From an uncultured Gammaproteobacteria bacterium (GTDB lineage: Bacteria > Pseudomonadota > Gammaproteobacteria > UBA6429 > Thiohalophilaceae), in the NCBI GenBank assembly GCA_913064945.1, contig CAJYAN010000001.1:186001-250000 (forward strand): DNA of 64,000 nucleotides, read 5' to 3'. Positions 1 through 64,000 of the stretch are shown in pieces. The notes under the pieces were generated by a model, which had not been told where the DNA came from, searched no databases, and saw only the letters and a list, made by a program, of their open reading frames with translations. Every line of letters starts with the position of its first letter. Position 1 is the stretch's first letter. The position numbers and the translations under genes were made by a program.

Positions 1-1
1 T

Positions 2-1588
2 CGGTTTTATCCGGAAATGGCGGTCGAGGTGGGTGTTCCCGGCTATGCCGCGTTATTACCGCTCTATGACGACGATGATATCGGCGCACTGACGGTCTTG
101 CATGAAAAATTGCTCGATGCCCTGGAAGAAACCAGTACCAGCGAATGCACTACAGATCAGTGTATCGACATGGCGCTGTTGCGCGGACAGGCACTGATTG
201 CCTTAAAGCAACATGCCAGCTCGGACTGGCGTCAGCGCGACCCATTGCGTTTTGTGCCGGTGAACGTCATTTATCAGCTCATGGTTCGGCCGGTAGCAGA
301 TTTCGACACGGCCATACAGAAACGCCTTCAGGCCATTCCGGCCTATCTACGAGGAGCGCGCCGTCACCTGCAAACTGAGCCGGAGCAGATCCCCGCCGTC
401 TGGCTGGAATCCGCCATACTGGAAGCGGAACACGGTGCGGAATATTTTCGTCAAATACGCACGGAGCCGAGGATAGCCCGCGCCAGGGCCGAACAGGGTT
501 TAACCGAGGCTGCCGAGGCGCTCGAGGCCTTCGCCCACTTCCTGCAAACCGAGATAGGTCCCCGTGCGCAGGGGGAATTTGCCTGCGGTCGGGAATTGTT
601 TGACCTGATGCTACAGCAGCGCCACTTTCTGGATGTGACGGCGGATGACCTGCATAGCCTTGGTGAGCGTTTGTATACTGACACCGAGCGTCAGCTTAAA
701 GCCGTTACACAGCAGCTGCGTGGTGATACCGATATCGCGGCCATGACGGCCCAGTTGCATCAGCATAAACTCAAGGCGGCAGACCTGTTAGGACAGTATC
801 GACAAGGTATGCAAGGTGCGTATGCCTTCCTGCAGCAGCATGACCTGGTGACGTTACCCGAAAGACAGCAACTGGAAGTCGTGGCAACACCGGAATTTCT
901 CCGCCATCAGATTCCCTTCGCCGCCTATATGGAACCCGTGCCGACCGACCCGCGTCAAAAGGGTTTGTATTACGTCACGCTCCCGGACAATGCCGAAGAC
1001 CTGCTGGAACACTACCCGCAAAGCATCGCCCATACCTGTGTGCATGAGGCCTGGCCCGGGCATCACCTGCAGTTTGTCACGGCCAATCATTCAGCGACCT
1101 CCAGGGCATTACCACGCCTGTTAAACGCCTCGGCTACTCTGTACGAAGGCTGGGCCCTGTATTGTGAACAGTTAATGCAGGAACAGGGATTTCTCCACAG
1201 TCCCGAATCGAACTTTGTCTTATTAAAGGACCGGCTCTGGCGTGCACTGCGTATCATGCTCGATGTGGAGCTGCATACCTGGGGCCTGTCGCTGGATGCC
1301 GCCGCCGCCAGGATGCAGGCGACACTTGGTATGTCGCGTCAGCAGGCCATGGCCGATCTGCGCTGGTATAGCCACGCTCCGACCGTCCCTATGGGGTATG
1401 CCACTGGCTGGTCGCTGATCAATGCCAGTCGTTCACGGTTACAGGCATCACAGCAGGACTTCAGCCTGAAGGCCTTTCACGATGCGCTGATGGCCAGTGG
1501 TTCCATCGCCCTGCCGCTGGTATTGCGGCAGCGTTTTGGTGAACCGCTCTGGCATAGTGTTCATCGTGAAGTCTTCAAAAATTCGTGA
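2..1588 (+). CDS. DUF885 family metallopeptidase-like protein, 5' truncated by window edge
   Basis: The reading frame is open to the first bases of the window (Arg-Phe-Tyr-Pro-Glu precede the first Met at 17), so the true start probably lies upstream and about 528 residues are visible. The protein belongs to the DUF885 family, which is related to zinc peptidases. The signature HEAWPGHHLQ is encoded near 1043-1072 and provides the expected HExxPGHxxQ metal site. A second conserved block, LYEGWALYCEQLM, follows near 1140-1180 and supplies the downstream acidic ligand region. Family members are about 580-620 residues, so roughly 60-100 N-terminal residues, possibly including a signal peptide, are missing. 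Substrate is unknown; some relatives degrade dipeptides or carry lipoprotein signals. The gene ends 84 bp before the preferred start of the VOC gene. Confidence 0.85.
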   Translation, partial: RFYPEMAVEVGVPGYAALLPLYDDDDIGALTVLHEKLLDALEETSTSECTTDQCIDMALLRGQALIALKQHASSDWRQRDPLRFVPVNVIYQLMVRPVADFDTAIQKRLQAIPAYLRGARRHLQTEPEQIPAVWLESAILEAEHGAEYFRQIRTEPRIARARAEQGLTEAAEALEAFAHFLQTEIGPRAQGEFACGRELFDLMLQQRHFLDVTADDLHSLGERLYTDTERQLKAVTQQLRGDTDIAAMTAQLHQHKLKAADLLGQYRQGMQGAYAFLQQHDLVTLPERQQLEVVATPEFLRHQIPFAAYMEPVPTDPRQKGLYYVTLPDNAEDLLEHYPQSIAHTCVHEAWPGHHLQFVTANHSATSRALPRLLNASATLYEGWALYCEQLMQEQGFLHSPESNFVLLKDRLWRALRIMLDVELHTWGLSLDAAAARMQATLGMSRQQAMADLRWYSHAPTVPMGYATGWSLINASRSRLQASQQDFSLKAFHDALMASGSIALPLVLRQRFGEPLWHSVHREVFKNS

Positions 1589-1672
1589 TGGCGGTGGTTT
1601 TCAGCTACAATGTGCCCCCGCCGGGTACTGGCGGAAGAGTCGAACCCCGAGCTACGCAGGAGGCCATCAGGC

Positions 1673-2077
1673 GTGACACGTCCCCCCCCCACCGCAGGCA
1701 TGCGCCATGTGGCGCTGTATGTACAGCACTTTGATGCTTGTGAACACTTCTATGTCGAATTACTGGGCATGAAAGTCGAGTGGCGACCTGATGCAGATAA
1801 TGTCTATCTGACGTCGGGTACTGACAATGTTGCCCTGCATCGAGCGACGCAAACCTTTGCCGGCTATCAGCACCTGGACCATATTGGTTTCATGCTGAAT
1901 CAGCCTGAGCATGTTGATGCCTGGCATGAATTTTTATTAAGTCACCAAATTGAAATGCGCACCAAACCCAAGACTCACCGCGATGGGGCGCGTAGTTTTT
2001 ATTGTTTAGATCCGGACGGCAATAGGGTACAGATGATCTATCATCCGCCGCTGGCCGGACAGTGGGAAAATCGTTAA
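1673..2077 (+). CDS. VOC (glyoxalase/bleomycin-resistance) superfamily protein
   Basis: The protein has about 134 residues and a single vicinal-oxygen-chelate domain. It opens with [20 protein letters not shown], the usual beta-alpha-beta entry with a His metal ligand, and has HLDHIGFML in the middle and [17 protein letters not shown] near the C terminus, which carries the typical D-P-D-G-N turn. A GTG start at 1673 is chosen because AGGAGG lies at 1658-1663, nine bases upstream; the longer ATG start at 1610 has no such site and adds low-complexity sequence. The stop codon overlaps the first base of speD (TAATGA), so the two are translationally coupled. The substrate cannot be read from the sequence; two short domains or a dimer would make the active site, as in the glyoxalase I and fosfomycin-resistance families. 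Confidence 0.8.
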
Positions 2078-2880
2078 TGAAACGTTCAGACAAGAAAATC
2101 AAGCTGCATGGTTTTAATAATCTCACCAAGACCCTGAGCTTTAATATCTACGACATTAATTATGCCGAGACCCATGAGCAGCAGCAGGCCTATATTGAAT
2201 ATATCGACGAAGAATACAACGCCGAACGTCTTACCAATATCCTGACAGAGGTGACGAATATCATTGGTGCCAATATTTTAAATATCGCCCACCAGGATTA
2301 TGACCCGCAGGGTGCCAGTGTCACGATGTTGATCTCGGAAGAACCGATCGCCTCGGAGTTTCTCTCCAACGAAGAGGCACCGGGTCCCTTACCGGACTCG
2401 GTCGTCGCCCATCTGGATAAGAGTCATATTACCGTGCATACCTATCCCGAGAGTCATCCGGTCAACGGCATCAGTACCTTTCGTGCCGATATCGATGTCT
2501 CCACCTGTGGACGAATTTCACCCCTGCAGGCATTGAACTATTTAATCCACAGTTTTGACTCGGATATTGTCATCATGGATTATCGCGTGCGCGGTTTTAC
2601 TCGCGACGTCCGTGGCCGCAAGCACTATATCGATCACAAAATTGATTCCATACAGAACTTCATCGCCAGGGACACCAAAGAGCTGTACCAGATGATCGAC
2701 GTGAATGTGTATCAGGAAAATCTCTTTCATACCAAAATGATGCTGAAAGATGTTGAGCTGGATGAATATTTATTCAATATCAATGCCGATGACCTCAAGC
2801 CCAGCGTACAAAAGAAAATCCGCAAGCAGCTGGAAAAGGAAATGCTGGAAATGTTTTATGGCAGGAATATTTCTAAGTAA
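2077..2880 (+). CDS. speD: S-adenosylmethionine decarboxylase proenzyme
   Basis: SpeD makes decarboxylated S-adenosylmethionine, the aminopropyl donor for spermidine synthesis. The 267-residue product is close to E. coli SpeD along its whole length: [19 protein letters not shown] at the N terminus, [19 protein letters not shown], and [18 protein letters not shown] toward the end. Self-cleavage occurs within [17 protein letters not shown] at residue about 115, where the Ser becomes the pyruvoyl group. The ATG at 2077 overlaps the stop of the VOC gene; an in-frame upstream ATG at 2062 would add five residues inside that gene. No spermidine synthase gene is adjacent. The gene is followed directly by a GAGG-type short repeat and the first REPIN array. 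Confidence 0.97.
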
Positions 2881-2881
2881 C

Positions 2882-2914
2882 AGGGACGAGGATCGAGGTA
2901 CTAGGGCCGAGGGA
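2882..2914 (+). repeat. Short GAGG/CTAGG-type repeat
   Basis: The segment contains gacgaggatcgaggtacta and gggccgaggg. Similar strings occur near 7934, 8348 (inverted), 8503, 9929 (inverted), 19784, 24893 and 25026, always between genes. The function is unknown. Confidence 0.5.
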
Positions 2915-2942
2915 AGTCACTAAAATATGGGAACCTGGAACC

Positions 2943-3447
2943 TATAACTAGTATTGTTCGCGCCGGGGGCGGCGCATCTACCGAGAAAAAATAACTCCAC
3001 ACCCCGTAGGAGCGGCGCCCTCGCCGCGATAGGTTGTCAGCGTATTGCCTCGCGCCGGGGGCGGCGCACCTATCGAGAAAAAATAACTCCACACCCCGTA
3101 GGAGCGGCGCCCTCGCCGCGATAGGTTGTCAGCGTATTGCCTCGCGCCGGAGGCGACGCTCCTACCGAGAAAAAATAACTCCACACCCCGTAGGAGCGGT
3201 GCCCTCGCCGCGATAGCCAGTCAGCGTATTGCCTCGCGCCGGAGGCGACGCTCCTACCGAGAAAAAATAACTCCACACACACCGTAGGAGCGGCGCCCTC
3301 GCCGCGATAGCCAGTCAGCGTATTGCCTCGCGCCGGGGGCGGCGCACCTATCGAGAAAAAATAACTCCACACCCCGTAGGAGCGGCGCCCTCGCCGCGAT
3401 AGCCAGTCAGCGTATTGCCTCGTGCCGGGGGCGGCGCACCTACAGAT
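2943..3447. repeat. REPIN tandem array A (about five and a half units of 92-94 bp)
   Basis: The sequence is a tandem array whose units start at cgtaggagcgg near 3005, 3097, 3189, 3283 and 3375, giving periods of 92, 92, 94 and 92 bp. Each unit has one REP core (GTAGGAGCGGCGCCCTCGCC) and an inverted partner (CGCGCCGGGGGCGGCGC), joined by GATAGCCAGTCAGCGTATTG or a close variant. Units are separated by a constant linker containing GAGAAAAAATAACTCCACAC. Each unit can fold into a long imperfect hairpin. The array fills the gap between speD and the 3' end of coq7, and its last element touches the coq7 stop codon. Confidence 0.9.
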
Positions 3448-4084
3448 AAAAACTGGTGCGGGTCATTATTTTTGATGTCAACGCCATCAGTTTTTGTACC
3501 GGCGCCGGTAACGGTGCGCCACCGGCGTGCAGGGCGACGGTCGCGTGGTGACCTTCGTCTTCTTTCATTTGTTCCAGCACAGCACGACTCTTGAGATCGG
3601 TTTCTGTCAGCTGCAACAGGTGGTCGTCAATATGACGCACTACCTGATGTTCTGTCTCGGCGACAAACCCCAGGCTCCACTTGTCACCGGCAATACCGGC
3701 CAGCGCGCCGATGGCGACCGAACCGGTATACCAGAGCGGGTTGAGCAGGCTCTTGTGAGTCCCCAGTTCATGCAGACGGTTTTCACACCAGGCCAGGTGG
3801 TCATTCTCCTCCTGTGCGGCGCGTTCCATTTTGTCACGCACCTGGGGTAGTTTGGCGGTCAATGCCTGACCGGTATATAAGCCCTGAGCGGCGACTTCAC
3901 CGGCATGGTTAATACGCATGAGCCGTCCCGCCAGGTCACGTTCGCTATGACTCAATTCAGTCTCGGCAATCTCGGCAGCGGGGTCAGGACGCTCGGTCAC
4001 TTCCGGTTTGCCAAAGACGGTACGCAGGCCATTTTCTACTGTTAACAGGAGACGATCGACGGGTGTGTAATTTCGTGTATTCAT
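3440..4084 (-). CDS. coq7: Ubiquinone biosynthesis di-iron monooxygenase Coq7
   Basis: Coq7 hydroxylates demethoxyubiquinone (C6 hydroxylation), the last ring hydroxylation of ubiquinone synthesis, at the cytoplasmic membrane face. The 214-residue protein carries the carboxylate-bridged di-iron ligands: RINHAGEVAAQGLY, the EENDHLAWCENRL block, and KEDEGHHATVAL near the C terminus. The start MNTRNYTPVDRLL at 4084 matches bacterial Coq7 proteins; a start at 4120 would add a doubtful MTTTWLL stretch. Coq7 does the job of UbiF in many proteobacteria, which bears on the role of the UbiI-like gene at 28923. The stop lies at the edge of a REP element. Confidence 0.93.
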   Translation of the reverse strand: MNTRNYTPVDRLLLTVENGLRTVFGKPEVTERPDPAAEIAETELSHSERDLAGRLMRINHAGEVAAQGLYTGQALTAKLPQVRDKMERAAQEENDHLAWCENRLHELGTHKSLLNPLWYTGSVAIGALAGIAGDKWSLGFVAETEHQVVRHIDDHLLQLTETDLKSRAVLEQMKEDEGHHATVALHAGGAPLPAPVQKLMALTSKIMTRTSFYL

Positions 4085-4122
4085 ATTAAGAATAGTATCT
4101 AGTAACCAGGTAGTAGTCACTA

Positions 4123-4181
4123 GGCAGGAGCGCCCTCGGCGCGATTATTATTTGCTTCTATCGCGCCGAGGGCGGTGTGCT
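4123..4181. repeat. Single REPIN-type palindrome
   Basis: The arms GGAGCGCCCTCGGCGCGAT and ATCGCGCCGAGGGCGG are inverted copies separated by about 14 A+T-rich bases. This is a solitary relative of the array units, placed upstream of coq7. The remainder of the gap to 4362 shows no gene or recognisable site. Confidence 0.8.
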
Positions 4182-4362
4182 TAGCTACTGTGTTGCAGGC
4201 AAGATGTGGTGTGCGTATGTACAGGAATTAGAAGTGTGTTTGTGAGTACTTGTGGGAAATTTCGCACCAAGAATCCCTACTGGCTTCATCAAGTTGTCCC
4301 ATAGAACGCTGTCGCATTCATCATGAGTATCCTACACCTCCGGTGTCAGGGCAGCCTCGAGC

Positions 4363-5607
4363 CTATTTTTTAAATTGCAACTGTTCTGCGAACAGTGTCA
4401 CCGGATGTTTAATAGTGAGTTTTAGGCCCTGCTGCTCGGCACCGCTGGCGAGGTGCAGGGCGCAACCGATATTCGTTGTACAGAGTATGCTGGTCCCCAG
4501 TGCCTTGATGTTGTCCAGGTGCGGCTGACGGATCTGTCCGGCCAGGGTGGGCTGGGTCAGCATGTAGGTTCCAGCGGCTCCGCAACAGGCGGGTGAATTG
4601 GGTAATGACTGGAGCTGGATCGCCGGGATTTGCCCCAGTAGTCTGGCGCTGGCATCCTGCTGACGCAGGACGTTGCGCATACTGCAGGGGGTGTAAATGG
4701 CCACGGTCTGTTTGAGCGGGACGAGTGACAGGTGATCGGGCAGTGCCTGACCGGCGATAAATTGCGTGATCTCGACGGCGCGCCTGGCAAGTGCCGCGGC
4801 CTGTCCCTGATCCTCGGCATTGGCCCAGGGCAGGTCGGCATACTCTTTTAATTGCGCGCCACAGCCGCTGGCAACATAAAGAATCTGGCTATCGTTTTTT
4901 GCAAAGGCGGCTATATTCTCCCGGGCGAGTTGCAGGGCGGTCTGGCTATCACCGTTATGCAGGTGCATGGCACCGCAGCAATTTTGCGATGGTGGCAGGT
5001 CGACGACATAACCCATATGAGTGAGCAGTTTTATCGTGGCGCGCAGTGTCTCGGCATCAAAGTCCGGCCCGGTGCAGCCGGTAAACAACATAACCTTGCC
5101 ACGGGGTTCGGTTACCGAGGGATAAAGCGTCTGTTGCGTGGTGAAGGCTTGTTGTTGTGACAGATCGGGTATGTCGGCACGAATCTTCCGTGCCAGTTTT
5201 ACCAGCGTGGGTAACAGGCTGAGGCGACGTAACCAGCGCATAGTCAGGCGTAGTCTCATTCGTTTGCGAGGTGATGCTGCCCAGGCAAGCAACTGGCGCA
5301 ACACAAAGCCGGGCCGTGTATACCAGTCGGCTCGCGCCTTATCGAGTAGTTCGCCGTAGGACATCTGTGCCGGGCAGAGTTTTTCGCAGGTGCGACAACC
5401 CAGGCAGTGATCCAGGTGGCTTTTCAGTGATGGCGTTGCCTGCAGCGATTGTTGTGCCACGGCCTGGATTAAAGAAATGCGCCCACGGGGTGACTCGGCC
5501 TCATTTTGAAACAGCCCATAGGTCGGGCAGCTGGGCAGACACATGCCGCATTTGACACAGCGGTCGGCGAGTTGCAAGAGCACGTTGGCAGCAGGGGATT
5601 GGGACAA
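4363..5607 (-). CDS. glcF: GlcF-like (Fe-S)-binding protein, glycolate oxidase iron-sulfur subunit type
   Basis: The 414-residue protein has two N-terminal [4Fe-4S] motifs, CVKCGMCLPSCP (about residues 18-29) and CLGCRTCEKLCP (about 68-79). Two CCG (cysteine-rich) domains follow, marked by NCCGAMH near residue 210 and ACCGAAGTYMLTQP near 342. This is the layout of GlcF, which passes electrons from the flavin subunits of glycolate oxidase to the quinone pool. No glcD or glcE lies beside it, so partners must be elsewhere; the DUF3683 protein at 14850 has its own iron-sulfur part. LldE/LutA or heterodisulfide reductase-like roles are alternatives. It is divergent from the ferredoxin gene at 5676, with about 70 bp between the starts. 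Confidence 0.85.
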   Translation of the reverse strand: MSQSPAANVLLQLADRCVKCGMCLPSCPTYGLFQNEAESPRGRISLIQAVAQQSLQATPSLKSHLDHCLGCRTCEKLCPAQMSYGELLDKARADWYTRPGFVLRQLLAWAASPRKRMRLRLTMRWLRRLSLLPTLVKLARKIRADIPDLSQQQAFTTQQTLYPSVTEPRGKVMLFTGCTGPDFDAETLRATIKLLTHMGYVVDLPPSQNCCGAMHLHNGDSQTALQLARENIAAFAKNDSQILYVASGCGAQLKEYADLPWANAEDQGQAAALARRAVEITQFIAGQALPDHLSLVPLKQTVAIYTPCSMRNVLRQQDASARLLGQIPAIQLQSLPNSPACCGAAGTYMLTQPTLAGQIRQPHLDNIKALGTSILCTTNIGCALHLASGAEQQGLKLTIKHPVTLFAEQLQFKK

Positions 5608-5675
5608 GGCGACACCGTTCCGTTTAATGGGTAGAATAATTAAACCTCCATTGTAAAGAATTTCTGGTCAAAGCG

Positions 5676-5984
5676 ATGCCTCATTATCAACACCATGTTT
5701 TTTTCTGTTGTAACCAGCGTGAAGACGGTCAGGCCTGTTGCGCGCAGCACGATGCCCGCGGTCAGCGCGATTACATGAAAAAGCGCCTCAAAGAACTGGG
5801 CCTGCATGGCGAGGGTCAAATGCGCGTCAATATTGCCGGTTGCCTCGGACGTTGCAGCGAGGGTCCGGTGGTGGTCGTCTATCCTGATGAGACCTGGTAC
5901 ACCTATGTCGACCAGGAAGACATTGACGAGATCATTGACTCTCACCTGCTAAACAATAAACCCGTAGAACGTTTGAAGATCTAG
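5676..5984 (+). CDS. Thioredoxin-like [2Fe-2S] ferredoxin
   Basis: The 102-residue protein belongs to the thioredoxin-fold [2Fe-2S] ferredoxin group (COG3411 type). It opens with HHVFFCCNQREDGQACCAQH, which supplies the first cysteines, and later has NIAGCLGRCSEGPVVVVYP with the second Cys pair. The C terminus (WYTYVDQEDIDEIIDSHL) matches the family. These proteins are cytoplasmic electron carriers of unsettled function. The gene is followed nine bases later by the hydrolase gene, so the two are probably co-transcribed. Confidence 0.9.
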   Translation: MPHYQHHVFFCCNQREDGQACCAQHDARGQRDYMKKRLKELGLHGEGQMRVNIAGCLGRCSEGPVVVVYPDETWYTYVDQEDIDEIIDSHLLNNKPVERLKI

Positions 5985-5993
5985 GTCGATTGC

Positions 5994-6614
5994 GTGACGC
6001 TCTCTAGCGGTGAACACATTCTTCAGGGGGCGGCAGGCGATCTGCAGTTGCAGGTAGACTCGCCGGTACAGCCCGATACCAGCAAGCCAGTGGTCCTGCT
6101 CTGTCATCCTCATCCCCTGTATGGCGGTAGCCTGCAAAACAAGGTCATACACATGCTGGCCAGAGGCTTTAATGACATCGGTCTGATCACCGTGCGTTTC
6201 AATTTTCGCGGGGTCGGCAAATCCCAGGGTGAATTCGACCATGGCGTGGGTGAGGCCGATGATCTGCTGACGATTGCGGATTATTTACGTCAAAGTATCG
6301 ACAAAATCTGGCTGGTCGGATTTTCCTTTGGTGCCTATGTCGCGGCCAGATCCTATCAAGCCGTCCAGGCAGAACGGCTCCTGCTGGTAGCGCCGCCAGT
6401 GACTTTATATGACATGAATACGATTAACGATATTCAGATACCCTGGCGTGTCATCCAGGGCAGCGCGGATGAGGTCATTGACCCAGCGGCCATAAAGGCA
6501 TGGCTGGATATTCAGCAGCAGGCCCCGACGCTGCACTGGTTACCAGAGGCCAGCCATTTTTTTCACGGTCGCCTGAATGAACTACGGGAGATCGCACACG
6601 AATATCGAGGCTAG
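5994..6614 (+). CDS. Alpha/beta hydrolase (dienelactone hydrolase-like, COG2945 type)
   Basis: The 206-residue protein has an alpha/beta-hydrolase fold. HPHPLYGGSLQNKVIHMLAR forms the oxyanion region, FNFRGVGKSQGEFDHG is typical of the COG2945 family, and the nucleophile elbow is GFSFGAY with the Ser near residue 118. The Asp (DEVIDP) and His (EASHFFHGRL) of the triad lie near residues 160 and 190. A GTG start at 5994 is used, nine bases after the ferredoxin stop; there is no strong ribosome-binding site. The physiological ester is unknown. Confidence 0.87.
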   Translation: MTLSSGEHILQGAAGDLQLQVDSPVQPDTSKPVVLLCHPHPLYGGSLQNKVIHMLARGFNDIGLITVRFNFRGVGKSQGEFDHGVGEADDLLTIADYLRQSIDKIWLVGFSFGAYVAARSYQAVQAERLLLVAPPVTLYDMNTINDIQIPWRVIQGSADEVIDPAAIKAWLDIQQQAPTLHWLPEASHFFHGRLNELREIAHEYRG

Positions 6615-6643
6615 GGGCGAAGCACTGTTGATGTGAGGAACAT

Positions 6644-6712
6644 GTTGGTAGGAGCGCCGCCCCCGGCGCGATTCGATATACCGGCAGCCATCGCGGCGAG
6701 GGCGGTGCTTTT
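6644..6712. repeat. Single REPIN element
   Basis: The element runs GGTAGGAGCGCCGCCCCCGG, GATTCGATATACCGGCAGCC, ATCGCGGCGAGGGCGGTGCT. It is nearly identical to the units of the array at 13533 but stands alone, directly after the hydrolase gene. Confidence 0.85.
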
Positions 6713-6808
6713 ACTACTCACGGTGGACACACATTTTTTAAAAATAAATAACAAATACAAATGGTTATAAGCCACCGTTGATTGTCTAAAAAATATTCAG
6801 CCGGGTTG

Positions 6809-6837
6809 TTGACATGAATATTATGAAAAGCTAATAT
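6809..6837 (+). promoter_or_regulatory. Sigma70 promoter of the rplM-rpsI operon
   Basis: A consensus -35 box TTGACA (6809-6814) and the -10 box TAATAT (6832-6837) are separated by exactly 17 bp. Transcription would start near 6844, leaving a leader of about 240 nt before rplM. Confidence 0.8.
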
Positions 6838-6845
6838 TAGCCATC

Positions 6846-6882
6846 ACTGATTATCTCTCCCCCATATTTTTGAGTAATCAGT
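6846..6882 (+). promoter_or_regulatory. 5' stem-loop of the rplM leader
   Basis: ACTGATTA (6846-6853) pairs perfectly with TAATCAGT (6875-6882). The hairpin would form at the extreme 5' end of the transcript from the promoter at 6809. Its role is inferred as part of a structured leader, possibly bound by ribosomal protein or used for attenuation. Confidence 0.5.
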
Positions 6883-6920
6883 TTTGACTCCTCCATCCTC
6901 CTTAATGGTGGTATATTTAA

Positions 6921-6953
6921 AGCACGGTTCCCCCTTTTCCGTGCTTTTTTTTT
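6921..6953 (+). terminator. Intrinsic terminator inside the rplM leader (candidate attenuator)
   Basis: AGCACGG (6921-6927) and CCGTGCT (6939-6945) form a perfect stem with an 11-nt pyrimidine-rich loop, followed by an unbroken run of T to 6953. The hairpin lies about 80 nt into the rplM transcript and about 130 nt before the start codon. It could attenuate the operon or end a short separate RNA. Confidence 0.7.
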
Positions 6954-7085
6954 GCCTGCGATTTAGGGTCCTGGCCGGAATATTTACCACAACAGGCAAA
7001 AATGGCTTGTATGTTGGTGGTGATTTTATTAACATTCCGCCTCTTTTTTCTCGCGACAAAATTTCAGCGAACGGAGCAAGATGCA

Positions 7086-7514
7086 ATGAAGACGTTCAGC
7101 GCAAAGCCGCAAACAGTCCAGCGTGACTGGTACGTGGTTGATGCCACAGATAAGGTCCTGGGTCGACTGGCGACAGAAATCGCCCGCCGCCTGCGTGGCA
7201 AACATAAGGCCGAATATACCCCTCACGTCGATACTGGCGACTATATTGTCGTGGTCAATGCCGACAAGATTAAGGTTACCGGCCGTAAAGAGACCGATAA
7301 AATGTATTATCACCACACGGGCTATCCGGGTGGTCTGAAGTCCATTTCATTGGACAAACTACGTGTGAAAGCGCCCGAGCAAATTATTGAAAACGCGGTC
7401 AAAGGCATGCTGCCCAAGAATCCGCTGGGTCGCGCCATGTTTCGAAAATTAAAGGTTTTTGCTGGCACCGAGCATGATCACAGCGCCCAGCAGCCGCAAC
7501 CACTAGAAATTTAA
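7086..7514 (+). CDS. rplM: 50S ribosomal protein L13
   Basis: The 142-residue product has the same length as E. coli L13 and aligns end to end: [20 protein letters not shown] at the start, [20 protein letters not shown], and [20 protein letters not shown]13 is an early-assembly 50S protein. The ATG at 7086 is chosen over upstream in-frame codons because it gives the family N terminus and follows GGAGC at about 7073. The gene is the first of a two-gene operon with rpsI, nine bases downstream. In E. coli L13 represses its own mRNA, so the structured leader here may be a regulatory target. Confidence 0.98.
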
Positions 7515-7523
7515 GGGTAAGTT

Positions 7524-7916
7524 ATGGCACAGGAACAATTTTATAGTACGGGTCGTCGCAAGAGTTCAAGCGCACGCGTCTATCTGACCAAGGGAACCGG
7601 CGAAATTAAGGTCAACAACCGTCCGCTGGACCAGTTTTTCGGTCGTCAGACAGCACGCATGGTCGTGCGTCAGCCGCTGGAACTCACCAACCATGCCAGC
7701 AGCTTTGACGTCAACGTCATCGTTCACGGTGGTGGTAACTCAGGTCAGGCCGGTGCCATTCGCCATGGTATTACCCGTGCCCTGATGAAATATGATGAGT
7801 CACTGCGTCCAGCACTGCGTAAAGCAGGGTATGTCACCCGTGACGCCCGTGAAGTTGAACGTAAGAAAGTGGGACTGCATAAAGCGCGGAAAAGACCTCA
7901 ATATTCTAAACGCTAA
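7524..7916 (+). CDS. rpsI: 30S ribosomal protein S9
   Basis: The 130-residue protein is S9, whose C-terminal tail reaches the P site of the ribosome. The N terminus [17 protein letters not shown], the central [20 protein letters not shown] and the basic end [12 protein letters not shown] are all canonical. It follows rplM by nine bases with TAAGG upstream as ribosome-binding site. The 3' end (GCGCGGAAAA at 7884-7893) is perfectly complementary to TTTTCCGCGC at 7922-7931, just past the stop, so the mRNA end may fold. Confidence 0.98.
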
Positions 7917-7925
7917 AGCGTTTTT
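7907..7925 (+). terminator. Possible weak terminator after rpsI
   Basis: AAACGC-TAAA-GCGTTT forms a short hairpin over the rpsI stop codon and is followed by TT. It is nested in the larger GCGCGGAAAA/TTTTCCGCGC pairing. The short stem makes the terminator call tentative. Confidence 0.4.
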
Positions 7926-7929
7926 CCGC

Positions 7930-7967
7930 GCAGTAGCGAGGACCGAGGTTCTAGGGACGAGGAACTT
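7930..7967 (+). repeat. GAGG/CTAGG-type repeat, left flank of the S23 gene
   Basis: The segment contains gtagcgaggaccgaggttc and tagggacgaggaac. A related inverted segment lies just after the S23 gene at 8348-8376, so the gene is bracketed. Confidence 0.5.
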
Positions 7968-7991
7968 CATTCCAGAACAAGGAGGTGGTGC

Positions 7992-8366
7992 ATGGATGCA
8001 CTGGAAAACCTGGATGTTTGGAAACGTGCTTGTCGTTTGAGTGTAGATCTATTTAAGGCGTTTTCGAATTGCCGCGAGTTTGGTTATAAAGATCAGATAA
8101 CGCGTTCTGCCTTGTCTATACCATCCAATATTGCCGAAGGCTATGAGCGGGATTCATTCAAATACCGGGTCCAGTTTCTCAAAATTGCCAAAGGTTCATG
8201 CGGTGAACTTTGGACGCAACTCATTATTGGTAGAGCCGCTGGTTTCATTCAAGCAGAAACTGGCAAAAGACTGGAGCAGGAAGCAAAAGAACTATCCTGC
8301 ATGATCTGGGGCTTGATTAGGCACTTTGAAGAAAAACAAGGAGATCTCGCCACTCGTTCCTCGTGA
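7992..8366 (+). CDS. Four-helix-bundle protein (S23 / 23S rRNA intervening-sequence family)
   Basis: The 124-residue protein belongs to the S23 family (TIGR02436), first found inside intervening sequences of 23S rRNA and related to bAvd proteins of diversity-generating retroelements. Family marks are NLDVWKRACRLSVDLFKAF at the N terminus, DQITRSALSIPSNIAEGYER, and FLKIAKGSCGELWTQLIIG. GGAGG at 7981-7985 precedes the ATG by about six bases. It stands alone here, not in an rRNA gene. Short GAGG-type repeats bracket it in opposite orientation, and tRNA-Gln follows. The biochemical role is unknown; RNA binding has been suggested for relatives. Confidence 0.85.
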   Translation: MDALENLDVWKRACRLSVDLFKAFSNCREFGYKDQITRSALSIPSNIAEGYERDSFKYRVQFLKIAKGSCGELWTQLIIGRAAGFIQAETGKRLEQEAKELSCMIWGLIRHFEEKQGDLATRSS

Positions 8367-8376
8367 CTCGATACTA
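8348..8376 (-). repeat. Inverted GAGG-type repeat, right flank of the S23 gene
   Basis: cgccactcgttcctcgtga followed by ctcgatac is the inverted form of the repeat at 7930. A degenerate copy (actcgttcattgtgactcg) precedes the tRNA pseudogene at 9959 in the same relative position. Confidence 0.5.
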
Positions 8377-8384
8377 TTTTTTAT

Positions 8385-8460
8385 TGGCGCGTAGCTCAGT
8401 TGGTAGAGCGACGGTCTCTGACACCGTAGGTCCTAGGTTCGAGCCCTAGCGCGCCAGCCA
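8385..8460 (+). tRNA. tRNA-Gln (anticodon CUG)
   Basis: A complete cloverleaf of 76 nt can be drawn. The acceptor stem opens with U1-A72 and the discriminator is G73, both Gln identity elements. D stem GCTC/GAGC, anticodon stem ACGGT/ACCGT with loop CTCTGAC giving anticodon CTG, and T stem CTAGG/CCTAG with TTCGAGC loop are all intact. The CCA end is encoded (8458-8460). A terminator follows within 11 bases. Confidence 0.95.
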
Positions 8461-8470
8461 ACAAATAAAA

Positions 8471-8496
8471 AAACCGGCCTCTGGCCGGTTTTTTTA
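8471..8496 (+). terminator. Intrinsic terminator after tRNA-Gln
   Basis: AAACCGGCC (8471-8479), loop TCT and GGCCGGTTT (8483-8491) form a perfect stem that continues into TTTTT. Confidence 0.9.
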
Positions 8497-8499
8497 TTT

Positions 8500-8533
8500 G
8501 AGGCACCAGGCTCGAGTAACGAGGATCGAGGCC
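8500..8533 (+). repeat. GAGG-type repeat
   Basis: The segment gaggcaccaggctcgagta with acgaggatcgagg matches the motif family seen near 2882 and 7930. Confidence 0.45.
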
Positions 8534-8573
8534 ACCTTTCTCGATGATTATGTGTAATCACGCTGTCCTATTA

Positions 8574-8677
8574 ACTCCCTCTCCCACTGGGAGAGGGTTG
8601 GGGTGAGGGGATACCCTATAGGCAACACTTTGTTTTATTGATCCCCTCATCCTAACCTTCTCCCGGAGGGAGAAGGA
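8574..8677. repeat. Paired CTCTCCC palindromes (MITE/REPIN-like element)
   Basis: CCCTCTCCCACTGGGAGAGG and CCTTCTCCCGGAGGGAGAAG are each self-complementary. Between them the strings GGTGAGGGGAT and ATCCCCTCATCC pair with each other, so the whole element can fold into a three-stem cruciform. Closely similar CTCTCCC...GGGAGAGGG elements are widespread in proteobacteria. The rest of 8534-8890 shows no gene. Confidence 0.8.
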
Positions 8678-8891
8678 ATGCTCCAATTTTAGAGTTGTGT
8701 AATTTCATGTCAAAGATGCGTTCGAATAGAACTATCGTTTCCAATATCAGCAGATTTACTGCATATAGCCATGATGTTAGCGGGACATCAGTGATGCGTA
8801 ATATTGTATTCCCCTGAGATTTACTCCTCGACCTGTCGGCCCTTAAAATAAGGGCGACTTTATTTGTTTTACATCATGTTGATTTTGAAAT

Positions 8892-8992
8892 TGTAGGAGC
8901 GCCGCCCTCGGCGCGATTGCCATAAATACATCTCGCGCCGAGGGCGGCGTTTATACTCGCCATTCTGTGATGGATGGCGGGTGCTCCTACGT
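8892..8992. repeat. REPIN-type palindrome pair
   Basis: GTAGGAGCGCCGCCCTCGGC and CGCGCCGAGGGCGGCG form inverted arms around TTGCCATAAATACATC, and a further GGTGCTCCTACG closes the outer end. It is a diverged single unit of the REP family upstream of the MNT gene. Confidence 0.8.
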
Positions 8993-9103
8993 GAAACTAA
9001 TACTGACAAGCAACCCGGGACGAATGATCTGCGGCACGGCTGAGGCCACCTGCATGATGCTTCGACCCTGTTGCTTAAACCACTTCTAGTCTATTATTAG
9101 CCA

Positions 9104-9508
9104 ATGTCGATAAACATATCACAGCAAAACATGCAGATGGCCGTTGATCTTCTCGTTAAACACTATCAGCCAGCCGCTGTCTTGTTATATGGTTCCAGGG
9201 CAAAGGGGCAGGCACGAAGTGATAGTGACATCGACCTCGCCTTATTGTTGAACAGACAGTCGTTACCGGACAGTTTCGAACTGGCAAAAACACAGACAGA
9301 TCTTGAAGCCTTACTGAAAAATGACGTGGATCTGGTTATATTGGATAAGGCATCGCCGATACTCGCGATGCAGATTCTGCGTAACCATCAAATGCTTTAT
9401 CAAATTCCCCCAGATGTCATGGATGATTTTACCGTAAAAGCAACCGGCGAATATTTTGATCTCAAATATAGTCGCGAGTTAATTGAAAAGCAGTTATTAG
9501 CATCATGA
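9104..9508 (+). CDS. MntA-type nucleotidyltransferase antitoxin
   Basis: The 134-residue protein is a minimal nucleotidyltransferase. It carries LLYGSRAKGQARSDSDIDLA (about residues 30-49), which contains the GSxxxG and DxD catalytic motif, and a third Asp in DVDLVILD near residue 85. In MNT/HEPN toxin-antitoxin systems this enzyme AMPylates and so silences the HEPN RNase. Its TGA overlaps the ATG of the hepT remnant (ATGA at 9505-9508), the usual coupling. The toxin partner is broken, so the antitoxin may be a leftover. The pair lies between tRNA-Gln and its degenerate copy. Confidence 0.85.
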   Translation: MSINISQQNMQMAVDLLVKHYQPAAVLLYGSRAKGQARSDSDIDLALLLNRQSLPDSFELAKTQTDLEALLKNDVDLVILDKASPILAMQILRNHQMLYQIPPDVMDDFTVKATGEYFDLKYSRELIEKQLLAS

Positions 9509-9809
9509 TCGATGACATTCTACTGGCGAAACTGGCCAGGCATCGATTGATGTTGCCGCATGGTATATCTCCAATCAGCACCTTGGTCTACCGGACACAC
9601 TCAAAGCGCATTTTACGATGCTGCGTGAAGTGAACGTTATTGATACTGAATTATGCGAAAGACTAGAGGCCATGGTAGGTTTTCGAAATATCGCGGTACA
9701 CCAATATCAGCAACTGAATCTGGATATTCTAAAAACGATCATAAGTTCTAGGCTCAGTGATCTGGACACCTTTGTCGTCGCCATTAAGGCAAAGCTCGTT
9801 GATGAATAA
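9505..9809 (+). pseudogene. Degenerate HepT (HEPN RNase toxin)
   Basis: The start codon overlaps the antitoxin stop and encodes MIDDILLAKLAR, a normal HepT N terminus. At about 9540 the family sequence resumes in another frame as ASIDVAAWYISNQHLGLP and continues to the end at 9809. The helix region that normally carries FTKQD and NLQRA is missing, so an internal deletion of about 30-45 codons with a frameshift is inferred. The RNase motif R-x4-H survives as RNIAVHQY in the downstream frame. The product cannot be a complete toxin. Confidence 0.8.
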
Positions 9810-9858
9810 CATGCACTATATTTTTCATTCGATGTTGTTGTAAACATCAGGACAAATT

Positions 9859-9925
9859 CTCTCGCGCCGGGTGTGGTGCATCTACCAAAACAAAACCTCC
9901 TTCCTTGTAGGAGTGGCGTCCTCTC
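9859..9925. repeat. Degenerate REP element
   Basis: CTCGCGCCGGGTGTGGTGCA and TGTAGGAGTGGCGTCCTC are worn copies of the two array-A half-units, joined by a short CAAAACAAAACCTCC linker. Confidence 0.6.
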
Positions 9926-9958
9926 TACTCGTTCATTGTGACTCGTCATTATTTTAAT

Positions 9959-10034
9959 TGGCGCGTAGTCCGGCTGGTAGAGCGAGGGTCTCTGACTCCC
10001 TGGGTCTTAGGTTTGTTCCCTGGCGCGCCCGGCT
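9959..10034 (+). pseudogene. Degenerate second copy of tRNA-Gln(CUG)
   Basis: The segment is colinear with the tRNA at 8385 and keeps the anticodon loop CTCTGAC. It has lost key features: position 72 no longer pairs with U1, the CCA is replaced by GCT, A14 is G, the T loop reads TTTGTTC instead of TTCGAGC, and the D stem has a C-A mismatch. The anticodon stem shows a paired change at 28/42 (C-G to G-C) but a T-T mismatch at 31/39. A functional tRNA is unlikely. The upstream 30 bp also resemble those of the intact tRNA. Confidence 0.8.
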
Positions 10035-10042
10035 AACAGAAT

Positions 10043-10067
10043 AAAAAACCCCTTCAAGGGATTTTTA
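10043..10067 (+). terminator. Intrinsic terminator after the tRNA pseudogene
   Basis: AAAAACCCCTT and AAGGGATTTTT form a hairpin with one mismatch, ending in T-rich sequence. It mirrors the terminator behind the intact tRNA. Confidence 0.65.
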
Positions 10068-10141
10068 TCGCCTTTATTTTTTATCCAGCAAAATACGGTA
10101 TGCTTGTAGCTTTAGAACTCAAGCACAGAGTGTTACTTAAT

Positions 10142-11932
10142 ATGGCCAAGAAAAACGTCTTGACGCGCGCTAAGAAACAAAAGGCCGTGGCGCTCCTGCA
10201 GCTGGGTAATCCGGCTGAAGCCAGACCCTTGTTAGAACAGGTTTGTCGTATCGACCGTTCCGATATCGAAGCGCAATTCATGCTGGGAACGGCCAATGGC
10301 ATGCTGGGTGAACATGGCAAGGCTGAACAGGCTTTCCGCCAAATGTTACTACTAAGCCCCCATCACCCGGACGCCAATAACAATCTGGGTTTGAGTCTGG
10401 AGGCTCAGGGTCAATCTGGTGAGGCGATCCAGTATTTTGAAAAGGCGGTACAGCGGGTACCAGACAATGCCGATTTCGTTTTTAACTATGCCAACGCACT
10501 AGAAACGCTGGGAAAATTAAAGCTGGCTAGAGAGCAATATGAAAATGCGATTAGCCTAAAACCAAATTATCCCGATGCGTATTGCAATTTGGGAAATGTG
10601 TTGCAGGCAGAAGGAGACTATTCTCAGGCAGTTGACGCATTTGAAAAGGCCATTTCACTTAGTCCGGATTTTGCGAGGCAGTATCCACAAGTTTATATCA
10701 ATTTGGGTAATGCCTTGACGGACGTGGGTCGGGACGAGGCGGCACTGCAGGCTTATCAGCGGGCGGTTGCACTACAGAGTGATAATGCGGGTGTATACCT
10801 GGCGCTGGGAAGCGCATATCTACAACACGGTGATTGGCAAGCCGCCGCCGAGGCATTTCGTTATGTTATCAGTCTTAATCCTGTATCAGGCAGTGCCTAC
10901 CGAAACCTCGTTCAGACGAGGCGTTATACAGAACGAGACAGTGATGTCGATTCCATGGAATCTATTATTATGCGTGAAGAAGTGGATAATCAGGATAAAA
11001 CGGAGCTGGCTTTCGCACTGGGCAAAGTCTATGGCGATCTCAAGGATGATGCCAGGTCATTTGACTATTACCTGCAGGGCAATATGCTCAAACGTCAGGG
11101 TCTCGACTATCATATTGAACAGGACAGGGAATTTTTCGCGTTAATTAAACAGATCATCACACCGGAATTTTTACAGCGACATGCCGGTGTTGGAATCGAT
11201 GAGACCGCGCCGATTTTTATTGTCGGTATGCCACGCTCCGGTACGTCCTTAACCGAACAAATCCTCGCCAGTCATTCACAGGTATATGGTGCGGGCGAAT
11301 TGAATGACCTGCGTATTGTGACTGAGCAGGCTTGTGAAAAACATGCAGACAAATATCCAACGGGATTGAGGCAGTCAAATGACTCCGGCTTGTCACAAAT
11401 TGCAGTCAATTACCTCGAACGTCTGCACGCCTATGCACCGGCTGCGCGGCGGATTACCGACAAGATGCCGCACAACTTTTTATATGTGGGTTTGATCCAT
11501 TTATTATTGCCAAATGCCAGAATCATTCATTGTCAGCGCAATCCAATGGACAATGCCTTATCAATATTTAAAATGCACTTTACAAGCGGTGTCTCCAGCC
11601 ATCCTTATGCCTACAACTTAACTGAATTAGGTCAGTACTATTGTTTATATCAGGAGTTGATGGATTACTGGCGTCAGTTGATTCCCGACAGTTTTTATGA
11701 ACTACGTTACGAAGACCTGGTGTTAGATCAGGAGGCGCAGACTCGACGTTTGCTGGACTATTGTGAGTTACCGTGGCAAGACACTTGTCTGACGTTTCAT
11801 CGTACAGAACGCGTGGTACGTACCGCGAGCCTCGCCCAGGTGCGCCAGCCTATTCATGCCGGGTCCGTAGAAGGATGGCGACGTTTCGAGTCGCAGCTGG
11901 AGCCTTTTGCTCGTGCTCTCGAACAGGGATAA
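10142..11932 (+). CDS. TPR-repeat sulfotransferase
   Basis: The 596-residue protein joins about seven TPR repeats (residues 1-280; for example NNLGLSLEAQGQSGEAIQYF and YCNLGNVLQAEGDYSQAVDA) to a C-terminal sulfotransferase domain. The PAPS-binding loop is FIVGMPRSGTSLTEQILASH near residue 360. The second PAPS signature region is around RIIHCQRNPMDNALSIFK near residue 460, and YELRYEDLVLDQEAQTRRLL follows. Similar TPR-sulfotransferases occur in marine and sulfur bacteria and probably sulfate a protein or surface glycan. The ATG at 10142 is preferred; a start at 10100 adds an unlikely MLVALELKHRVLLN. Neighbours give no substrate clue. Confidence 0.85.
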   Translation: MAKKNVLTRAKKQKAVALLQLGNPAEARPLLEQVCRIDRSDIEAQFMLGTANGMLGEHGKAEQAFRQMLLLSPHHPDANNNLGLSLEAQGQSGEAIQYFEKAVQRVPDNADFVFNYANALETLGKLKLAREQYENAISLKPNYPDAYCNLGNVLQAEGDYSQAVDAFEKAISLSPDFARQYPQVYINLGNALTDVGRDEAALQAYQRAVALQSDNAGVYLALGSAYLQHGDWQAAAEAFRYVISLNPVSGSAYRNLVQTRRYTERDSDVDSMESIIMREEVDNQDKTELAFALGKVYGDLKDDARSFDYYLQGNMLKRQGLDYHIEQDREFFALIKQIITPEFLQRHAGVGIDETAPIFIVGMPRSGTSLTEQILASHSQVYGAGELNDLRIVTEQACEKHADKYPTGLRQSNDSGLSQIAVNYLERLHAYAPAARRITDKMPHNFLYVGLIHLLLPNARIIHCQRNPMDNALSIFKMHFTSGVSSHPYAYNLTELGQYYCLYQELMDYWRQLIPDSFYELRYEDLVLDQEAQTRRLLDYCELPWQDTCLTFHRTERVVRTASLAQVRQPIHAGSVEGWRRFESQLEPFARALEQG

Positions 11933-12380
11933 GGTGGCATGGGAATAACGGATAGCACGGGTTGTCGCGAGTGATCTGCCTTGTGTGCCCCTACTAACCA
12001 GTGACCACCCACAAAATATTCATTAGTGTGAATGTGACCAAATCACACTACAGTGCCAGCACCTAACAGGGTGACACACTATAGAATATAACTATATGCC
12101 TCAAGTCGGGTCTGTCATTACGCGGTCAACAAATGTTGCATAAACACAACATAAAGGTGAGCAAAAAATTTACCTGGTGGCCACGTTACCACCAGACACA
12201 AGCTGAACAAAAAACACACAACAAATCAATAGATTAGATTATTCTAATGTGAGTGATTCACAACGCATTGATAAACAAGAATAATATTGAAATTTTAGTC
12301 TGTAAGTAGCGTTTCAGGGAAATTATCGTTGTAAAAAAGCAACAAAAATGGGAAGTGTGTTGTATTTTTGGAATTAATTG
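11933..12380. other. Long non-coding region upstream of the porin
   Basis: About 450 bp without a gene. It is A+T-rich from 12000 onward and contains several short inverted repeats, such as TTAGTGTGAATGTGACC followed by AAATCACACT near 12030, and CACATTAGAATAATCTAA-like sequence near 12235. It probably carries regulator sites for the porin; none can be named. Confidence 0.4.
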
Positions 12381-12409
12381 TTGCGCCCATATCACCGCTG
12401 GGGTATAAA
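12381..12409 (+). promoter_or_regulatory. Likely sigma70 promoter of the porin gene
   Basis: TTGCGC (12381-12386) and TATAAA (12404-12409) are 17 bp apart. The transcript would have a leader of about 50 nt before the ribosome-binding site TTAGGAG at about 12455. Confidence 0.6.
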
Positions 12410-12466
12410 TGCCCTCGGAGTTTATACTCAACATATCAACCAACTCATAATAATTAGGAGTTACAC

Positions 12467-13468
12467 ATGAACAAGAAACTAATTGCTTTGGCAGTTGCGG
12501 CCAGTGTTGCTGCGCCAATCGTTGCCTCTGCGGACGTCAGTGTATACGGCGTAGCCCAGATGGAACTTTATAGCAAGAAGCTTGGTAGCACGACTACTAC
12601 CAACATGGGCGATGATTATGGCCAGAGCCGCGTAGGCGTTAAATGGTCTGAAGACCTCGGCGGCGGTCTGGCTGCTGTTGGTTTGATTGAGCTTGGCCCT
12701 AATGCTTATAAAGGTTCTACCGCGAATAACACCACTGGTCTGTATACTCGTAATGCACACCTGGGTCTGAAGGGTTCATTCGGTCAGGTCGTTTTCGGTA
12801 CTACCCTGCAGCCATATAAATACGCCGGTGGTGTTAAGTATGATGCCTTTGTTGCTACAGCGGCACAGGCACGTGGTACTGGTGGTATGTTAGGTACTGC
12901 TTTTGGCCAGAATGGTTACTTCGGTAACTCCATTGCCTATACCGGCAAGTTCGGTAATACCAAGGTGGCGGTTTCGACTTCACTCGCAGAAAATACAGAA
13001 GCTGCCCAGTACAGAGGTCACAAGGGCGACCTGATGGCCGCTGTAACAGTTGGTCTGGGTAAGGGTGCTGAAGTTGGTGTTGCTTACGCCAACGACAAAT
13101 ATAATGCTGTAAGTGCTACATCAGGTACATCTGGTCAGACTAACAGCAAGGTCTTTGGTAAGTACACCATGGGTCCTCACCAGATCCTGGCGCAGTATGA
13201 AAACCATACCGGTAATGGTGCTGGCGCTGACTCCAAGGTCATGTTCCTGGGTTACCGTTTCACCATGGGCATGAACAAGTTTGTTGTTCAGCTGGGTAAT
13301 ACAGACGTTAAAGGTGGTAGTACTGCTGACGTTAAATACGCAGCCATTGGTGCCATCCACAACATGAGCAAGAAGACTAGTGCCTTCGTCGCCTATCGTA
13401 AGACAGATAAAAATGGTTCAACTAACGATGAAACCATTACAACTGTTGGTATGAAGACCAAGTTCTAA
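12467..13468 (+). CDS. Outer-membrane porin (Gram-negative porin family)
   Basis: The 333-residue precursor has a signal peptide (MNKKLIALAVAASVAAPIVA, cleavage after ASA) followed by DVSVYGVAQMEL, the usual first strand of Burkholderia/Neisseria-type general porins. Alternating hydrophobic strands continue to the C-terminal TVGMKTKF, with the terminal Phe needed for BAM assembly. A GFGN-like loop region and NTHLGL-type motif appear as YTRNAHLGLKGSFGQVVFGT. The protein should form a trimeric 16-stranded channel. It has a strong ribosome-binding site (TTAGGAGTTACAC), its own promoter and a strong terminator, so it is monocistronic and probably highly expressed. Confidence 0.9.
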   Translation: MNKKLIALAVAASVAAPIVASADVSVYGVAQMELYSKKLGSTTTTNMGDDYGQSRVGVKWSEDLGGGLAAVGLIELGPNAYKGSTANNTTGLYTRNAHLGLKGSFGQVVFGTTLQPYKYAGGVKYDAFVATAAQARGTGGMLGTAFGQNGYFGNSIAYTGKFGNTKVAVSTSLAENTEAAQYRGHKGDLMAAVTVGLGKGAEVGVAYANDKYNAVSATSGTSGQTNSKVFGKYTMGPHQILAQYENHTGNGAGADSKVMFLGYRFTMGMNKFVVQLGNTDVKGGSTADVKYAAIGAIHNMSKKTSAFVAYRKTDKNGSTNDETITTVGMKTKF

Positions 13469-13493
13469 TAATAATATTTATTAGTAACTATTG

Positions 13494-13519
13494 AACGGGA
13501 CCTTCGGGTCCCGTTTTTT
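13494..13519 (+). terminator. Strong intrinsic terminator of the porin gene
   Basis: AACGGGACC (13494-13502), a UUCG tetraloop, and GGTCCCGTT (13507-13515) form a perfect nine-pair stem followed by TTTT. Confidence 0.95.
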
Positions 13520-13532
13520 ATTGCCTGATAAA

Positions 13533-14052
13533 AAGGTAGGAGTGCCGCCCCCGGCGCGATTCGATATACCGGCAGGCCATCGCGGCGAGGGCGCCATTCT
13601 TACAGGGGTGTGTATTGATTTTTTCGGTAGGAGCGCCGATTCGATATACCGGCAGCCATCGCGGCGAGGGCGCCGCTCCTACGGGGGTGTGGAGTTATTT
13701 TTTTCGGTAGGAGCGCCGCCCCCGGCGCGATTCGATATACCGGCAGGCCATCGCGGCGAGGGCACCGCTCCTACAGGGGTGTGTATTGATTTTTTCGGTA
13801 GGAGCGCCGCCCCCGGCGCGATTCGATTTACCGGCAGCCATCGCGGCGAGGGCGCCGCTCCTACGGGGGTGTGGATTGATTTTTTCGGTAGGAGCGCCGC
13901 CCCCGGCGCGATTCAATATACCGGCAGCCATCGCGGCGAGGGCGCCGCTCCTACGAGGGTGTGGATTGATTTTTTTCGGTAGGAGCGCCGCCCCCGGCAC
14001 GAATCGTTATACCGGCAGGCCATCGCGGCGAGGGCACCACCCTTACGGGATA
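13533..14052. repeat. REPIN tandem array D (six units of about 90 bp)
   Basis: Units begin with GGTAGGAG near 13535, 13626, 13706, 13797, 13887 and 13979. Each contains GGTAGGAGCGCCGCCCCCGG, the linker GATTCGATATACCGGCAGCC and the inverted arm ATCGCGGCGAGGGCGCCGCT. Inter-unit linkers read GGGGGTGTGGATTGATTTTT or close variants. Unit 2 lacks about 11 bases of the first arm (CCCCCGGCGC region). Long open frames across the array are by-products of the repeat. It separates the porin from the MazEF-type pair. Confidence 0.92.
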
Positions 14053-14134
14053 AGGGTTTTGATTTATTAGCCCTAATCTCTTGGTCGGGAAAAATTATTC
14101 TTAAATAATATAGAGTTAGCCGGTATTCTTGGGT

Positions 14135-14181
14135 TTGCCAGGTTGTCGCAGAATTTGCTAGTATTACGGTATTACCGTAAT
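14135..14181 (+). promoter_or_regulatory. Promoter and palindromic operator of the MazEF-type pair
   Basis: TTGCCA (14135-14140) and TAGTAT (14159-14164) are 18 bp apart. A perfect inverted repeat, ATTACGGT-ATT-ACCGTAAT (14163-14181), overlaps the end of the -10 box and the predicted start site. This is the position expected for antitoxin autorepression. Confidence 0.7.
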
Positions 14182-14195
14182 GATGGGTGAGTAAA

Positions 14196-14441
14196 GTGAC
14201 ACATTCAGTTGTTTCCAGCAAATTAACCAGAAAATATCAGGCCACTATTCCTGAAGATGTTCGAAAGGTCCTGGGTCTGGGGCCAGGGGACTCGGTTGCC
14301 TTTGATATTGATGATGCAACAGACAGGGTTATTTTACGTAAGGCGACAGATCTGGACATGCGTTTTGCGCAGGCGGTTGGTGATACCCTGACCAGCGAGT
14401 GGCTATCCGATAATGATGAGGAAGCTTATTGTGGCTTATGA
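14196..14441 (+). CDS. AbrB/MazE-family antitoxin
   Basis: The roughly 81-residue protein has an N-terminal SpoVT-AbrB swapped-hairpin domain: SSKLTRKYQATIPEDVRKVL, then GLGPGDSVAFDIDDATDRVIL. The acidic C-terminal part (SEWLSDNDEEAY) would bind the toxin. Two GTG starts are possible, 14187 and 14196; the latter is preferred because GGGTGAG lies just before it. The gene overlaps the toxin gene by 11 bases and is preceded by a palindromic operator, so autoregulation is likely. It follows REPIN array D. Confidence 0.85.
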   Translation: MTHSVVSSKLTRKYQATIPEDVRKVLGLGPGDSVAFDIDDATDRVILRKATDLDMRFAQAVGDTLTSEWLSDNDEEAYCGL

Positions 14442-14772
14442 GGCCTATGACGTCGTTGTCGTCCCCTTCCCATTCACAGATCGCGAATCGACTAAACGAA
14501 GACCTGCCCTGGTATTATCGAAGCTGTCCAGTTTCAGTCAACCTTCCGCTCATTCTGTTCTGGCGATGATTACCAGTGAAAAGAACGACCCCTGGCCACT
14601 GGATACACGTATTAGTGATCTAGCCAGTGCGGGTTTATCCGCAGCATCGGTGTTGCGCATGAAATTATTTACACTGGACAATCGTTTGATACTGAAGAAG
14701 ATTGGTATACTAGCGCCGAATGATCAAAAAGCCTTTCAGATTAATCTCGATCATCTATTAGCCACTAGCTAA
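14431..14772 (+). CDS. MazF/PemK-family endoribonuclease toxin
   Basis: The 113-residue protein starts VAYEAYDVVVVPFPFTDRES, then KRRPALVLS, the core of the PemK/MazF fold, where the conserved Arg and the following Thr/Ser contribute to RNA cleavage. ITSEKNDPWPLDT matches the region around the second catalytic residue, and SVLRMKLFTLDNRLI fits the dimer strand. A GTG start at 14431 is preferred, preceded by GAGGAAG; an ATG at 14413 would overlap the antitoxin by 29 bases. The overlapping antitoxin gene makes a type II toxin-antitoxin pair. Both genes look intact. Confidence 0.83.
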   Translation: MAYEAYDVVVVPFPFTDRESTKRRPALVLSKLSSFSQPSAHSVLAMITSEKNDPWPLDTRISDLASAGLSAASVLRMKLFTLDNRLILKKIGILAPNDQKAFQINLDHLLATS

Positions 14773-14849
14773 TATTCTACCGGTACACATTCTTGTGGTC
14801 TGCCACTCGTACTATTTTATAAACTTTAAACACGCTAAACGGTAATTTG

Positions 14850-17800
14850 ATGACAGCTACCCGCATTCGCGAAATCCCCTACAACTACACCTCCTTTTCT
14901 GATCGCGAGATCGTAATCCGCTTTCTCGGTGAGGATATGTGGCAGACGCTAAATACCCTGCGCGGTGAGCGGGTAACGGGGCGTTCGGCGCGGATGTTGT
15001 TTGAGGTGCTGGGGGATATGTGGGTCGTAACGCGCAACCCGTTTATTCAGGATGACCTGCTGGAAAATCCCAAACGCCTTGGCTCGTTGAGCCATGCCAT
15101 GCATCACCGCCTGGATCAGATCGAGACGCGAGCGGAGGGAAACACACAGGCCTTAGCCCTGGCGCAGGCGGCAAGGCAGTCCGTGCGTGACTTTGAGGCC
15201 TGGTTTCCGCAGCAGGCGCAGTTGCGTCAGCAGGTGCTAAAGAAACTCAGTAAGGTCACCCGTAAAGACAACATCGCCTTTGATGGTCTGGCGCGCGTGT
15301 CGCATGTGACGGATGCCTCGGACTGGCGCGTGGAATATCCACTGGTCGTGATTAGCCCCGATACCGAAAGCGAAGTGCAGGCGGTGGTCAAGGCCTGTAT
15401 TGAATTGAAGTTGTGCATTATCCCGCGTGGCGGTGGTACCGGTTATACCGGTGGTGCGGTGCCATTGCAGGCCAATAGCGTGGTTATTAATACCGAAAAG
15501 CTGGAAGACCTCGGTGAGGTTGTAATGCAGGACCTGTCGGTAACAGACGGTCTGCCGGCGATAAAAGATGTCGCCACCATTCGTACCGGTGCCGGGGTGG
15601 TAACCAAGCGTGTCTCCGAGCGCGCCGAACAAAATGGTTTTATGTTTGCGGTTGATCCGACCTCTCAGGATGCCTCCTGCATCGGGGGCAACATCGCCAT
15701 GAACGCCGGTGGTAAGAAGGCCGTGTTATGGGGCACCACGTTGGACAACCTGGTGTCGTGGCGCATGGTGATGCCTGACGGCCAGTGGCTGGAAGTGGAA
15801 CGCCTTAATCATAACCTTGGCAAGATCCATGTTCAGCAAGAGGTAACGTTTCGCCTGACGCGTTACGGGCTTGATGGCACGACGGTGATCGGTGAGCCGG
15901 AACTGTTAAGCCTGCCCGGCCAGTCGCTGCGTAAGCAGGGTCTGGGTAAGGATGTCACCAACAAATTTCTTGGCGGACTGCCGGGCATTCAAAAAGAAGG
16001 CTGCGATGGCCTGATCACCTCGGCGGTGTTTATTCTGCATCGCATGCCCAGTGTGATTCGTACGGTCTGTCTGGAATTTTTTGGTAACGATATGCACCAG
16101 GCGGTCTCCGCCATTGTGGAGACCAAGGATTTTATCGATGCCAAAAAAGATGTGGTCCTTGCTGGCATGGAACACCTGGATGAGCGCTACGTCAAGGCCG
16201 TGAATTACACCACCAAGGCCGCCAGTCGTGGCCGACCCAAAATGATTCTGCTGATTGATATTGCCGGTGAGGTAGAGGATAGCGTCGCGCAGACGGCCTC
16301 TGCTATTGTCAAGATGGCGAATGCGCGTAATGCGGAAGGCTTTATTGCCGTTAGTGATGAGGCGCGTAAGCGTTTCTGGTCTGACCGCGCCCGTACTGCG
16401 GCGATTGCCGCACATACCAATGCCTTCAAGATCAATGAAGACGTGGTGATCCCGTTATCTAAACTGGCGGAATATAACGAGGGTATCGAACGCATCAATA
16501 TTGAGCTGTCGATTCAGAACAAGCTCGTCATGCTGGCCGCGGTGAAAACCTATCTATCCGGCGATGTCCCCGAGCTACACCCGGTGATCGCCGGTCAGGC
16601 GCCGGTTGAAACGGATGCCGAGAGCGAGGCCATCTGGCGCAACAAGATTAACGAGGCACTGGAAGTTCTGGAACAGGTGTCGACGCACTGGCAACAGATT
16701 CTCGATAAAATGGATCAACCCGCCGCTGAGTTGCAGTTGATGTTTGGTCTGAACCGTGATGTCGACTTGCAACAGCGTGATACGATCTTCTCCCTGCTGC
16801 AGCATCATAACCTGCGGGTCTCGTATCGCAAGAATGTCGAACAACCCCTGAAGGCCATTTTTTCCGGCCATGACCTGGAGGCCGTGCGTAATAAGCTGGA
16901 TAGCATTCATGCCAAATATCGTTCCGGCCGCCTGTTTGTGGCGACGCATATGCACGCCGGAGATGGCAATGTGCATACCAATATCCCGGTGAACTCCAAC
17001 GACTACACCATGATGCAACAGGCGGAAGTGGTAGTAGCGCGCATTATGGCGCTGGCCGAATCCCTCGACGGGGTCATTTCCGGTGAACATGGTATCGGCC
17101 TGACCAAGCTCTCGTTTCTCGACAAAGACACCATTGCCGACTTTAGTGCCTACAAACAAAAAGTCGATCCGAACGCGGTATTCAATCCCGGTAAGCTGCA
17201 GGCCGGTAGTGATCTACACAACGCCTATACACCGTCATTAAGACTGGTCGAACAGGAGGCCCTGATCCTGGAGGCCAGCGACCTGGGGCAGTTGAATAAT
17301 TCCATCAAGGACTGTCTGCGCTGTGGCAAGTGCAAGCCGGAGTGTAATACGCATATCCCGCGCGCCAACTTGCTGTATTCGCCGCGTAACAAGATCCTGG
17401 CGACGGGTTTGATTATTGAGGCGGTCCTGTATGAAGAACAGACCCGTCGCGGAATTTCAATTCGTCACTTTGATGAAATGAATGATGTCGCGGACCACTG
17501 CACCGTCTGTCACAAGTGCTTTAACCCCTGCCCGGTGAATATCGATTTTGGTGATGTCTCGGTCAGTATGCGGAGTTTGTTGAAGGCCAAAAATAAAAAG
17601 CGCAACAATATTGGGACGCGCCTGTCGATGATGTTTCTCAACAGTACAGAACCCATGTGGGTGAAGCTATTGCACCACGGCATGATTGGTCTGGGCTATC
17701 CGGCGCAGCGCTGGGCGAGTAAGGTGTTTAATTTGCTGACACCAAAACGCAAGGCACCACCGGCCTCGACGACCGGTAAGCCACAGGTACGTGAACAGGT

Positions 17801-18719
17801 CGTTAACTTCTTCAAGACCTCCATGCCGGGACACATGCCGTGGCAGACCATGCGTCAGTTGTTGAATGCGGAGGAGGCCGGCCTGGTGCCGATCGTGCGT
17901 AAACCGCAGCTTAGTGAGACTGATAGTGAAGCCGTATTTTATTTTCCTGGTTGCGGCTCCGAGCGTCTATTCAGTCAGGTCGGTCTGGCCACACTGGCCA
18001 TGCTTTATGATACCGGCGTGCAGACGGTATTGCCGCCGGGCTACTTGTGTTGTGGCTATCCGCAGACCGCCGGCGGCGATGCCGCCAAGGGTAAACAGAT
18101 TGCGGTGGACAATCAGGTGCTGATGCACCGTGTCGCCAATACGCTAAATTATCTGGATATCAAAACCGTGGTCGTTTCCTGCGGTACCTGCATGGACCAG
18201 TTATTAGGTTACCAGTTTGATAAAATCTTTCCCGGTTGTCGCTTGCTGGATATTCATGAGTACCTGATGGAGAAGGGCGTCAAACTGGGGCAGGTTACGG
18301 GTAAACAATATCTGTATCACGACCCGTGTCACACCCCCATGAAACGGCATAACCCGGTACGTGTGGCCTCCACCCTAATGAACCAGGAAGTCCTGTTATC
18401 ACCGCGTTGCTGTGGTGAGGCAGGCACCATGGCGATATCACGCCCGGATATCTCGAACCAGTTACACTATCGAAAATTGAGTGAACTGCAGGACGGTATT
18501 GCACAACTTCAGTCAAAGCAAAATGACAATAATATTGAAGTCAAAATGCTAACCTCCTGTCCCTCCTGCCAACAGGGACTATCGCGCTATGAGAGTGAAA
18601 CAGGCATCACCACAGATTATATCGTGGTGGAATTGGCCAAATATCACCTCGGCGAGAATTGGCAGCAACAGTTCATTGAGCAGGTGACTCAGGGCGGAAT
18701 CGAAAGGGTATTATTATAA
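14850..18719 (+). CDS. DUF3683 FAD-linked oxidase / iron-sulfur fusion (D-lactate dehydrogenase-like)
   Basis: This 1289-residue protein begins [20 protein letters not shown], the signature of the DUF3683 family. A FAD-binding type 4 domain follows at about residues 165-340 ([15 protein letters not shown]), then a FAD-oxidase C-terminal region ending with [15 protein letters not shown] and [16 protein letters not shown] near 710-760. The [4Fe-4S] motifs [14 protein letters not shown] and [14 protein letters not shown] lie near 825 and 885. Two CCG domains follow ([40 protein letters not shown]). The layout is that of respiratory D-2-hydroxyacid dehydrogenases such as Dld-II, fused with its iron-sulfur partner. 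The ATG at 14850 follows a TTG. A REPIN array starts at the base after the stop codon. Confidence 0.88.
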
Positions 18720-19034
18720 TCGCGGCGAGGGCGCCGCTCCTACGAGGGAAATGTTTTGGTAGGAGCGCCGCCCCCGGCGCGAATCAATATACCGGCAGGC
18801 CATTGCGGCGAGGGCGCCGCTCCTACGGGGAAAATGTTTTGGTAGGAGCGCCGGCCCCGGCGCGAATCTATATACCGGCAGGCCATTGCGGCGAGGGCGC
18901 CGCTCCTACGGGGGAAATGTTTTGGTAGGAGCGCCGGCCCCGGCGCGAATCTATATACCGGCAGGCCATTGCGGCGAGGGCGCCGCTCCTACGGGGAAAA
19001 TGTTTTGGTAGGAGCGCCGGCCCCGGCGCGATTA
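18720..19034. repeat. REPIN tandem array E (period 83 bp)
   Basis: Units with GGTAGGAGCGCCG begin near 18758, 18841, 18924 and 19007, an exact 83-bp period. The inverted arm CGGCGAGGGCGCCGCTCCTA recurs, and the linker is GGGGAAAATGTTTT or a variant. Three of the four units carry the GGCCCCGGCGC form of the first arm. The array begins immediately after the DUF3683 stop codon; the last unit is partial. Confidence 0.92.
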
Positions 19035-19258
19035 AATCAGTCGTGGCGAGAGGCCTTCAGATCGCGATATGTGTGTTAATTGGTAGCGGCGGTAAATGGC
19101 TACGCTATCGGCATGTATACGTTATGCAGAATGGAAATCGTTGTCAGCATGTGAGCGACGTTTAAATATACGCAAAGTTACGTGTATTCAGTAAGGCCGT
19201 AGTATTGCAGACTCTCTGTGCTGTGCGCGACACGCCTAACAATGTCGAGGAACCTGTT

Positions 19259-19768
19259 ATGAAAAAAGTCCTAAGTCTGTTATCGATGACTCTGCTGATG
19301 AGTAGTCTGATAAGTCCCTCCGTCCGTGCGGATGAGTCTATGACCGTGAACATCAAACGACTCTCTATGGAAACTGCCCTGAGGATCGCCCAGGCGGCGA
19401 TTCAGGCCTGTCGTAAAGAAGGCGTTCAGGTTGGCGTGACGGTCGTTGATCGCGGTGGTCATGCCCAGGTCGTGCTGCGCGATGTTCTGGCCATGGACTT
19501 GACGCTGCGTATTAGCCAGCAAAAGGCCTATACCGCGATGGCGTTTAATGCCCCCACCTCTTCGCTGGAAGGCCGCTTTAAAACCGAGGGCACCATTGCC
19601 AAGATTAATGGCATTGTCTTTTCCGCCGGTGGTGTGCCCATTCAGGCCGGCGGTATGATTCTCGGCGGTGTCGGTGTCAGTGGCGCACCTTCTGGTCTTA
19701 CCGATGAGAAGTGTGCCTCTGCGGGTGTTAAGGCGGTGACCGCTGACCTGGAAATGGAAGGTATGTGA
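19259..19768 (+). CDS. Exported GlcG/HbpS-type heme-binding protein
   Basis: The 169-residue precursor has a signal peptide (MKKVLSLLSMTLLMSSLISP, cleavage near VRA-DE). The mature part is a GlcG/HbpS (DUF336) domain: LSMETALRIAQAAIQACRKE, VGVTVVDRGGHAQVVLRD, and a glycine-rich end with GGMILGGVGVSGAPSG. Family members bind heme or small ligands; some act in degradation operons as GlcG. CGAGG lies eight bases before the ATG at 19259. It stands alone between REPIN array E and the convergent DUF2905 gene, so there is no pathway clue. Confidence 0.85.
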   Translation: MKKVLSLLSMTLLMSSLISPSVRADESMTVNIKRLSMETALRIAQAAIQACRKEGVQVGVTVVDRGGHAQVVLRDVLAMDLTLRISQQKAYTAMAFNAPTSSLEGRFKTEGTIAKINGIVFSAGGVPIQAGGMILGGVGVSGAPSGLTDEKCASAGVKAVTADLEMEGM

Positions 19769-19783
19769 TATAAAACAAGTGAT

Positions 19784-19813
19784 GAGGCTCGAGGAACTAG
19801 GGCCGAGGGAAAA
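19784..19813 (+). repeat. GAGG/CTAGG-type repeat
   Basis: The segment gaggctcgaggaactaggg with ccgaggg is another copy of the short repeat seen at 2882 and 7930. Confidence 0.45.
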
Positions 19814-19853
19814 CATTAAATGATTTTTCGAGCCTCTTTATTGTCATTTTAAG

Positions 19854-20054
19854 CTATCGTCGAAAAAACCAGAGCAGAACGCTCAATACCACGCTGATGA
19901 TAATCGCGCTGGTGATGGGAATATAAAGGCGGAAGTTTTCTTTCTCGACGACAACGTCTCCCGGCAGGCGACCCAGGCCGGTTTTTTGTAACCAGGGCCA
20001 GAGGGCGCCCATCACCACCAGGATAATAGCGATAACGATGAGCGCCCGTGACAT
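19854..20054 (-). CDS. DUF2905 small membrane protein
   Basis: The 66-residue protein has two transmembrane segments (LIVIAIILVVMGALWPWL and ITSAIIISVVLSVLLWFF). Between them lies GLGRLPGDVVVEKENFRLYI, the conserved DUF2905 motif. Function is unknown; the family often sits beside ruvB or other housekeeping genes. It begins five bases after the rpiA stop and is probably co-transcribed with it. Confidence 0.9.
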   Translation of the reverse strand: MSRALIVIAIILVVMGALWPWLQKTGLGRLPGDVVVEKENFRLYIPITSAIIISVVLSVLLWFFRR

Positions 20055-20059
20055 GGGTA

Positions 20060-20725
20060 TTAGCTTAGCGTTTTAACGCCGTTTTGCGTTCCCAGTAACA
20101 GGATGTCAGCAGGCCGTTTGGCGAACAGGCCATTGGTGACCACGCCGGTAATCATGTTGAGTGTTGTCTCCACTTCTATCGGGTCGAGTATGTCCAGTTC
20201 ATGAATATCGAGAATGATGTTGCCATTGTCGGTGGTAAAGCCCTCGCGTAGTACCGGTTGGCCGCCAATCTGCTTGATGATTTCACGCGCCACCAGGCTA
20301 CGGGCCATGGGGATGACTTCAACCGGCAGCGGAAATTTTCCCAGCCGGTCGACGAGTTTTGATTCATCGGCGATACAGACGAATTTTTTACTGGCCGCGG
20401 CGACGATCTTTTCGCGGGTCAGCGCGCCACCGCCACCTTTGACAAGGTGCAAGTGATGTGTGGATTCGTCGGCGCCATCGACATAGACGGACAGACCATT
20501 GACGTCATTCAGCTCGAAAACCGGAATGCCATGAGCCTTGAGTCGATCGGCGCTGGCGACGGAGCTGGCGACGGTACCCTCAATTTTGCCTTTGATTTTG
20601 GCCAACTCATCAATAAAGCAATTCGCTGTTGAGCCGGTGCCGACACCGATGATGGTGCCTGCTTCGACGTATTCGATAGCCGCCTTGGCGACCTCTTGCT
20701 TCATTTCATCCTGTGTCAGTGCCAT
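20060..20725 (-). CDS. rpiA: Ribose-5-phosphate isomerase A
   Basis: RpiA interconverts ribose 5-phosphate and ribulose 5-phosphate in the pentose phosphate pathway. The 221-residue protein carries [39 protein letters not shown] and [16 protein letters not shown], which supply the phosphate loop, catalytic Asp residues and Lys. The ATG at 20725 follows GGCAGGAACC; an in-frame start at 20788 would add 21 residues not found in the family. The gene is divergent from ilvA. Confidence 0.96.
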
Positions 20726-20838
20726 GGTTCCTGCCTCGATATTAGTGTTAATTGCTGCCAGTGCATTGTTGCGCCGGGAAAGTATCATTATATTAGGCCT
20801 TGGTGTCAGGTATCCAGTTGAAACGAGTGAATCACAGC

Positions 20839-22356
20839 ATGTTAGATGAGTATGTCAAAAGAATTTTACAGGCCAGGGTGTATGAGCTGGCCGAAAAGAC
20901 TCCGCTGGAGAAGGCGAATCGGCTGAGTCAGCGTCTGTCGAACCATATCTGGCTCAAGCGCGAAGACCTGCAGTCGGTTTTCTCCTTTAAATTGCGTGGC
21001 GCTTATAACAAGATCGTGCATTTGACGGCCGAACAGCAGGCAAAGGGCATTATTGCGGCCTCTGCCGGTAATCATGCCCAGGGTGTTGCCATGTCGGCAC
21101 ATAAGCTGGGTCTACAGGCCGTTATCGTCATGCCCAAGACGACACCGCGCATCAAAATCGAGGCCGTTGCCTCCTGGGATGCTGAGGTGGTGCTTCACGG
21201 TAATACCTATGATGATGCCTATGCACGCTCGATGAAGATCGTTGCGGCAAGAGGCCTGACCTATATTCATCCGTATGATGACCCCGATGTGATCGCCGGT
21301 CAGGGGACGATCGGCAAGGAAATTATCGATGAGTATGGTGATCAGATCCATGCCATCTTTATCCCGGTCGGTGGCGGGGGACTCATTGCGGGGATATCGG
21401 CCTATATTAAAACGCTGTATCCGCATATCAAGATCATCGGTGTGGAGCCTGATGACGCACCGAGTATGTATGAAGCCTTAAAGGCCAATGAACGTGTGCT
21501 GTTGGATCAGGTGGGGATTTTTGCCGATGGTGTTGCGGTGCGGCAGGTGGGTGAGGAGACATTTCGTATTGCCAGACAAACGGTCGATGAGGTCATTCTG
21601 GTCAGTACGGACGAGTTGTGCGCGGCCATTAAGGATATCTTTGACGATACGCGCTCAATCGTTGAACCGGCGGGTGCCCTGGCGGTGGCCGGAATTAAAA
21701 AATATGTGCAGCGTGACTCGGCCCGTGGTCAGAACCTGATCGCAATCAATAGCGGTGCCAATATGAACTTTGATCGCCTGCGGCATGTGGCCGAACGCGC
21801 TGAGTTGGGTGAACATCGTGAGGCACTGTTTGCGGTCACCATCCCGGAACGTCCTGGTAGTTTTCGGGAATTTTGTGAGACCATCGGCCGTCGCGGTATT
21901 ACCGAATTCAATTATCGCTATGCCGATAAGGCAGCAGCCCACGTGTTTGTCGGTATCCAGATGCATGAAAGCGTCAGCGAAAAGGATGTCCTGCTGGCAA
22001 AGCTCCGCGACATGGATTACCCCGTCGTGGACATGAGCGACAACGAAATGGCGAAGCTGCATATCCGCTATATGGTCGGTGGCAAGGCCCAGAATGCCGA
22101 TGCTGAACGCCTGTTCCGTTTTGAGTTCCCAGAACGTCCCGGCGCCTTATTACGCTTTCTGAATCACATGGGGCAGCAGTGGAATATCAGCCTGTTTCAT
22201 TATCGAAATCATGGTGCGGATTACGGTCGTATCCTGGTGGGTATGCAGGTGCCCAAGGGGCAGGACGCTGAATTGAAGGTATTTCTGGATGAAATCGCCT
22301 ATCCCTATTGGGAAGAGACGGAAAATCCGGCCTATCAACTGTTTCTAGGTAGCTAA
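20839..22356 (+). CDS. ilvA: Biosynthetic threonine ammonia-lyase
   Basis: IlvA deaminates threonine to 2-oxobutanoate, the first committed step of isoleucine synthesis. The 505-residue protein has the PLP lysine in [13 protein letters not shown] near residue 50, [14 protein letters not shown] and the phosphate-binding VGGGGLIAG. Two C-terminal ACT-like regulatory domains start near residue 330 ([20 protein letters not shown] and [20 protein letters not shown]), so the enzyme should be feedback controlled by isoleucine. The ATG at 20839 is chosen by homology; a GTG at 20803 is possible. It is monocistronic with a terminator 20 bases downstream. Confidence 0.95.
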
Positions 22357-22378
22357 TAGAGCGGAATTATTGCCAGAA

Positions 22379-22410
22379 CAAAAAAAAGCCCGCTTGATGC
22401 GGGCTTTTTC
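22379..22410. terminator. Bidirectional intrinsic terminator between ilvA and the H1-like gene
   Basis: AAAAAAAGCCCGC, loop TTGAT, and GCGGGCTTTTTC form a perfect stem flanked by A and T runs, so it can serve both converging genes. Confidence 0.95.
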
Positions 22411-22433
22411 TGGGTATATCCCAGGACGATCAC

Positions 22434-22841
22434 TTACTTCTTCTTAGCAGTTTTCTTTTTGGCTGCTTTTTTCTTACCGGCCTTTTTCTTGCCAGCTTTC
22501 TTCTTAGCCGCTTTTTTCTTACCGGCTTTTTTCTTGCCAGCCTTTTTCTTGGCGGCTTTTTTCTTGCCAGCCTTTTTCTTAGCGGCTTTTTTCTTGCCAG
22601 CCTTCTTTTTGGCCTTTTTCTTAGCTACTTTCTTCTTAGCAGCCTTTTTCTTTGCTTTCTTCTTAGTAGCCTTTTTCTTTGCTTTCTTCTTAGTAGCCTT
22701 TTTCTTGGCTACTTTCTTCTTAGCAGCCTTTTTCTTGGCTACTTTTTTCTTTGCTACCTTTTTCTTAGTAGCTGTTTTTTTCTTGGTGCTGCGTTTTTTT
22801 GCAGCGGTTTTTTTCTTTGCTGTTTTCTTTTTTGTTGCCAT
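22434..22841 (-). CDS. Histone H1-like Lys/Ala-rich repeat protein
   Basis: The 135-residue protein is made almost only of Lys, Ala and Gly with some Thr. The N terminus MATKKKTAKKKTAAKKRSTK is followed by repeats of KKKVAKKKA and later KKKAGKKKAAKK. It resembles the C-terminal tail of eukaryotic H1 and bacterial AlgP/HctB-like proteins that bind DNA non-specifically. GGAGGG lies eight bases before the ATG at 22841; the upstream start at 22868 is unlikely. The extreme repetition makes length variation between strains probable. The plus-strand poly-Phe frame over the same region is a shadow. Confidence 0.9.
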   Translation of the reverse strand: MATKKKTAKKKTAAKKRSTKKKTATKKKVAKKKVAKKKAAKKKVAKKKATKKKAKKKATKKKAKKKAAKKKVAKKKAKKKAGKKKAAKKKAGKKKAAKKKAGKKKAGKKKAAKKKAGKKKAGKKKAAKKKTAKKK

Positions 22842-23463
22842 TTTATCAACCCTCCAGAAGTTGAACACTGAGTTAACAACGCGAGTATAGCTAACTTACA
22901 ATAAAATGCTAGTAAGTGTGTTTAAAATCTAGTTACTACCATTTGTTTATGTTCGAATTTCCAGTTTCAGGAGTTCAAAAACTGTTTTCATACAAAAATT
23001 TTCCCGTTCGAACAAAGATTTTATAAATTTTCAGTCAGTGGTGGATGATTTCATGGTGCTGAGGCCATCTGTCCCTGTAAATTTTTATAAAATCACCTGC
23101 TCATCATACGATTCGGCAAAAGTTTTGCTGTTTGAGAAGCGATCATTAGTCCAAACAAGCGTCACTGTTGCCATTTATCGTCCTCAATAGGCTGTAACTT
23201 TAAAAATTGACGCTGAAGACGTGCGATTACATTTGTTTAAGACGTTATCCGGGATAAAAATTTAATAATTTCGAGGTGGCCGGGTAGTTTGAAAGGAAGA
23301 TTGTTATGAATGGCGGCAGCGATCGGCCTTAATCGTGAAAATATTTTTATAAAAGGCTAAAAAAATTGCAGGATGCAACAGAATAGGGCGCTTATCAGGT
23401 CATATGCTGCATTTGAGGACCTTCATACTATTAATATGGTGATATGAAGGTATGCGTTTTGAG
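22842..23463. other. A+T-rich non-coding region upstream of the H1-like gene
   Basis: About 620 bp without a recognised gene. It probably contains the promoter of the H1-like gene on its right-hand strand. A hairpin CCTTCATA...TATGAAGG lies near 23420-23450. A possible 29-codon frame on the minus strand (23085-23174) is listed separately. Confidence 0.5.
23085..23174 (-). CDS. Possible 29-residue small ORF
   Basis: The frame MATVTLVWTNDRFSNSKTFA continues to ESYDEQVIL and stops with TAA. GAGGA lies six bases before the ATG. The start region TGAGGACGATAAATGGCAAC resembles that of the H1-like gene (GGAGGGTTGATAAAATGGCA), which suggests either a related leader or a relic of a duplicated 5' end. 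No homologue is recognised, and coding status is uncertain. Confidence 0.2.
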   Translation of the reverse strand: MATVTLVWTNDRFSNSKTFAESYDEQVIL

Positions 23464-23934
23464 TTATGAAGATTGATGCTCAAGTTTCAGGATGAAGTCC
23501 CACTGATTTTTGCCAATGGGCATTATCGACAGGCGATTGCCTCGCTGTAGAAGCGGCAACCCGGCCAATGATTTGTATGTCTTTAACTCCTGCAGGCTGA
23601 TGTCGCGCTTGAGCTTGCGGACAAACTGTACGTTGACCATATACCAGCGCGGATTGCTGGGGCTGCTCCTGGGGTCATAGTATTTATTTTTGATATCGAA
23701 GGCGGTGAAATCAGGATAAGCCTCCTTTATGACTCTGGCGATGCCGACGATGCTCGGTTGTTTGCAGCTGGAATGATAAAAAAAGATGAGATCCCCCTTT
23801 TTCATCTGATCGCGCATCATATTGCGAGCCTGATAATTGCGGACACCGTCCCAGTGTTCGGTCTTTTCAGGCCGTGCAGCGAGGTCATCGATGCTGAAGC
23901 TATCGGGTTCCGATTTCATGAGCCAGTAATTCAT
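23464..23934 (-). CDS. EVE-domain protein
   Basis: The 156-residue protein is a single EVE domain of the PUA superfamily: MNYWLMKSEPDSFSIDDLAA at the start, HWDGVRNYQARNMMRDQMKK, and DLIFFYHSSCKQPSIVGIAR. EVE proteins bind modified bases in RNA or DNA (for example 5-methylcytosine derivatives). It lies 32 bases after fau on the same strand, as part of the zapA-6S-fau block. This association with fau is common in gammaproteobacteria. Confidence 0.93.
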   Translation of the reverse strand: MNYWLMKSEPDSFSIDDLAARPEKTEHWDGVRNYQARNMMRDQMKKGDLIFFYHSSCKQPSIVGIARVIKEAYPDFTAFDIKNKYYDPRSSPSNPRWYMVNVQFVRKLKRDISLQELKTYKSLAGLPLLQRGNRLSIMPIGKNQWDFILKLEHQSS

Positions 23935-23966
23935 GTCTGTCCTCGAAGGGTTTGGTCGGCCAGGAG

Positions 23967-24572
23967 TTAAGGCACTTTATATAAGCTGACATCAGTAACG
24001 ATGGCATCTAAAGGCACATCCCAGGGCTGTGATGCCAGCTGCGGCTGACGCTGGAATTCATAGGCGGTGCCCAGCAGGAGTGGTTTGCGCCAGTGGCTGT
24101 TTCGATGCAAAAAGGCGAAGCTGCGATCATAGTAGCCACCGCCCATACCGAGCCGATTGCCTTGCGTATCAAAGCCCACCAGTGGCATCAGGACCAGATC
24201 CAGACGACGCAGTGGAAAATTACGCGCTTTGTTGGCGTGTGCCGGTTCAGGAATTCCGTAGCGGTTTTTATATAGCGGGGTTTGGTGGGTAAAAGGCACG
24301 AACCAGAGGCGATGCGTATGCCGATGACCGACGATGGGCAGATAACATTGTTTACCCTGTTGCCAGGCATAGTGGATCAGTGGCCAGAGATTCATTTCAC
24401 CATCATTTGGCAGGTAAACGGCGATGTGCCGGCTACGTTGAAACAGACGAGAGCCGCGAAGTTGCTGTACGAGTTGCGCGGCGGCATGCTGGCGTTGCTG
24501 GTGCGTAAGACCTTGTCTTGCTGAGCGGAGTTGTTGGCGTAGTTGAAAGCGTGCTTGTTCTGTCATAGCCAT
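23967..24572 (-). CDS. fau: 5-formyltetrahydrofolate cyclo-ligase
   Basis: Fau (YgfA) converts 5-formyltetrahydrofolate to 5,10-methenyltetrahydrofolate using ATP. The 201-residue protein has the basic N terminus RQQLRSARQGLTHQQRQHAA, VYLPNDGEMNLWPLI, and the family signature MPLVGFDTQGNRLGMGGGYYDR near residue 135-156. The start at 24572 is used; a second Met is two codons later. 6S RNA lies directly upstream, as in E. coli ssrS-ygfA, so fau is probably partly read through from 6S. Confidence 0.95.
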   Translation of the reverse strand: MAMTEQARFQLRQQLRSARQGLTHQQRQHAAAQLVQQLRGSRLFQRSRHIAVYLPNDGEMNLWPLIHYAWQQGKQCYLPIVGHRHTHRLWFVPFTHQTPLYKNRYGIPEPAHANKARNFPLRRLDLVLMPLVGFDTQGNRLGMGGGYYDRSFAFLHRNSHWRKPLLLGTAYEFQRQPQLASQPWDVPLDAIVTDVSLYKVP

Positions 24573-24589
24573 GCAGTCTTAGGAAGAGT

Positions 24590-24842
24590 GGGATGTCCCC
24601 GCCTGTACCGTCCCGGACACTTTTGCCTGAACCGAAAGTTCAAGCGTGGGTCCTCATATCGTGACAGGACCTTTGAGTCACGCATGCGCCTGACACCAGG
24701 GTCAGACGTGTAACTGCTCAGTCCTGCAACAAGTTTGGTCCCGAGGGTATTTATTAAGGCTCAAGCGCGTTAAAGGGCTCGGAGCGCACCAACAAGTGGA
24801 GGTGAAAATCCTGTGGACTTCACATACCGCAGGGAACATCCC
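24590..24842 (-). ncRNA. ssrS: 6S RNA (expanded)
   Basis: The location between zapA and fau is the classic ssrS site. On the minus strand the 5' end GGGATGTTCCCTGCGG pairs with the 3' end GGCGGGGACATCCC (closing stem 24832-24842 with 24590-24600). Inner landmarks match E. coli 6S: GTTGGTGCGCTCCGAGC, GAGCCTTAATAAATAC at the central bubble where product RNA is made, the GCTTGAAC/GTTCAGGC hairpin and GGTACAGGCGGGGACATC. The span of about 253 nt exceeds the usual 180-200 nt, because about 75 nt with two extra stem-loops lies between the bubble and the GCTTGAAC hairpin. 6S binds sigma70 RNA polymerase in stationary phase. Confidence 0.82.
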
Positions 24843-24889
24843 GTGATTTAAAGAATACTCTCTCTTTTTGGAAAAATACAGGGTATCTG

Positions 24890-25046
24890 ATAGGAACTAG
24901 TCGCGAGGTTCGAGGTGCCAGGATGTAATACTTGATAAGTGGCCAGATTTATGCGGGTTTTATATCTCGCACTTAGAACCCCCTTTGGGGTTCATTAAGT
25001 GTATCCCCGCTTCGCTACGACAAACCTCGGTACTAGGAACTAGTCC
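24890..25046. repeat. GAGG/CTAGG-type repeats flanking a hairpin between 6S RNA and zapA
   Basis: ggaactagtcgcgaggttcg (24893) and cctcggtactaggaactagt (25026) are roughly inverted copies. Between them lies an imperfect hairpin ACTTAGAACCCC...GGGGTTCATTAAGT near 24970-25000. On the minus strand this hairpin follows zapA and could end its transcript, though no strong T run follows. Confidence 0.45.
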
Positions 25047-25376
25047 CTATATTTCTAATTGTCGGCTACGGTACAGCGCCTCTTCGATGCGGTTTTGCAG
25101 GTTGCGAATACGTTCGCCGGTTTTGGCGGTGTTTTGCGGTTTGTCATCCTCTGAACCACTCTTATTTTCCAGCAGCTCATAAGTAATATTGAGTGCCGCC
25201 ATGACGGCGATGCGATCGGTACCGATGATCTTGCCGGAATCACGGATTTCACGCATTTTTTTATCGAGATAATTGGCCGATGCCTGCAGGGCACCACGTT
25301 CCTCATCGGCACAGGACACCATGTATTCCTTGCCCAGAATGTGGAGGGTCATACCATTTCCGCTCGGTTTACTCAT
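25047..25376 (-). CDS. zapA: Cell division protein ZapA
   Basis: ZapA binds and bundles FtsZ polymers at the Z ring. The 109-residue protein has the N-terminal globular part MTLHILGKEYMVSCADEERG, ANYLDKKMREIRDSGKIIGT, and DRIAVMAALNITYELLENK, followed by a C-terminal coiled coil. The ATG at 25376 overlaps the end of the ZapB-like gene by eight bases, so the pair is coupled. The neighbours 6S RNA and fau match the conserved gammaproteobacterial block. Confidence 0.95.
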   Translation of the reverse strand: MSKPSGNGMTLHILGKEYMVSCADEERGALQASANYLDKKMREIRDSGKIIGTDRIAVMAALNITYELLENKSGSEDDKPQNTAKTGERIRNLQNRIEEALYRSRQLEI

Positions 25377-25581
25377 CTTCCATTGCCTTTAGTCTTGAGA
25401 TCATGGCTTCCACGCGGCTACGGGCCAACTCGGTTTTCTCGACCAGTTGCGCCTTTTCGGAAAGCAGGTTGGCCTGATTATTGCGCAGGGATTTGTTTTC
25501 CTGCTGCAAACGTTCCACGGCGTTGATCAGGTCGTCGACGCGGTCTTCCAGTTTTTTGATATCCAGTTCTTCCATTGGCAT
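25369..25581 (-). CDS. ZapB-like coiled-coil protein (TIGR02449 family)
   Basis: The 70-residue protein MPMEELDIKKLEDRVDDLIN is almost wholly one coiled coil (LQQENKSLRNNQANLLSEKA, then QLVEKTELARSRVEAMISRL). TIGR02449 proteins are regularly found directly upstream of zapA and resemble ZapB, which links ZapA to the chromosome via MatP. A start at 25581 is preferred; a TTG at 25605 would add eight residues. Divergent from ygfB with about 140 bp between starts, probably holding both promoters. Confidence 0.85.
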   Translation of the reverse strand: MPMEELDIKKLEDRVDDLINAVERLQQENKSLRNNQANLLSEKAQLVEKTELARSRVEAMISRLKAMEDE

Positions 25582-25724
25582 AGGCGGCTCGTGTTGGATG
25601 GACAAGTGGCAATATAGAGCGAGCGGCCATCAGGGTCAACGGCCTGGACCTTTGGGATGCCCCCATCGCCGTGCTAGGATCGGCTTTTCAAGTGACGGTG
25701 AGGGTAAACCTCCAGAACGGGCCT

Positions 25725-26318
25725 ATGAGTGCAACCAATAAGCTAACTTCCTATTCCGAGTTTGTTTCCCTGCTTCGGCAGGCCAAGGGTGACCTGCCGC
25801 CGGCCGAATGTCACGGTATTTTGTGTGCCTTGCTGGCGGTGCAGAGCCAGCCAACGGCTGAACGGTGGTTGAGCGAGATTTTACCCGAGGTCGTCGTCAG
25901 CGCCACCAGCGGTGATGCCCTGGCCCGCGAGACCGCACAGCATCTGATTGACCTGTTCCAGTCGACTCAAGAACAACTGGCGAGCCGTTCCTTTAGTCTG
26001 GATCTGTTACTGCCGGATGATAATGAGCTACTGGCGAATCGCACCGAGGCACTGGCAAGCTGGTGTCGAGGCTTTCTGTATGGTCTAGGCCTGTCCGGTA
26101 TTGGTGATATTAGTCGCCTGCCCGATGACCTGCCCGAGATCCTGCTCGACATGGAAAAAATCAGTCATGCGGATGACTATGCGGCGCAGGATGATGAGGA
26201 AGAAGATGAACGGGCCTTTGCCGAACTGGTGGAATATGTTCGTCTTGGTGCCATGATGTTAAATGAAGAGTTTCAGAATTTGCATCAGCAATCGGCGGGC
26301 ACGACGCAAACGCATTAA
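25725..26318 (+). CDS. ygfB: UPF0149 family protein (YgfB)
   Basis: The 197-residue protein is a member of UPF0149: SEFVSLLRQAKGDLPPAECHGILCAL in pieces at the N terminus, then RTEALASWCRGFLYGLGLSG, and an acidic stretch DDEEEDERAFAELVEYVRLG. YgfB in Pseudomonas aeruginosa modulates the ampDh3 amidase and beta-lactam resistance through AlpA; elsewhere its role is open. It is the first gene of the conserved ygfB-pepP-ubiH-ubiI operon. The ATG at 25725 is chosen by homology over an upstream in-frame start. Confidence 0.92.
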   Translation: MSATNKLTSYSEFVSLLRQAKGDLPPAECHGILCALLAVQSQPTAERWLSEILPEVVVSATSGDALARETAQHLIDLFQSTQEQLASRSFSLDLLLPDDNELLANRTEALASWCRGFLYGLGLSGIGDISRLPDDLPEILLDMEKISHADDYAAQDDEEEDERAFAELVEYVRLGAMMLNEEFQNLHQQSAGTTQTH

Positions 26319-26350
26319 GGCGTACAACTCAAGCAGGTCAGTGAAATCAT

Positions 26351-27670
26351 ATGAACAAGCAGGAATTTTTTCGACGTCGTAAACAGCTCATGGAAATGAT
26401 GGACCCCGGCTCAGTCGCGATCCTGCCGGCAGCGCCGATGCGGATTCGCAATCGAGATGTCGAATATCAGTATCGTCAGGATAGCGATTTCTATTATCTG
26501 ACTGGCTTCTCCGAACACGATGCCGTGACCGTGATGATCCCCGGTCGAGAACACGGTGAGTATATTCTGTTCTGTCGTGAGCACGACCCGGAAAAGGCCC
26601 TGTGGAATGGTCCGCATGCGGGACAGGAGGGTGCCGTGGCGCACTTTGGTGCCGATGACTCATTTCCGATTGATGACATCGATGACATCCTGCCGGGCAT
26701 GCTCGAAGGCAAGGATCGTGTTTATTACACCATGGGCAATCACCCGGATTTTGACCAACGCCTGATCGGCTGGGTCAATCGTCTGCGTAAGCAGGCACGT
26801 GCCGGGGTGCATACGCCGGGTGAATTTGTTGCCCTGGATCACCTTCTGCACGAGCTGCGTTTATTCAAAAGCCCGGAAGAGCTACGTGCCATGCGCAAGG
26901 CGGCCAGGATATCGGCCAAGGCGCATTGTCGCGCGATGAAAAAGTGTAAGCCCGGTTTGCGCGAGTATCAGATTGAAGCCGAACTGCTGTATAGCTTTAT
27001 GCAACAGGGGGCGCGTTTTACGGCCTATTCTTCTATTGTCGGTGGTGGTGCCAATGGCTGTATTCTGCATTACATCGATAATCAGGATGTGCTGCAGGAT
27101 GGTGACCTGTTGCTGATCGATGCCGGTGCCGAACTTGAGCACTATGCCTCGGATATTACCCGAACCTTTCCGGTCAATGGTCGGTTTAGCAAAGAGCAAC
27201 GCGCCCTGTATGAAATCGTCCTGGAGGCACAGCTGGCGGCCATTGAAGCGGTCAGGCCGGGCAATCACTGGAATGATCCGCACAACGCCGCTGTCAGGGT
27301 CATCACCGCTGGTTTGAAATCGGTAGGCCTGCTCAAGGGCAGTGTTGATAAGCTGATTAAGTCAGAGGCCTACAAACCTTTTTACATGCATCGCACCGGC
27401 CATTGGCTGGGCATGGATGTGCATGATGTCGGCGACTATAAAATTGATGATGAGTGGCGTCTGCTGGAACCGGGCATGGTCCTGACCGTAGAGCCGGGGA
27501 TTTATATCGGAGCGTCGATGAGCAAGGTGGCGAGCAAGTGGCACAATATCGGTATTCGTATTGAAGATGATGTGCTGGTAACGAAAGAGGGGCATGAAGT
27601 ATTGTCCGCCGGTGTCCCCAAAGCGGTTGATGAGATCGAGGCATTGATGGCCGGGAAGGCAAAAGCTTGA
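26351..27670 (+). CDS. pepP: Xaa-Pro aminopeptidase (aminopeptidase P)
   Basis: PepP removes N-terminal residues before proline. The 439-residue M24B enzyme has the N-terminal aminopeptidase-P domain (VEYQYRQDSDFYYLTGFSEH) and the pita-bread catalytic domain. The metal ligands appear in LLIDAGAELEHYASDITRTF (two Asp), MHRTGHWLGMDVHDVG (His), TVEPGIY (Glu) and IRIEDDVLVT (Glu). Its stop overlaps the TTG start of ubiH by four bases. Confidence 0.96.
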   Translation: MNKQEFFRRRKQLMEMMDPGSVAILPAAPMRIRNRDVEYQYRQDSDFYYLTGFSEHDAVTVMIPGREHGEYILFCREHDPEKALWNGPHAGQEGAVAHFGADDSFPIDDIDDILPGMLEGKDRVYYTMGNHPDFDQRLIGWVNRLRKQARAGVHTPGEFVALDHLLHELRLFKSPEELRAMRKAARISAKAHCRAMKKCKPGLREYQIEAELLYSFMQQGARFTAYSSIVGGGANGCILHYIDNQDVLQDGDLLLIDAGAELEHYASDITRTFPVNGRFSKEQRALYEIVLEAQLAAIEAVRPGNHWNDPHNAAVRVITAGLKSVGLLKGSVDKLIKSEAYKPFYMHRTGHWLGMDVHDVGDYKIDDEWRLLEPGMVLTVEPGIYIGASMSKVASKWHNIGIRIEDDVLVTKEGHEVLSAGVPKAVDEIEALMAGKAKA

Positions 27671-28926
27671 GCGGTCAGACAAATGATTTTGATGTCATCA
27701 TCGTCGGTGGCGGTCTGGTCGGTGCGAGTCTGGCCTGCGCCCTGGGAAGTTTACCTGAGGCCGAGTCGCAGCGTATTGCGGTTATTGAATCCTTCGCCTT
27801 GCAGTCAGCACAGCAACCCAGTTTTGATGATCGCACCGTCGCGCTGGCCGATGCCTCACGGCAGATATTTTCCGGTCTTGGACTGTGGCAGGGCATCGAG
27901 ACACTGGGAGTGGCGCCCATTCACAAAATTCATATCTCTGATCGTGGTCATATCGGGATCAGTCATCTCGATCGCCAGAGTGTCAGACGGGAGGCGCTGG
28001 GTTATGTGGCGACGAGCCGGGTCCTTGGACAGGCCCTGCAGGCCAGGCTACAGACACTGACCAACATCAGCCTGCTTTGCCCGGCAAGTGTAACGGATGT
28101 CGAATTTAGTCATGCCAGCGCCAGCTTGAAGATTGTGCACGAGAATGAGACAAAGCAGTTGCGTGCCGGTCTGGTAATCGCGGCGGATGGTGGCAATTCT
28201 TTGATACGCCAGCAGGCTGAAGTCAAGACGCTGCAACATCACTATGGTCAGTCTGCACTGATCGCCAATGTCCGTGTGGATCGGCCGCATGCACAGGTTG
28301 CCTATGAGCGATTCACCGCGACGGGCCCCATGGCCCTGTTGCCGACGATCGGTACGGAGGGTGACACACAACGTTTTGCGCTGGTGTGGACGGAGCAGCC
28401 GGCACAAATTGAGCGGGTGCTGGGTCTGTCCGATGTCGATTTTCTGGCTGAATTACAGCAACGCTTTGGTCCGCGTCCGGGTCAGTTTATCCAGGTGGGC
28501 AGGCGCGATGTGTATCCATTAATGATGATACATGCGCGTGAACACGTCCGACCGCGCCTGGCCTTTATAGGGAATGCGGCGCATACCCTGCATCCGGTGG
28601 CAGGTCAGGGCTTTAACCTTGGACTGCGTGATGTCGCGGTACTGGCGCAGGTGATTGTCGATGCCTGGCGTGGGCAGCGTGATATCGGCAGCATGGCGGT
28701 CCTGCGTGACTATGCCCGCTGGCGGCGACGCGATCATCTGCAGACGATGGCGACGACCGATAGCCTGGTGCGGCTCTTCAGCAGTTCGTTTCCACCGATA
28801 CAGCTGGCACGCAATCTGGGTCTGTTAGCGCTGGATATGTTACCCGGATTAAAAAAAGTCATCACACATCAGGCGATGGGTTATGTCGGCAAGTTGCCGC
28901 GTCTGGCCCGAGGCTTACCGCTATGA
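27667..28926 (+). CDS. ubiH: Ubiquinone hydroxylase UbiH (2-octaprenyl-6-methoxyphenol hydroxylase)
   Basis: The 419-residue flavoprotein monooxygenase hydroxylates the ubiquinone ring. It has the GxGxxG dinucleotide fold DVIIVGGGLVGASLACALG, a DG motif VIAADGGNSLIRQQ, and the second FAD motif RLAFIGNAAHTLHPVAGQGFN. The start must be TTG at 27667 (TTGA overlap with the pepP stop), because no ATG or GTG lies in frame before the Rossmann fold. It is coupled by an ATGA overlap to the next gene. Confidence 0.93.
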   Translation: MSGQTNDFDVIIVGGGLVGASLACALGSLPEAESQRIAVIESFALQSAQQPSFDDRTVALADASRQIFSGLGLWQGIETLGVAPIHKIHISDRGHIGISHLDRQSVRREALGYVATSRVLGQALQARLQTLTNISLLCPASVTDVEFSHASASLKIVHENETKQLRAGLVIAADGGNSLIRQQAEVKTLQHHYGQSALIANVRVDRPHAQVAYERFTATGPMALLPTIGTEGDTQRFALVWTEQPAQIERVLGLSDVDFLAELQQRFGPRPGQFIQVGRRDVYPLMMIHAREHVRPRLAFIGNAAHTLHPVAGQGFNLGLRDVAVLAQVIVDAWRGQRDIGSMAVLRDYARWRRRDHLQTMATTDSLVRLFSSSFPPIQLARNLGLLALDMLPGLKKVITHQAMGYVGKLPRLARGLPL

Positions 28927-30152
28927 AAAATAGAATTGATTACGATGTTGTGATCGTCGGTGGTGGAATGGTGGGGGCAACCCTGGCCTGTGCCCTTGGT
29001 GATACACCGCTGCGTGTTGCATTAGTCGAGGCCAGGAGTGAACTACCATCATGGTCATGCTCCGAGTATGCCCTGCGCGTGAGTGCGATTACCCGTGCCA
29101 GCCAAAATATTTTCGAAGTGCTGGGCATCTGGCCTGCGATAGTAAAACGGCGTGCCTATGCCTTTCGTGATATGCATGTGTGGGATGCAACGGGCGCGGG
29201 TGAAATACATTTTGACAGTGCCGACCTGGGTGAGGCGCATTTAGGACACATCATTGAAAACGATGTCATTGTTCTTGCGTTGTATGAGCGCCTTAAAGAC
29301 TTCCAGAACGTTGATTTATTAAATCCGCATCAGACTGAACAGGTTTATTTCGACGCTGAAAACGCTTCTCTGAGGCTTTCAGGCGATAAAATAATTAAAA
29401 CCGCATTAATTATTGCCGCTGACGGTTCAAATTCGTGGTTAAGGCAGCAAAGCAACATCATTGTCAGAGGCTGGGACTATGATCAAAGTGCATTAGTGAC
29501 CTATGTGCATACTGAAAAGTCGAATCAGGCCACTGCCTGGCAGCGTTTTATGCAGCAAGGTCCGCTGGCCTTTCTGCCGCTGGCTGAAAATATCAGTTCC
29601 ATTGTGTGGTCAACACATCCGGAGCAGGCAGCCTCCCTGGCGGGGCTGGATGACAATGAATTTTGTGCCGAACTTACGGCTGCCTTCGAGTCGCGCCTGG
29701 GTAATGTGCTGTCGACCGGTCCACGTGCCGTCTATCCGCTACGATTTTTTGATGCCGAACGTTATATTCAGCCGCGCCTGGCCCTGATTGGTGATGCGGC
29801 GCATACCATGCATCCCTTAGCGGGACAGGGTGTTAATCTTGGTCTGGCCGATGTCGCCAGTCTGGCCGAAGTATTGGTCGCGGCGCAACAGGCCGGACGT
29901 GATCCTGGCCTGGAACATACCCTGCGTCGTTATGAGCGCTGGCGCAAATCGGAAAACCGTCTCATGCTTGCCAGTGTGGATAGCTTTAAACGACTGTATG
30001 GCAGTGACCTGACAGCGCTCCGCTGGTTGCGTAATGGCGGTATGGGACTACTGAATCAGCTTGGCCCTGTGAAACAACAGGTCATCCGCTATGCCATGGG
30101 TCAGGCGGGTGACCTGCCGCGTCTGGCGCGTGGTGAAAGTCTTTATCGCTAG
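28923..30152 (+). CDS. UbiI/VisC-like ubiquinone FAD monooxygenase
   Basis: The 409-residue protein belongs to the UbiH/UbiF/VisC/Coq6 family: DYDVVIVGGGMVGATLACAL, a DG motif IAADGSNSWLRQQS and LALIGDAAHTMHPLAGQGVN. Because Coq7 (3440-4084) supplies the UbiF activity, this copy most likely acts as UbiI at C5. The family cannot be split reliably by eye, so UbiF-like or UbiM-like action is possible. ATGA overlap with ubiH shows the pair is co-translated. The codon use from about 29330 to 29480 is somewhat more A+T-rich than its neighbours. Confidence 0.85.
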   Translation: MKNRIDYDVVIVGGGMVGATLACALGDTPLRVALVEARSELPSWSCSEYALRVSAITRASQNIFEVLGIWPAIVKRRAYAFRDMHVWDATGAGEIHFDSADLGEAHLGHIIENDVIVLALYERLKDFQNVDLLNPHQTEQVYFDAENASLRLSGDKIIKTALIIAADGSNSWLRQQSNIIVRGWDYDQSALVTYVHTEKSNQATAWQRFMQQGPLAFLPLAENISSIVWSTHPEQAASLAGLDDNEFCAELTAAFESRLGNVLSTGPRAVYPLRFFDAERYIQPRLALIGDAAHTMHPLAGQGVNLGLADVASLAEVLVAAQQAGRDPGLEHTLRRYERWRKSENRLMLASVDSFKRLYGSDLTALRWLRNGGMGLLNQLGPVKQQVIRYAMGQAGDLPRLARGESLYR

Positions 30153-30246
30153 GAATAGCTCAGCGTCTCGCTTGTGGTCTGACCGTTGATTCCGGTATCG
30201 TGGCGATCTCTTCAAATAACGAGTCTCTAAAAAGAACGACAACGGA

Positions 30247-31476
30247 ATGGGCGTACTCGACACGATTGCACTGCTCTTGACCCTGGCGGCCTTATTCAGC
30301 TATCTGAATGAGCGTTTTCTGCATTTGCCGACCACGATTGGTATTATGCTTATTTCGTTAGTACTGTCTTTCTCGATGCTGGTGGTGGGCAAACTCGGTT
30401 GGCCGGTATTGCAGGTGGAGGCGCGACACTTTCTGGAGGGCGTAGATTTTCATCAGGCATTGATGCAGGGCATGTTAAGTTTCTTATTATTTGCCGGTGC
30501 CCTGCACATCAATCTGAATGACCTGGCCAAACAAAAGACGATTGTGATTATCCTGGCAACGATCGGCGTGCTTGTCTCGACGTTGATTGTCGGTAGTCTG
30601 AGTTACTGGTTGTTGAATGCCCTTGGGCTGAAAATCTCATTTCTCTATTGTCTGTTGTTCGGTGCGCTGATCTCACCGACCGACCCAATTGCGGTACTGG
30701 CAATCCTGAAAAACGTCGGTGTCAAAAAATCGCTGCAGGTAACCGTCGCCGGTGAGTCCCTGTTTAATGATGGTGTCGGCGTGGTGGTGTTCCTGGTGTT
30801 GTTGAAGCTGGCGAGTGGTGGTGCCGTGACAACGCCGGGCGGAGTCGGCCTGTTACTGCTTCAGGAAATCGCCGGCGGAGTTGTGTTTGGTCTGCTGACG
30901 GGGCTGGCCGTGTACTGGCTATTAAAAACCGTCAATCAGTATCAGGTCGAAGTCCTGCTGACCCTCGCCTTGGTCATGGGCGGTTATGCCCTGGCCACGT
31001 TTTTGCACGTCTCGGCGCCGATTGCCATCGTCGTGGCCGGTCTGGTCATCGGGAATCATGGCCGGGTCTTCGCCATGTCTGACGAGACACGCAAGCATCT
31101 GGATCAATTTTGGGAGCTGGTGGATGAGGTACTCAATGCGGTGTTGTTTTTGCTCATCGGTATCGAGATCCTGGTACTGAGCCTGCGAGAGGAGTATCTG
31201 CTGGCCGCGCTGGGCATTATCCCCATGGTCTTACTGGCGCGGTATGTGAGTGTCTCGCTACCGATGCTGATAATGGAAAAATTCCGGCGTTCGAGCCCGA
31301 ACGTCGTTGAGGTCCTCACCTGGGGAGGCTTGCGCGGCGGGATTTCCGTGGCCCTGGCGCTCTCACTACCGGGGGGGCCAGAGCGGGATGTGATCCTGGC
31401 GGTTACCTATGCGGTCGTGATTAGTTCGATCCTGATACAGGGTTTGACCATCAAACAGGTCGTCGCCGGAAAGTGA
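30247..31476 (+). CDS. Na+/H+ antiporter (CPA1 family)
   Basis: The 409-residue inner-membrane protein has about 12 transmembrane segments. The family core is GALISPTDPIAVLAILKNVG, followed by VAGESLFNDGVGVVVFLVLL with the paired Asn-Asp ion-binding residues near residue 180. A conserved late motif is TWGGLRGGISVALALSLPGG. It is an NhaP-type antiporter exchanging Na+ or K+ for protons. It lies 94 bp after the ubi gene and has no clear operon partner. Confidence 0.92.
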   Translation: MGVLDTIALLLTLAALFSYLNERFLHLPTTIGIMLISLVLSFSMLVVGKLGWPVLQVEARHFLEGVDFHQALMQGMLSFLLFAGALHINLNDLAKQKTIVIILATIGVLVSTLIVGSLSYWLLNALGLKISFLYCLLFGALISPTDPIAVLAILKNVGVKKSLQVTVAGESLFNDGVGVVVFLVLLKLASGGAVTTPGGVGLLLLQEIAGGVVFGLLTGLAVYWLLKTVNQYQVEVLLTLALVMGGYALATFLHVSAPIAIVVAGLVIGNHGRVFAMSDETRKHLDQFWELVDEVLNAVLFLLIGIEILVLSLREEYLLAALGIIPMVLLARYVSVSLPMLIMEKFRRSSPNVVEVLTWGGLRGGISVALALSLPGGPERDVILAVTYAVVISSILIQGLTIKQVVAGK

Positions 31477-31948
31477 TCTGAGGGCGGGGTTCACCCCCGT
31501 GGCGGCGGCCGACACACCAGTCTCAATCTATAATCTTTTAAAATCAATGGCTTGTATGATGATTATCGCGGGTGGTGTGCCCGCATGAGGCGTTAGTATC
31601 GGCTTGTGAAGGAATCTTCCCGGCCTGGTATTGTTAAGGCCCGTGCAGGTCTTTGCCCACTTTTTTAGATGGCGGCAACTTAGGGGCCTAGCTACGGGAT
31701 CTCTCCGGCCGCCTGATGATTGACACCTATATATAGTATATCGGCTGCCGACATTAGCTGAGTTAGTGCTTACTAACTTACGTAGAAGCAGACCGATGCG
31801 CTGATTCGCACCAGCCTGGCTGGAATGGCGTGGTGCCCCAGATACGGCGTGACCGGCTGGCTCTGGTGTGGTCAGCGTGATGAATCTGCCTTCGTGCTTT
31901 AGCCCGGTTCAGCACCGGCACTAAATGCATGGCGGGAATGGATACTTC
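31477..31948. other. Gene-free region between the antiporter and the riboswitch promoter
   Basis: About 470 bp without a convincing reading frame. It includes hairpins GGGGTTCACCCCC (about 31490) and GCGGGTGGTGTGCCCGC (about 31572) and an A+T patch TTGACACCTATATATAGTAT at 31726 that has a -35 box but no -10 box at proper spacing. No known RNA family was recognised. Confidence 0.5.
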
Positions 31949-31977
31949 TTGGTTTGCGGCATGGCCACAGGTACAAT
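31949..31977 (+). promoter_or_regulatory. Likely sigma70 promoter of the riboswitch-lipA transcript
   Basis: TTGGTT (31949-31954) and TACAAT (31972-31977) are 17 bp apart. Transcription would begin near 31984, some 15 nt before the first glycine aptamer. Confidence 0.6.
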
Positions 31978-31994
31978 TACAGCTATGGCTAATA

Positions 31995-32153
31995 TGGCTC
32001 TGCGGGAGAGACTCCCATCAGGGAGCGCCGAAGGCGCAACACGTCCGGAAACGCTCAGGCAAAAGGACCGCAGTAGACAAAGCCGACTCTGGAGAGTTCC
32101 CACTGCGTTGGGACGCCGAAGGGGCTAAAGCTCTCAGGCATCGAGGACAGAGG
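31995..32153 (+). promoter_or_regulatory. Tandem glycine riboswitch (two aptamers)
   Basis: Aptamer 1 (about 31998-32078) contains GCGGGAGAGACTCCC, CGCCGAAGGCGCAAC and CTCAGGCAAAAGGACCGCAG; its P1 pairs TCTGCGG with CCGCAG. Aptamer 2 (about 32084-32153) contains ACTCTGGAGAG, CGCCGAAGGGGCTAAAG and CTCTCAGGCATCGAGGACAG. These are the conserved blocks of the gcvT-type glycine riboswitch. A terminator follows at once. Unusually, the first gene is lipA, with the gcv genes behind it. Confidence 0.93.
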
Positions 32154-32204
32154 GGCGACCGTTATTTCATTCTGCGGGATGAAGCAACGGTCGCCTTTTT
32201 TTTT
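32154..32204 (+). terminator. Riboswitch expression-platform terminator
   Basis: GGCGACCGTT (32154-32163) and AACGGTCGCC (32186-32195) form a perfect ten-pair stem followed by nine T. It begins where aptamer 2 ends, so glycine binding probably sets termination versus read-through into lipA. Confidence 0.92.
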
Positions 32205-32215
32205 GCGTACTCATC

Positions 32216-33133
32216 ATGGGAGAGGCTGTGTCCGTTTCAGTTAAACCGGTTTTTGATTTTTCGGCACAGGCCAATGTCGGCCGTATGCCGGCGTGGATCC
32301 GTCAGCCTTTATCTCAGGGGCAGGACTATGGCAATACCGCCCGTGCCGTAAATCAAAATACCCTTAATACCGTCTGTGAAGAGGCGCGCTGCCCGAATCG
32401 CCAGGAGTGCTGGAGCCGTGGCACGGCGACGTTTATGTTACTGGGTGAGACCTGTACCCGCGCCTGTGGTTTTTGCGCCGTCAAGACGGGCAAGCCTACC
32501 TGGTTTGATAACGAGGAACCCCAGCGGGTTGCCGCTGCCGTCAAAAATTTACAGCTGGATTACGTCGTATTGACCTCTGTCAATCGTGACGACATGGCCG
32601 ACGGCGGAGCAAGGATCTTTGCCGATACCGTCACCCGTTTGCGTCAGGATAAAAATGATATTGGGATTGAATTGCTGACCCCCGATTTTTATCGCTGCCA
32701 GCCAGCCGCCATCGACATCATTGCCCAGGCAATGGACGCAGCCCCTGGCAATAATCAACTGGTTTGGGGGCATAACGTCGAGACCGTGCCTTCGCTGTAT
32801 AAACATGTGCGCAAGGGTTCGGATTATCAACGCTCACTGGACCTGCTGGCGCAGGCCGCGAATCAGCAGGACATTGAAGCCAAGTCGGCCATTATGCTCG
32901 GCCTGGATGAAAGCTATAAAGAAGTGTTGCAGGTCTTTGTAGACTTGCGCGCTGCGGGTGTCACACGCCTGTCTGTCGGGCAGTACCTGCGCCCCACCAA
33001 ATATCACATCCCGGTGAAACGTTACTTATCACCGGCCGAATTTGATCGCTATGCTGATGAGGCCAGAGCGATGGGTTTTAGCTGGGTCAAGGCCGGGCCG
33101 TTAGTACGCTCTTCCTATCATGCCGAGGAATAA
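32216..33133 (+). CDS. lipA: Lipoyl synthase
   Basis: LipA inserts two sulfurs into protein-bound octanoyl groups, making the lipoyl cofactor needed by GcvH. The 305-residue radical-SAM protein has the auxiliary cluster cysteines in CEEARCPNRQECW, the radical-SAM motif CTRACGFCAV, and the C-terminal Ser of GPLVRSSYHAEE that ligates the auxiliary cluster. The ATG at 32216 lies 12 bases after the terminator T run and has no clear ribosome-binding site; a GTG at 32228 is an alternative but too close to GGAGAGG. Glycine-riboswitch control links lipoylation to the glycine cleavage genes that follow. Confidence 0.95.
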   Translation: MGEAVSVSVKPVFDFSAQANVGRMPAWIRQPLSQGQDYGNTARAVNQNTLNTVCEEARCPNRQECWSRGTATFMLLGETCTRACGFCAVKTGKPTWFDNEEPQRVAAAVKNLQLDYVVLTSVNRDDMADGGARIFADTVTRLRQDKNDIGIELLTPDFYRCQPAAIDIIAQAMDAAPGNNQLVWGHNVETVPSLYKHVRKGSDYQRSLDLLAQAANQQDIEAKSAIMLGLDESYKEVLQVFVDLRAAGVTRLSVGQYLRPTKYHIPVKRYLSPAEFDRYADEARAMGFSWVKAGPLVRSSYHAEE

Positions 33134-33154
33134 TATCAGTAGCAAAAGAAATTT

Positions 33155-33262
33155 TAACGCAACGGCGCAAAGACGCTGAAAATAAGAAGTAAAAAAATAA
33201 TGATATTGTTTGTTTACTTTGCGCTTTTGCGTCTTTGCGTTGAGAGAATTTAAATTTATATC
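33155..33262. repeat. GCAAAGACGC-type inverted repeat
   Basis: AACGCAACGGCGCAAAGACG and CTTTGCGCTTTTGCGTCTTT with TGCGTT form an inverted pair around an A+T-rich centre. A second element of the family lies at 36768. Such AACGCAAAGACGC repeats occur in many genomes as small mobile palindromes. Confidence 0.75.
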
Positions 33263-33304
33263 AGTGGTTTTAACACTGCTGCGATCAAAAAACTGAGGAA
33301 GTAT

Positions 33305-34393
33305 ATGGCACAACGTACACCACTTTATGATGAACATGTCGCACTCAACGCCTGTATGGTAGATTTTGGCGGCTGGGATATGCCTATCAATTACGGCTCT
33401 CAGATTGAAGAACATCGTTATGTTCGTTCTGCTGCAGGCATGTTTGATGTCTCGCACATGACGGTTGTGGACCTCAAGGGCGAGCAAGTGAGAGATTACC
33501 TGCGTTACCTGCTGGCCAACGATGTGGCCCGCTTGAAGATAGCGGGAAAGGCCTTATATTCCTGCATGTTAAATCATGAGGGGGGTGTGATTGATGACCT
33601 GATTGTCTATTACATGAATGATGAATGGTATCGCATGGTGGTCAACGCCTCGACACGCGAGAAAGACCTGCAATGGATGCAGCAACAGGCCGGTGCATAC
33701 GCGGTTGAAATAAATGAGCGTCCTGACCTGACGATGATTGCCGTACAGGGACCCGAGGCGCGCGATAAAGTCCACGCCGTTCTGGGGGCGGAAGCGACTG
33801 CTGCCTTGCAGGATCTGGGCGTCTTTTTTATGCGTGAATGGCAGGACATGGCCGTGGCGCGTACCGGCTATACCGGTGAAGATGGTTACGAGATCATGTT
33901 ACCCACAGCGCAGGCGGCGACATTCTGGAAACAACTGGTAGCGGTCGGCGTACACCCCTGCGGTCTTGGTGCGCGCGACACCCTGCGCCTGGAAGCAGGC
34001 ATGAACCTTTATGGTAGTGATATGGATGAAACCACGTCTCCATTAACTTCCGGCCTGGGCTGGACTATTGCCTGGGAGCCGGTAGAACGAGATTTTATTG
34101 GTCGCCAGGCCATACAGGCGCAGCGTGAGGCCGGTCTGAAACAAAGACTGGTGGGCCTGGTGCTGGATGGTAAAGGTGTGCTGCGTAATCACCAGAAAGT
34201 CATCGTTGACGGGCTGGAGTCAGGTGAAGTCACCAGTGGCAGCTTTTCGCCAAGCCTGAACCATGCCATCGCCTTTGCCCGCGTGTCTGCCGATATTGGT
34301 ACGCATTGTAAAGTTGATATTCGTGGCAAGCTTATTGATGCCCGGGTAGTGAAACTGCCGTTTGTGCGTAATGGCAAGTCCTGTCTTGAATAA
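33305..34393 (+). CDS. gcvT: Glycine cleavage system T protein (aminomethyltransferase)
   Basis: GcvT transfers the one-carbon unit from aminomethyl-lipoyl-GcvH to tetrahydrofolate and releases ammonia. The 362-residue protein has TPLYDEHVALNACMVDFGGW at the start, the folate-site region GMFDVSHMTVVDLKG with the catalytic Asp-type environment, and GYTGEDGYEIMLP. CTGAGGAAG lies about six bases before the ATG. It follows lipA by 171 bp, which hold a small palindromic repeat. The whole gcv set reads in one direction. Confidence 0.96.
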   Translation: MAQRTPLYDEHVALNACMVDFGGWDMPINYGSQIEEHRYVRSAAGMFDVSHMTVVDLKGEQVRDYLRYLLANDVARLKIAGKALYSCMLNHEGGVIDDLIVYYMNDEWYRMVVNASTREKDLQWMQQQAGAYAVEINERPDLTMIAVQGPEARDKVHAVLGAEATAALQDLGVFFMREWQDMAVARTGYTGEDGYEIMLPTAQAATFWKQLVAVGVHPCGLGARDTLRLEAGMNLYGSDMDETTSPLTSGLGWTIAWEPVERDFIGRQAIQAQREAGLKQRLVGLVLDGKGVLRNHQKVIVDGLESGEVTSGSFSPSLNHAIAFARVSADIGTHCKVDIRGKLIDARVVKLPFVRNGKSCLE

Positions 34394-34428
34394 AAAACTA
34401 AATTCTATTTTGCATGAGGTAAATAACC

Positions 34429-34818
34429 ATGAGTAATGTTCCTTCAGAACTGCGATATACAAAGAGCCATGAATGGGTTGCCCGTAATGAAGATGGCAGC
34501 TTCACGGTCGGTATCACGGATCATGCGCAGCATCTTCTCGGCGATCTGGTGTTTGTCGAAGTACCAGACGTCGGTACGGATTTTTCCGCAGGTGATGATT
34601 GTGCCGTCGTAGAATCCGTCAAGGCAGCATCCGATGTCTATTGTCCGCTGGATGGTGAAGTCACCGAGGCCAACGAAACCCTGGCGGATACCCCGGAAAT
34701 TATTAATAACGATGCTTTCGGTGACGGCTGGATCTTCAAGCTGCAAGCCAAAGACGCCGGTGCCTTCGACGACCTGATGGATGCCGACACCTACGCCGAG
34801 ATGATCGCTGAAGATTAA
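34429..34818 (+). CDS. gcvH: Glycine cleavage system H protein
   Basis: GcvH is the lipoylated shuttle of the glycine cleavage complex. The 129-residue protein has [32 protein letters not shown] and the lipoylation site [13 protein letters not shown], where the Lys carries the cofactor. It lies 35 bases after gcvT and 15 before gcvPA. Confidence 0.98.
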
Positions 34819-34833
34819 GAGCAGGAAATTACC

Positions 34834-36231
34834 ATGCCGTTTATTCCCCACACCGAAGAAGATGTCAAACAAATGCTGGACGCCATTGGCGTCAATACCA
34901 TTGATGACCTGTTTGATGAGATACCTGTCAACCTGAGAGCCAGGGGGCTGGAGGTCGTGCCAACAGGTCTAAGTGAAATGGAAGTCGGGCGTATCATGCA
35001 CGAACGTGCGATGCAGGATCAACGGCATCTGTGTTTTGCCGGTGCTGGTGCCTATGAACACCATATACCGGCCGCGGTGTGGGAGATCACCACCCGCGGT
35101 GAATTTTATTCGGCCTATACCCCGTATCAGGCTGAAGCCAGTCAGGGGACTTTGCAGCTACTCTATGAATACCAGACCATGATGGCGAGCCTGACCGGTA
35201 TGGATGTCTCGAATGCCTCGTTGTATGACGGTGCCTCGGCACTTGCCGAAGCAGTATTGATGGCCGTGCGCGCTAATCGCAGGGCAAAGAGTAAACGCAT
35301 CCTGATGCCGCGTACGGTTCACCCGCAGTATCGAAAAGTTGTAGAGACTATCGTCAAGGGTCAGGGTATTAGTCTGGAGTTGCTCGACTATGATCGTAAA
35401 GGTGGCCATATCAACCCGGACAGCCTGCCGAGCGAACCGGGTGACTTTGTTGCCCTCGTCATTCCACAGCCGAATTTTTTTGGTGTGCTCGAAGAAGTCG
35501 ACACGTTGACGGATTGGGCCCATCAGCATAACGCCCTGGTGATCGCCGTGGTCAACCCAACGGCGCTGGCTGTCCTGACACCCCCCGGGCAGTGGGGCGA
35601 AATCGGCGCCGATATTGCCTGTGGTGATGGTCAGCCGCTGGGGATCCCGCTGGCCTCCGGTGGACCCTATTTTGGTTTTATGTGTTGCCGACAGGAATAT
35701 GTACGACAGATGCCAGGTCGAATTATTGGTCGCACCACGGACCTCGATGGTAAGTCGGGTTTTGCCCTGACCCTGCAGGCGCGCGAACAACATATTCGTC
35801 GTTCCAAAGCCACCTCAAATATCTGTACCAACCAGGGCCTGTTGGTGACGGCCGCGACCATTTTCATGGCACTGGTAGGTCCCGATGGTCTGGAAAGAGT
35901 CGCCTCCATGTCGCATGCCAATACCCGCTTGCTGGCCGAAAAACTGACAGCATTAGAAGGCGTGCAGCAGGTGTTTGATCGTCCCTGTTTTCATGAAACC
36001 GCGTTTCGCTTTGACTACCCGGTAGATGAAATCATGAGTCTCACCACTGCACGCGGTGTCCTCCCTGGTGTGACACTGGCGGATGAGTATCCGGAACTGG
36101 AGAATTGTCTGTTAATGTGTGCCACCGAGACCAAGACTGAACAGGACATCGCATCATTTACCGAGTTGTTACAACAGGTCATTGCCCGTCTGCAGACCAC
36201 GCCTCGTCCTGTTGAACCCAATATGGCGTGA
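34834..36231 (+). CDS. gcvPA: Glycine dehydrogenase (decarboxylating) subunit 1
   Basis: The P protein decarboxylates glycine and loads the aminomethyl group on GcvH. Here it is split into two subunits; this 465-residue alpha subunit has [38 protein letters not shown], and [24 protein letters not shown]-type sequence ([18 protein letters not shown]). It lacks the PLP lysine, which is on the beta subunit. AGGAA precedes the ATG. A thiol peroxidase gene separates it from gcvPB. Confidence 0.96.
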
Positions 36232-36261
36232 ACGAAGTTATTCATTAAAAAGGAGAACATC

Positions 36262-36756
36262 ATGGCCAAGATAACATTGCATGGAAACCCGATTTCAACC
36301 AATGGGGATTTACCCGCGGTTGGTAGTATTGCAGCGGATTTTAAGTTGACAGATAAAGACCTGAATGATGTGAGTTTGGCTGATTTTAAGGGCAGGAAAA
36401 AACTGCTCAATATTGTCCCCAGTCTGGACACCCCCGTCTGTGCCACTTCGACCAAACGTTTCAATAACGAAGCCGCTGACGGCAAGGTAATGTTAATTAT
36501 CTCTGCAGATCTGCCATTTGCCATGAGCCGGTTTTGTGGCGCAGAAAATACTGACAAGGTCGTAACGCTCTCTATGATGCGGAGTAAAAACTTTGCCAAG
36601 GATTATGGTGTCTTGATTCAGGATGGTCCCCTGGCAGGGATTACGGCGCGTGCGGTGGTGGTCCTGGATGAAAATAATAAGGTGTTGTATACCGAGATGG
36701 TGCCCGAAATTGCCCAGGAACCGGATTACGACAAGGCCCTCGCCGCATTAGGTTAA
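36262..36756 (+). CDS. tpx: Thiol peroxidase (Tpx, atypical 2-Cys peroxiredoxin)
   Basis: Tpx reduces hydrogen peroxide and alkyl hydroperoxides with thioredoxin. The 164-residue protein has the peroxidatic Cys in [15 protein letters not shown] near residue 60 and the resolving Cys in [15 protein letters not shown] near residue 94, the usual spacing of the family. AGGAGA lies about seven bases before the ATG. The gene sits between the two P-protein subunit genes, 30 bp after gcvPA. A palindromic repeat follows it before gcvPB, so an insertion into the gcv operon is possible. Confidence 0.95.
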
Positions 36757-36767
36757 ATAAAAAATTA

Positions 36768-36862
36768 CTGCAAAGGCGCGAAGAACGCAAAGTTGTTAAA
36801 ATAAAGCTTTGCGTTTCTTTGTGTCGCCTGAAGGACATAGGGCTTTGCGGTAAAAAATATTG
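36768..36862. repeat. GCAAAGACGC-type inverted repeat, second copy
   Basis: CTGCAAAGGCGCGAAGAACG and AAAGCTTTGCGTTTCTTTGT with GGCTTTGCGG form inverted arms. It resembles the element at 33155; the two flank the gcvT-gcvH-gcvPA-tpx stretch. Confidence 0.7.
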
Positions 36863-36947
36863 GGTTATGTAACACGACGTGAATGTACAAATACCAGAAT
36901 CGGTTTCTGGTGTTTAACCATAAAGTAAAAAGTGACAGGTAAAAGTG

Positions 36948-38396
36948 ATGTTAATATTTGAACGCTCAAAGGCCAATCGCACCAACAAGGCACAACAGCC
37001 GCGTCAGACGGGTTCGCTGGCGGATATCCCGGCAAATTTTCTGCGTAAGCAACGGCCGCTGTTACCGGAAGTCTCCGAGATGCAAACGGTGAGGCACTAT
37101 ACACGCCTGTCACAGAAGAACTTCTCGATCGACACCCATTTTTATCCGCTGGGTTCCTGCACCATGAAATACAATCCTCGTGGTTGTAATACGCTGGCCA
37201 TGTTGCCGGGCTTTGTGCAGCGCCATCCGACCAGTCCGGCGAATATGTCGCAGGGTTTTCTCGCCTGTATGCATGACCTGCAGGATATCCTCAAGGATGT
37301 CACCGGCATGAAGGCGGTCTCCCTGGCACCGATGGCAGGGGCTCAGGGCGAGTTCGCTGGTGTGGCCATGATTCGCGCGTATCATGATGCCAGAGGAGAT
37401 AGTGCCCGTACCGAAATTCTGGTGCCCGATGCTGCCCACGGCACCAATCCGGCCACGGCGACCATGTGTAACTTCAAGGTCAGGGAAATCCCCACCAATA
37501 AAGAAGGTGATGTAGACATCGAGGCCTTAAAGGCTGCTGTCGGGCCACATACGGCGGGCATCATGTTGACCAACCCGTCCACGCTGGGTGTATTTGAACG
37601 CAAGATTAAAGACATCGCCGGTATCATTCACGATGCCGGTGGCCTGTTGTATTACGATGGTGCCAATCTCAATGCGATTCTGGGCAAGGTCAAACCGGGT
37701 GACATGGGGTTTGATGTAATTCATATGAACCTGCACAAAACGTTTTCCACGCCACACGGTGGTGGTGGTCCCGGTGCCGGTCCGGTCGGTGTCAGTGCGC
37801 GGCTGGAACCCTTCCTGCCGGTGCCCTTGGTCATACAACGTGACAACGAATTCCAGGTGCTGACCGAGAAGAGTCGGCCACAGACGATTGGTCCGATGTC
37901 GGCCTTTTTGGGTAATGCCGGTATCCTCATGCGTGCGTATATTTATGCCCGCCTGCTGGGTCGTGAAGGCATGGAGCGTGTCGCCGAATACGCCACCCTG
38001 AATGCCAATTACATGATGGTGAAACTGCGCCGTGCCGGATTCGACCTGGCCTTCCCCAATCGCCGTGCCACGCACGAGTTTATTGTGACGCTGAAGAAAC
38101 AGGCCAGGGAACTCGATGTCAATGCGATGGATTTTGCCAAACGACTGCTGGATTACGGATTTCATGCACCGACTACCTATTTCCCGCTTTTAGTACCGGA
38201 GTGTTTACTGATCGAACCGACCGAGACCGAGGCGATGGAAACCCTGGATGGTTTTATCGAGGCCATGGCCAGGATCAAACATGAAGCTGAAACTGACGCT
38301 GATCTGGTGAAGGGTGCTCCGTATACACAGCCGGTACGTCGCCTCGATGACGTAAAGGCCGCCAAGGAACTGGACCTGACCTGGTCCGCGGCATAA
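36948..38396 (+). CDS. gcvPB: Glycine dehydrogenase (decarboxylating) subunit 2
   Basis: This 482-residue beta subunit of the P protein holds the PLP cofactor. The PLP lysine is in [21 protein letters not shown] near residue 270, and [17 protein letters not shown] and [18 protein letters not shown] are conserved. The ATG at 36948 follows a GTG and the site ACAGGTAAAA. It lies about 190 bp after tpx and nine bases before dgkA, so dgkA is likely co-transcribed. Confidence 0.96.
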
Positions 38397-38405
38397 GGCC
38401 TGTCC

Positions 38406-38777
38406 ATGGCAAAGACGGGTGTTACAGGCATTAGGCGCATTATCAATGCCTTTGGATATACCTGGAAAGGACTACGTGCCGCGTATAAACACGAGGCGGC
38501 ATTTCGGCAGGAATTATTTCTGGCCGTAATCCTGGTGCCGTTGAGCTTTTGGGTCGGAGAGAATGTTGTCGAATGGATTTTATTACTAGGCTCGGTAGGC
38601 TTTGTCCTGGTGGTTGAGATCCTCAACTCCGCGATTGAAGCCGTAGTGGATCGCACCGGCGATGAACCACATAAGTTATCGGGTCGTGCCAAAGATATGG
38701 GTTCGGCGGCCGTCTTCCTTGCGTTCATGATTCTACTGATTACCTGGGGTCTTATCGCCTGGGCGAACTTCATATAG
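38406..38777 (+). CDS. dgkA: Diacylglycerol kinase
   Basis: DgkA phosphorylates diacylglycerol to phosphatidic acid, recycling lipid after membrane-derived or lipoprotein reactions. The 123-residue inner-membrane protein has an amphipathic N terminus, three transmembrane segments and the catalytic block VVEILNSAIEAVVDRTGDEP with the active Glu. LSGRAKDMGSAAVFLAFMIL completes the signature. It follows gcvPB by nine bases. Confidence 0.95.
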   Translation: MAKTGVTGIRRIINAFGYTWKGLRAAYKHEAAFRQELFLAVILVPLSFWVGENVVEWILLLGSVGFVLVVEILNSAIEAVVDRTGDEPHKLSGRAKDMGSAAVFLAFMILLITWGLIAWANFI

Positions 38778-38847
38778 CAGACGCGACATGGACGCGCTTT
38801 AGCGTGCTTGTTACCATAAAACAGTACAAAATCTTAAGGAGTTCTTC

Positions 38848-39783
38848 ATGTCAGCATTGATCTGCGGCTCATACGCCTATGACACTATTATGGTTTTTCA
38901 TGACCAGTTTAAGAATCACATTCTGCCGGACAAGGTCCATATGTTGAATGTTTCATTCCTTGTGCCTGATATGCGTCGTGAATTTGGTGGTTGCGCCGGT
39001 AATATTGCCTTTAATTTAAAAATGCTCGGTGGCAAGCCATTACCCATGGCTACGGTTGGACATGATTTCAAACCCTATGCCGAGTGGATGGATAAGTTTT
39101 CTATACCGCGTACTTACATCAGGGAAATGAGTGACACCTATACCGGCCAGGCCTTCATTACCACCGACAAGGATGATAATCAGATTACCGCCTTCCATCC
39201 TGGCGCGATGAGTTTTTCACACGAGAATAATGTTGAAGACGCCGACGGTGTGACCATAGGTATTGTCTCCCCCGATGGCCGTGATGGCATGCTTATGCAC
39301 GCGGAGCAATTTGCCGAAAAGAATATTCCTTTCATTTTCGATCCGGGCCAGGGTCTGCCTATGTTTGATGGTAATGACTTAAAGTCATTTATTGACAAGG
39401 CCACCTGGGTCACCGTCAATGATTACGAAGCCCAGCTGGTAGAAGACCGAACCGGCCTGTCGCCGCATGAAATTGCCGAGCGTGTCGAGGCATTGATTAT
39501 TACTCGCGGTGGCGAAGGTTCACATATCTATACCCAAGGCCGGCGTCATGAAATCCCGGTGGCCAGGGCCAGGGAGCTGCATGACCCGACCGGCTGTGGC
39601 GATGCCTACCGTGCCGGTCTGCTGTACGGGCTAATGAATGATATGGATTGGGAGACCACCGGACGCATTGCCGGTTTGATGGGCGCCATCAAGATCGAAC
39701 ACCACGGCACCCAGAACCATCATTTTACCCTGCAAGAATTCAAAAAACGGTTTGCGGAAAGCTACGGTCGAGAAATGTCGTAA
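38848..39783 (+). CDS. PfkB-family carbohydrate/adenosine kinase
   Basis: The 311-residue protein is a ribokinase-like enzyme. It opens with ALICGSYAYDTIMVFHDQF, has REFGGCAGNIAFNLKMLGG, and the anion-hole motif HDPTGCGDAYRAGLLYGL with the catalytic Asp near residue 253. Close relatives in proteobacteria are annotated as adenosine kinase; the sugar or nucleoside specificity is not proven by motif. TTAAGGAG precedes the ATG by eight bases. It probably has its own promoter in the 70 bp after dgkA. Confidence 0.88.
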   Translation: MSALICGSYAYDTIMVFHDQFKNHILPDKVHMLNVSFLVPDMRREFGGCAGNIAFNLKMLGGKPLPMATVGHDFKPYAEWMDKFSIPRTYIREMSDTYTGQAFITTDKDDNQITAFHPGAMSFSHENNVEDADGVTIGIVSPDGRDGMLMHAEQFAEKNIPFIFDPGQGLPMFDGNDLKSFIDKATWVTVNDYEAQLVEDRTGLSPHEIAERVEALIITRGGEGSHIYTQGRRHEIPVARARELHDPTGCGDAYRAGLLYGLMNDMDWETTGRIAGLMGAIKIEHHGTQNHHFTLQEFKKRFAESYGREMS

Positions 39784-40129
39784 CGGCAAACAATCTCACC
39801 GGTCATCTTTAGATCCGCATACGGCAAGGCATGATGTGTGCCTGCCTCGAAGACTACTTAGGGGTGTTACTGCGCGATGCGCAGTCGAGGCCCGGGGGCA
39901 GACGAGGCTCAGGTTGCGAGCAAAGCGCTGAGGAACCATTCGCCGTAGGGTCTGTCTCACCAGTACGTTTAGCTTCGCAGGTAGCATGTCGTCATTGTCA
40001 CTTTTTCCAGGGTATTGAGTTTTCATTGCCGTCCGGAAAAAGACACCGTTCACTAAAGTCGGCTGTGACTATCCTGTGAGCGTAGAGGTAATGACTAACC
40101 ACCGCAATGATGAGACAGGGAGAATAACA
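39784..40129. other. Gene-free region before the DUF2796 operon
   Basis: About 345 bp without a supported gene. A perfect short hairpin ACTGCGC-GAT-GCGCAGT lies near 39870, and an imperfect one (CTCAGG...CTGAG) follows. The promoter of the downstream operon should lie here, but no clear box or zinc-regulator site was identified. Confidence 0.5.
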
Positions 40130-40669
40130 TTGACTCGGCAGCGCAATCTGACTTATCTGTTCATAATCCTGGGACTCATGGCTGTCGGAGGCCCGTCGTA
40201 TGGTAAAGAAGTCATACACCGGCAATATGGTCCGCATGTGCATGGCGTGGCACAATTAAATATTGCCCAGGAGGGTGAGACACTGGTGTTGGAGCTACAG
40301 AGCCCGGCAATTAATATACTCGGCTTTGAACATTACCCAACGACGTCAAAACAGCGAGAGCTTGTCGCAAATGCCATCGCCATACTGCAAACCGCACCGC
40401 CATTATTTGAGCTGCCATCAGCGGCAGCTTGCCAGTTACAAAAGGCCGATGTCGATACACCACTTATCGGCAGATCACGCAAATTAGTGCATGCCGATAT
40501 TAAGGCACGCTATCAGTTTCAGTGCCATTCAGTGAACTCTCTCAACAGCATTAACGTGAACTTATTTAGAAAATTTCCCTCTATTAAAGCGATTAATGTG
40601 CAAATGCTAACGGATAAGGGGCAGTCAATGACAAGGTTGACCGCGCACCGCACAATCATCGACTTTTAA
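40130..40669 (+). CDS. DUF2796 periplasmic protein (ZrgA-like)
   Basis: The roughly 179-residue precursor has a signal peptide (RNLTYLFIILGLMAVGGPSY) and a DUF2796 domain that starts YGPHVHGVAQLNIAQEGETL. The HxHG motif is the likely metal-binding start of the family. A TTG start at 40130 is chosen because CAGGGAGA lies seven bases upstream and the signal peptide then begins at once; ATG at 40091 and GTG at 40076 are alternatives. In Vibrio a DUF2796 protein (ZrgA) is part of a zinc-responsive ABC system, which fits the ABC, FtsX and DUF3299 genes downstream. The gene is followed by 143 bp with a GCCGGT...ACCGGC hairpin. Confidence 0.82.
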   Translation: MTRQRNLTYLFIILGLMAVGGPSYGKEVIHRQYGPHVHGVAQLNIAQEGETLVLELQSPAINILGFEHYPTTSKQRELVANAIAILQTAPPLFELPSAAACQLQKADVDTPLIGRSRKLVHADIKARYQFQCHSVNSLNSINVNLFRKFPSIKAINVQMLTDKGQSMTRLTAHRTIIDF

Positions 40670-40812
40670 ACAGACAATCCAATATCATGTCTGCATAAGG
40701 TGAGTGCATTATTGATCAGGCGGGCCAGGCAATTGATGCCTTGCCGGTATTTAAAAGACCGGCCTTTCACGCGAGGCATCGTAGGCGCTTCGATACGCAG
40801 AGGTAAGTACAC

Positions 40813-41523
40813 ATGAATCAGCAAGCATTCGTCATTGAGCTCCATAACCTCGAGTTTCGCTGGCGAGCGTCGAAACCCCTGGTATTAAATATTGAACAGC
40901 TCAGCGTGGCGCAGGGTGAACGGCTGTTTATCAAGGGTGCCAGTGGTAGTGGTAAGAGTACCTTGCTCAGTCTGTTGGGCGGGGTGCTGAGTCCACAGCG
41001 GGGCGAGATCAAGGTGCTCGATCAGTGGCTGCAGAAAATGGGTGGCGCACGACGGGATACTTTTCGAGCTGATCATATTGGTTTTATATTCCAGATGTTT
41101 AATCTTATCCCCTATTTAACCATTCTGGAAAATGTCATTTTGCCGTTACACTTTTCCCAACGCCGCCGCCGCCGCGTTGAGCAGCAGGGAGGTTTGCAGC
41201 AGGAAGCAGAACGGTTGCTGGCGCACCTGGGACTACAGGGGGCAATGTTGCATCAAGCGGTAACGGAATTGAGTGTGGGTCAGCAGCAACGCGTTGCGGC
41301 CGCGCGGGCGTTAATCGGTGGTCCCGAGATAATTATTGCCGATGAACCAACGTCATCACTGGATGCGGATAGCCGTGAGGCTTTCATTCATCTGTTAATT
41401 AATGAGTGTCATGCGGCAGACAGTACGCTGGTCTTTGTTAGTCATGACAGCAGTCTGGAAACGTTCTTTGATCGTCGATTGTCGCTGGCCGATGTTAATA
41501 AGGCCGAACAGGCCGTGATGTAG
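40813..41523 (+). CDS. ABC transporter ATP-binding protein (MacB/LolD type)
   Basis: The 236-residue protein has Walker A GASGSGKSTLLSLLGG, the Q-loop FIFQMFNLIPYLT, the signature TELSVGQQQRVAAARAL and Walker B IIIADEPTSSLD. The LolD/MacB subfamily energises FtsX-type permeases that act on periplasmic substrates. It lies 37 bp before the permease gene. Together with the flanking DUF2796 and DUF3299 genes it makes a four-gene export or metal-related cluster. Confidence 0.93.
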   Translation: MNQQAFVIELHNLEFRWRASKPLVLNIEQLSVAQGERLFIKGASGSGKSTLLSLLGGVLSPQRGEIKVLDQWLQKMGGARRDTFRADHIGFIFQMFNLIPYLTILENVILPLHFSQRRRRRVEQQGGLQQEAERLLAHLGLQGAMLHQAVTELSVGQQQRVAAARALIGGPEIIIADEPTSSLDADSREAFIHLLINECHAADSTLVFVSHDSSLETFFDRRLSLADVNKAEQAVM

Positions 41524-41560
41524 GGATGAACGTGATCACGTTACCCGCAGGGAGGCTTTA

Positions 41561-42823
41561 ATGCCGCTGTTAAAATTAGCATTTAAAAGTCTCTGGAACC
41601 GTCGTTTTACGGCCCTGTTGACATTATTTTCTATTGCCCTGAGTGTCACCCTGTTGTTAGGTGTTGAACGACTTCGCACGGAGGCGCGTAGCAGTTTTGC
41701 AAATACAATTTCCGGTACCGATCTGATTGTCGGTGCGCGGAGTGGCCCCATTCCGTTATTATTGTATTCAGTATTTCGCATTGGTGATGCCACCAATAAT
41801 ATTTCCTGGCAGAGTTACCAGGATATCATTAAGAATCGTCATGTTGCCTGGAGTATTCCCCTGTCATTGGGAGATTCGCATAAAGGTTTTCGTGTGCTTG
41901 GCACGACACCGGCATACTTTCAACACTATCGTTATGGACACAAACAGTCGTTGGTTTTTCGTCAGGGGGTACCGTTTGCCGGTGTCTACGATGCAGTCCT
42001 CGGTGCCGAGGTGGAGGCCAAGCTGCACTATCGCCTTGGCCAGAAAATAATTCTTGCCCATGGTGCGGGCGAGGTGAGTCTGTTTAAACATAGTAATAAG
42101 CCGTTTACGGTGGTCGGTATCCTGGCCAGGACCGGCACACCGGTGGATCGTACCGTACACGTCAGCCTGAAGGGTATCGAGGCCATTCATATTGACTGGC
42201 ATGGCGGGAATCGACCTCTGCCGGGCATGAGTATGAGTGCCAGCGCGGCACTGAAGCAGGACCTGACACCAAAAACGATTACCGCCTTTCTACTAGGCCT
42301 AAAGTCACGCATTAGTGCCTTTAGCGTGCAACGCTATATCAATAATTATTCGCAGGAACCATTGCTGGCCATCTTGCCGGGTGTCGCACTGCAACAACTG
42401 TGGGACATGATGGGTATTGCCGAAAAGGCACTGATGGCCATTTCCCTGCTGGTGGTGCTGGTGGGACTGACCGGCATGGCGACGGTGATCCTGACCAGCC
42501 TGAATGAACGTCGTCGTGAAATGGCGATTTTGCGTTCGGTCGGTGCAAGACCACTGCAGGTTTTCCTGCTAATCATGGGAGAGGCCGTTAGTCTGACCGT
42601 GCTCGGCACCATCCTGGGTCTGGTATTGTTATACGCCTTACTGTGGCTGGGACAACCGTTTATCGCGACACAGTTTGGTCTGTTCATCAATATCGACTGG
42701 CCCAGCAATTATGAGTATGCTCTGCTGGGAATTTTATTTGTTGCCAGCCTGTTAGTGAGTTTTATCCCGGCCTATCGAGCCTATCGCTATTCATTAAGCG
42801 ATGGCATGACCATTCGAATTTAA
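41561..42823 (+). CDS. FtsX/MacB-family ABC permease
   Basis: The 420-residue protein has an N-terminal transmembrane helix (LLTLFSIALSVTLLLGVE), a large periplasmic domain to about residue 280, and three C-terminal helices (LMAISLLVVLVGLTGMATVI, EAVSLTVLGTILGLVLLYAL and LLGILFVASLLVSFIPAYRA). A cytoplasmic coupling motif LNERRREMAILRSVGARP follows the second helix, as in MacB and LolC/E. GGGAGG precedes the ATG. It pairs with the ATPase at 40813. Confidence 0.93.
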   Translation: MPLLKLAFKSLWNRRFTALLTLFSIALSVTLLLGVERLRTEARSSFANTISGTDLIVGARSGPIPLLLYSVFRIGDATNNISWQSYQDIIKNRHVAWSIPLSLGDSHKGFRVLGTTPAYFQHYRYGHKQSLVFRQGVPFAGVYDAVLGAEVEAKLHYRLGQKIILAHGAGEVSLFKHSNKPFTVVGILARTGTPVDRTVHVSLKGIEAIHIDWHGGNRPLPGMSMSASAALKQDLTPKTITAFLLGLKSRISAFSVQRYINNYSQEPLLAILPGVALQQLWDMMGIAEKALMAISLLVVLVGLTGMATVILTSLNERRREMAILRSVGARPLQVFLLIMGEAVSLTVLGTILGLVLLYALLWLGQPFIATQFGLFINIDWPSNYEYALLGILFVASLLVSFIPAYRAYRYSLSDGMTIRI

Positions 42824-42835
42824 TTAAGATCGAGT

Positions 42836-43483
42836 ATGGTCAAAAAACCGTATTCTGTAATAGCACTGTGCATGGCAGTTTTAATATTGTCCGGTTGTGA
42901 TCGGGACAATAATACCGATCGTGGTAATACAGCAGGCGTGACCAGTCCAACTGCTGTGGCATCAGCCACGCCCAGCCCCACTGTCGGCAAAGGCTTCAAC
43001 GATAGCGGTAGACAGGACCCGGTGGGTGCCAAACCGTTTAACTGGGACAATTTGATCCCACCTAAGTGGTTGCCGGATCCCGTTCTGGTGAAAAAATACA
43101 ACGATGGTGAAATCGATGATAACGACCCGCGTATTATTGCCATGCGAATTAAAATGGATGAGTTTTATAAGCGCGAGCCGTTGAATAAAATGCTGGATGG
43201 GAAGCAGATAAAGCTCCCCGGTTTTGTTGTGCCGCTGGAAGGCGATGGCAAGAAGGTCTCCGAGTTTATTCTGGTGCCATACCAGGGGGCCTGTATTCAT
43301 GTGCCGCCACCGCCTCGCAACCAGACAGTCTATGTTCGCGTCAAAAATGGTACGGCGACGGTTCGTCATCTGTTTGATATTGTGCTGGTCACAGGCACGA
43401 TGAAAGTCGAAACCGTCAAGAGTGACATTGCCGAAGCGGGTTATACCCTGTATGCCGACAAGGTCGAGCCCTATAAGCAGTAG
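42836..43483 (+). CDS. DUF3299 lipoprotein
   Basis: The 215-residue protein has a lipoprotein signal with lipobox LSGC near residue 21, then a low-complexity Thr/Ala/Pro linker. The DUF3299 core is KLPGFVVPLEGDGKKVSEFI, followed by YQGACIHVPPPPRNQTVYVR. DUF3299 proteins regularly accompany DUF2796-ABC-FtsX genes, so a role in periplasmic metal handling or export is inferred. It starts 13 bp after the permease stop. Confidence 0.9.
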   Translation: MVKKPYSVIALCMAVLILSGCDRDNNTDRGNTAGVTSPTAVASATPSPTVGKGFNDSGRQDPVGAKPFNWDNLIPPKWLPDPVLVKKYNDGEIDDNDPRIIAMRIKMDEFYKREPLNKMLDGKQIKLPGFVVPLEGDGKKVSEFILVPYQGACIHVPPPPRNQTVYVRVKNGTATVRHLFDIVLVTGTMKVETVKSDIAEAGYTLYADKVEPYKQ

Positions 43484-44128
43484 CCGTGAGGCGGTTTTCA
43501 GCATCTCGTATTTCATCACCGGCGTGCGACACTATAATCTTTGGCAGCGTTAGGCGGCGGTCTCGGTCTGAGCTGGCCTGGCCGCCAGGGCCTCAGGCAA
43601 GTCAGGACGTTTGGTGGCAATCGCAAAACTCATTTGTCGCAGACGATACTGCTGCTGTAATGGTTGTTGTCAGCGTTCTATCGGGCGCGTATTACCGCGA
43701 TTGTGAAGACACTTTACGGGCGGCACCTATTCCCTCAGGGCCATGAGCAGACTAGCGTGTGCGGAGGCATCTGCTGGTTGTGTTGCGAGCAGCCCGTAGG
43801 GCAGCTTCCGCCGCCTGCCGGTGTCGAGTCATCAACTCATGGGCTTTGGCTTATTCTGCCTGCGGGCCAGCTGCAGGGACTCAGCACACCACAGCTAACA
43901 GTCAACAGGGTTAGTGATGTGTTGTAACAGGTAGGGGGACATGATTGGCGTAGAAGGTCACCGACAGGGCCGGAGTCCTTGGCGTACAGACCTGTATAAA
44001 GTGAAAAGAACTGTAAGTTACGTTACTGCATCTGGATACCGAACGGGCCTCGACCTGAAATGACGTGACACGTCTGCCGCGCTTCGGTAGGGTAAGCGCG
44101 CATTGAGAACTGGAATGGAGAAGCTGAC
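43484..44128. other. Gene-free region upstream of lgt
   Basis: About 645 bp without a supported gene. G+C-rich palindromic sequence such as GGCGGCGGTCTC...GGCCGCC (about 43555-43590) occurs, and a ribosome-binding site (ATGGAGAAG) sits before lgt. Short open frames across it lack homology and ribosome-binding sites. It may contain a decayed gene or an unrecognised RNA. Confidence 0.5.
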
Positions 44129-44902
44129 ATGACCGTTAATTTTGACCCGATTGCCTTTAGCATCTTTGGCTGGGGGGTACACTGGTATGGCATCATGTAT
44201 TTGCTGGCGTTTATGGGGGCCTGGATTTTAGGTCGCTACCGCGCGACAAGGCCCGGTTCTGGCTGGACCGTGGGCCAGGTCGAAGACCTGGTGTTTTACG
44301 CCGGTGTCGGTGCCGTGCTGGGAGGGCGTATTGGCTATACGCTTTTTTATAATTGGCCAGTCTTCATAAAAGACCCGATGGTGATGGTGCGAGTCTGGGA
44401 GGGCGGCATGTCCTTTCACGGTGGGCTCCTGGGTGTCCTTGTGGCATTATGGCTCTTCAAGCGGCGCTTCCAGAAGCGCTATTTCGAGGTGGTGGATTTT
44501 TTCGCGCCACTGGTACCCTTCGGCCTGTTTGCCGGTCGTATGGGTAATTTCATCAATGGTGAGCTTTGGGGTAAGCCTACCGACTTACCCTGGGGGATGA
44601 TCTTTCCTCGTGCCGGTGACCATTTATTGCGTCATCCCAATCCCCTCTATGAAGCCTTTCTTGAAGGTATAGTGCTGTTTGTGATCCTCTGGTGGTTTTC
44701 CTCTAAGCCGCGGCCAATGATGGCGGTCTCGGGCCTGTTCGCCATCGGCTATGGCGTGTTTCGCTTTGGGATTGAATTTGTCCGTGTACCGGATATCCAG
44801 TTAGGCTACCTGGCGGGCGGCTGGTTCACCATGGGCATGTTGCTGACGATCCCATTGATTGTGGTAGGAATAATACTAATGTTGTTGTCGCGCAACAAAT
44901 AA
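44129..44902 (+). CDS. lgt: Prolipoprotein diacylglyceryl transferase
   Basis: Lgt transfers diacylglycerol from phosphatidylglycerol to the lipobox Cys of prolipoproteins. The 257-residue inner-membrane protein has seven transmembrane helices and the signatures FHGGLLGVLVALW and RMGNFINGELWGKPTDLPWG, which contain the essential Arg, Asn and Glu residues. GGAGAAG precedes the ATG. The order lgt - (unknown) - thyA - folA resembles the lgt-thyA neighbourhood of many gammaproteobacteria. Confidence 0.97.
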   Translation: MTVNFDPIAFSIFGWGVHWYGIMYLLAFMGAWILGRYRATRPGSGWTVGQVEDLVFYAGVGAVLGGRIGYTLFYNWPVFIKDPMVMVRVWEGGMSFHGGLLGVLVALWLFKRRFQKRYFEVVDFFAPLVPFGLFAGRMGNFINGELWGKPTDLPWGMIFPRAGDHLLRHPNPLYEAFLEGIVLFVILWWFSSKPRPMMAVSGLFAIGYGVFRFGIEFVRVPDIQLGYLAGGWFTMGMLLTIPLIVVGIILMLLSRNK

Positions 44903-44981
44903 AATCTGCATTATACATTCACAAATAGAATGGTTGATTATATAGTGACTGACTTTTTTTGATATTGGGGGAGTAGTAAGC

Positions 44982-45923
44982 ATGTCCTTGAAAAAAGTCA
45001 TATGGCTGGTTGTCGGAGTTATCGCCCTACTGGCCCGGACGTCCATTGCGGCGGAACCAGCCGTGGGCATTATGCCCTATATGTTGTTGGCGAAGGCCCC
45101 CAGTACGATCGATGCCGTTATCCCACGACTACGCGTCCGCTTAAAAAACGCCAACTTCAGAGTGGTCGGTGAGTATGCCCCCTACCCGGGTGCCTATCTG
45201 ATCGCGGTGACCAGTGATGATTTATTGAATGCCGCCAAGAAGTCAAAGTATGGTGGTATGGGGGCGGTCATGAAAATTGGTCTGGCGCAGGTTGGCAATG
45301 AAGTCCAGGTCATGGCCAATAACCCGGAGTATATCGGTATTGCCTATCATATGAAGGATAGCCTGGCGGAGGTAAAGCAATCGCTGCGTAGCATCGGTTA
45401 TGTCAAGGACTTCGGCGGTAAGGGCCTCAGCAGGAAAGCACTGCTCGATTATAATTATACCTTCGGTCTGGAAAAGTTTGGCGACTTTTATGAGTTAGCC
45501 ACGCATCGTAGCTATGAGGCCGCCGTAAAAGAAGTCGAGGCAGGGCTGCGTAAGCAATATATGGGTATCCGCAAAGTTTACCGTGTCGATATTCCGGGAA
45601 AGCAGCAGACAGTTTTTGGTATTAGTATGAATAGCGATATTAAGACACATCCGTTCATGAACGATAAATACCTAATGGATGTTATGGATTTTCGACCATT
45701 AAAACGTCTACCCTATTTACCTTATGAGATACTCGTTAATGGTAAACAGGTCATCGCCCCGCATGCCCACTTTCGGCTGGCAGTCTATTTTCCCGATTTA
45801 CCGATGTTTGGCAAACACGGTTTTGGTCGGTTGATGGACCTGCCGTATCAGTACGAAGAATACTTCACCAAACTGGTTGGCGGTATCTGGCCGCCGCCGT
45901 CAGATAGCTACGATAACTATTAG
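44982..45923 (+). CDS. Unrecognised periplasmic protein
   Basis: The 313-residue precursor has a signal peptide (VIWLVVGVIALLARTSIAAE, cleavage near IAA-EP). The rest is soluble. I do not recognise the family. Visible features are a domain around FRVVGEYAPYPGAYLIAVTS and SKYGGMGAVMKIGLAQVGNE, and a C-terminal half with MNSDIKTHPFMNDKYLMDVM and HAHFRLAVYFPDLPMFGKHG. GGGGGAG lies before the ATG. It has a terminator of its own (45955-45990), so it is probably monocistronic or ends a transcript from lgt. Confidence 0.8.
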   Translation: MSLKKVIWLVVGVIALLARTSIAAEPAVGIMPYMLLAKAPSTIDAVIPRLRVRLKNANFRVVGEYAPYPGAYLIAVTSDDLLNAAKKSKYGGMGAVMKIGLAQVGNEVQVMANNPEYIGIAYHMKDSLAEVKQSLRSIGYVKDFGGKGLSRKALLDYNYTFGLEKFGDFYELATHRSYEAAVKEVEAGLRKQYMGIRKVYRVDIPGKQQTVFGISMNSDIKTHPFMNDKYLMDVMDFRPLKRLPYLPYEILVNGKQVIAPHAHFRLAVYFPDLPMFGKHGFGRLMDLPYQYEEYFTKLVGGIWPPPSDSYDNY

Positions 45924-45954
45924 CAACGACGGCTCTCCGCAATATATTCGTCAA

Positions 45955-45990
45955 AAACAGGTGGCATGTTATGATGTCACCTGTTTGTTT
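45955..45990 (+). terminator. Intrinsic terminator between the periplasmic gene and thyA
   Basis: AAACAGGTG (45955-45963) and CACCTGTTT (45978-45986) form a nine-pair stem, extended inside by CAT/ATG, and are followed by GTTTGG. Confidence 0.75.
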
Positions 45991-46016
45991 GGCCTGGGTT
46001 AGGTGAGGGGAAGTCC

Positions 46017-46850
46017 GTGAAACAGTATCTCGATCTGATGCGTCATGTCCGTGACCACGGAAGTCAAAAGGGCGATCGTACAGGTACCGGCACACGAAGT
46101 GTCTTTGGCTATCAGATGCGTTTTGATTTGTCCGCGGGATTTCCGCTAGTTACGACGAAGAAATGCCATCTGCGATCCATCATCCATGAACTCCTCTGGT
46201 TTCTGCAAGGCGATACCAATATCAAGTATCTTAAAGATAATGGCGTCAGTATCTGGGATGGCTGGGCCGATGAGCACGGTGACCTGGGACCCGTCTATGG
46301 CTACCAGTGGCGTTCCTGGCCAACGCCGGACGGACGCCATGTGGATCAGGTCAGCGAGGTGGTCGAGCAGTTAAAAAACAATCCCAATTCCCGCCGCATT
46401 ATTATTAACGCCTGGAATGTTGCGGATCTGCCCGACGAAAGTATTTCTCCCCAGCAAAACGCCAAGAACCATAAAATGGCACTGGCACCCTGTCACGCCT
46501 TTATTCAGTTTTATGTTGCCGATGGCAGGCTTTCCTGTCAGCTGTACCAACGCAGTGCCGATATTTTTCTTGGCGTGCCCTTCAATATCGCCTCCTATGC
46601 ATTACTGACCATGATGCTGGCGCAGGTAACCGGCCTGCAGGTAGGCGATTTTATTCATACCCTGGGTGATGCTCACCTGTATAGTAATCACCTGGAACAG
46701 GTGGAAACACAGTTAAGCCGTGAACCGTTTGCGCTGCCGACAATGAAAATTAATCCGGCAGTAAACGATATATTCGCTTTCACCTTTGATGATTTCGAAT
46801 TGCTAAACTACGTCTCTCATCCCCATATCAAGGCGCCCGTGGCGATCTGA
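46017..46850 (+). CDS. thyA: Thymidylate synthase
   Basis: ThyA makes dTMP from dUMP and methylenetetrahydrofolate. The 277-residue protein has [19 protein letters not shown], the catalytic Cys in [12 protein letters not shown] near residue 160, and [20 protein letters not shown]. The start is GTG at 46017, preceded by GAGGGGA. It differs from the 264-residue E. coli protein by a short internal insertion around [20 protein letters not shown]. folA lies 111 bp downstream, giving the usual thymidylate cycle pair. Confidence 0.97.
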
Positions 46851-46961
46851 GGTTTTGATACAGGTTCGCTATAAACCGATGTTATGCATGTCTGACGATT
46901 AATATTTTAATTCGTGCGTTTGAGTACGGTGTCTCTACTATAAAACCAGAAACAATAGCCG

Positions 46962-47459
46962 ATGAATAAACCAAAAATTTCATTAATTGCCGCCATGGCG
47001 GATAACAGGGTGATTGGTATTGAAAATCGACTCCCCTGGAAATTACCATCTGATATGAAGTGGTTTCGTCAACATACTCTGAGTAAGCCAGTTGTCATGG
47101 GTCGCAAAACCTTTGAGTCATTTGGTGGCCGGGCACTGCCGGAACGTCACAATATCGTAATTACGCGCGACCCGGACTATAGAGTTGAGTCTGCGAGTGT
47201 CGTACATAGCGTCGAGGAAGCGCTGACGACAGCCGGTGATGTGGCCGAGGTGATGATCATTGGTGGCGCATCTTTTTATGCACAAATGCTGACGCAGGCA
47301 GACCGACTTTATTTAACATATGTGCATGGCAGGATAGAAGGTGATGCCTGGTTCCCGCCGGTAGAATTGTCACAATGGCGGGAGGTGGAGCGTCATGAGC
47401 AATCTGCTGATGAGAAAAATGCCTACGCGCATAGCTTTGTCATTTATGATCGACGCTGA
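46962..47459 (+). CDS. folA: Dihydrofolate reductase
   Basis: FolA regenerates tetrahydrofolate after ThyA. The 165-residue protein has ISLIAAMADNRVIGIENRLP, the NADPH-site VVMGRKTFESFGGRALPERH, and MIIGGASFYAQMLTQADRLY. The catalytic acid is Asp in LPSDMKWF. It sits directly after thyA and may have its own promoter in the intervening 111 bp. Confidence 0.97.
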   Translation: MNKPKISLIAAMADNRVIGIENRLPWKLPSDMKWFRQHTLSKPVVMGRKTFESFGGRALPERHNIVITRDPDYRVESASVVHSVEEALTTAGDVAEVMIIGGASFYAQMLTQADRLYLTYVHGRIEGDAWFPPVELSQWREVERHEQSADEKNAYAHSFVIYDRR

Positions 47460-47566
47460 GCTAATTTGTCGAATTTTCCTTGTTGATTTATTTGTGAGCC
47501 AGGCACGTTTCTTCGTACGAGGTCTTCGGTAGGCTGTATCTCCCCAACAGGTATGAGGAGGCCACC

Positions 47567-47752
47567 ATGTCGCATTTACGCAGTGAACGCGAGACGGCAA
47601 ATGTGGTCAGCCGCAGGATTACGGAAAAACGTAGCGGACAGGATCGCCGCAAATTGGCTGACCGACGTGGCGAGCCGCGTTTTGGCGATGTTGTTGAACG
47701 TCGCGAGCAAACGGATCGTCGTCGCGCGTTTAGTAATATCAGTATTGATTGA
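47567..47752 (+). CDS. Small Arg-rich protein with RRK/DRR repeats
   Basis: The 61-residue protein MSHLRSERETANVVSRRITE contains the repeated pattern GQDRRKLADRRGEPRFGDVV and ERREQTDRRRAF. AGGAGG lies six bases before the ATG, a very strong site. The DRR/ERR repeats recall short conserved proteobacterial proteins of unknown role; nucleic-acid or acidic-lipid contact is only a guess. It ends nine bases before the convergent apaH stop and shares a terminator with it. Confidence 0.75.
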   Translation: MSHLRSERETANVVSRRITEKRSGQDRRKLADRRGEPRFGDVVERREQTDRRRAFSNISID

Positions 47753-47753
47753 A

Positions 47754-47773
47754 CACGGGACTATCCCGGTGTC
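47754..47773. terminator. Short hairpin between convergent genes
   Basis: CACGGGA-CTA-TCCCGGTG forms a stem that overlaps the apaH stop codon and follows the small Arg-rich gene. No T run follows, so termination is uncertain. Confidence 0.4.
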
Positions 47774-48594
47774 GCCGCGGCGGGACAGGGCACGCAGTGA
47801 TATTCCGCTGTCTGGGCATCAATTCGCATCGCGGTTAGGCGCAGACCCCAGACACAGCCCGTATCCAGAGGGAAGACATTCGCCGTTGTAATTTTACTGA
47901 GTGCCAGAGTTGACCAGTGGCCGAAAATAATTTTTAAATCCTGATTATGGCGTTGCGGGACATCAAACCACGGCAACAGGCTGGCGGCTTGGCTCCCTGG
48001 CGTACCCTTTTCCTGTAAGTCGAAATTACCTTTTTCATCACAGTACCGCAGACGCGTAAAGGCGTTGCTAATAAAACGCAGCCGTGGCCAACCGGTTAGT
48101 GTGTTTGACCACCTTGCCGGTTCATCCCCATACATGTGCCGTAAAAATTCATGATAGCGTTCACTGCGTAACACTGCTTCAAGCTCATTGGCACAGGCCT
48201 GCGCTAATGCCAGGTCCCACTGTGGAGGTAAACCGGCGTGAACCAGGGTGTAACCCAGTCGTGCATCATGATGTAGTAGCGGTCGTTGCCGTAACCAGTC
48301 AAGCAGGTCATCACGATCCTCTGCATTGAGAATGGCCTGCATGCCGGAATCACGGGTTTGCTTGACGCCTTCGGCACAGGCCAACAGGTGCAGGTCGTGA
48401 TTTCCAAGTACGCTGATGACATTCGCGTCGAGTGATTTGATCAGGCGCAGGGTCTCAAGAGATTTGGGGCCACGGTTTACCAGATCGCCAGCCAGCCAGA
48501 GGCAATCCTGTGTGGCATCAAAAGAAATCTTGTCCAGCAAGTGACAGAGTTCATCATAACAACCCTGTAGATCGCCTATTGCATAAGTAGCCAT
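47761..48594 (-). CDS. apaH: Diadenosine tetraphosphatase (symmetrical)
   Basis: ApaH hydrolyses Ap4A to two ADP and removes Np4 caps from RNA. The 277-residue phosphoesterase has IGDLQGCYDELCHLL, LAGDLVNRGPKSLETLRLIK, LGNHDLHLLACAEG and TLVHAGLPPQWDL, the metal-binding motifs of the PPP family. It ends a minus-strand run that starts at lptD. In E. coli apaG and apaH adjoin; here a methyltransferase gene separates them. Confidence 0.96.
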   Translation of the reverse strand: MATYAIGDLQGCYDELCHLLDKISFDATQDCLWLAGDLVNRGPKSLETLRLIKSLDANVISVLGNHDLHLLACAEGVKQTRDSGMQAILNAEDRDDLLDWLRQRPLLHHDARLGYTLVHAGLPPQWDLALAQACANELEAVLRSERYHEFLRHMYGDEPARWSNTLTGWPRLRFISNAFTRLRYCDEKGNFDLQEKGTPGSQAASLLPWFDVPQRHNQDLKIIFGHWSTLALSKITTANVFPLDTGCVWGLRLTAMRIDAQTAEYHCVPCPAAATPG

Positions 48595-48606
48595 GAGATC
48601 AGTTTA

Positions 48607-49236
48607 TCACGACGCGCGTTTCTCTTCAGACAGAGGAATTTTCTGTAAACGAATAAAACGAAACCAGCCCGTTGGATCCAGAGGCTGATCGTGAAGGAGT
48701 TGTAACTGTGGCTGTCGGGCATGCAGGTCTTCGAAGACGACATCCGTTCGCGTCGCAATGTGGCGCAGTACATGGTTGACTAGGCGTCGCCCCCAGGCAC
48801 GCTCACCCGGGCGTAGAAATTTATCAACGATATGTAGATGACCGCCGGGTTTGAGTACACGCACGGCCTCACGCAGGGCGGCATGTGAGTCAGGGACAAC
48901 GGCAAGAATCAGGTGCATTAGAACGGTATCAAAGCTGTTATCCGCATAAGGCAGTTGGTGCACATCACCGCAGTGCAGGAGGGTCTGGTTCAATTGTGTA
49001 TTGCGGCGTTGCGCGCGCCATAACATCGCCGGGGTTAAATCAATGCCAACATAACATGGCCCGATGGGTAGCTCGGGGATGTCCAGACCACTGCCGATAC
49101 CGGCGAGCAGGATTTGTTGTGATGCCGTGGGGGATTCCAGGGCAGCGAGGCTAATACGACGAAAAGGCCGGGTGGCGGAGGAGACAATCGCATCATATAC
49201 AGGGGCGAGGAGCGTATAGCTTGTCCGTAAGCTCAT
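48607..49236 (-). CDS. Class I SAM-dependent methyltransferase (PmtA/UbiE-like)
   Basis: The 209-residue protein has a Rossmann methyltransferase fold: ILLAGIGSGLDIPELPIG for SAM binding, YVGIDLTPAMLWRAQRRN, DVHQLPYADNSFDTVLMHLI and AVRVLKPGGHLHIVDKFLRP. The N-terminal YTLLAPVYDAIVSSATRPFR and the C-terminal part recall phosphatidylethanolamine N-methyltransferases and UbiE-like enzymes. The substrate is not certain. It is placed between apaG and apaH with gaps of 12-14 bases, so it is co-transcribed with them. Confidence 0.85.
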   Translation of the reverse strand: MSLRTSYTLLAPVYDAIVSSATRPFRRISLAALESPTASQQILLAGIGSGLDIPELPIGPCYVGIDLTPAMLWRAQRRNTQLNQTLLHCGDVHQLPYADNSFDTVLMHLILAVVPDSHAALREAVRVLKPGGHLHIVDKFLRPGERAWGRRLVNHVLRHIATRTDVVFEDLHARQPQLQLLHDQPLDPTGWFRFIRLQKIPLSEEKRAS

Positions 49237-49250
49237 CCCTGTTAGGCGAC

Positions 49251-49631
49251 TTAGTGCAAGGTGTTGGGCATGGACAGGGTAAAGGGCGTAATGTCGGCAT
49301 TAAACTCTACACCATCATCGGCCAGCATATGATAGCTACCATGCATACTGCCGACTGGTGTCTCCAGTACGGTACCACTGGTATAACGAAATAGTTCGCC
49401 CGGTTGTAAATGAGGTTGTTCGCCGACGACACCGTCACCCTGGACTTCCTGAATCTTGCCATCGGCATTGGTTATGATCCAGTGACGCGTGAGTAGCTTG
49501 CTGGCAACTTTTCCGGTATTGCGTATGGTAATCGTATAGGAAAAGACATAGCGATGTTGTTCCGGTGCCGATTGTTCCGGGTGGTATGCGGTTTCAACAT
49601 CGATCTTGGTGTTGTATTCATTCGATTTCAT
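49251..49631 (-). CDS. apaG: ApaG protein
   Basis: The 126-residue protein is a single fibronectin-III-like ApaG domain: RYVFSYTITIRNTGKVASKL, TRHWIITNADGKIQEVQGDG, and VVGEQPHLQPGELFRYTSGT. PVGSMHGSYHM is the conserved late motif. Function is unsettled (linked to Co2+ resistance and Mg2+ in Salmonella). A Met at 49631 is preferred; the start at 49643 would add four residues. Confidence 0.94.
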   Translation of the reverse strand: MKSNEYNTKIDVETAYHPEQSAPEQHRYVFSYTITIRNTGKVASKLLTRHWIITNADGKIQEVQGDGVVGEQPHLQPGELFRYTSGTVLETPVGSMHGSYHMLADDGVEFNADITPFTLSMPNTLH

Positions 49632-49681
49632 GTCAGTTTCCATCAGCTAGGCAGATTGCGATTGTCGGTAGATTATAACCT

Positions 49682-49960
49682 TTAATCGTCCTGACGAGAA
49701 TGCCTGTGTGATTTGACGAAGGCAAAGGCCGCCTTGACGGCTTCATCCACCTCGGCCTCCATTCGCTCGCGTTCATCCGTCGTCATGTAATAAACCATAT
49801 CGACTGTGTGGCGAACATAGCGTGCCGGCAGTCGGTTGAGGGCGACACAGGCAACATCTTCCAGGGCATCACTATCGAGGCCGTCGCTACTTGCCATGGT
49901 TTTAATGATGGCTTTATTGACCAGAGGCTCATAGTAATTGTGGATGGAATCAAACGTCAT
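49682..49960 (-). CDS. ComFB-family protein (putative cyclic-dinucleotide receptor)
   Basis: The 92-residue protein MTFDSIHNYYEPLVNKAIIK contains ALEDVACVALNRLPARYVRH and MVYYMTTDERERMEAEVDEA, the ComFB (late competence development) domain. ComFB proteins were recently shown in other bacteria to bind c-di-GMP or c-di-AMP; the binding residues were not checked here. AGAGGA lies seven bases before the ATG at 49960. It stands between the HExxH gene and apaG, close to the CheW-LysM gene, which hints at a signalling role. Confidence 0.85.
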   Translation of the reverse strand: MTFDSIHNYYEPLVNKAIIKTMASSDGLDSDALEDVACVALNRLPARYVRHTVDMVYYMTTDERERMEAEVDEAVKAAFAFVKSHRHSRQDD

Positions 49961-50029
49961 GGCAGTTCCTCTCGTGCGCACATTATTTTATATCTCAGCT
50001 TAGCGGCCCGGCTGAATTCGATCAACGGC

Positions 50030-50551
50030 TTATTGACGTAGCTTCCATGTGGGCATGAGCTGACTATCGATCAGCCCCGCCTCGTGTAACCATTGACGGG
50101 CATCGTCGGCATCCCGTTCAAACCATGCCTGACTGCTACCCAGGCGAAAACTATAACCCCAACGATCCATGTCGCTAAACATGCGCTGTCTGCCCATGCT
50201 GGCAAGTTGTTCACTGAGTACTATCTGTAAATAGCAGACCCCATTTTCTTCGTCATAGTCACCCCCCGCATCGGTATTCAATTGTTGCCGACGTGCGTGT
50301 GTCATGCAGACATAGTGGCAGGCTTCATGCAGTGCTGAATGCACCGGCGTATCGGTCCGCACATAAAGGCGGTTTTCGATGAGGCCGGCCTCTGTCTCAC
50401 CCCAGTAGCTACCGGGGATATTGTCCGTCTTGTCGACGTTGATAAGCTGCAGGCCATAGTGTTGTACAAGTGTCGCCAATTGCCCGACAGGGAGATCGTC
50501 GCAGCGAAGTATGGGGGTGTCATTGCGGGCGTGGTGGTTAGTTGTATTCAC
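50030..50551 (-). CDS. Putative HExxH-type zinc metallopeptidase-like protein
   Basis: The 173-residue protein has the motif SALHEACHYVCM, an HExxH zinc site, near residue 75. Downstream DAGGDYDEENGVCYLQIVL could supply a third ligand. No signal peptide or transmembrane segment is present. The start is GTG at 50551, with AGGA six bases upstream; it overlaps the stop of the CheW-LysM gene by 14 bases, so the two are translationally coupled. The family is not one I can name. Proteolysis is inferred from the motif only. Confidence 0.75.
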   Translation of the reverse strand: MNTTNHHARNDTPILRCDDLPVGQLATLVQHYGLQLINVDKTDNIPGSYWGETEAGLIENRLYVRTDTPVHSALHEACHYVCMTHARRQQLNTDAGGDYDEENGVCYLQIVLSEQLASMGRQRMFSDMDRWGYSFRLGSSQAWFERDADDARQWLHEAGLIDSQLMPTWKLRQ

Positions 50552-52142
50552 GAATAATCCTGACGCGGTTGCCGGGGTAAATAAGGTCCGGGTTTTTAAT
50601 ATTACTCAATCGTGCCAGTTCCGGGTAGAGAAAAGGATTATTCACATAATGTTTGGCAATCCCCCACAGGGTATCACCCTTGACGACAATGTGAAGAATC
50701 TCTCGTCGACGTGGTGTTTGTGTTTTCCCCGCGGGAATAGTTTTGCTGGCCGAGGTAGTGACCTCGGCGGCGTTATCCACTGGTGTGTCATCGAGATTGG
50801 TCGGGGGTGGCAGGGGACTCTCGCTGGCGTCCGCATTGAGTACGGATGCCTCTTGCGGTGCTTTAATCACAATCGTGATTCCCTCTGCATCCTGGTTAAT
50901 CCTGGCCTGATAGGTTGCCTTGGTCGCTGGTGCGGGGCTTGTGCTGGCGGGAGCGATCGCCTGTATCGGGACTGAGGCAACGTCCTGGTTTTTTTTTGGT
51001 ACGTCAGGCGTTGCTTCTGGTAGCGGTATCCTGTCTGATTCAGGCGGCGTTTTCGGTGCTGGCCGTTGATAGTTGTCGGCTTTACGGGTGGGGGGTGTGA
51101 TGGATGGCGGTATGCCCAGAAAATAGTAATACAGACCACCGCCTGCCGTCGCCAGCAAGAGTAGCGTTATAAAGCGTACCGTGGAGGAGGCTCCTCGATG
51201 CGCTGGAGCCGGTTTTGGACGGTTCGTAGTGACATTTGCCGGCGTAGAGGCTTTTTTTATTGTCTCTGCATCTGGCGTCGTCGGTGATGGTCTGGCCGCA
51301 ATCGTTGTTTGTGTTCTGGTGGTGGCCGTGACCTTGTGTGTCGCAGGTGTGTTGAGGCTCGTCGAGGTTTTTTTGTCGATGTCCTGGGTTGGCTTGTGCG
51401 TGTTTGTGGCGATCGACGGGTCTGGTTTGGTTGCGGGTCTTGAGGTTGCCAACGGCGGCAGGGTCTTTTTTATGGGGCGGGTTTCAGCAGGCGTGACGGC
51501 GTCGACCCTGGTGTTATTTCTTTGGGCGGGTGCCGAGCTGGTGACCGTTGTTCGTTTCACCGGTAATGAAGTGGCGTTGTTAGTCACTGTGGGCGGTGTT
51601 AGCCCGGTCGCGTCGTGAACCGTAGGGGGTATCGTGTTTGGCGCTGATCTATCCGGTATCGGTGGCGGCGCCTGGTCCGCCTGTAGTGTATCGATATAGG
51701 CCTTTAACAGGCCATGTCCCTGTAATTTGAGCAGTGCATCGAACTCGGCGTAGAGGTATATTTTTTCATTTAGTAACAGGGTGCGACTGAAAATGCCCCC
51801 GGGTAAATAGGGGGGTGGCTGTCCCCAGCCGGTCGTGGGCATTGTGAGGACATCAATAATATCGTCAACCCAGAAGGCCGTGGGGCCACTGTCGATCTCG
51901 ACGACAATGAAGCGACCGGGGCGGCGCTCGGCTTCATCCACGCCAAAACGTACACGAAGCTCTTCAGTTTTTATGACCTCGCCGCTATGGCGAAAAATTC
52001 CGGGCCGAGCCGGGTCAGCGCCGGGTGTGTGGGTAAGCGGGACCGGCTGGATAATTCTCAGGACGCTCAGGCTGGGGCCACAGCACAGTACCGGGCCTAC
52101 CCGATAAAGCAGAAGTGCTTGCTGGTCGTCCAGTGATGTCAT
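50538..52142 (-). CDS. CheW domain - transmembrane - LysM fusion protein
   Basis: The 534-residue protein has three parts. Residues 1-150 resemble a CheW domain: FRHSGEVIKTEELRVRFGVD, then ERRPGRFIVVEIDSGPTAFW and VDDIIDVLTMP, which match the CheW core. A Pro/Thr/Ser-rich linker runs from about 160 to 315. A single transmembrane helix, VRFITLLLLATAGGGLYYYF, follows near 318-338 after basic residues, so the N side should be cytoplasmic. Another Pro-rich stretch leads to a C-terminal LysM domain (HIVVKGDTLWGIAKHYVNNP, NPDLIYPGNRVRIIREYN) that would bind peptidoglycan in the periplasm. CheW normally bridges receptors and CheA, so this may tether a chemosensory-like complex to the wall. It is 65 bp after ksgA and overlaps the HExxH gene. 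Confidence 0.85.
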   Translation of the reverse strand: MTSLDDQQALLLYRVGPVLCCGPSLSVLRIIQPVPLTHTPGADPARPGIFRHSGEVIKTEELRVRFGVDEAERRPGRFIVVEIDSGPTAFWVDDIIDVLTMPTTGWGQPPPYLPGGIFSRTLLLNEKIYLYAEFDALLKLQGHGLLKAYIDTLQADQAPPPIPDRSAPNTIPPTVHDATGLTPPTVTNNATSLPVKRTTVTSSAPAQRNNTRVDAVTPAETRPIKKTLPPLATSRPATKPDPSIATNTHKPTQDIDKKTSTSLNTPATHKVTATTRTQTTIAARPSPTTPDAETIKKASTPANVTTNRPKPAPAHRGASSTVRFITLLLLATAGGGLYYYFLGIPPSITPPTRKADNYQRPAPKTPPESDRIPLPEATPDVPKKNQDVASVPIQAIAPASTSPAPATKATYQARINQDAEGITIVIKAPQEASVLNADASESPLPPPTNLDDTPVDNAAEVTTSASKTIPAGKTQTPRRREILHIVVKGDTLWGIAKHYVNNPFLYPELARLSNIKNPDLIYPGNRVRIIREYN

Positions 52143-52207
52143 GATTCCCTGTGAAATTGCCTCTTGTCCTAATATCTATCGGACGAAAAGCCAATAAAAT
52201 TAGCAGA

Positions 52208-53014
52208 CTAGGTTGTTGGCGCGGCAGGGGCGGTGGTTTGACTGAGTTGATTGGTCAGACAGGCGAATTGCGCCAGGCTTAGCTGTTCAGGACGAATGCC
52301 CGGGTCGATGTCGCACCTGAGAATAGCCGCCTCATCGAGGAGTGACTTGATGCTGTTACGCAGGGTCTTGCGGCGCTGAGAAAAGGCCTGGCCGACGACG
52401 TTGGCCAGCAGGGCGGGTTGCTCGATATTGACCGGCGGTTGCGGGTAGGGGCGCAGGCGGACAATCATCGAGTCAACCTTGGGGGCTGGGGTAAAGGCCC
52501 CCGGGCGGACGACGAACAGCGGTGTGATCTGGCAGTGGTATTGCGCCATGACGCTGAGGCGGCCATACGTCTTACTGCCCGGTTCGGCCGCCATGCGTTG
52601 TACCACCTCTTTTTGCAGCATGAAGTGCATGTCTGCAATACAGGCCTTTTGTTCAAACAGATGAAATAACAGCGGTGTAGAAATGTTATACGGCAGGTTT
52701 CCGATAATACGTAGCTTCTCATTGGTCTCCACGAGGCCACAGAAATCCGCCTTGAGGGCATCCATGGAGTGAAGGCGCAGGCCCTGATCGGCATAGTTTG
52801 TCGTGAGCAGGGCAACCAGGTCCCGGTCCAGCTCAACGGCATCGAGGTGGTCAAGACGCTGTAACAGTGGCTGGGTCAGAGCACCCTGGCCGGGGCCGAT
52901 TTCAACCAGGTGTTGCCCCGGCTGTGGGTTAATGGCCTGAATAATGCGATCAATAACACTATGGTCATGCAGAAAATTCTGTCCAAAGCGTTTGCGTGGG
53001 GTGTGGCTCGACAT
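52208..53014 (-). CDS. ksgA: 16S rRNA dimethyladenosine transferase
   Basis: KsgA dimethylates A1518 and A1519 of 16S rRNA. The 268-residue protein has RKRFGQNFLHDHSVIDRIIQ, the SAM loop LVEIGPGQGALTQPLLQ, and the catalytic IIGNLPYNISTPLLFHLFEQ (NLPY). The ATG lies one base after the pdxA stop, so translation is coupled. The order surA-pdxA-ksgA-apaG-apaH is the E. coli one, with extra genes inserted before apaG. Confidence 0.97.
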   Translation of the reverse strand: MSSHTPRKRFGQNFLHDHSVIDRIIQAINPQPGQHLVEIGPGQGALTQPLLQRLDHLDAVELDRDLVALLTTNYADQGLRLHSMDALKADFCGLVETNEKLRIIGNLPYNISTPLLFHLFEQKACIADMHFMLQKEVVQRMAAEPGSKTYGRLSVMAQYHCQITPLFVVRPGAFTPAPKVDSMIVRLRPYPQPPVNIEQPALLANVVGQAFSQRRKTLRNSIKSLLDEAAILRCDIDPGIRPEQLSLAQFACLTNQLSQTTAPAAPTT

Positions 53015-53015
53015 G

Positions 53016-54002
53016 TTAGTGGTTCACCAAAGAGGTGGCCAGTTTCATCGCGGCGCGCAGGCTATTCATACGGGCCTGACCCGTGCCAGCCAGTTCGAGG
53101 GCGGTGCCATGATCGACCGAGGTCCGAATAAAGGGCAGCCCCAGGGTGATATTAATGGCTTCGCCAAAGCCCAGGTGCTTGAGGACAGGCAGGCCCTGAT
53201 CGTGATACATGGCGAGTACGGCGTCGACTTCGGCCAGTTTGTCCGGCGTGAAGGCCGTATCCGCCGGCAGTGGACCGCGCAGGTCCATACCCTCGCGACG
53301 CAGCGTGTCGAGTACGGGAGTAATAATATCGATCTCCTCTCGGCCCAGATGACCCTCTTCACCGGCATGAGGATTGAGTCCCAGGACCATAATACGGGGC
53401 GTTGGCAGGCCGAATTTGTGTTGCAGGTCGGCGTGCAAAATCCGGCATATCGCCTCGAGACGCTCCGGGGTGATGGCATCGGCAACTTGGCGTAGTGGCA
53501 AGTGAGTGGTGACCAGGGCAACCCGCAGCCCTTCGGTGGCGAGCATCATCACCACCATTGGCGTATGGCTGTGTTGCGCCAGCCACTCGGTATGGCCGGT
53601 AAAGGCAATGCCCGCCTGATTGATAATACCTTTGTGCAGTGGCCCGGTAATCAGGGCAGAAAAACGTCCCTCAAGACAGCCCTCCGAGGCAAGTCTGAGC
53701 GTCTCCAGCACATAGGTTGCATTCGCCGGATTCAACTGGCCCGGCTGTACCCCGGCCACTAGCGGAACCGGCAAAATGTGCAGGATACCCGCCTGGTGTG
53801 GCCCTGGGAGCGGGCTGTCTGTATAGGTTCTGAGTTGGATGTCGAGCCCCAGTTGTCTGGCACGGTCCGTCATCAGTTCGGGGTCGGCAACGCAGACCCA
53901 CGCCTGTGGCCAGGCCTCCTGAGCCAGGCACAGCACAATATCCGGGCCAATACCTGCAGGCTCTCCGGGGGTCATGACCAGTGGTCGTGGCTGATTTGCC
54001 AT
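53016..54002 (-). CDS. pdxA: 4-hydroxythreonine-4-phosphate dehydrogenase
   Basis: PdxA acts in pyridoxal 5'-phosphate synthesis. The 328-residue protein has [20 protein letters not shown], the metal and substrate site [14 protein letters not shown], and [20 protein letters not shown] with [22 protein letters not shown] split across two lines. It lies 16 bases after surA and one base before ksgA. Confidence 0.97.
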
Positions 54003-54018
54003 CGCGGTAGTGCGGCGA

Positions 54019-55305
54019 CTAACGATTCAGGCGTATGTCCACATACGACTCATCGCGCAGGCGGCGCAACCAGTTTTGTGTGGCTTCATTTAACTTACGT
54101 TCGCGCAGGTCCTGGCGCGCCTTGCTGCGATTGTATTGTTTGGTATCGTCGTGCTGCCGACGGGCCATTACCTGGACGAGGTGCCAGCCAAAGCGGCTTT
54201 GAAAGGGCTGGCTAATCTCGCCCGGTGCCAGCTTGTCCATGACTTCCTGAAATTCCGGCACCAGGTTACCCGGACTGGTCCAGCCCAGGCTGCCACCGTT
54301 GGCGGCCGAGGCCTTGTCGTCGGAACTGGCCTGGGCCAGTTTGGCAAAGTCCTCGCCGGCAACGATGCGTTGCCGCAGGCGTTGCAGGCGTCGTTGTGCC
54401 TCGGCGTTGCTGACCAGTTCATTGGTCTTGATCAGGATGTGGCGCGCCAGGGTCTGTTGCACGATATGCTGTTGTTTGGTGGTTTTTTTATCCACCAGTT
54501 TAATAATGTGAAAACCGCTGGGGCTGCGGATCAGGTCACTGACCTGATTAATTGCCAGGTGCTCTACAACACCGTCAAAAATACTGGGTACCTGACCAGC
54601 CTCGAGCCAGCCAAGGTCACCGCCCTTGAGTGCCTGCGGACCATCGGAGACGGCGGCGGCGGTCTGTTTAAAATCGGCGACGCTACGCAGTTTATTGAGG
54701 ATGTCTTCCGCCCTGGCGCGGGTTTGTTTGATCTGAGCCGGGGTCGCCGCTTCCGGCAGGGCGATTAGAATGTGTTCCAGATGATACTGGGTATTGTGGC
54801 TGTCTTTAATGCGGGCAAGATAGTTTTCCACTTCCTGTTCAGTAACGTCGATATGGCTCTCCACCATTTTTTTCTGCAGGCGCGCAATGATGATCTCATG
54901 CTGAATATTGCTTCGGAAATCACTAAATTGATAGCCATCGCGCTTTAATACCTCGCGGAACTGTTTTAAATCCAGGTGATTCTGCCGGGCTATATTTTCA
55001 ATCACCTTGTTAATGGTGTCATCATCGACGCGAATTCCCTGCTTCTGTGCCAGCTGCAATTGAATGCGTTGCTGGATTAATCGCTCCAGTGACTGGCGTT
55101 GCAGGACCTTGTCGGGGGGCAGTTTGGTGTGACGTTGTGCCAGCTGCTTTTTGATATTGTCGACATAGCTATCCAGCTGAGTGGCCGTAATGACGTCGTC
55201 ATTCACAATGGCGACAATATGATCGAGTTCAACAACGGCTGGTTTTGCCTGCACCGCCAGTGTCAGGCAGAGTAAAATGCCGGTTATAAAAATGCGTTGG
55301 GTCAT
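54019..55305 (-). CDS. surA: Periplasmic peptidyl-prolyl isomerase chaperone SurA
   Basis: SurA escorts unfolded outer-membrane proteins, including LptD and porins, to the BAM complex. The 428-residue precursor has a signal peptide ([18 protein letters not shown]), the SurA N-terminal domain ([19 protein letters not shown]-type sequence), and two parvulin domains with IPGEAATP-like starts ([20 protein letters not shown] and [20 protein letters not shown]). The Met at 55305 is preferred over 55311 because GAAGG is then at a normal distance. It lies about 20 bases after lptD in the same operon. Confidence 0.96.
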
Positions 55306-55329
55306 TAACATACCTTCAGTCTTTAAAAG

Positions 55330-57558
55330 TTAATTCAGTCCTGCTGTCGTCAGGAGATTATCAATGTTTCTGCGATTGCCAAAGCTTGAGAGGCCTTTCA
55401 GGGCCAGCTCAAAATAGATGCCATTCTCAAAATCGGGCTGGCCGTTGACTAGACCGCGAAAGTTTTTGCGGATCATGACCCGAAATGCCCAGCAGCAACT
55501 GTCGTACTGGAAACCACTAAAACGCTCCAGGGTATGGGCCTCCCTGAGGTCAAACTTGTCATTGGCAAAAAACTGCCAGCGCGGCCCCAGGCGCCAGTAA
55601 AAGCCCAGCTCCCGGGTGTCCAGCGAATTTCGACTATAGCGATAGGCGAGGCGGGCTATTTTATCCCGATCCAGCCGATATTGCAGTTGATTCGTCGCGA
55701 TCTGGGTCTGCTGTGTGTCGGGGTCCTGCTGCCACTCACTATCGAGTTGCCAATGGTCATTCGGGCGCAGGTGCATTTCGGCGAAGAGATTCGAGCGTTT
55801 GCGGGTATCCAGGGTGTTGCCCGTGAGACCGACGCGGCGATCATTCAGGTAGAACGTCTGACCAATGCTGGCATTGAATAGTTCAGTGCCACTGTCGGTC
55901 CGTAACAGCCGACTGGTGAGTGAGGCGCTGACCTGGTTGGCGTCACCATAGCGATCCAGCCCGCTGAAACGATTTTCACTAAAGAGATTGCTGAGGCTGG
56001 CGGTGGGAATGGCCGTGTCAAATACCGGCAGCTTGCTCTGATCGCGATAGGGGGCGTACAGGTAAAATAACCGCGGCTCCAGGGTCTGCAGCAGCGGCAC
56101 ACCGGCGAGCGAGGTGTCCCGCTCCAGAAAAACACCGCTGTCCAGGCTGAAGACCGGCTGTGCCAGGTTGTATTCAGTGCTGCCGTTATAGGCCTGTTCC
56201 AGTTGATATTGTGTTGTCTTGAGACTGAATTTGGGGATAAAAAACATGGCGTCGTTTTGCCAGGGGAATTTGACACTGGGCATAGCGTCGAAGCGACTGC
56301 CACGGACCTGAACGGGGTCATTGTTGTCAAAGCGGGTCCACTCGGCGTTCAGGGCATAATTGAGATGATTGTCTTTTTCCGGCAGGGTGGTCTGCAGACG
56401 TAGCTGAGGCAGGCGTTGATAGGCACTACTGCCGGAGAGCACCTGATAGTCCTGCACCAACAGGCTGGCATTCCAGTCTGGCTGGTTATAGGTCAGGTCT
56501 GCATGCCGCTCAAGACTGGTCAGGCTGGTACCGTCCAGACCGCCGCCGAAATCCTCAAAGTAGTGTGGGTCACCGGCACGCTGATAATCCAGCGAGGCAT
56601 TCCAGCCACTCAGCGGGGTAGCCTGATGTGTCCAGTGATAGTACTGACGATTGAGGCCATTCGCCGCCTGGTCATTGGGCAGATAAGAGAACTCAAAGCT
56701 GCCCTGACTACGGGCATTGAGATAACGAAATTCAGTATCGAGCTTGGTGCCGCGTTTTTTCAGAAAGGTCGGCACAATCGTCGCATCCTTATTCGGGGCA
56801 ATATTCCAGTAGTAGGGCAGGCTAAACTCCACGCCATTGGCATCGGAGTTGCCGAAGGCGGGAAATAAAAAGCCCGACATACGCTGGTCGCCAAGGGGAA
56901 AGCGTAAATAGGGTAAATACAAAAAGGGTACATGCTGAAACTTGATGACCACATGCCTGGCCGTGCCCTGATGGTTTTTGTTGTCGAGATTAATTTCGCT
57001 GGCACTGAGCAACCAGTCAATATTGTCCAGGTCGCAGGTGGTATACGTCGCCTGTTGCAGGCGTAGCTGTCGGTCGGAGTCCATGTAAAGGTGCCTGGCC
57101 TGGCCACTGGCATGTCGGGACTGGACGCGATAGGTAACGTCGTCAATTTTCCCCTGATCCTTGCTGAGTTGCATGCGGGCGTGCTGTCCGGTGAACTGGA
57201 GTTTGCCGTCGTCGTAACGGACATTGCCACTGGCGTCGAGTATCCCCGTCTGGTGATTGTAGTCGGCCTGATCACTGGCGAGGCGCTTGTCCTGTTGTTC
57301 CACCAGTACGTCACCGGTGAAGTGGGTCACCTGTTCCGCCCTGGCGACGGCGCGATCGGCCTGTACCTGAATATCTTTTGTGGGTAATTTTTTATCAGGG
57401 GATTTTCTGGCCGGCAGTTCTATCAACGGGCCGATGGGTTTGCAGAGACTCTCCCGCTGTGACGGAGCCACCTCTGCGGCCTCGACGAGGCTCACCATCG
57501 ACAGGTTACCAAGGGCGAGACCGCAGGCGATAAGTGTAAGTTTTGGTTGTTTCAACAT
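55330..57558 (-). CDS. lptD: LPS-assembly protein LptD
   Basis: LptD is the outer-membrane barrel that inserts LPS with LptE. The 742-residue precursor has a signal peptide, an N-terminal OstA/LptA-like jellyroll (RVEQVTHFTGDVLVEQQDKR-type sequence ahead of residue 200), and a 26-strand barrel. The C-terminal conserved YDSCCWAFRVMIRKNFRG carries the paired cysteines that make the interdomain disulfides; a single N-terminal Cys sits in ESLCKPIGPL. It heads the lptD-surA-pdxA-ksgA run. Confidence 0.96.
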   Translation of the reverse strand: MLKQPKLTLIACGLALGNLSMVSLVEAAEVAPSQRESLCKPIGPLIELPARKSPDKKLPTKDIQVQADRAVARAEQVTHFTGDVLVEQQDKRLASDQADYNHQTGILDASGNVRYDDGKLQFTGQHARMQLSKDQGKIDDVTYRVQSRHASGQARHLYMDSDRQLRLQQATYTTCDLDNIDWLLSASEINLDNKNHQGTARHVVIKFQHVPFLYLPYLRFPLGDQRMSGFLFPAFGNSDANGVEFSLPYYWNIAPNKDATIVPTFLKKRGTKLDTEFRYLNARSQGSFEFSYLPNDQAANGLNRQYYHWTHQATPLSGWNASLDYQRAGDPHYFEDFGGGLDGTSLTSLERHADLTYNQPDWNASLLVQDYQVLSGSSAYQRLPQLRLQTTLPEKDNHLNYALNAEWTRFDNNDPVQVRGSRFDAMPSVKFPWQNDAMFFIPKFSLKTTQYQLEQAYNGSTEYNLAQPVFSLDSGVFLERDTSLAGVPLLQTLEPRLFYLYAPYRDQSKLPVFDTAIPTASLSNLFSENRFSGLDRYGDANQVSASLTSRLLRTDSGTELFNASIGQTFYLNDRRVGLTGNTLDTRKRSNLFAEMHLRPNDHWQLDSEWQQDPDTQQTQIATNQLQYRLDRDKIARLAYRYSRNSLDTRELGFYWRLGPRWQFFANDKFDLREAHTLERFSGFQYDSCCWAFRVMIRKNFRGLVNGQPDFENGIYFELALKGLSSFGNRRNIDNLLTTAGLN

Positions 57559-57575
57559 GTGAATAATTTTAAGAA

Positions 57576-58331
57576 CTAGCCGTGTTTACTCAAAAGATAA
57601 ACAGGATACAACATTGCCAGAAACAAAGGTTGGTGCAGCATATAGACAGGCAGACTGTAACGCCCGCCGAGTGCCAGCAGTCGACTGATGACGGACTGAG
57701 TCTGCCAGCGCAAAAATACCGGTATCTGCGGGCGTTCAAATATCCATTTACCGAGAAACATTCCCAGCAACACCACCCCGAACCATGGCACAAAGGGTAC
57801 ATAGTCTTCGGTTCCCGGCAGGCGGGTGACCATGCCGAGCCACTGCAGCATGGGCTGGTCAAATAGCGGCAAGGTGAAACGCAGGCCGATAACAATAATG
57901 GCGCTGCCCAGCCAGAAATTCAGCCAGAAAAACCGCCGAAAGAGCAGACCAAGGACACTGGCAAGCGCAATAAAGTGCAGAATGCCAAAAAAGATCCAGC
58001 GCTCGGCAAATAACAGGTAACTACTGAGACTGACCAGGGCGGCACAGCCCAGTAACCAGCTCAGGCGGCGCAAAAAGCGTTGACGATGAAGGCCCTGTCG
58101 GGTCGAAACATGCAGACTCATACCCACAACGAGTAGAAAGGTGCTGACAATGACAATGCGAAAGTAGATCCAGCCGGGCGTCTGGTAAAAGTCGAAGTTT
58201 GCCAGTCGATAGTAACTCAGGTCATAACAAAAATGGTAAATAAACATCATGGCGATGGCGCTGCCACGCAGCACATCTATACCGTCAATTCGGTGGCTAA
58301 CAGAAGGGTTCGAGCGGCGCGGACTGTTCAT
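57576..58331 (-). CDS. DUF1624 membrane protein (acyltransferase-like)
   Basis: The 251-residue protein has about seven transmembrane segments. The start RIDGIDVLRGSAIAMMFIYH is the DUF1624/heparan-alpha-glucosaminide N-acetyltransferase-like signature, with an Arg-Gly pair and His as in that family. RYSLPVYMLHQPLFLAMLYP is the late conserved motif. Function is unknown; an acyl transfer to an envelope glycan is suggested by family. It lies 17 bases before lptD and is divergent from amgK. Confidence 0.88.
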   Translation of the reverse strand: MNSPRRSNPSVSHRIDGIDVLRGSAIAMMFIYHFCYDLSYYRLANFDFYQTPGWIYFRIVIVSTFLLVVGMSLHVSTRQGLHRQRFLRRLSWLLGCAALVSLSSYLLFAERWIFFGILHFIALASVLGLLFRRFFWLNFWLGSAIIVIGLRFTLPLFDQPMLQWLGMVTRLPGTEDYVPFVPWFGVVLLGMFLGKWIFERPQIPVFLRWQTQSVISRLLALGGRYSLPVYMLHQPLFLAMLYPVYLLSKHG

Positions 58332-58404
58332 ATCCAGGTATACGCTAAAGCGGCCTATATATTATAGTGTGTGCAGTTTGCCTGAACCCGTCGCGGAGGG
58401 AAAG

Positions 58405-60086
<1,682 letters not shown>

Positions 60087-60089
60087 ACA

Positions 60090-61523
60090 ATGGGCGATGA
60101 AATTAGCCACAGCCGTTTTAGTGAGGCCGAATTCGTCGGCTTTAAGGCGCGCCTGGCCGAGGAGACGCAGACCCTGCAGCAATGGTTTGCCGATGGGGCG
60201 CTGGCCAATGAAAAGCAGTGTACCGGGTTTGAGCTGGAAGCCTGGCTGGTGGATCCCCACGGGCATCCGCTACCTCTCAATAAAGAATTCTTACAGCGAC
60301 TGAATAGTCCACTGGCCAGCCCGGAGCTGGCGGCCTTTAATGTCGAGGTCAATAGTGAGCCACGTGAGCTGCAGGGAAATGTGTTTACCGCCATGCACAA
60401 CGAACTCAATGATACCTGGCGGCAGTGTCGCCAGGTGGCCAGTGAGCTGGAGGCGGAGCTGGTCATGGTGGGTATTTTACCGACCGTGGATAACGATATG
60501 CTCAACCTGTCCAACATGTCGTCTATGGAACGCTATCGCGCCCTGAACCGGGAGGTGTTTCGTCAACGCCATGGTAAACCGGTGACACTGGACATTGTCG
60601 GTAAGGAACACTTACATGTGACGCATCGAGATGTCATGCTGGAGTCAGCGGCCACCTCGTTTCAAATTCATTTACAGGTCGCACCGTCAACGGCAGTGCG
60701 ATTGTTTAATGCCAGCACCATCATCTCCGCGCCGATGGTCGCCTTGTCGGCCAATTCACCATTTTTGTTTGGCAAGGACCTCTGGCAGGAGACCCGTATT
60801 CCGCTGTTCGAACAGGCAGTGGCCGTTGGCGGTTTCGCCGGTGCCGCTTTCGGGCCGATACATCGAGTCAGCTTTGGTTCCGGCTATGCACGCGAGTCTC
60901 TGTTCGAATGCTTTAACGAAAACCTGCAACACTATCCGGTGATGCTACCAGTGGATCTGTCCGAGGCCGGACAGGCGCTGGCCCATTTACGCCTGCATAA
61001 TGGTACGATCTGGCGCTGGAATCGCCCCTTGATTGGTTTTAATCAGCAGGGACAACCACACCTGAGGATTGAACATCGGGTGGTACCGGCCGGTCCCACG
61101 GTGATCGATGCAATCGCCACGGCGGCATTTTTTTATGGTCTGGTTAATGCGATGGCGGCCCTTGATGTGGCAGCGGAGAAGCAGCTGGCCTTTGAATATG
61201 CGCGTGACAATTTCTATGAGGCGGCACGTTTTGGTCTTGATGCACAGGTTCGCTGGTTAAATGGCAAACGTCTGTCGATCCGTGAGCTGATCCTGGAACA
61301 GTTGTTGCCCATGGCCGAGCAGGGTCTATTGCTGCAGGAGGTTTCGACCGCGGATATCCAGGAGTATCTGGGCATCATTCGTGCGCGTGTCTCGAGCCAA
61401 CAGAATGGCGCGCACTGGCAACAGGCCTTCGTCGATAAGCACGGTCGCAATATGACCGCCCTGCTACACGCCTATATCGAAAGACAGGATCGTGGTGAAC
61501 CGGTCCACCAATGGACGCTATAA
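60090..61523 (+). CDS. GCS2-family glutamate-cysteine ligase-like carboxylate-amine ligase
   Basis: The 477-residue protein is a glutamate-cysteine ligase-like enzyme: TGFELEAWLVDPHGHPLPLN, FNVEVNSEPRELQGNVFTAM, and RIEHRVVPAGPTVIDAIATA match the active-site carboxylates and Arg of the GCS2/YbdK group. It is not the classical E. coli GshA type. It starts three bases after murU and overlaps the M14 gene by 13 bases. Substrates are unknown; gamma-glutamyl or peptide-tag ligation is possible. Confidence 0.85.
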   Translation: MGDEISHSRFSEAEFVGFKARLAEETQTLQQWFADGALANEKQCTGFELEAWLVDPHGHPLPLNKEFLQRLNSPLASPELAAFNVEVNSEPRELQGNVFTAMHNELNDTWRQCRQVASELEAELVMVGILPTVDNDMLNLSNMSSMERYRALNREVFRQRHGKPVTLDIVGKEHLHVTHRDVMLESAATSFQIHLQVAPSTAVRLFNASTIISAPMVALSANSPFLFGKDLWQETRIPLFEQAVAVGGFAGAAFGPIHRVSFGSGYARESLFECFNENLQHYPVMLPVDLSEAGQALAHLRLHNGTIWRWNRPLIGFNQQGQPHLRIEHRVVPAGPTVIDAIATAAFFYGLVNAMAALDVAAEKQLAFEYARDNFYEAARFGLDAQVRWLNGKRLSIRELILEQLLPMAEQGLLLQEVSTADIQEYLGIIRARVSSQQNGAHWQQAFVDKHGRNMTALLHAYIERQDRGEPVHQWTL

Positions 61524-62530
61524 CCATGTTAAATGAATATGATGACCTGCCTGCCGGAATATTAGACATGGCCGCCAGCGAGTTACATCAACGACTGGGC
61601 GGCCCAACATTGATTCATCTGCCGGGCGAACGACCGGAGCCACTGTTTGTCTCCGTGTTGTTGCATGGTAACGAAGATACTGGCTGGGAGGCCATTAAAT
61701 CGGTATTGAGAAAATTTCAGGGACGGCATTTGCCGCGGGCACTGAGTCTTTTTATTGGCAATGTCCGTGCGGCCCAACAAGGATTGCGCTGCCTGCCATT
61801 ACAGCCGGACTATAATCGCATCTGGAAGGGTGAGGGTGAATCCGCCGAGAGTGTCATGGTTCGGCAGGTGCTGGAGCGTATGACAGAACGTGATGTGTTT
61901 GCCTGTATTGATATTCATAACAATACGGGTCGTAATCCTCACTATGCCTGTGTCAACCAGCTGCGCCACGAGTTTTTTCATCTGGCACGCTTGTTCAGTC
62001 GAACGGTGGTCTATTTTCGAAATCCGGATAGTGTGCTCTCCATGGCCTTTGCCGAATTATGTCCAGCCGTGACGGTTGAATGTGGTCGCCCTGGTGAGCC
62101 GCATGGTGTGGACCATGCCGCCGAATTTGTGGATAGCTGTCTGCACCTGTCCGACTTTCCCTCGCATGCGATGCCTCCACAGGATATGGATCTTTTTCAT
62201 ACCGTCGCCGTCGTCAAGGTGGCCAGTGATGTACAATTTGCCATCGCCGATCCACAGGCAGAGCTCTCATTGCACGCGGACCTGGATCAACTCAACTTTT
62301 GTGAACTCAAAGCGGGAACCTCGCTGGCCGAGGTCCGTCATACTGACAGACGCTTATTACACGCCTGGAATGAACAACATCAGGATGAGGCCGAGCGGTT
62401 TTTTAGTGTCGCCAATGGCCACCTGGTGACCAGAGTACCCTTAATGCCCTCAATGTTGACACTGCAACTCGATATTATCCGCCAGGATTGCCTGTGTTAT
62501 CTAATGGAGCGACTCGCCATACCGGCGTAG
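61511..62530 (+). CDS. M14-family succinylglutamate desuccinylase/aspartoacylase-like protein
   Basis: The 339-residue protein has the zinc site VLLHGNEDTGWEAIKSVL (HxxE) near residue 52, the third ligand in ACIDIHNNTGRNPHYAC, and the catalytic Glu region AVTVECGRPGEPHGVDHA. Family members hydrolyse N-acyl amino acids or peptide bonds. It overlaps the GCS2 ligase gene, forming a ligase-hydrolase pair. Comparable GCS2-M14 pairs, often with RimK, are known from comparative genomics as possible peptide-tagging systems. Confidence 0.88.
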   Translation: MDAITMLNEYDDLPAGILDMAASELHQRLGGPTLIHLPGERPEPLFVSVLLHGNEDTGWEAIKSVLRKFQGRHLPRALSLFIGNVRAAQQGLRCLPLQPDYNRIWKGEGESAESVMVRQVLERMTERDVFACIDIHNNTGRNPHYACVNQLRHEFFHLARLFSRTVVYFRNPDSVLSMAFAELCPAVTVECGRPGEPHGVDHAAEFVDSCLHLSDFPSHAMPPQDMDLFHTVAVVKVASDVQFAIADPQAELSLHADLDQLNFCELKAGTSLAEVRHTDRRLLHAWNEQHQDEAERFFSVANGHLVTRVPLMPSMLTLQLDIIRQDCLCYLMERLAIPA

Positions 62531-62621
62531 TCTTGCGGAGCGGTTATTGGGCGCGACAGTAGTGAGTTATGTTACTATAATTGTTAGAATTTTACCTATC
62601 TGACAGGCACGACACAGGAGC

Positions 62622-63815
62622 ATGAGCTTGTTTCCCATAATGATAAAAAATGCAATCTCCCCGATTCTTGGCGTCATTTTTCTGGGCTTGATGCTGACCC
62701 TGACGCCACACTATGCCGCTGCCGCCGATGAGGCCTCCACCGGGTCAAGTGGCCCCCTCGGCAGTCATGCCGATATGCGTTCACAGTTTAGCAATGCACG
62801 CCACCTCTGGCAGAGTGGCAAACTGAAAGAGGCGGCCAGGCTTTACGAATCCATTATCAGCCATCACCCGGATTTACCCGCACCTTACAATAACCTGGCG
62901 GTTATTTATGCCGCGCAGGGAGATTACAAAAAGGCACAACTGGTCCTGGAAAAGGGTCTGAATACGGATCCTGGCTATGCGATGATTTATGAGAACCTGA
63001 CGGCAATCTATGTTGAAATGGCGCGTGACTCCTATGGCAAGGCCCTGCAGTTTGTCGATAAATCAGACCATCAACTCAAGCTTCGCTCGCTGGCTGAATT
63101 ATCGCTTAAGCCTTCCGAACAGGTGTCCAGGCTTGAGCTGCCACCGAATACGACGGTTGTCGCGGCAGCGTCATCACCTGTAACAAGACCAAAAGTTGCT
63201 GCTGAACCTCAAGCAGCAGTGGTCCCCAAAGTCCTGACGGCACTCCCCCAGCCTGCAACCGCAGAGACCGCCACCAAATCAGCCGTACCAGAAGCCACCA
63301 CCATCGCTACCAGATCCGCCGTACCAGAGGTCGCGGCGCCAGCGACAAAGGCGCCGACGCCAGTGGCCCCGTTGGCTGAGGCGCAGGGCCCCGAACAGTC
63401 GACGACGTCGAGTGCCCCGGTGCTAATGGCCACCACATCGGTGCAACCCGCACAAATGATGGGGTCGACACCTGAGATAGATAAGACATCGATCGAGAAA
63501 ATATTAGAGGCATGGGCGACCGCCTGGTCGACGCAGTCGCCAGCACAATATCTGGCCTTCTATGACCCGCAGTTTCATCCCGCTGGCATGTCGCGGCAAC
63601 AATGGGAAGCCCAGCGGGTGAAACGTCTTAAACGGCCGCAGTGGATACGAGTCGTGTTAAGTAATTTTGTGATCGAGCCGATAAATAGCCATCGTGTCCG
63701 CGTTGAAGTGCAGCAACGTTACCAGTCAAATACCTATTCAGATAACGAGCGTAAGGAAATTATCCTGACACAAACAGAACAGGGTTGGCGGATTGTTAGT
63801 GAGCGTAGTCTTTAA
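62622..63815 (+). CDS. Exported TPR protein with C-terminal NTF2/Cds6-like domain
   Basis: The 397-residue precursor has a signal peptide (ILGVIFLGLMLTLTPHYAAA). Three TPR-like repeats follow (residues about 50-160; LYESIISHHPDLPAPYNNLA and AQGDYKKAQLVLEKGLNTDP). A long Ala/Thr/Pro-rich linker (about 180-285) leads to a C-terminal SnoaL/Cds6-type domain (LEAWATAWSTQSPAQYLAFY, SRQQWEAQRVKRLKRPQWIR). Similar Cds6 domains accompany L,D-transpeptidases in proteobacteria. AGGAG lies only one base before the ATG at 62622, so the TTG at 62628 or the Met at 62640 may be the true start. Confidence 0.85.
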   Translation: MSLFPIMIKNAISPILGVIFLGLMLTLTPHYAAAADEASTGSSGPLGSHADMRSQFSNARHLWQSGKLKEAARLYESIISHHPDLPAPYNNLAVIYAAQGDYKKAQLVLEKGLNTDPGYAMIYENLTAIYVEMARDSYGKALQFVDKSDHQLKLRSLAELSLKPSEQVSRLELPPNTTVVAAASSPVTRPKVAAEPQAAVVPKVLTALPQPATAETATKSAVPEATTIATRSAVPEVAAPATKAPTPVAPLAEAQGPEQSTTSSAPVLMATTSVQPAQMMGSTPEIDKTSIEKILEAWATAWSTQSPAQYLAFYDPQFHPAGMSRQQWEAQRVKRLKRPQWIRVVLSNFVIEPINSHRVRVEVQQRYQSNTYSDNERKEIILTQTEQGWRIVSERSL

Positions 63816-63825
63816 AGTCAATAAT

Positions 63826-64000
63826 ATGAAAAGAAGTGTTGTCATCAAAACCGGTCTGATCGGAACGGGACTGATTGTCCTGTTGAGTAGCTGGCTGGTT
63901 AATGCCACCCAGGAAAAGGTCTGGCGAAATAATAACAATACGGCAATTGGTGCCAAACAGAATAAGAACAGTGCTGTCGTACAGCAACTGCTGGCAGAGC
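63826..64000 (+). CDS. Exported protein, 3' end cut by window edge
   Basis: The frame starts MKRSVVIKTGLIGTGLIVLL, a signal peptide or membrane anchor, and continues as SSWLVNATQEKVWRNNNNTA to the window end without a stop. It begins ten bases after the TPR gene and is probably in the same operon. Only 58 residues are visible, so no family can be named; no clear ribosome-binding site precedes it. Confidence 0.6.
   Translation, partial: MKRSVVIKTGLIGTGLIVLLSSWLVNATQEKVWRNNNNTAIGAKQNKNSAVVQQLLAE

Follow-up and report, generated by a model that had tools for sequence, protein, structure and literature searches.

Which cellular structure is served by a protein that carries a CheW-like domain at one end and a LysM domain at the other, with a membrane helix in between? 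The question is raised by a gene in a 64,000-nucleotide stretch of DNA (the window) from an uncultured gammaproteobacterium of the Thiohalophilaceae. The gene lies on the minus strand, which the preliminary description of this DNA had left unstated. That description proposed that the protein might anchor a chemosensory or signalling array to the cell wall or report the state of the wall to a CheA-like kinase, and that it might act outside classical chemotaxis. The parts are already known, as CheW-domain fusions, ParP-like tethers and LysM-transmembrane scaffolds; their combination appears to be new. A search of the open-access literature turned up no description of a CheW-LysM protein.

Architecture and fold of the CheW-LysM protein

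The gene and the parts of its product are as follows.

50538..52142, minus strand: CheW-TM-LysM protein of 534 aa, ATG start, conserved in the family
51726..52115, minus strand: CheW-like domain, residues 10-139, predicted cytoplasmic (Pfam, AlphaFold2, Foldseek)
51174..51674, minus strand: low-complexity linker rich in Pro/Thr/Ala/Lys, residues 157-323, predicted cytoplasmic (sequence)
51117..51173, minus strand: one transmembrane helix, residues 324-342, N-terminus predicted inside (hydropathy scan)
50856..50912, minus strand: conserved motif YxAxIxxDxxGITIxLxxP, residues 411-429, predicted periplasmic (alignment)
50556..50693, minus strand: LysM domain, residues 484-529, predicted peptidoglycan binder (Pfam)

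Pfam, AlphaFold2, Foldseek and conservation agree on a CheW domain, linker, transmembrane helix and LysM domain in one 534-residue chain, as first described. The N-terminal domain belongs to PF01584 by both profile and fold. Its Pfam match (residues 10-139) has an E value of 5.1e-13 and scores 49.3 bits against a cut-off of 23.5. The AlphaFold2 model of residues 1-156, built with 21 family members, has a pLDDT of 89.9 and a pTM of 0.85; all 18 of its Foldseek matches in the PDB at E<=0.001 are CheW or CheA chains, among them 2qdl (E 5e-10) and 8c5v (E 1.5e-9), and the best have TM scores of 0.73-0.76. CheW chains also head a family-profile search of the PDB (2qdl, E 2.5e-11). The preliminary description had held that the CheW assignment would fall if a profile search gave no significant match or if the predicted fold was not that of CheW; the match is significant and the CheW fold is modelled. 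The C-terminal domain is assigned to PF01476 by profile score (residues 484-529; E 5.1e-9, 36.4 bits against a cut-off of 20.9). Its closest relative by sequence in the PDB is the LysM domain of TsaP (3jc8, E 5e-7), and it probably binds peptidoglycan.

This arrangement is retained among relatives. All 32 proteins measured have a single hydrophobic helix between CheW and LysM, and LysM with the motif GDT[LI]W is found at the C-terminal end in 31 of them; the exception, at locus L119, is apparently frame-shifted upstream. The linker has about 167 residues in the window protein and ranges from 116 to 554 residues among the 32, which corresponds to a contour length of at least ~42 nm. About 140 residues separate the transmembrane helix from LysM. 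They contain a single conserved motif, YxAxIxxDxxGITIxLxxP, which is also present in LysM-only relatives. The 15 residues preceding the helix have a net charge of +3 in the window protein. Since the charges flanking the helix are mixed among relatives, the orientation is taken from the domains themselves, which would place CheW in the cytoplasm and LysM in the periplasm.

The chance that the gene is an open reading frame artefact, or an assembly fusion of two genes, is negligible. A frame change interrupts the gene in G160 (L124:10061-11468) and apparently in G213 (L119:7926-9908), both outside the host's family; these copies are pseudogenes or contain sequence errors. The artefact reading is refuted by intact single reading frames, all arranged CheW-linker-TM-LysM, from some 30 independent genomes.

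In the order and content of its domains, the protein falls outside the HubP/FimV, ParP and TsaP groups. HubP and FimV resemble it in having a periplasmic LysM domain, one transmembrane region, a long low-complexity cytoplasmic region and a link to motility (PMC12918733). Their order is the reverse, with LysM first and a cytoplasmic FimV/TPR domain at the C-terminus; LysM is C-terminal in the window protein, and no FimV domain was found in it by Pfam or NCBIfam. CheV of flagellated Gammaproteobacteria likewise combines a CheW domain with another module in one chain. Unlike CheV, the window protein has no receiver domain and carries a membrane and wall anchor in its place.

Distribution and gene neighbourhood

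The same architecture was found by whole-genome search in 28 of the 37 genomes of the host's family; two of the 28 copies (G033 and G035) are cut by contig ends. In a class-wide sample, 14 of 369 Gammaproteobacteria genomes carry the gene at E<=1e-18, a strict threshold which undercounts divergent members. Only the window's own genome carries it in a sparse phylum-wide sample (1 of 399). The family is therefore sparse and is here seen only in Gammaproteobacteria. Named relatives are metagenome-assembled genomes. Most were deposited under Gammaproteobacteria and some under Chromatiales or Ectothiorhodospiraceae. Many of the assemblies searched are drafts that differ in completeness. Some genomes have a second, more divergent CheW-TM-LysM lineage (L063-L065), whose gene adjoins a dihydrolipoamide-dehydrogenase-like or hexapeptide-transferase gene.

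In the window, the gene is located within the classical lptD-surA-pdxA-rsmA-apaG-apaH operon. Its neighbours are as follows.

52208..53014, minus strand: rsmA (ksgA), upstream neighbour (Pfam, synteny)
50030..50551, minus strand: U173, a 173-aa protein with an invariant HExxH, downstream neighbour; retained when CheW-LysM is lost
49682..49981, minus strand: ComFB-family protein (cyclic-dinucleotide receptor family), downstream (Pfam E 2e-21, synteny)
49251..49643, minus strand: apaG, next gene of the ancestral operon (Pfam)

In the 20 family loci examined, the gene lies at or near this operon, usually after rsmA, and its usual companions are U173 and, often, a ComFB-family gene. ComFB lies within the rsmA-apaG operon in most relatives but not in all. 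Neither companion is an obligate partner: U173 is retained in five of the six family genomes that lack both flagella and the CheW-LysM gene, while ComFB was not seen by synteny beside the carriers L041, L050 and L053 and is present in G024 (L132), which is one of those six. Outside the host's family the neighbours are mostly different (acyltransferase, CHASE2 adenylate cyclase, DNA polymerase, cytochrome c), and no consistent chemotaxis or flagellar gene is found among annotated neighbours away from the rsmA locus. A promoter scan of the region gave no more sites than shuffled sequence. The preliminary description saw no other che genes in the window, and indeed no further CheW- or CheA-domain gene was found there; the host genome as a whole contains three genes for CheA and 11 CheW-type domains.

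A number of other features were observed at these loci. U173 has about 60 invariant residues and is present in 34 of 48 genomes searched. It has no match in Pfam, NCBIfam or PHROGs, and its confident model (pLDDT 90.6) has no PDB fold match below E 1; it is perhaps an undescribed family resembling zinc metallopeptidases. At four loci (L042:9165-10187, L050:10275-11591, L051:10649-11857 and L066:633-2120), a second membrane protein is encoded directly downstream of CheW-LysM. It has the same motif and a LysM domain with a different, uncharacterised N-terminal module, so the LysM anchor seemingly serves several cytoplasmic modules. LysM-anchored proteins at L068:6999-8330 and L069:7005-7649 share an N-terminal motif like EF(F/Y)WxxPGDVP; the former has two LysM domains.

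Runs of small open reading frames, mostly on the same strand, occur at L047:3-8366, L132:41-7219 and L143:886-1887, and a tyrosine-recombinase-like reading frame adjoins rsmA at L143. These runs, which lie between rsmA and CheW-LysM/U173 in one genus, look like a putative chromosomal integron. In two genomes of family f53 (L123:10579-12975, L125:5122-7338), the CheW-LysM gene adjoins a CHASE2-adenylate cyclase gene. The window also contains two copies of tRNA-Gln (CTG anticodon) at 8385-8460 and 9958-10033, 1.5 kb apart.

Presence of the gene and presence of flagella

All 28 carriers in the host's family have flagellin or FliM. Both are missing from six of the 37 family genomes (G001, G004, G009, G010, G018 and G024), and the CheW-LysM gene was not found in any of these six. 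In five of them (G001, G018, G004, G009 and G024), rsmA and U173 are assembled and CheW-LysM is absent there; rsmA directly adjoins U173 in the first four of these, and in G024 the two lie on two contigs, each flanked by other reading frames.

Three flagellated genomes of the family, with a completeness of 75-82%, are without the gene. For G025 and G031, rsmA itself is unassembled. In the third (G023), an unrelated gene follows rsmA; in its congener G012, CheW-LysM is already apart from rsmA.

The informative set comprises 33 genomes: 28 flagellated with the gene and five aflagellate without it. The chance of perfect agreement is ~4e-6 (the reciprocal of the number of possible choices of 5 from 33) if relatedness is ignored. 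In a tree built from up to 13 concatenated marker proteins, the five aflagellate genomes occupy four separate positions, and the gene has been lost with flagella in 4 of 4 independent pairs; because there are only four independent losses, a phylogeny-corrected sign test gives p=0.125 at best. FliM or flagellin is likewise present in the carriers from other families, compared with a class background of FliM in 182 of 369 genomes. The link of the gene to flagella is well supported.

Pili provide a second candidate partner. All carriers have a PilM match, the LysM domain is closest in the PDB to that of TsaP, a LysM protein of the type IV pilus secretin, and a ComFB gene is a neighbour in the window. 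CheA and a PilM match are nevertheless also present in all six aflagellate genomes, and the complete ones among them (G001 and G018) have a single Chp-type CheA of ~1,900 aa; Pil-Chp alone is therefore insufficient to retain the gene. In addition, TsaP is linked to pili and has no CheW domain, whereas the window gene is missing from piliated genomes without flagella, and the association with ComFB is broken in both directions, as described above. A link to Pil-Chp is thus disfavoured. The type IV pilus is rejected as the main partner, and a role as a pilus component, which is largely refuted by the pattern of co-loss, is very improbable.

The suggestion that the protein may act outside classical chemotaxis is contradicted by these data. 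Since the carriers are flagellated and the gene has been lost with flagella four times, the protein is most likely a partner of flagellar chemotaxis rather than of a system outside it or of Pil-Chp. Co-loss itself does not separate an array from a motor or a polar landmark.

A possible tether between the flagellar array and the wall

Residues of the CheW-like domain bear on this choice. They are numbered here according to E. coli CheW, the sequence of which is identical to PDB 2ho9. The window protein shares with this cytoplasmic chemotaxis adaptor the two-subdomain fold (TM ~0.75), Gly57 and the receptor-groove positions L20, V36 and I39, which are hydrophobic in all 21 family members aligned; the fourth groove position, I33, is S/T/A/C. 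In contrast to CheW, it is membrane-bound and fused to LysM. None of the 21 members has Glu38 or Arg62, and in place of NLRG there is mostly (K/R)-(H/Y)-x-x, so that the family lacks these features of a canonical coupling adaptor. Its own signature is RVGPVLCCAP...PGIFKH...GWG. In E. coli CheW, the Glu38-Arg62 salt bridge holds the receptor- and kinase-binding sites aligned (PMC3828127). Both residues are kept in all six CheW, CheV, PilI and ChpC domains of the host, and neither is present in its ParP-like protein. Glu38 is not found in every CheW, since that of T. maritima has Met at this position in the profile alignment. The divergent second lineage has lost the Glu while retaining the Arg.

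Because Glu38, Arg62 and NLRG are replaced, the protein itself is unlikely to serve as a signalling adaptor. This weighs against the proposal, carried over from the preliminary description, that strain or damage in peptidoglycan is signalled through the transmembrane helix and linker to the CheW domain, tuning CheA. One continuous chain does run from the wall anchor to the CheW domain. The low-complexity linker is nevertheless long and variable, which makes it ill suited to relay a conformational change, and the residues that align the receptor and kinase sites in CheW are absent from every member. Nothing positive was found for reporting of wall state to CheA, and such signal input is improbable.

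ParP offers a parallel. In Vibrio, its CheW-like AIF domain becomes part of arrays by way of MCP and CheA and holds them at the pole (PMC5706961), coupling them to a cellular anchor. ParP has an N-terminal ParC-binding region and a C-terminal AIF domain; the window protein has the opposite order, with the CheW-like domain N-terminal, and its anchor would be the transmembrane helix and LysM on peptidoglycan, not ParC. The host has separate genes of this kind: its flagellar che cluster contains a ParA/C-type ATPase gene, a ParP-like gene and CheW side by side, and this flagellar CheW is the nearest free-standing CheW within the genome. Since Glu38, Arg62 and NLRG are lost and the groove is mostly kept, a ParP-like tether fits better than a canonical adaptor. 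The absence of both residues from the host's ParP-like protein, together with the entry of the Vibrio AIF domain into arrays, means that a tether without a role as signal coupler fits the sequence.

We therefore favour, at a probability of about 0.5, an inner-membrane tether fixed to peptidoglycan, which would fix or position the flagellar array (or the flagellar pole) against the wall. LysM would grip peptidoglycan while the helix spans the inner membrane, and the flexible linker of at least 116 residues would bring the CheW-like domain to the base plate of the flagellar array. The depth of this base plate beneath the membrane is a few tens of nm. There the domain may dock into or onto the array via MCP tips and/or CheA, the flagellar system concerned being that of the ParA/C-type ATPase, ParP-like protein, CheW and CheA. 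The protein would then work as Vibrio ParP does, with the wall in place of ParC as anchor. The analysis shows the architecture, the CheW fold, conservation across the family and loss along with flagella; both binding events and the positioning role are predicted. The earlier proposal that an array is fixed to the wall stands in its architectural part, which is supported by fold, profile and conservation; the link to an array is the best-fitting reading.

The location of the gene outside any che or flagellar cluster argues against an array tether. It is also conceivable, if rather unlikely, that the CheW-like fold has been re-purposed in a factor that is anchored to the wall, serves the flagellar pole or motor (as a landmark, stator or FlhF/FipA-type partner) and acts outside arrays. 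Co-loss with flagella is compatible with any flagellar role, NLRG, Glu38 and Arg62 are missing, and HubP/FimV and FipA are described as wall- or membrane-bound scaffolds at flagellated poles (PMC12918733, PMC11620751). Against this, the groove hydrophobics are largely kept and the CheW fold is intact; ParP is a precedent for a CheW-like domain as array component and tether, and the host's ParP-like protein is without the same residues.

Arrays do not generally require the tether, since 14 of 369 genomes carry the gene and 182 of 369 have FliM. The means of holding arrays vary among bacteria (ParC/ParP, FimV/HubP and others), and no single-chain link from array to wall was found in the open-access literature. 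That the CheW-LysM proteins are an undescribed family which physically joins the flagellar array to peptidoglycan in one polypeptide, with no ParC or landmark relay, is a tentative proposal with somewhat less than an even chance of being right. If it is true, the family would make it possible to ask, by way of a single gene, whether peptidoglycan holds arrays in place, and would be a case of the CheW fold serving as a tether rather than as a signalling coupler. Because the gene and flagella are lost together, any cultured carrier would allow a direct test of the hypothesis.
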